Assembly (NCBI GenBank): GCA_008933525.1
Contig: WBUV01000071.1
Location: 1 to 10,782 of the forward strand
Reading direction: 5' to 3'
Length of the DNA: 10,782 nt
DNA from: Bacteroidales bacterium
GTDB lineage: Bacteria > Bacteroidota > Bacteroidia > Bacteroidales > Tenuifilaceae
Under the pieces are notes generated by a model. The model was not told the origin of the DNA. It saw only the letters and a program-made list of their open reading frames with translations, and ran no database searches. Positions 1 through 10,782 of the stretch are shown piece by piece (within the stretch, counting starts at the first letter, position 1; every line of letters begins with the position of its first letter). The position numbers and the translations under genes are program-made.

Positions 1-774
1 TCCTTTGTTGTTGGAATTGGTGGCGGAGTTGTTTGCGATATAGCAGGTTTTGTGGCATCTACATATATGCGTGGCGTGGAGTTTGGCTTTGTGGCTACAA
101 GCCTACTTGCTCAGGTCGATGCCAGCGTGGGAGGTAAAAATGGAGTTGATTTGGATGGATACAAAAATATTGTTGGAACATTCAACCAGCCCAAGTTTGT
201 TATCTGCGAAACTTCGATGCTGAAAACCTTGCCTGCGGTTGAACTTTCCAATGGTTTTGCCGAAATGGTAAAGCATTGCTTAATTGCCGATGCTGCAGAC
301 TTTGCATTTATGGAGAATAATATAGAGAAGTTAATGCAATGCGATGTTGAGGTAATAACTCCTTTGCTGGCAAAGTCGGTTCGCATTAAGGCAAGCGTTG
401 TAACTGCCGATGAACACGAGAAAGGTGATCGTAAAAAGTTGAACCTGGGTCACACCTGGGGGCATGCAGTGGAGAGAATATCGGGTTTGCCCCATGGGCA
501 AAGTGTAAGCATTGGACTTGAATTTGCGGCACGTTTATCAACAGAGAAAGGGCTGCTCGAAAAACGCGACTATATGCGATTGATGAACTTGCTTCGAGAA
601 CTTCAACTGCCAATCTGTACAAGCATTAATCCATTACGCATATTCGAAGCACTAACCAAGGATAAAAAAAAGGTTGACAATTCCGTTGATTTTATTTTGA
701 TGAAAGGGATTGGGAATGTTGTAATTGAGAGGTTGGAGTTGAATGAAATTAAGAGTTTTTTAGTTAGTCACTAA
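1..774 (+). CDS. aroB: 3-dehydroquinate synthase, 5' end outside window
   Basis: Converts DAHP to 3-dehydroquinate, the second step of the shikimate pathway, in the cytoplasm with NAD+ and a divalent metal. The reading frame is open from base 1, so the gene starts upstream. An internal GTG at base 52 is not the start, because the NAD-binding motif GIGGGVVCDIAGFVASTYMRG-type sequence is already complete by about base 72. Further family hallmarks follow: the LLAQVDASVGGKNGVD segment with DxSxGGKxGV, the NGFAEMVKH segment (KH metal/substrate region), and LNLGHTWGHAVE with the HTxGHAxE metal-binding histidines. About 258 residues are present of a usual 350-370, so roughly the first 100 are missing. 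The last codons (VSH, stop) lie inside a GTCACNN heptamer repeat. It is followed 27 bp later by aroD on the same strand. The identification is firm. Confidence 0.96.
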   Translation, partial: SFVVGIGGGVVCDIAGFVASTYMRGVEFGFVATSLLAQVDASVGGKNGVDLDGYKNIVGTFNQPKFVICETSMLKTLPAVELSNGFAEMVKHCLIADAADFAFMENNIEKLMQCDVEVITPLLAKSVRIKASVVTADEHEKGDRKKLNLGHTWGHAVERISGLPHGQSVSIGLEFAARLSTEKGLLEKRDYMRLMNLLRELQLPICTSINPLRIFEALTKDKKKVDNSVDFILMKGIGNVVIERLELNEIKSFLVSH

Positions 775-794
775 TCACCCGTCACTTGTCACTG
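767..794 (+). repeat. GTCACNN heptamer tandem repeat, 4 units
   Basis: Four in-phase 7-nt units, GTCACTA, ATCACCC, GTCACTT and GTCACTG, cover the aroB stop codon and the aroB-aroD spacer. Seven A residues follow and then the aroD ATG. The same GTCACNN family appears again as four units at 1559-1586 across the aroE start. The function is unknown; they resemble the short heptameric tandem repeats (STRR) described in cyanobacteria. Confidence 0.85.
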
Positions 795-801
795 AAAAAA
801 A

Positions 802-1446
802 ATGCATCCAAAAATTTGTTTATCCATAGGGAATGTTACTTACGATGAGGCGCTAAAACATCTCAACGATGTTTCGTTGGCCGAAATCAGAATGGATTTA
901 TTGGACTTCTCCAACGAACAGTTTTCCTCACTTTTCAGTCGGGGAAAATGTGTAATTGCCACTTATCGCTCCGATAACCATTTCGACGTTTTGTTCTCAA
1001 AGTATAGTCAGGCAATTGAGTTTGGTTGCACTTGTGTTGATATAGATATAAATGTACCCGAAATTTATCGCGATAGAATTGCCGATTTAGCGCATAGTAT
1101 GAATCGCAAGGTAATTCTGTCGTACCATAATTATGAGAAAACACCCAGTCATAAGGATTTGATTCGTGTAATTGATAAATTACGCACGTCTGGTGCTGAT
1201 ATTGTAAAAATTGCATGTATAGCTAACAGTGCCGAGGATTGCTCCAGAGTTCTAGGATTGTACGAAAATCATACGAAACTTGTAGCTTTTTGTATGGGCG
1301 AAATTGGTAAAATTACCCGCTTATCCGCACTATTGCTTGGCGCTCCGTTTACCTATGCGTCAATTAAAGGGAAAGAAGTTGCTCCCGGTCAAATGAGTTA
1401 TGATGTGGTTGAGAGTATGTTAAAGATGATGGAAGTGAGAAGTTAG
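802..1446 (+). CDS. aroD: type I 3-dehydroquinate dehydratase
   Basis: Dehydrates 3-dehydroquinate to 3-dehydroshikimate through a Schiff base. The protein is 214 residues, somewhat shorter than the roughly 250 of the E. coli enzyme. The type I signature residues are all present: ExRxD at E28-R30-D32 (AEIRMDLL), general-base His at H109 (ILSYHNYEKT), Schiff-base Lys at K136 (DIVKIA), the MGxxGxxxR segment with R173, and Gln197 in the APGQMSY loop. The H109-K136 spacing of 27 matches the H143-K170 spacing in E. coli. The start is the first ATG after a run of A residues 27 bp past aroB, with no Shine-Dalgarno. The final codons (EVRS, stop) are inside a GAAGNNN heptamer array. aroE follows directly, the same order as in fused AroDE proteins of plants and Chlamydia. 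From memory, many Bacteroidota use the unrelated type II enzyme (AroQ), so this version is of interest. Confidence 0.94.
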   Translation: MHPKICLSIGNVTYDEALKHLNDVSLAEIRMDLLDFSNEQFSSLFSRGKCVIATYRSDNHFDVLFSKYSQAIEFGCTCVDIDINVPEIYRDRIADLAHSMNRKVILSYHNYEKTPSHKDLIRVIDKLRTSGADIVKIACIANSAEDCSRVLGLYENHTKLVAFCMGEIGKITRLSALLLGAPFTYASIKGKEVAPGQMSYDVVESMLKMMEVRS

Positions 1447-1529
1447 AAGAAAGAAGTGGGAAGTAGGAGGCGAGAAGAAGGAAGTTAGAAGAAAGAAAAA
1501 GGAAGCGGGAAGATGGGAGTTAGAAGAAA
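1432..1529 (+). repeat. GAAGNNN heptamer tandem array, 14 units
   Basis: Fourteen consecutive 7-nt units without a phase break, nearly all of the form GAAGNNN (GAAGTGA, GAAGTTA, GAAGAAA, GAAGTGG, GAAGTAG and so on; divergent units are GAGGCGA, GAAAAAG and GGAGTTA). One strand is almost pure purine. The doublet GAAGTTA-GAAGAAA recurs at 1439 and 1481, and with one change at 1516, so there is a 35-42 nt higher-order period. It begins inside the last codons of aroD and fills the aroD-aroE spacer. Confidence 0.9.
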
Positions 1530-1553
1530 GTAAGAATTTTAGAAGTTTGTAAC

Positions 1554-2513
1554 ATGATGTCACCAGTCACTAGTCACCAGTCACAAAGAAAATATTACGC
1601 CGTTTTTGGCAAACCAATCCTTCATAGCCGAAGCCCACAGCTTTTCAACTCGGTTTTTGAAAAGTCGGGTTTGGATGCATTCTATACACGAATCAGGGCA
1701 TTAAGTGGTAAGGATGTGGTTGAAATAATAAAAAACCTGAATATTTCGGGGGCTAACATTACCACTCCATTCAAGGAGGAGGTGATGCCCTATCTGGATT
1801 TTATCGCCGACGATGCTAAACTTATTGGCGGAGTTAATACAATTGTTAATGCCGATGGTAAATTATCGGGTTACAATACCGACCATTTCGGTGTTACCCG
1901 TTCGCTTATAGAATCGGGCTTGAACTTGAATGGGCTGAAATGTCTTATACTTGGTGCAGGTCCTGCTGCTAGGGCTGCCGTTTATGGCTTAGTGAAAAAT
2001 GGTGCAGAGGTTGCTGTTTCTAATCGCACTCATTCTAAAGCAGAACTTATTGCTAATGATTTTGGCTTTAGAGCAATCGAGATTGATAAGGTTAACGCTG
2101 TGATTGGAGAATTTGATGTTGTAATATCTACTCTCTTGCCCGACGCTAATCCAATAAGCGATGTTGATTTGCCTGCAAAGTTAACTATTCTCGATGCAAA
2201 CTACCGAATGTCGAATTTTGGTATGTATGCTGAGGCTTTCGATTGTAAAATAATATCAGGAAAGCGCTGGCTTATCAACCAAGCGGTTGAATCGTTTAAA
2301 TTGTACTTTGGAGTTGATCCCGATATTAAAGCAATGGAAAAAGGACTTAGCGTTGATTTGGTCAGGAGTTCGATAAATGCAATTCCCTACTCTTCGGGTG
2401 CTAGGTTTGTAAATTTGATAAAAACAGATATTGTTATATCGCTCCCTGCAGCGCAGGTCGATTGTTTAAATACTTTTTTAGATGAAGAGGTTTGTAAAGT
2501 CTTCGGCAGTTAG
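1554..2513 (+). CDS. aroE: shikimate dehydrogenase with C-terminal extension
   Basis: Reduces 3-dehydroshikimate to shikimate with NADPH. Visible family residues include the substrate-site HSRSP (24-28), TPFK with catalytic Lys74, GGVNTI with Asn95, YNTD with Asp110, the dinucleotide-binding loop GAGPAAR (134-140), NRT (157-159, NADP phosphate contact) and INQAVESF with Gln243. The catalytic fold is complete by about residue 264. A further 55 residues with no recognisable motif extend to 319, against a usual 260-290. Only two ATGs (1554, 1557) can serve as start: no ATG, GTG or TTG follows in frame before the conserved YYAVFGK. As a result residues 3-11 are encoded by GTCACNN heptamers rather than by conserved aroE sequence. 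The 3' end overlaps aroA by 32 nt, which suggests translational coupling. Identification is firm; the exact start and the role of the extension are not. Confidence 0.93.
   Translation: MMSPVTSHQSQRKYYAVFGKPILHSRSPQLFNSVFEKSGLDAFYTRIRALSGKDVVEIIKNLNISGANITTPFKEEVMPYLDFIADDAKLIGGVNTIVNADGKLSGYNTDHFGVTRSLIESGLNLNGLKCLILGAGPAARAAVYGLVKNGAEVAVSNRTHSKAELIANDFGFRAIEIDKVNAVIGEFDVVISTLLPDANPISDVDLPAKLTILDANYRMSNFGMYAEAFDCKIISGKRWLINQAVESFKLYFGVDPDIKAMEKGLSVDLVRSSINAIPYSSGARFVNLIKTDIVISLPAAQVDCLNTFLDEEVCKVFGS
1559..1586 (+). repeat. GTCACNN heptamer repeat inside aroE start region
   Basis: Four perfect-phase units, GTCACCA, GTCACTA, GTCACCA and GTCACAA, begin 2 nt after the second possible aroE ATG. 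They are read as the N-terminal residues SPVTSHQSQ. Seven is not a multiple of three, so gain or loss of one unit would put both ATGs out of frame with aroE. Confidence 0.88.
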
Positions 2514-3732
2514 TGGCGTGATTCAGGCACCTGCATCCAAAAGCGTTGCACAAAGGGCAATTGCGCTTGCATCTATGTCCGATGGACGTTCAGAGATTTT
2601 GAATGCTGGAAATAGTGACGATTGCCATGCGGCAATTCGTGTTTGCAGGGAATTGGGAGCAACTATTGATGGCGATGCTAATCAACTAATTGTTGATGGT
2701 GGACTAAAACTTCCTGCACGTCCGCTGAACTGTGGCGAGTCGGGATTAAGCATTCGGATGTTTTCGCCAATTGCATCAACACTTAATGGCGATATAACCT
2801 TGATTGGTGAAGGTTCACTGATGAATAGACCGATGCAGATAATTACCGATGCGTTGAATCAGTTCGGTGTTGAGTGTTCTACTGCAAATGGTTTTCTGCC
2901 AATACAGGTAAAAGGGCCAATGAAAGGTGGGCAAATCAGCGTAGATGGCTCATTAAGTTCGCAAGTGCTTACGGGTTTGCTTATGGCTTCGCCAATGGCA
3001 AGTTCCGATGTAACAATATTGGTCGATAATCTCAAAAGCATTCCCTACGTGCAGCTAACTATCGATATGATGCGTAAGTTCGGTGTTGATGTTGAAAATT
3101 TCAATAATTCAGAATTCAGAATTAAAGCACCTCAGCGCTACAAGCCCTGCAAGTATAATGTTGAGGGCGATTGGAGTGGTGCTGCCTTTCTGCTTGTTGC
3201 TGGTGCAATTGCTGGAGAGGTTGAGGTGACGAACCTTAATCCACGCACGCTTCAGGCCGATAGGGCAATTATCAATGCGTTAATGTGGAGTGGTGCATAC
3301 GTTTCTATTCGCGAGAATAGCATTTTTGTAAAAAAGGAGAGTTTAGCTGGCTTTGATTTCGACGCCACGCATTGTCCCGATTTGTTCCCTCCGTTAGTAG
3401 CACTTGCTTCGCATTGTGTTGGAGAATCAAAAATTCTGGGCGTTGGCCGACTAAAAGTAAAGGAGAGCGATAGGGCTGCAACGCTTATGGAGGAATTCAC
3501 TAAATTGGGAATCGATATTAAGGTACAGGACGATTTAATGATAATTCAAGGTGGAAACCCACAATCGACTAAAGTTCAATCGCACGGCGACCATCGCATT
3601 GCAATGGCTTGTGCAGTTGCCACGTTAAACGGTAATTGCGAGGTTGAGATTGATGGTGCCGAAGCCGTATCGAAGAGTTATCCAGATTTTTTTGAAGATT
3701 TGGAGCAGTTAGTTAATTTGAAAATGAGTTAA
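2482..3732 (+). CDS. aroA: EPSP synthase (3-phosphoshikimate 1-carboxyvinyltransferase)
   Basis: Joins PEP to shikimate-3-phosphate to give EPSP. Its 416 residues are normal for the family. Motifs in order: APASKSVAQR with Lys20, NCGESGLSIRMF (83-94) at the PEP-binding loop, GSLMNRPMQ (111-119), SLSSQVLTGLLMA (157-169), CPDLFPPLVALA with the catalytic-type Asp300, RLKVKESDR (323-331) and SHGDHRIAMA (368-376). The PEP loop reads E-S-G-L where the E. coli enzyme has N-A-G-T. Ser112 stands where E. coli has Arg124, as in class II enzymes. The start is the ATG right after an in-frame TAG (2479-2481), 32 nt inside aroE. The protein begins at the usual distance from the SKS motif. The shikimate kinase that would make its substrate is not in this window. 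Confidence 0.95.
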   Translation: MKRFVKSSAVSGVIQAPASKSVAQRAIALASMSDGRSEILNAGNSDDCHAAIRVCRELGATIDGDANQLIVDGGLKLPARPLNCGESGLSIRMFSPIASTLNGDITLIGEGSLMNRPMQIITDALNQFGVECSTANGFLPIQVKGPMKGGQISVDGSLSSQVLTGLLMASPMASSDVTILVDNLKSIPYVQLTIDMMRKFGVDVENFNNSEFRIKAPQRYKPCKYNVEGDWSGAAFLLVAGAIAGEVEVTNLNPRTLQADRAIINALMWSGAYVSIRENSIFVKKESLAGFDFDATHCPDLFPPLVALASHCVGESKILGVGRLKVKESDRAATLMEEFTKLGIDIKVQDDLMIIQGGNPQSTKVQSHGDHRIAMACAVATLNGNCEVEIDGAEAVSKSYPDFFEDLEQLVNLKMS

Positions 3733-3737
3733 TTCGG

Positions 3738-3784
3738 TAATGAGTAAATAAGTGAATAAGTTATTAGGTCATTAAGTAAATTTG
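3738..3784 (+). repeat. octamer tandem repeat, about 5 units
   Basis: After a 7-nt unit TAATGAG come five 8-nt units in phase: TAAATAAG, TGAATAAG, TTATTAGG, TCATTAAG and TAAATTTG, with a shared T..WTWRG pattern. It lies just past the aroA stop. The units are more diverged than those of the heptamer tracts, so this is a weaker call. Confidence 0.6.
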
Positions 3785-3813
3785 ACAATTAGATACGACG
3801 GTAAAGCAACAAA

Positions 3814-3872
3814 TAACTGATTAACCTATAACCTATTCTCTCGATAACCTAATAACTAAATCACCCAGTTAC
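3814..3872 (+). repeat. TAACCTA heptamer repeat ending at the aroC start
   Basis: Units are TAACTGA, TAACCTA, TAACCTA, a 9-nt interruption, TAACCTA, ATAACTA, AATCACC and CAGTTAC. The last unit abuts the aroC ATG. The ending ACTAAATCACCCAGTTAC resembles the GTCACNN units at 767-794, so the tracts may be one family of drifting heptamers. Confidence 0.75.
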
Positions 3873-4844
3873 ATGAACACATTCGGACGAATATTCAGAA
3901 TATCAATCTTTGGCGAGTCGCACGGCCCAGCTGTTGGGGTTACTATCGATGGTGTTAAACCCGGATTGCCATTACAGATAGATGATTTTACACACGATAT
4001 TTCTCGTCGTAAATCTGGTGCAAAAGGAACCACTCCACGAGTTGAGGACGATATTCCCGAGATAATCTCTGGTTGGTTTAATGGTTTTACCACAGGAGCT
4101 CCGCTCACTATAATATTCAGGAATGCAAACACCCAATCGGCCGATTACGAGCGCATAAAGGATTTACTACGACCTGGACACGCCGACTTTGTTGCACATC
4201 AAAAATTCAACGGATACAACGATTACCGTGGCGGAGGACACTTCTCGGGTCGTTTAACCCTTGCACTGGTTGCTGCTGGCGTTATTGCAAAAAAGATGAT
4301 AGAGCCAATAAGCATAAATGCCAAGTTGATTTCGGTTGGAGGAAGTGGCGATATAGAGGGAACAATAAGCAAGGCGCTCGAAAGTGGCGATTCTGTTGGA
4401 GGAATAGTTGAGTGTAGAGCAAACAATTTGCCTATAGGATTAGGCGAACCATTCTTCGATTCGGTTGAATCGCTTATTAGCCATATCGTTTTTGCTGTTC
4501 CAGCAATAAAGGGAATTGAGTTTGGTTCAGGCTTTTCTGCTGCAGCAATGACAGGCTCTCAGCATAACGATAAATTCATAGACGCCCAAGGCACAACATC
4601 AACAAATAACGCTGGCGGAATCTCTGGCGGAATAACAAATGGCAACGAGTTGGTTTTTCGAGTAGCCGTAAAGCCCACATCGAGCATAGGTATTCAGCAG
4701 CAAACAATTAATCTTGCCAACGGCCAAGTGGAAAATCTGGATATCAAAGGTCGTCACGATGCTTGTATAGCATTGCGTGTTCCTGTGGTTGTCGAGGCGG
4801 TTACAGCAATTGTGATGGCCGATTTGTTGCTTGTTCGCAAATAA
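3873..4844 (+). CDS. aroC: chorismate synthase
   Basis: Converts EPSP to chorismate by anti-1,4-elimination using reduced FMN; this is the last step of the common aromatic pathway. Signatures: FGESHGPAVGVTIDGVKPG near residues 14-32 (the GESHGxxxG motif), RGGGHFSGRLTLALVAAG around 120-140, and the C-terminal GRHDACIALRVPVVVEA. The 323 residues are somewhat short for the family (about 350-390), but all three signatures are intact and the frame is uninterrupted. The RGGGHFSGR variant recalls clostridial-type enzymes, from memory. The start ATG directly follows a TAAC-type heptamer tract and has no Shine-Dalgarno. It is the last gene of the aro block and is followed by a hairpin shared with a convergent gene. 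Confidence 0.95.
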   Translation: MNTFGRIFRISIFGESHGPAVGVTIDGVKPGLPLQIDDFTHDISRRKSGAKGTTPRVEDDIPEIISGWFNGFTTGAPLTIIFRNANTQSADYERIKDLLRPGHADFVAHQKFNGYNDYRGGGHFSGRLTLALVAAGVIAKKMIEPISINAKLISVGGSGDIEGTISKALESGDSVGGIVECRANNLPIGLGEPFFDSVESLISHIVFAVPAIKGIEFGSGFSAAAMTGSQHNDKFIDAQGTTSTNNAGGISGGITNGNELVFRVAVKPTSSIGIQQQTINLANGQVENLDIKGRHDACIALRVPVVVEAVTAIVMADLLLVRK

Positions 4845-4846
4845 AA

Positions 4847-4877
4847 TACCCCTTTCGTTATTATAACAAAAGGGGTA
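4847..4877 (-). terminator. hairpin terminator between convergent genes
   Basis: Near-perfect 15-nt arms, TACCCCTTTCGTTAT (4847-4861) and ATAACAAAAGGGGTA (4863-4877), have one mismatch, which becomes a G-U pair on the minus transcript. On the minus strand the stem is followed by TTTTATTT, so it is a good intrinsic terminator for the protease gene that ends at 4894. On the plus strand the stem is preceded by A residues and lacks a clear U-tract, so it would end aroC less efficiently. Confidence 0.8.
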
Positions 4878-4893
4878 AGTGTGAAAGCGAGTT

Positions 4894-6396
4894 CTATTGA
4901 ACTGCAGTAAGTGCATTTATTGAACCCCATCCAAAATCGGAACTTTTGTTTGGATAGAGCGATGCAGATTGTTTCATTCTTGTCAATACTTGATCTCTAG
5001 TCCAAGTAGGATATTTTCCCCAAATTAATGCAGCAATACCTGCAGTGGTTGATGTTGCCACTGATGAACCACCAACATAGTTCCTTGTGTTGTTGAAGAA
5101 TCCAAGACAAACCGATCTTCTGTTTGCATCGTTGGCGCGTTGCATAATCACTGTAAAATCAATTTTACTTCCTTTGTGGCAAACGTCACATTCGGTGTAG
5201 CCGCTACCATCGGTAATGCCTGTTGTTGCAACTGTTTCAGCCATGCTTGCTGGGAAAATTACACCTACAAAGTTGGTAAAAGTGGTTGAGGTTCCGCCTG
5301 CTGCAACAATCATCTTACCTTTTGAGTATGCATATTTAACTGCATCGCTAATACTTCCAACTGTGAATATGTGTCCAATGGACATTGATATTACTTTTAC
5401 ACTGGACATATTTGCTAACTCGGTTAATGCACGGCTAACACCACGTTGCTCATGGTATCCGTCCAGCACAACATCGCCAGTAGCTCTGTAAGCAACCAAG
5501 TTGCAGTTGTATGCCACGCCAACAGGATATCCTAAATTATTGCGAGGTGCAGCAAGAGTTGCAGCCATTAAAGTTCCGTGTCCACATTTATCGGCAGAGC
5601 CATCGGTTGTGGTTGACCAAGGCCAAATGGAATTAACATACACGCCATATTTTGAGATTGTTCGACCCGAAGAGTAACCTTGGTTAAAGTTTGAACCGAG
5701 CAACGATTGCTCCGATGATACACCTGTGTCGATAAGCCCTACAGTTACTCCACTACCTGTACTGTAAGTCCATGCACTTGGAATGTTATGCTTGTAGTAT
5801 GTCCATGAAACTTGACAGTTTGGCGAAACTACAGTGTAATCGCCCGAGTTAATTGTCTCTGGATCGGTATTACAGCCAGAGTCGCTCTTTGCCATTGGTT
5901 CGAATGCAAAGTATTGGTAGTTCGAGGGTTCCATGTAACGAATTTTCTTATTCTTCTTCAACTCAACAAGAGTCTCAATTTCCTTCACATAAACATCCAT
6001 AAAGTTTAGCTCTTTCCCTTCGGCAATAATTATACTCTCGCCTTTACGGGCACTCTCGGTCGAGTTTTTTTCGAGAATGTTTATCTGGTCTAAAATTTCC
6101 TTCTTTGCAAGTTCGGATTTTTTTGTGTTTAACGATGCGAAAGGTTGATCGTCGTAACCAATGGTCAGAATGTTATTGCCGTGTGTAAGGGCGCTCCATA
6201 GTACAAAAACATCAACTTTGTTCCAGTCGAAGTCGCCTGTTTTATTCAACGTCTCCCTTATAATGTTGTTGATTTCTTGTCCTGTTAGCGGAACTTTAGG
6301 ATAATTCTCAAGGTACGATTCCTTTTTATCATCTTTGTTACAGCCACCAATGGCTATTAAGGTTAAAACAATAACCCAAATGCTAAATTTCTTCAT
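4894..6396 (-). CDS. S8 (subtilisin-family) peptidase, surface lipoprotein
   Basis: Predicted secreted serine endopeptidase. A 19-residue type II signal peptide (MKKFSIWVIVLTLIAIGGC) ends in lipobox Cys19. The residues after it, NKDDKKE, resemble the K/D/E-rich lipoprotein export signal reported for Bacteroidetes surface lipoproteins. Residues 20 to about 190 look like a linker and propeptide, ending near KIRYMEPSN like inhibitor-I9 propeptides. The catalytic domain has Asp223 (GLIDTGV), His273 (CGHGTLMAAT) and Ser445 (GGSSVATSTTAG). Where subtilisins have AAGN with the oxyanion-hole Asn, this protein has AAGG (365-368). Six Cys in the catalytic part (for example 271, 298, 403, 406, 430) may form disulfides. 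It ends at residue 500 with no C-terminal sorting domain. It is convergent with aroC and divergent from ridA, so it is probably a single-gene unit. Family assignment is strong; the substrate is unknown. Confidence 0.92.
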   Translation of the reverse strand: MKKFSIWVIVLTLIAIGGCNKDDKKESYLENYPKVPLTGQEINNIIRETLNKTGDFDWNKVDVFVLWSALTHGNNILTIGYDDQPFASLNTKKSELAKKEILDQINILEKNSTESARKGESIIIAEGKELNFMDVYVKEIETLVELKKNKKIRYMEPSNYQYFAFEPMAKSDSGCNTDPETINSGDYTVVSPNCQVSWTYYKHNIPSAWTYSTGSGVTVGLIDTGVSSEQSLLGSNFNQGYSSGRTISKYGVYVNSIWPWSTTTDGSADKCGHGTLMAATLAAPRNNLGYPVGVAYNCNLVAYRATGDVVLDGYHEQRGVSRALTELANMSSVKVISMSIGHIFTVGSISDAVKYAYSKGKMIVAAGGTSTTFTNFVGVIFPASMAETVATTGITDGSGYTECDVCHKGSKIDFTVIMQRANDANRRSVCLGFFNNTRNYVGGSSVATSTTAGIAALIWGKYPTWTRDQVLTRMKQSASLYPNKSSDFGWGSINALTAVQ

Positions 6397-6690
6397 TTGT
6401 TTTTAGTTTTGTTGGTTAGTAATTAAGGTTGTTTAGGTGTTTGTGTGAATAATTGTACGAAATATATGAAATAATTTAATTGTCTTAACTTATGTGTAAG
6501 ATATTGTTTAATAGAATGATAGTAAACAGAAAAAATCACCACCGATTATCGAATTAGTATTCAAATCCGAAGGTTGTTTCACAGAGAAATCTTTTTTGTA
6601 TAATAATTTTTCCGTCAATCAATACAGGTGATTATTGGCTGCGATAAGTTAACTTTGCATAATTATTACCCATTTATATAACCAAATACC
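6397..6690. other. divergent intergenic region, protease/ridA
   Basis: AT-rich 294 nt with no convincing gene. It contains the ridA -7 element (6650-6657). On the minus strand a one-mismatch TATATTTC at 6459-6466 is the best candidate -7 element for the protease, about 63 nt upstream of its ATG, but it has no clear -33 partner. Confidence 0.5.
6650..6657 (+). promoter_or_regulatory. Bacteroidetes-type -7 promoter element of ridA
   Basis: TAACTTTG matches the Bacteroidetes sigma-ABfr consensus TAnnTTTG exactly and lies 33 nt before the ridA ATG. This would give a leader of about 25-28 nt. No good TTTG is present about 19 nt further upstream (TTGG at 6635 is too close), so the -33 half is weak. 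Confidence 0.55.
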
Positions 6691-7062
6691 ATGAGAATTA
6701 TTGAAACACCAAATATGCCTAAGAGCAACGGTCACTACTCGCAGTGTGTTGAGCATAATGGGATATTGTACCTTGCAGGACAGTTGCCACGAATACCTGA
6801 AACCAGAGCTATTCCGGAGGGAATTGAGGCGCAAACACATCAGGTTTTGAGTAATATTGAGAAAATACTCACCGAGGCAGGTAGTGGTAAGGACAAAGTT
6901 TTGCAGGTGCGGGTTTACGTTTCCGATATTAAATACTGGGATACAGTTAACGGTATTTACGCCAGCTTTTTTGGTCAGTACAAACCAGCAAGAGTTGTAA
7001 TACCCACTCGCGATTTGCATCATGGTGCTTTAATTGAGGTAGAGGTTACTGCTTTTGTTTAA
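6691..7062 (+). CDS. ridA: RidA/YjgF-family enamine/imine deaminase
   Basis: Predicted cytoplasmic deaminase that hydrolyses reactive enamine/imine intermediates such as 2-aminoacrylate, which are released by PLP enzymes. The 123 residues are within the normal range (about 125-130). True RidA hallmarks are visible: HYSQCV with Tyr16-Ser17, LYLAGQLPR, IEAQTHQVLSNIEKIL, VRVYVSD, NGIYASFF, KPAR with the carboxylate-binding Arg101, and GALIEVEVTAFV with Glu116. Having both the Arg and the Glu supports real deaminase activity rather than an inactive Rid paralogue. The start is the ATG 33 nt past an exact TAnnTTTG element. It is followed by a long repeat-containing spacer, so it is probably monocistronic. 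Subfamily details cannot be settled by eye. Confidence 0.92.
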   Translation: MRIIETPNMPKSNGHYSQCVEHNGILYLAGQLPRIPETRAIPEGIEAQTHQVLSNIEKILTEAGSGKDKVLQVRVYVSDIKYWDTVNGIYASFFGQYKPARVVIPTRDLHHGALIEVEVTAFV

Positions 7063-7120
7063 ATAAGGAGCTTAGTGTTGTGGTGATAGGATAATTCATA
7101 CTGAAAAAAATGATGTTTTT

Positions 7121-7219
7121 GTCATGCTGAACGGCTTGAAACATCTATATTGCATTCACTTAGATTGTCATTGGAGAACTCGCAATTTACAATCGGTTCT
7201 TCGCTTCGCTCAGGATGAG
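7121..7219. repeat. 99-nt element with imperfect inverted ends
   Basis: The left end, GTCATGCTGAACGGCTTGAA, and the reverse complement of the right end, CTCATCCTGAGCGAAGCGAA, share the pattern TCATNCTGANCG. Inside, GATTGT (7163-7168) and ACAATC (7189-7194) form another stem. The ends resemble the widespread intergenic 'TCATCCTGAGCGAAGCGAA' repeat of Bacteroidota genomes, from memory. It is probably a small non-coding repeat. Confidence 0.55.
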
Positions 7220-7244
7220 AATTATACCTTAAAAATCCTCAGGC

Positions 7245-7278
7245 AGACTCTTTCAGGTCTGACGACTCTGAAAGGTCT
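7245..7278. repeat. bulged hairpin repeat, first of pair
   Basis: Arms AGACTCTTTCAG (7245-7256) and CTGAAAGGTCT (7268-7278) pair over 11 bp with one bulged T, leaving an 11-nt loop. It is one of two neighbouring hairpins of the same size class. Confidence 0.65.
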
Positions 7279-7296
7279 TTAGCAATCGATGAATAC

Positions 7297-7322
7297 CTGA
7301 CAGAGTTCAAAGAACCTGTCAG
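7297..7322. repeat. bulged hairpin repeat, second of pair
   Basis: Arms CTGACAGAGTTC (7297-7308) and GAACCTGTCAG (7312-7322) pair over 11 bp with one bulged A and an AAA loop. The core resembles the common Bacteroidota intergenic palindrome ACCTGACAGG/CCTGTCAGG. No T-tract follows, so it is not an obvious terminator. Confidence 0.7.
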
Positions 7323-7451
7323 AGTATGGCGACTGAAATAACATCTAATGGTACGATAATGGATATTCAATATTTTTTAATTTTGTAACCAAAACCCAAA
7401 AAATCAATAAATATGAATGTTTTCTCATAAATCTTTTTATTTAACTCTCAT

Positions 7452-7515
7452 CTTTCATCTTTATAACTTTAAACTTTAAACTTTAAACTTTTCAACTTTC
7501 AAACTTTATAACTTT
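7452..7515 (+). repeat. AACTTTN heptamer/octamer tandem repeat
   Basis: CTTT recurs at 7452, 7459, 7467, 7474, 7481, 7488, 7496, 7504 and 7512, i.e. at 7- or 8-nt steps. The core is three exact AAACTTT units. It ends 7 nt before the start codon of the Crp/Fnr gene. It has the same position and period as the aro-spacer repeats but a different sequence. Confidence 0.85.
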
Positions 7516-7522
7516 TCTTTCC

Positions 7523-8191
7523 ATGTATCAAATTCTCTCAAAATCGCCAATGTTTCGTGGTTTAAACCCCGACGAAATCAAAGAACTTATCGAAAGGGTA
7601 GGGCATTCTGTTCGTTCGTTCAGCAAAGGTCAAACCGTAGCTCAGCGCGACGATGAGGTGAAAAATCTCTGTGTTGTTGTTGAGGGAACTGTTAAGGGCG
7701 AAATGGTCGATTTCTCGGGTAAAATTCTTAAAATTGAGGAGATGACCGCGCCAATGCCTATTGCCCATGCGTTTCTATTCGGCGAGCGGAATAGGTTTCC
7801 TGTTGATGTGGTAGCTTTGGAGGATTGTAAAATACTGTTTATCCCCAAGCCCGATTTTATGCGGCTCATGCAACAAAATGCAACAATTCTTAGCAACTAC
7901 CTGAATGCCATATCGAACCGTGCGCAGTTTTTGTCCAATAAGCTTTGGTTTTTATCCTTCAAAACCATAAAGGAAAAAATTGCACATTACCTATTAAATA
8001 TATCGCGAAGCGAATCTAAAACCACAATTATTCTTCCCAAGTCGCATCAGGAGTTAGCTGAGTTTTTTGGGGTAACGCGCCCATCGTTGGCTCGTGTTTT
8101 TGCCGATATGGAGGCCGAGGGAATAATCACTGTCGATCGACGCGAAATAACCATCATCAACAAGTCCAAGTTGATGGATATGACACGGTAG
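7523..8191 (+). CDS. Crp/Fnr-family transcriptional regulator
   Basis: The 222-residue length and layout are typical of the family: an N-terminal cyclic-nucleotide-binding-like beta-roll (about 5-115, FRGLNPDEIKELI through VVEGTVKGEM), a long dimer helix (about 116-150) and a C-terminal Crp-type helix-turn-helix (SHQELAEFFGVTRPSLARVF, 174-193, then EAEGIITVDRREITI). The effector loop has no clear cAMP phosphate-binding RxS pattern. There are no clustered N-terminal cysteines for an FNR iron-sulfur cluster; Cys50 and Cys102 are isolated. The ligand is therefore unknown. It starts at the first ATG after a heptamer tract. Neighbours are ridA upstream and a mobile-looking repeat array 30 nt downstream, and neither reveals the regulon. 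Confidence 0.9.
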   Translation: MYQILSKSPMFRGLNPDEIKELIERVGHSVRSFSKGQTVAQRDDEVKNLCVVVEGTVKGEMVDFSGKILKIEEMTAPMPIAHAFLFGERNRFPVDVVALEDCKILFIPKPDFMRLMQQNATILSNYLNAISNRAQFLSNKLWFLSFKTIKEKIAHYLLNISRSESKTTIILPKSHQELAEFFGVTRPSLARVFADMEAEGIITVDRREITIINKSKLMDMTR

Positions 8192-8213
8192 TTTACTATA
8201 GGTGATGGTTTTT

Positions 8214-8405
8214 CTCTTAACATGCCTGCGCATGCAGGCATCCATCTTATAGTTGTTTATTGCTGGCAAGAATATACACGTAAAATTGACACATAAGTAA
8301 ATATACAAAATAATGGATTCCTGATCTCCGCTCCGCTGCGTCAGGAATGTTGCAATTGGTAACGCCTTTCCTCCATACACATGCCTGCGTATGCAGGCAT
8401 CCATT
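8214..8405 (-). repeat. short GIY-YIG-derived module, copy 1
   Basis: About 190 nt bounded by palindromes at 8222-8241 and 8381-8400. It aligns without gaps to 8786-8977 (offset 572) with about 11 mismatches over the 184-nt core. Eight of these are transitions clustered in the 23 nt before the second palindrome. Inside is a hairpin with arms ATTCCTGA (8317-8324) and TCAGGAAT (8341-8348). On the minus strand, 11 codons of the GIY-YIG gene start run into a stop. Confidence 0.85.
8247..8294 (-). pseudogene. GIY-YIG gene 5' remnant, copy 1
   Basis: Reads MCQFYVYILASNKQL then stop. Residues 3-11 are identical to the start of the intact nuclease (MDQFYVYILAS), and the sequence then switches to a tail shared only with the other remnant. 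It is far too short to fold as a nuclease, so the sequence was probably kept as element DNA and not as protein. Confidence 0.7.
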
Positions 8406-8420
8406 AGTTTTAATCTTTTT

Positions 8421-8708
8421 CTAAACCCACTCTTTTGCTAGGTCATCCCAACTCGGATTCTCCTTTTCAATAAGTTTAATCTTCCACTCTCTTTTCCATT
8501 TTTTCAACTGTCTCTCCCTTGTAAATGCCTCGAAAGAGGTTTTATGTGTTTCATAGTAAACCAACGTGTGAACATTATATTTAGAGGTAAACCCTTGGCT
8601 GTTATTATTCTTGTGTTCTAAAATTCGCCTCTCAATATCATTGGTGAAACCAATGTAAAGAGTTCCTCTTTTTTTGCTGGCAAGAATATACACGTAAAAT
8701 TGATCCAT
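8421..8708 (-). CDS. single-domain GIY-YIG nuclease-like protein
   Basis: A 95-residue stand-alone GIY-YIG protein of the YhbQ/UPF0213-like type. YVYIL (5-9) and YIG (18-20) give the two signature strands. TNDIERRILEHK (22-33) carries the catalytic-type Arg28 and His32. Glu65 in AFTRERQLKKW is the likely metal ligand, and the C-terminus has the NPSWDDL tail seen in related Bacteroidota proteins. No extra DNA-binding domain is visible. The ATG is preceded on the minus strand by a segment shared with both flanking modules, including the ATTCCTGA/TCAGGAAT hairpin (8731-8738, 8755-8762). The family includes structure-specific or repair-type nucleases and homing endonucleases; the role here is not known. 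Its position within palindromes suggests it processes or spreads this element, which is an inference. Confidence 0.88.
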   Translation of the reverse strand: MDQFYVYILASKKRGTLYIGFTNDIERRILEHKNNNSQGFTSKYNVHTLVYYETHKTSFEAFTRERQLKKWKREWKIKLIEKENPSWDDLAKEWV

Positions 8709-8769
8709 GAGTAAATATACAAAATAATGGATTCCTGATCTTCGCTCCGTGGCGTCAGGAATGTTGCAA
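8676..8769 (-). repeat. 94-nt GIY-YIG 5' segment, copy 2 (intact gene)
   Basis: This segment covers the first 11 codons of the intact nuclease gene and its upstream hairpin. It matches 8262-8355 with 6 differences in 94 nt and no gaps, and also matches 8834-8927. It is the only sequence common to all three units besides the palindromes, so it is probably the functional end or recognition region of the element. Confidence 0.85.
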
Positions 8770-8785
8770 AAAGAAAAGCCTTAGC

Positions 8786-8977
8786 CTCTTAACATGCCTG
8801 CGCATGCAGGCATCCATCTTATAGTTGTTTATTGCTGGCAAGAATATACACGTAAAATTGAACCATAAGTAAAGATACAAAATAATGGATTCCTGATCTC
8901 CGCTCCGCTGCGTCAGGAATGTTGCAATTGGTAGCGTCTCTTCCCCGCGCACATGCCTGCGTATGCAGGCATCCATC
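8786..8977 (-). repeat. short GIY-YIG-derived module, copy 2
   Basis: Gap-free counterpart of 8214-8405, with palindromes at 8794-8813 and 8953-8972 and a hairpin with arms 8889-8896 and 8913-8920. It lies upstream of the nuclease gene in the same orientation as the first module, so the gene is flanked by direct repeats. Confidence 0.85.
8819..8866 (-). pseudogene. GIY-YIG gene 5' remnant, copy 2
   Basis: Reads MVQFYVYILASNKQL then stop, the same junction and tail as the remnant at 8247-8294. The identical breakpoint after codon 11 argues that both modules descend from one deleted ancestor and not from independent decay. Confidence 0.7.
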
Positions 8978-9017
8978 ATTAATGCCATAAACCAACAACA
9001 TTTCCAGCTGCCCAACT

Positions 9018-9044
9018 CCCTCTCTGCCGTTCAAATAGAGAGGG
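9018..9044. repeat. CCCTCTCT/AGAGAGGG hairpin repeat
   Basis: Perfect 8-bp arms (9018-9025, 9037-9044) with an 11-nt loop, followed by GCAGGGGTGAG. It resembles a common Bacteroidota intergenic repeat (CCCTCTC...GAGAGGGCAGGGGTGAG), from memory. It sits just outside the GIY-YIG array. Confidence 0.6.
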
Positions 9045-9060
9045 CAGGGGTGAGTCCGTG

Positions 9061-9427
9061 CGCCAATCCATCCAGTATAAACTATAAATCAGATCATTAA
9101 TCTTTTATTGGTTTGCAAAGATGTTTTTTTATTCTACCATTAAGCTAAATACTAAAAGTATTTTCCATTTTGCGGTTGTTAAATGGAATAAACACAAATT
9201 TTTACACAAAACAAATCACAAAACTGAAAAATTAGCTTTAACTTAACAGCCCTTTTCCCCATATTTTTTCACATTTACAAACGTATTTTTAAGGTATTAT
9301 AATATTGATTTACAGTAATTAACAAAAGCAACAATTGCAAAAACCAAATTTATACTAAAGGATATTTCGTGAAACTGTTAACGTTTCACGAACAACGGAA
9401 CAAACAATTAACAAATAACTAAATTCT
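9061..9427. other. AT-rich leader region of secreted-protein gene
   Basis: No gene is seen in these 367 nt. A weak AT hairpin (AAATACT at 9147-9153, AGTATTT at 9157-9163) is followed by T residues. The best -7-like site is TAATATTG (9300-9307), one mismatch from TAnnTTTG with no clear -33 partner. A perfect dyad (9366-9392) lies near the start codon. Confidence 0.5.
9366..9392 (+). promoter_or_regulatory. 10-bp perfect dyad in the leader
   Basis: Arms TTCGTGAAAC (9366-9375) and GTTTCACGAA (9383-9392) are separated by TGTTAAC. The dyad ends 35 nt before the ATG at 9428. It may be an operator or an mRNA hairpin that affects translation or stability. No T-tract follows, so it is not a standard terminator. 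Confidence 0.6.
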
Positions 9428-10782
9428 ATGCCTATGAAAATTAAACGTTTACTAACAACATTGGCCCTAATGGTCGCATTCCTGCTGGTCGGGAACGTCG
9501 GTTGGGCACAGCTTATTGCTACAGATAACTTCAATTATGCTGACAATGCATTATTGACATCAAATGGATGGGTTGCACACAGCGGTGCTGGAACTGCAGC
9601 CATAGATGTAGGAGCCTCAAATGGCTTATCATATACTGGATATTCAGGCTTAACTGGAAAATGTTCAGCAATTGAAGGAAATGCAGCAAGAATAGATAAT
9701 ACTGGAGAGGATATTTCTAAAACTTTCACCCCTGTTACATCTGGTACAATCTATTATTCATTTCTTGTAAATATCCCTGTAAGCACAAGTGCTGCAGGAT
9801 ACTTCCTACATCTAGGGGGGAGCACTAGTGCTTTTGCATCAAGAATATACGCAAAACCATCTGCCACTGCTGGCAAAATTAATTTTGGAATTTCAAATAC
9901 AAGTACAGCATCTTACGCTGCTACACCAACAGATTTTGATCCAGGCGTAACTTATCTAATAATAGTTAAATACGATGTTTCAACTACGGGAGATGGAAGT
10001 CTTTGGGTAAAAGCATCAGGTGTGCCCATCACTGAAGTCGCAGCAGGCACCCCAGAGCATACTACAACAGCCTCTGGATTAGCAAGCATAGACAGAATCT
10101 GTTTAAGACAATACAGTGCAACTCAAAGCCAAATAGTCGATGGCATAAGAATAGGACAAAGTTGGAATGATATTTTTGATTTTACTGCTCCAACTTGGAC
10201 TGCAACCTACCCAAGCACCTCTAATCTTGCCTCAACATCTGTTGACCTAACAGTTAATGCCGATGAACCTGGCACAGCCTTTTATGTAGTTTTACCAAAC
10301 GGTGCAACAGCACCTTCATCTGCTCAAGTTGTTGCTGGAACAGATGCTGCTGATGCTCCTGTAACACTAAAAGGAAACATCAATATCGCTGCTGCAACTA
10401 CAAATTACACAGCTAACATTACTGGCTTAACAGCATCTACTGATTACGATATCTATGTAGTAGCACGCGATGACGAAGGCACACCAAACCTTCAAGCATC
10501 GCCAACTTTAGTTGAGATAACAACCCCTGCACCCGATGTAACAGCGCCAGCTTGGACTGCTACATATCCTAAAACAGCCAATATTGCCAATAACGATTTC
10601 GATTTATTGGTAAATATTGATGAGATTGGAAAAGCCTACTACGTTGTTTTAGCCAATGGCTCCACCATTCCCAGTTCAGCTCAGGTAAAAGCAGGGCAGG
10701 ATGGAACTGGCGCTGCTGCGTTTAAATCGGGCAGCATCAATATCACAACTGCAAGTACTGAGTTCTCAACCAATATTAATGG
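9428..10782 (+). CDS. secreted repeat protein, 3' end outside window
   Basis: The frame is open from ATG 9428 to the last base (451 full codons), so the protein is larger than seen. The first 27 residues form a signal peptide (MPMKIKRLLTTLALMVAFLL, ending GWA before Gln28). Residues about 30-250 are Thr/Ser/Ala/Gly-rich and beta-rich, and end in IVDGIRIGQSWNDIF, a pattern common in Bacteroidota LamG-like or concanavalin-like secreted domains. Then 119-residue repeats begin: TAPTWTATYP at 253 and TAPAWTATYP at 372. Each contains a V/L-rich 'EPGTAFYVVLPNG' or 'EIGKAYYVVLANG' strand and SSAQV-AG, consistent with Fn3- or cadherin-like domains. A second in-frame ATG (9434) could be the start. A type IX secretion C-terminal domain would be expected beyond the window, but this cannot be seen. 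Adhesin or carbohydrate-binding roles are guesses. Confidence 0.85.
   Translation, partial: MPMKIKRLLTTLALMVAFLLVGNVGWAQLIATDNFNYADNALLTSNGWVAHSGAGTAAIDVGASNGLSYTGYSGLTGKCSAIEGNAARIDNTGEDISKTFTPVTSGTIYYSFLVNIPVSTSAAGYFLHLGGSTSAFASRIYAKPSATAGKINFGISNTSTASYAATPTDFDPGVTYLIIVKYDVSTTGDGSLWVKASGVPITEVAAGTPEHTTTASGLASIDRICLRQYSATQSQIVDGIRIGQSWNDIFDFTAPTWTATYPSTSNLASTSVDLTVNADEPGTAFYVVLPNGATAPSSAQVVAGTDAADAPVTLKGNINIAAATTNYTANITGLTASTDYDIYVVARDDEGTPNLQASPTLVEITTPAPDVTAPAWTATYPKTANIANNDFDLLVNIDEIGKAYYVVLANGSTIPSSAQVKAGQDGTGAAAFKSGSINITTASTEFSTNIN

Follow-up and report, generated by a model that had tools for sequence, protein, structure and literature searches.

In unrelated bacteria, genes for a small, single-domain GIY-YIG protein are found repeatedly, at positions that shift, together with REP-like palindromes; this recurrence suggests that gene and repeats form a tiny mobile element. 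In the window (the whole 10,782-nt stretch analysed, contig WBUV01000071.1 of a Bacteroidales bacterium), we consider it probable that we see a homing-like cassette, whose putative nuclease recognizes its own terminal hairpins, plus the tandem array of that cassette. Support for this reading comes from sequence comparison: a REP–gene–REP anatomy across phyla, a preferred orientation of the repeats, turnover at orthologous sites, divergent alleles in Lysobacter and units that lack the gene.

Organization of the palindrome array

The array contains four H1 palindromes, ATGCCTGC-NNNN-GCAGGCAT, spaced by 159, 413 and 159 nt, with the loops GCAT, GTAT, GCAT and GTAT in this order (Table 1). The original prediction had described four hairpins with identical arms, these intervals and these loops, and we found them exactly where it placed them; its reading of an intact GIY-YIG gene in the long interval and only the 5′ end in the short ones also holds, with one open reading frame (ORF) and two remnants of ~12 codons. 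A second hairpin type, H2 (ATTCCTGA-N16-TCAGGAAT), which was absent from that prediction, is present in three copies. Searching the window for the H1 pattern with its CC tail, allowing up to three mismatches, returned the four known places alone. Chance origin was rejected because 200 dinucleotide shuffles of the window gave 0 H1 pattern matches. Single-strand DNA folding yielded −9.2 kcal/mol (z ~ −4.4) for two of the four H1 copies and −7.6 kcal/mol (z −2.6) for one of the three H2 copies.

The array is laid out as three H1–insert–H2 units followed by a terminal H1, and linkers of 31–32 nt, calculated from the hairpin coordinates, separate the units. Every insert is enclosed by a tail-inward repeat pair, H1(ccat)→…←(atgg)H2, so that the tails CCAT and ATGG point inward and the heads (AAC, CAC and GTT) face outward from the units. 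The middle unit carries the complete gene on the minus strand, while each of the outer two carries the leader and the first ~12 codons, followed by a stop. These two short units are identical to one another at 131 of 134 nt. Elsewhere in the window, a GAAG-rich 14-nt tandem repeat (1432–1524) lies between two putative aroD- and aroE-like ORFs.

Table 1 Features of the array and its anchor gene in the window.
Feature	Position	Strand	Basis
Crp/Fnr-type regulator gene, anchor for the orthologous site	7523..8191	+	Name from reading of the protein
H1 palindrome copy 1, loop GCAT, CCA tail rightward; left border of short unit 1	8222..8241	+	Pattern, shuffles, folding
Short unit 1 insert: leader and first ~12 GIY-YIG codons, stop; gene-deleted derivative	8242..8316	-	Unit alignment
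H2 hairpin copy 1, CCA tail inward (left)	8317..8348	-	Pattern
H1 copy 2 (loop GTAT), bordering the coding unit on the 3′ side of the gene	8381..8400	+	Pattern, folding
Single-domain GIY-YIG nuclease gene (putative activity), 95 aa	8421..8708	-	PF01541, conserved residues, predicted fold
H2 hairpin copy 2, bounding the coding unit on its upstream side	8731..8762	-	Pattern, folding
H1 copy 3 (loop GCAT), bordering short unit 2	8794..8813	+	Pattern
Short unit 2 insert: 5′ gene remnant	8814..8888	-	Unit 131/134 identical to short unit 1
H2 hairpin copy 3	8889..8920	-	Pattern
H1 palindrome copy 4, loop GTAT; terminal, without partner H2	8953..8972	+	Pattern

A small GIY-YIG protein

The product of the intact gene matches PF01541 at 60.5 bits, against a cut-off of 22.6. 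The catalytic residues of GIY-YIG enzymes are Tyr, Tyr, Arg, His, Glu and Asn, and the putative equivalents are kept in an alignment of 51 proteins: Y7 (50/51), Y18 (51/51), R28 (51/51), H32 (51/51), E65 (50/51) and N84 (47/51). The AlphaFold2 model has a pLDDT of 92. Foldseek returned the UPF0213 structure 1zg2 (E 2e-4) as the sole match below 0.001, with Slx1 (E 0.008 and weaker) and the UvrC nuclease domain (E 0.4) further down, and by sequence only two UPF0213 structures in the PDB reached E ≤ 0.01. Domain, conserved residues and predicted fold mark the protein as a GIY-YIG nuclease with putative cleavage activity.

We found 6,627 homologues at E ≤ 0.001, 120 of these among the matches listed. 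Two gonococcal records are 56.8–57.6% identical to the window protein across 85–88 residues. The one gonococcal locus that we read places the gene amid ATTCCC(N8)GGGAAT repeats, a dRS3-type array.

Apart from the array gene, the genome of the window has two further GIY-YIG matches: a gene beside tRNA-Met and a match within a 611-aa frame, which we take to be UvrC. Small GIY-YIG genes that are 35–42% identical to that of the window adjoin an intact tRNA at four loci (G000:C431:376-585 (L002), in the genome of the window, L036, L039 and L042). The tRNA is Met in three and Gly in one, and exact partial tRNA copies of 12–42 nt lie elsewhere in each locus; at L034, a small GIY-YIG gene lies with tRNA-Met and has no partial copy. 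Such tRNA pieces could possibly serve as element ends, by the same logic as REPs. One further locus (L040, in G028) combines eight tRNA-like predictions with two GIY-YIG matches, and tandem GIY-YIG genes spaced by ~340–710 nt occur in G007:C20, G021:C92, G021:C100, G019:C31 and G052:C30. For the window array a link to tRNA was rejected, as the window contains no tRNA.

Palindromes flank the gene across bacteria

Using one scan of genome contigs, we assembled 63 loci, picked by similarity to one protein. Hairpin density in these loci is 2.04 per kb within 400 nt of the gene and 0.16 per kb beyond 1 kb (~12-fold). At least one hairpin lies near the gene in 45 of the 63 loci, and hairpins lie on both sides in 27. 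We then applied a strict REP rule (AT-stem of 8, loop of 4–5, within 200 nt of the gene) to 61 loci, excluding L108 and L110 for their short flanks (hairpins occur on both sides in L110, none at L108). By this rule REPs flank 33 of the 61 homologues, compared with 10 of 290 control ORFs from the same loci, and they lie on both sides of 18 homologues and of 0 control ORFs. The other 28 loci have no REP by the strict rule; some carry other stems (for example, TCGCCCGG) and others nothing.

The 33 REP-flanked loci include, by record titles and our own grouping, members of Bacteroidota, Alpha- and Gammaproteobacteria, Campylobacterota, Patescibacteria, Planctomycetota and Ignavibacteria-type bacteria. 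In 43 of 51 cases the tail of the closest REP points toward the gene (the two sides of a locus were counted separately and are not independent), and many of the homologous loci carry GTC heads. Protein distance and stem distance showed no correlation in a Mantel test (r = 0.037, n = 33; 1,528 of 5,000 permutations as high). The connection between palindromes and a GIY-YIG gene, first drawn from this one array, is borne out: it is specific to the subfamily, extends across phyla and has palindromes bounding the gene on both sides.

Among loci of relatives, REPs (read from printed hairpins) accompany 7 of 10 homologues scoring at least 75 bits and 1 of 20 weaker ones (P = 4e-4, with the 75-bit cut chosen afterwards). 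In 99 genomes, the window's own included, eight are REP-rich (at least five pattern copies, with at most one mismatch). The original prediction had regarded palindromes widespread in genomes without the gene as evidence against it, which is not clearly the situation in these genomes: all eight REP-rich genomes have some homologue, but in four of them the best one is 38–43% identical. These four are G001, G005, G011 and G022 (the last two with a stop inside the homologue), and only the other four (G002, G016, G048 and G090) have a homologue of at least 56% identity. Counting any homologue (46 of the 99 genomes), REP-rich genomes make up 8 of 46 with and 0 of 53 without (P = 0.0015). The split is 8/19 versus 0/80 by a 55-bit cut that was chosen after seeing the data, with G001 at 55.2 bits, and 6/14 versus 2/85 by a 60-bit cut. 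Exact ATTCCYGC REPs occur in 30 of 38 named gene-bearing genomes (drawn from 39 of the 63 loci) at 0–134 copies per genome, and the reversed control occurs in 0 of 38.

Two further observations are recorded here. G001 contains three REP pairs (L251–L253) with equal 31-nt spacing, different stems (ATTCCGCATC.. with ATTCCTGC..) and GTC heads facing each other; they are candidate gene-less mobile pairs. On a Planktothrix plasmid (L196), a family member has an MmeI-type enzyme gene on one side and drmA of a DISARM system on the other, and the 3.3 kb read there contain no perfect hairpin of at least 8 bp.

The array in its own genome and at the crp site

The genome of the window is a 3.39-Mb draft in 543 contigs, 85% complete. 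The exact H1 core is confined to the window array, and allowing up to two mismatches adds eight places (0 with the reversed control). One of the eight is a solitary palindrome, ATTCCTGC..GCAGGAAT, on contig C13, whose stem is that of the relatives. In this genome H1 makes up an array rather than a dispersed REP family, and we saw no sign of present spreading. The spread of coding and non-coding units that had been proposed is not supported here, given one array and one solitary copy.

With the crp-like gene as anchor for this site within the genus, we scanned 1,500 nt behind it with the patterns ATTCC(C/T)GC, ATGCCTGC and H2 only. An array lies behind the crp-like gene at 2 of 22 loci, those of the window's own genome and of G002. 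G002 is a one-contig genome, and its related array, at the same crp site as in the window, comprises 11 hairpins of the H1 type, two of them with imperfect stems, and 11 of the H2 type. The stem in G002 is ATTCCTGC/GCAGGAAT, as against ATGCCTGC/GCAGGCAT in the window; both arms are changed, in all four window copies, which is consistent with homogenization of an array constrained by base pairing. Judged by eye, the short units in G002 and G090 resemble gene-deleted forms whose endpoints differ from those in the window. Gene-less units beside a coding unit are present in three arrays, that of the window and, by eye, those of G002 and G090. The window element is probably old at its site because G002 has an array there too. 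The concern that a single array is merely shared by vertical descent applies to this locus, given G002 at the same crp-downstream site, but not to the family.

Occupied and unoccupied sites

The cassette is present in some relatives and absent in others at nine sites, with gain and loss mostly not told apart. Unoccupied sites were found through flank similarity, which biases them to conserved flanks, and were mostly judged by eye. Besides the crp site, one of five ispG–uspA sites read is occupied (by eye). At sufB–sufC of Azospirillum, A. lipoferum 4B is occupied and five others read as empty, with a spacer that is not alignable to the base. At fnrL of Sphingobium, we read three occupied and four unoccupied forms, and for each of two Sinorhizobium sites one of either kind. 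A Shinella site, likewise with one occupied and one unoccupied form read, has no REP in the unoccupied relative. The Lysobacter site is occupied in 13 of 20 and the Kordia site in 5 of 11 cases. Gelidibacter was left out, as mostly the right flank alone was found in other genomes. The comparison of empty and occupied orthologous sites, proposed with the original prediction, agrees with it: at fixed sites the cassette is present in some relatives, absent from others or replaced.

A pattern scan at crp and inspection by eye at the other sites revealed no REP at 42 of 49 unoccupied sites. The remaining seven are in TomTYG64, TomTYG74, K101, Ak57, G153, TomTYG65 and G158. Five of them hold a two-headed single REP. 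At fnrL of Sphingobium, where the occupied form is GTC-stem..gene..stem-GAC, TomTYG64 has a single clean palindrome bearing a head at either end and TomTYG74 a mutated one. In Sinorhizobium, K101 has a clean two-headed palindrome at gltA and Ak57 a degenerate one at purQ. The two-headed palindrome of G153 is likewise degenerate. TomTYG65 and G158 carry another kind of REP. To judge by its sequence, the two-headed REP looks as if the outer halves of the flanking REPs had been joined, and it may be a target that preceded entry or a scar left by loss of the unit; the trees do not separate the two. Entry into an existing REP is not the rule, because only 7 of 49 unoccupied sites hold a single REP. 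No target-site duplication was noticed in the Sphingobium, Sinorhizobium and Azospirillum site alignments, in what was not a systematic search.

Divergent alleles in Lysobacter

For Lysobacter, the approximately unbiased (AU) test finds the gene alignment incompatible with either flank tree (1.8e-49 and 3.3e-33); the G145 gene entered the test truncated, at 64 of 90 residues. The left-flank tree is in turn rejected on the right-flank alignment (p-AU 3.5e-6), so that either the flanks themselves recombine or the test is too sensitive. The case for replacement therefore rests on two pairs. G139 and G140 are 95.7% and 93.9% identical in their flanks and 67.4% in their genes; for G144 and G150 the values are 95.7%, 96.1% and 68.5%. 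In both pairs the REPs are conserved and the sequence between them has strongly diverged. The spacer just outside the REPs also differs, so the REP does not fix where the exchange ends. Alleles this divergent, set between flanks that are nearly identical, are what a mobile cassette would be expected to show. In Kordia, by contrast, genes (78–84% identity) and flanks (83–90%) are nearly in step.

Mechanism and alternative explanations

In the mechanism that we propose, the mobile unit would be REP–GIY-YIG gene–REP, with tails to the gene and heads out. The nuclease would recognize a REP as a single-stranded hairpin, on the lagging strand or in DNA taken up, and would nick or cut it. Host recombination or repair between REPs could then copy, swap or delete the unit. 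A deletion inside the unit would leave gene-less short units, repeated exchange between REPs would build tandem arrays, and homogenization would keep the arms identical and complementary. We infer both that the window protein cleaves the palindromes and that this cleavage is what moves the unit.

The most serious rival, which we nonetheless hold to be unlikely, is a resident nuclease specific for single-stranded DNA (Ssn/NTS) that is not itself mobile. Its repeats would tune natural transformation or recombination, and units would shift via homologous recombination, like neisserial minimal mobile elements. The gonococcal homologue in its dRS3-type array is in line with this, as are the Lysobacter flank trees, which disagree mutually as they would under general recombination, and the dRS3/NIME arrays and minimal mobile elements described in the consulted parts of PMC3898611. 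By itself, however, a resident nuclease leaves unexplained both the two-sided REPs in about six phyla and the arrival of gene plus REPs at otherwise empty sites. Far less probable is that the gene hitch-hikes on REPs spread by another enzyme, a RAYT/Y1 transposase or a phage integrase. Y1 transposase matches were present in all nine genomes searched, and dRS3 is described as an integration site of filamentous phage (PMC3898611, as far as consulted). Yet an AT-stem REP lay within ~1.5 kb at only 1 of 20 Y1 loci read (from 38 matches), whereas 7 of 10 close GIY-YIG loci had one in the nearest 300 nt, and mobilization by RAYT was rejected on this lack of linkage in relatives. G000, which has four Y1 matches, gave 0 of 2 fetched loci with an AT-stem REP nearby, and G002 has 31 pattern copies with Y1 matches of only ~25 bits. 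The consulted part of PMC3733652 also reports that no CGTC REPs were found to flank a tyrosine transposase gene.

We give very little credence to the palindromes being RNA-level elements, such as terminators or mRNA stabilizers, with no tie to the gene. REPs are mostly intergenic and the window gene is convergent with the crp-like gene, which would fit such elements, but no T run follows H1, and the two-sided, orientation-biased flanking of one gene family would go unaccounted for. Positions 7400–9500 contain no Rfam family at gathering score, and a known Rfam RNA was rejected as all three matches fell below it. Chance or an assembly artefact is the least credible explanation of all: the genome is a draft of 543 contigs, but shuffles gave no matches and a related array sits at the same site of the one-contig G002.

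Returning to the homing-like cassette, a broader proposal has, in our estimate, close to an even chance of being right. REP-flanked single-domain GIY-YIG genes would be widespread minimal homing-like elements of ~350–400 bp with both ends, and the missing mobilizers of CGTC REPs. The REP would be recognition site, element end and excision scar in one, and REPs and REP pairs scattered through many genomes would be gene-less descendants of these elements. The cassette may in this way explain the spread of one large class of bacterial repeats, and a nuclease bounded by CGTC-type REPs makes the question of their missing transposase directly testable. An element so small would be near the lower size limit for an autonomous mobile gene, and enzyme–palindrome pairs from many bacteria could be a source of site-specific cutters of single-stranded DNA.

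Comparison with known systems

The original prediction knew of no described system of this form, but related ones are on record. The Ssn family is reportedly (Nature Communications, 2025) represented in Neisseria meningitidis by a GIY-YIG enzyme that cuts single-stranded DNA at NTS repeats, and the gonococcal GIY-YIG protein beside its repeats is presumably Ssn. Common to Ssn and the window are a small GIY-YIG protein with palindromic repeats around it, and a gonococcal homologue that is ~57% identical. If Ssn acts in this way, the enzyme–repeat pair is already known. The present system is known from sequence alone, whereas Ssn reportedly cleaves single-stranded DNA; what we add is the mobility of gene and repeat as a unit.

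CGTC REPs, too, have been described, and, in the consulted parts of the report by Di Nocera et al. (2013, PMC3733652), they have no dedicated transposase, occur in several phyla, with Bacteroidetes listed, and include neisserial dRS3 as CGTC-1. H1 resembles them in its 8-bp stem beginning with AT and its 4-nt loop, in the ccat (CCA tail) after all four copies, and in that both form dimers. H2 has the 8-bp outer stem but 16 nt inside. Further differences are the window heads, AAC/CAC (taac, acac, gcac) instead of CGTC/TGTC/CCTC, and the four copies in one array of the own genome, while the dispersed many-copy state is met in several relatives and named genomes. In Neisseria, PMC3898611, as far as consulted, gives almost 700 dRS3 for the meningococcal genome and describes NIME arrays. 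The dRS3 and RS arrays are likewise 20-bp palindromes arrayed with short inserts, but the inserts in the window are a nuclease gene and its remnants. Among the matches listed, no paper links GIY-YIG genes to REPs, though one may exist, and the term 'GIY' is absent from the texts of PMC12306157 and PMC3733652.

The REP/BIME/REPIN systems with RAYT also combine one nuclease gene, flanked by short palindromes, with derivatives that lack the gene (consulted parts of PMC3116915 and PMC2817692). In contrast to RAYT/REPtron, neither H1 nor H2 is flanked by a GTAG head, and the fold is GIY-YIG, not HUH Y1. With homing endonuclease elements the cassette shares presence/absence at fixed positions, seen at nine sites, and replacement, seen in two Lysobacter pairs. 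For the seg genes of phage T4 we know of no palindromic ends. These free-standing GIY-YIG homing endonucleases are, like the cassette, intergenic single genes that vary between relatives, and their cut sites lie hundreds or thousands of base pairs from the gene (PMC2988022, in the parts consulted). As far as we know, what is new relative to all of these systems is the mobile behaviour of the cassette across phyla and its identification with CGTC-type REPs.
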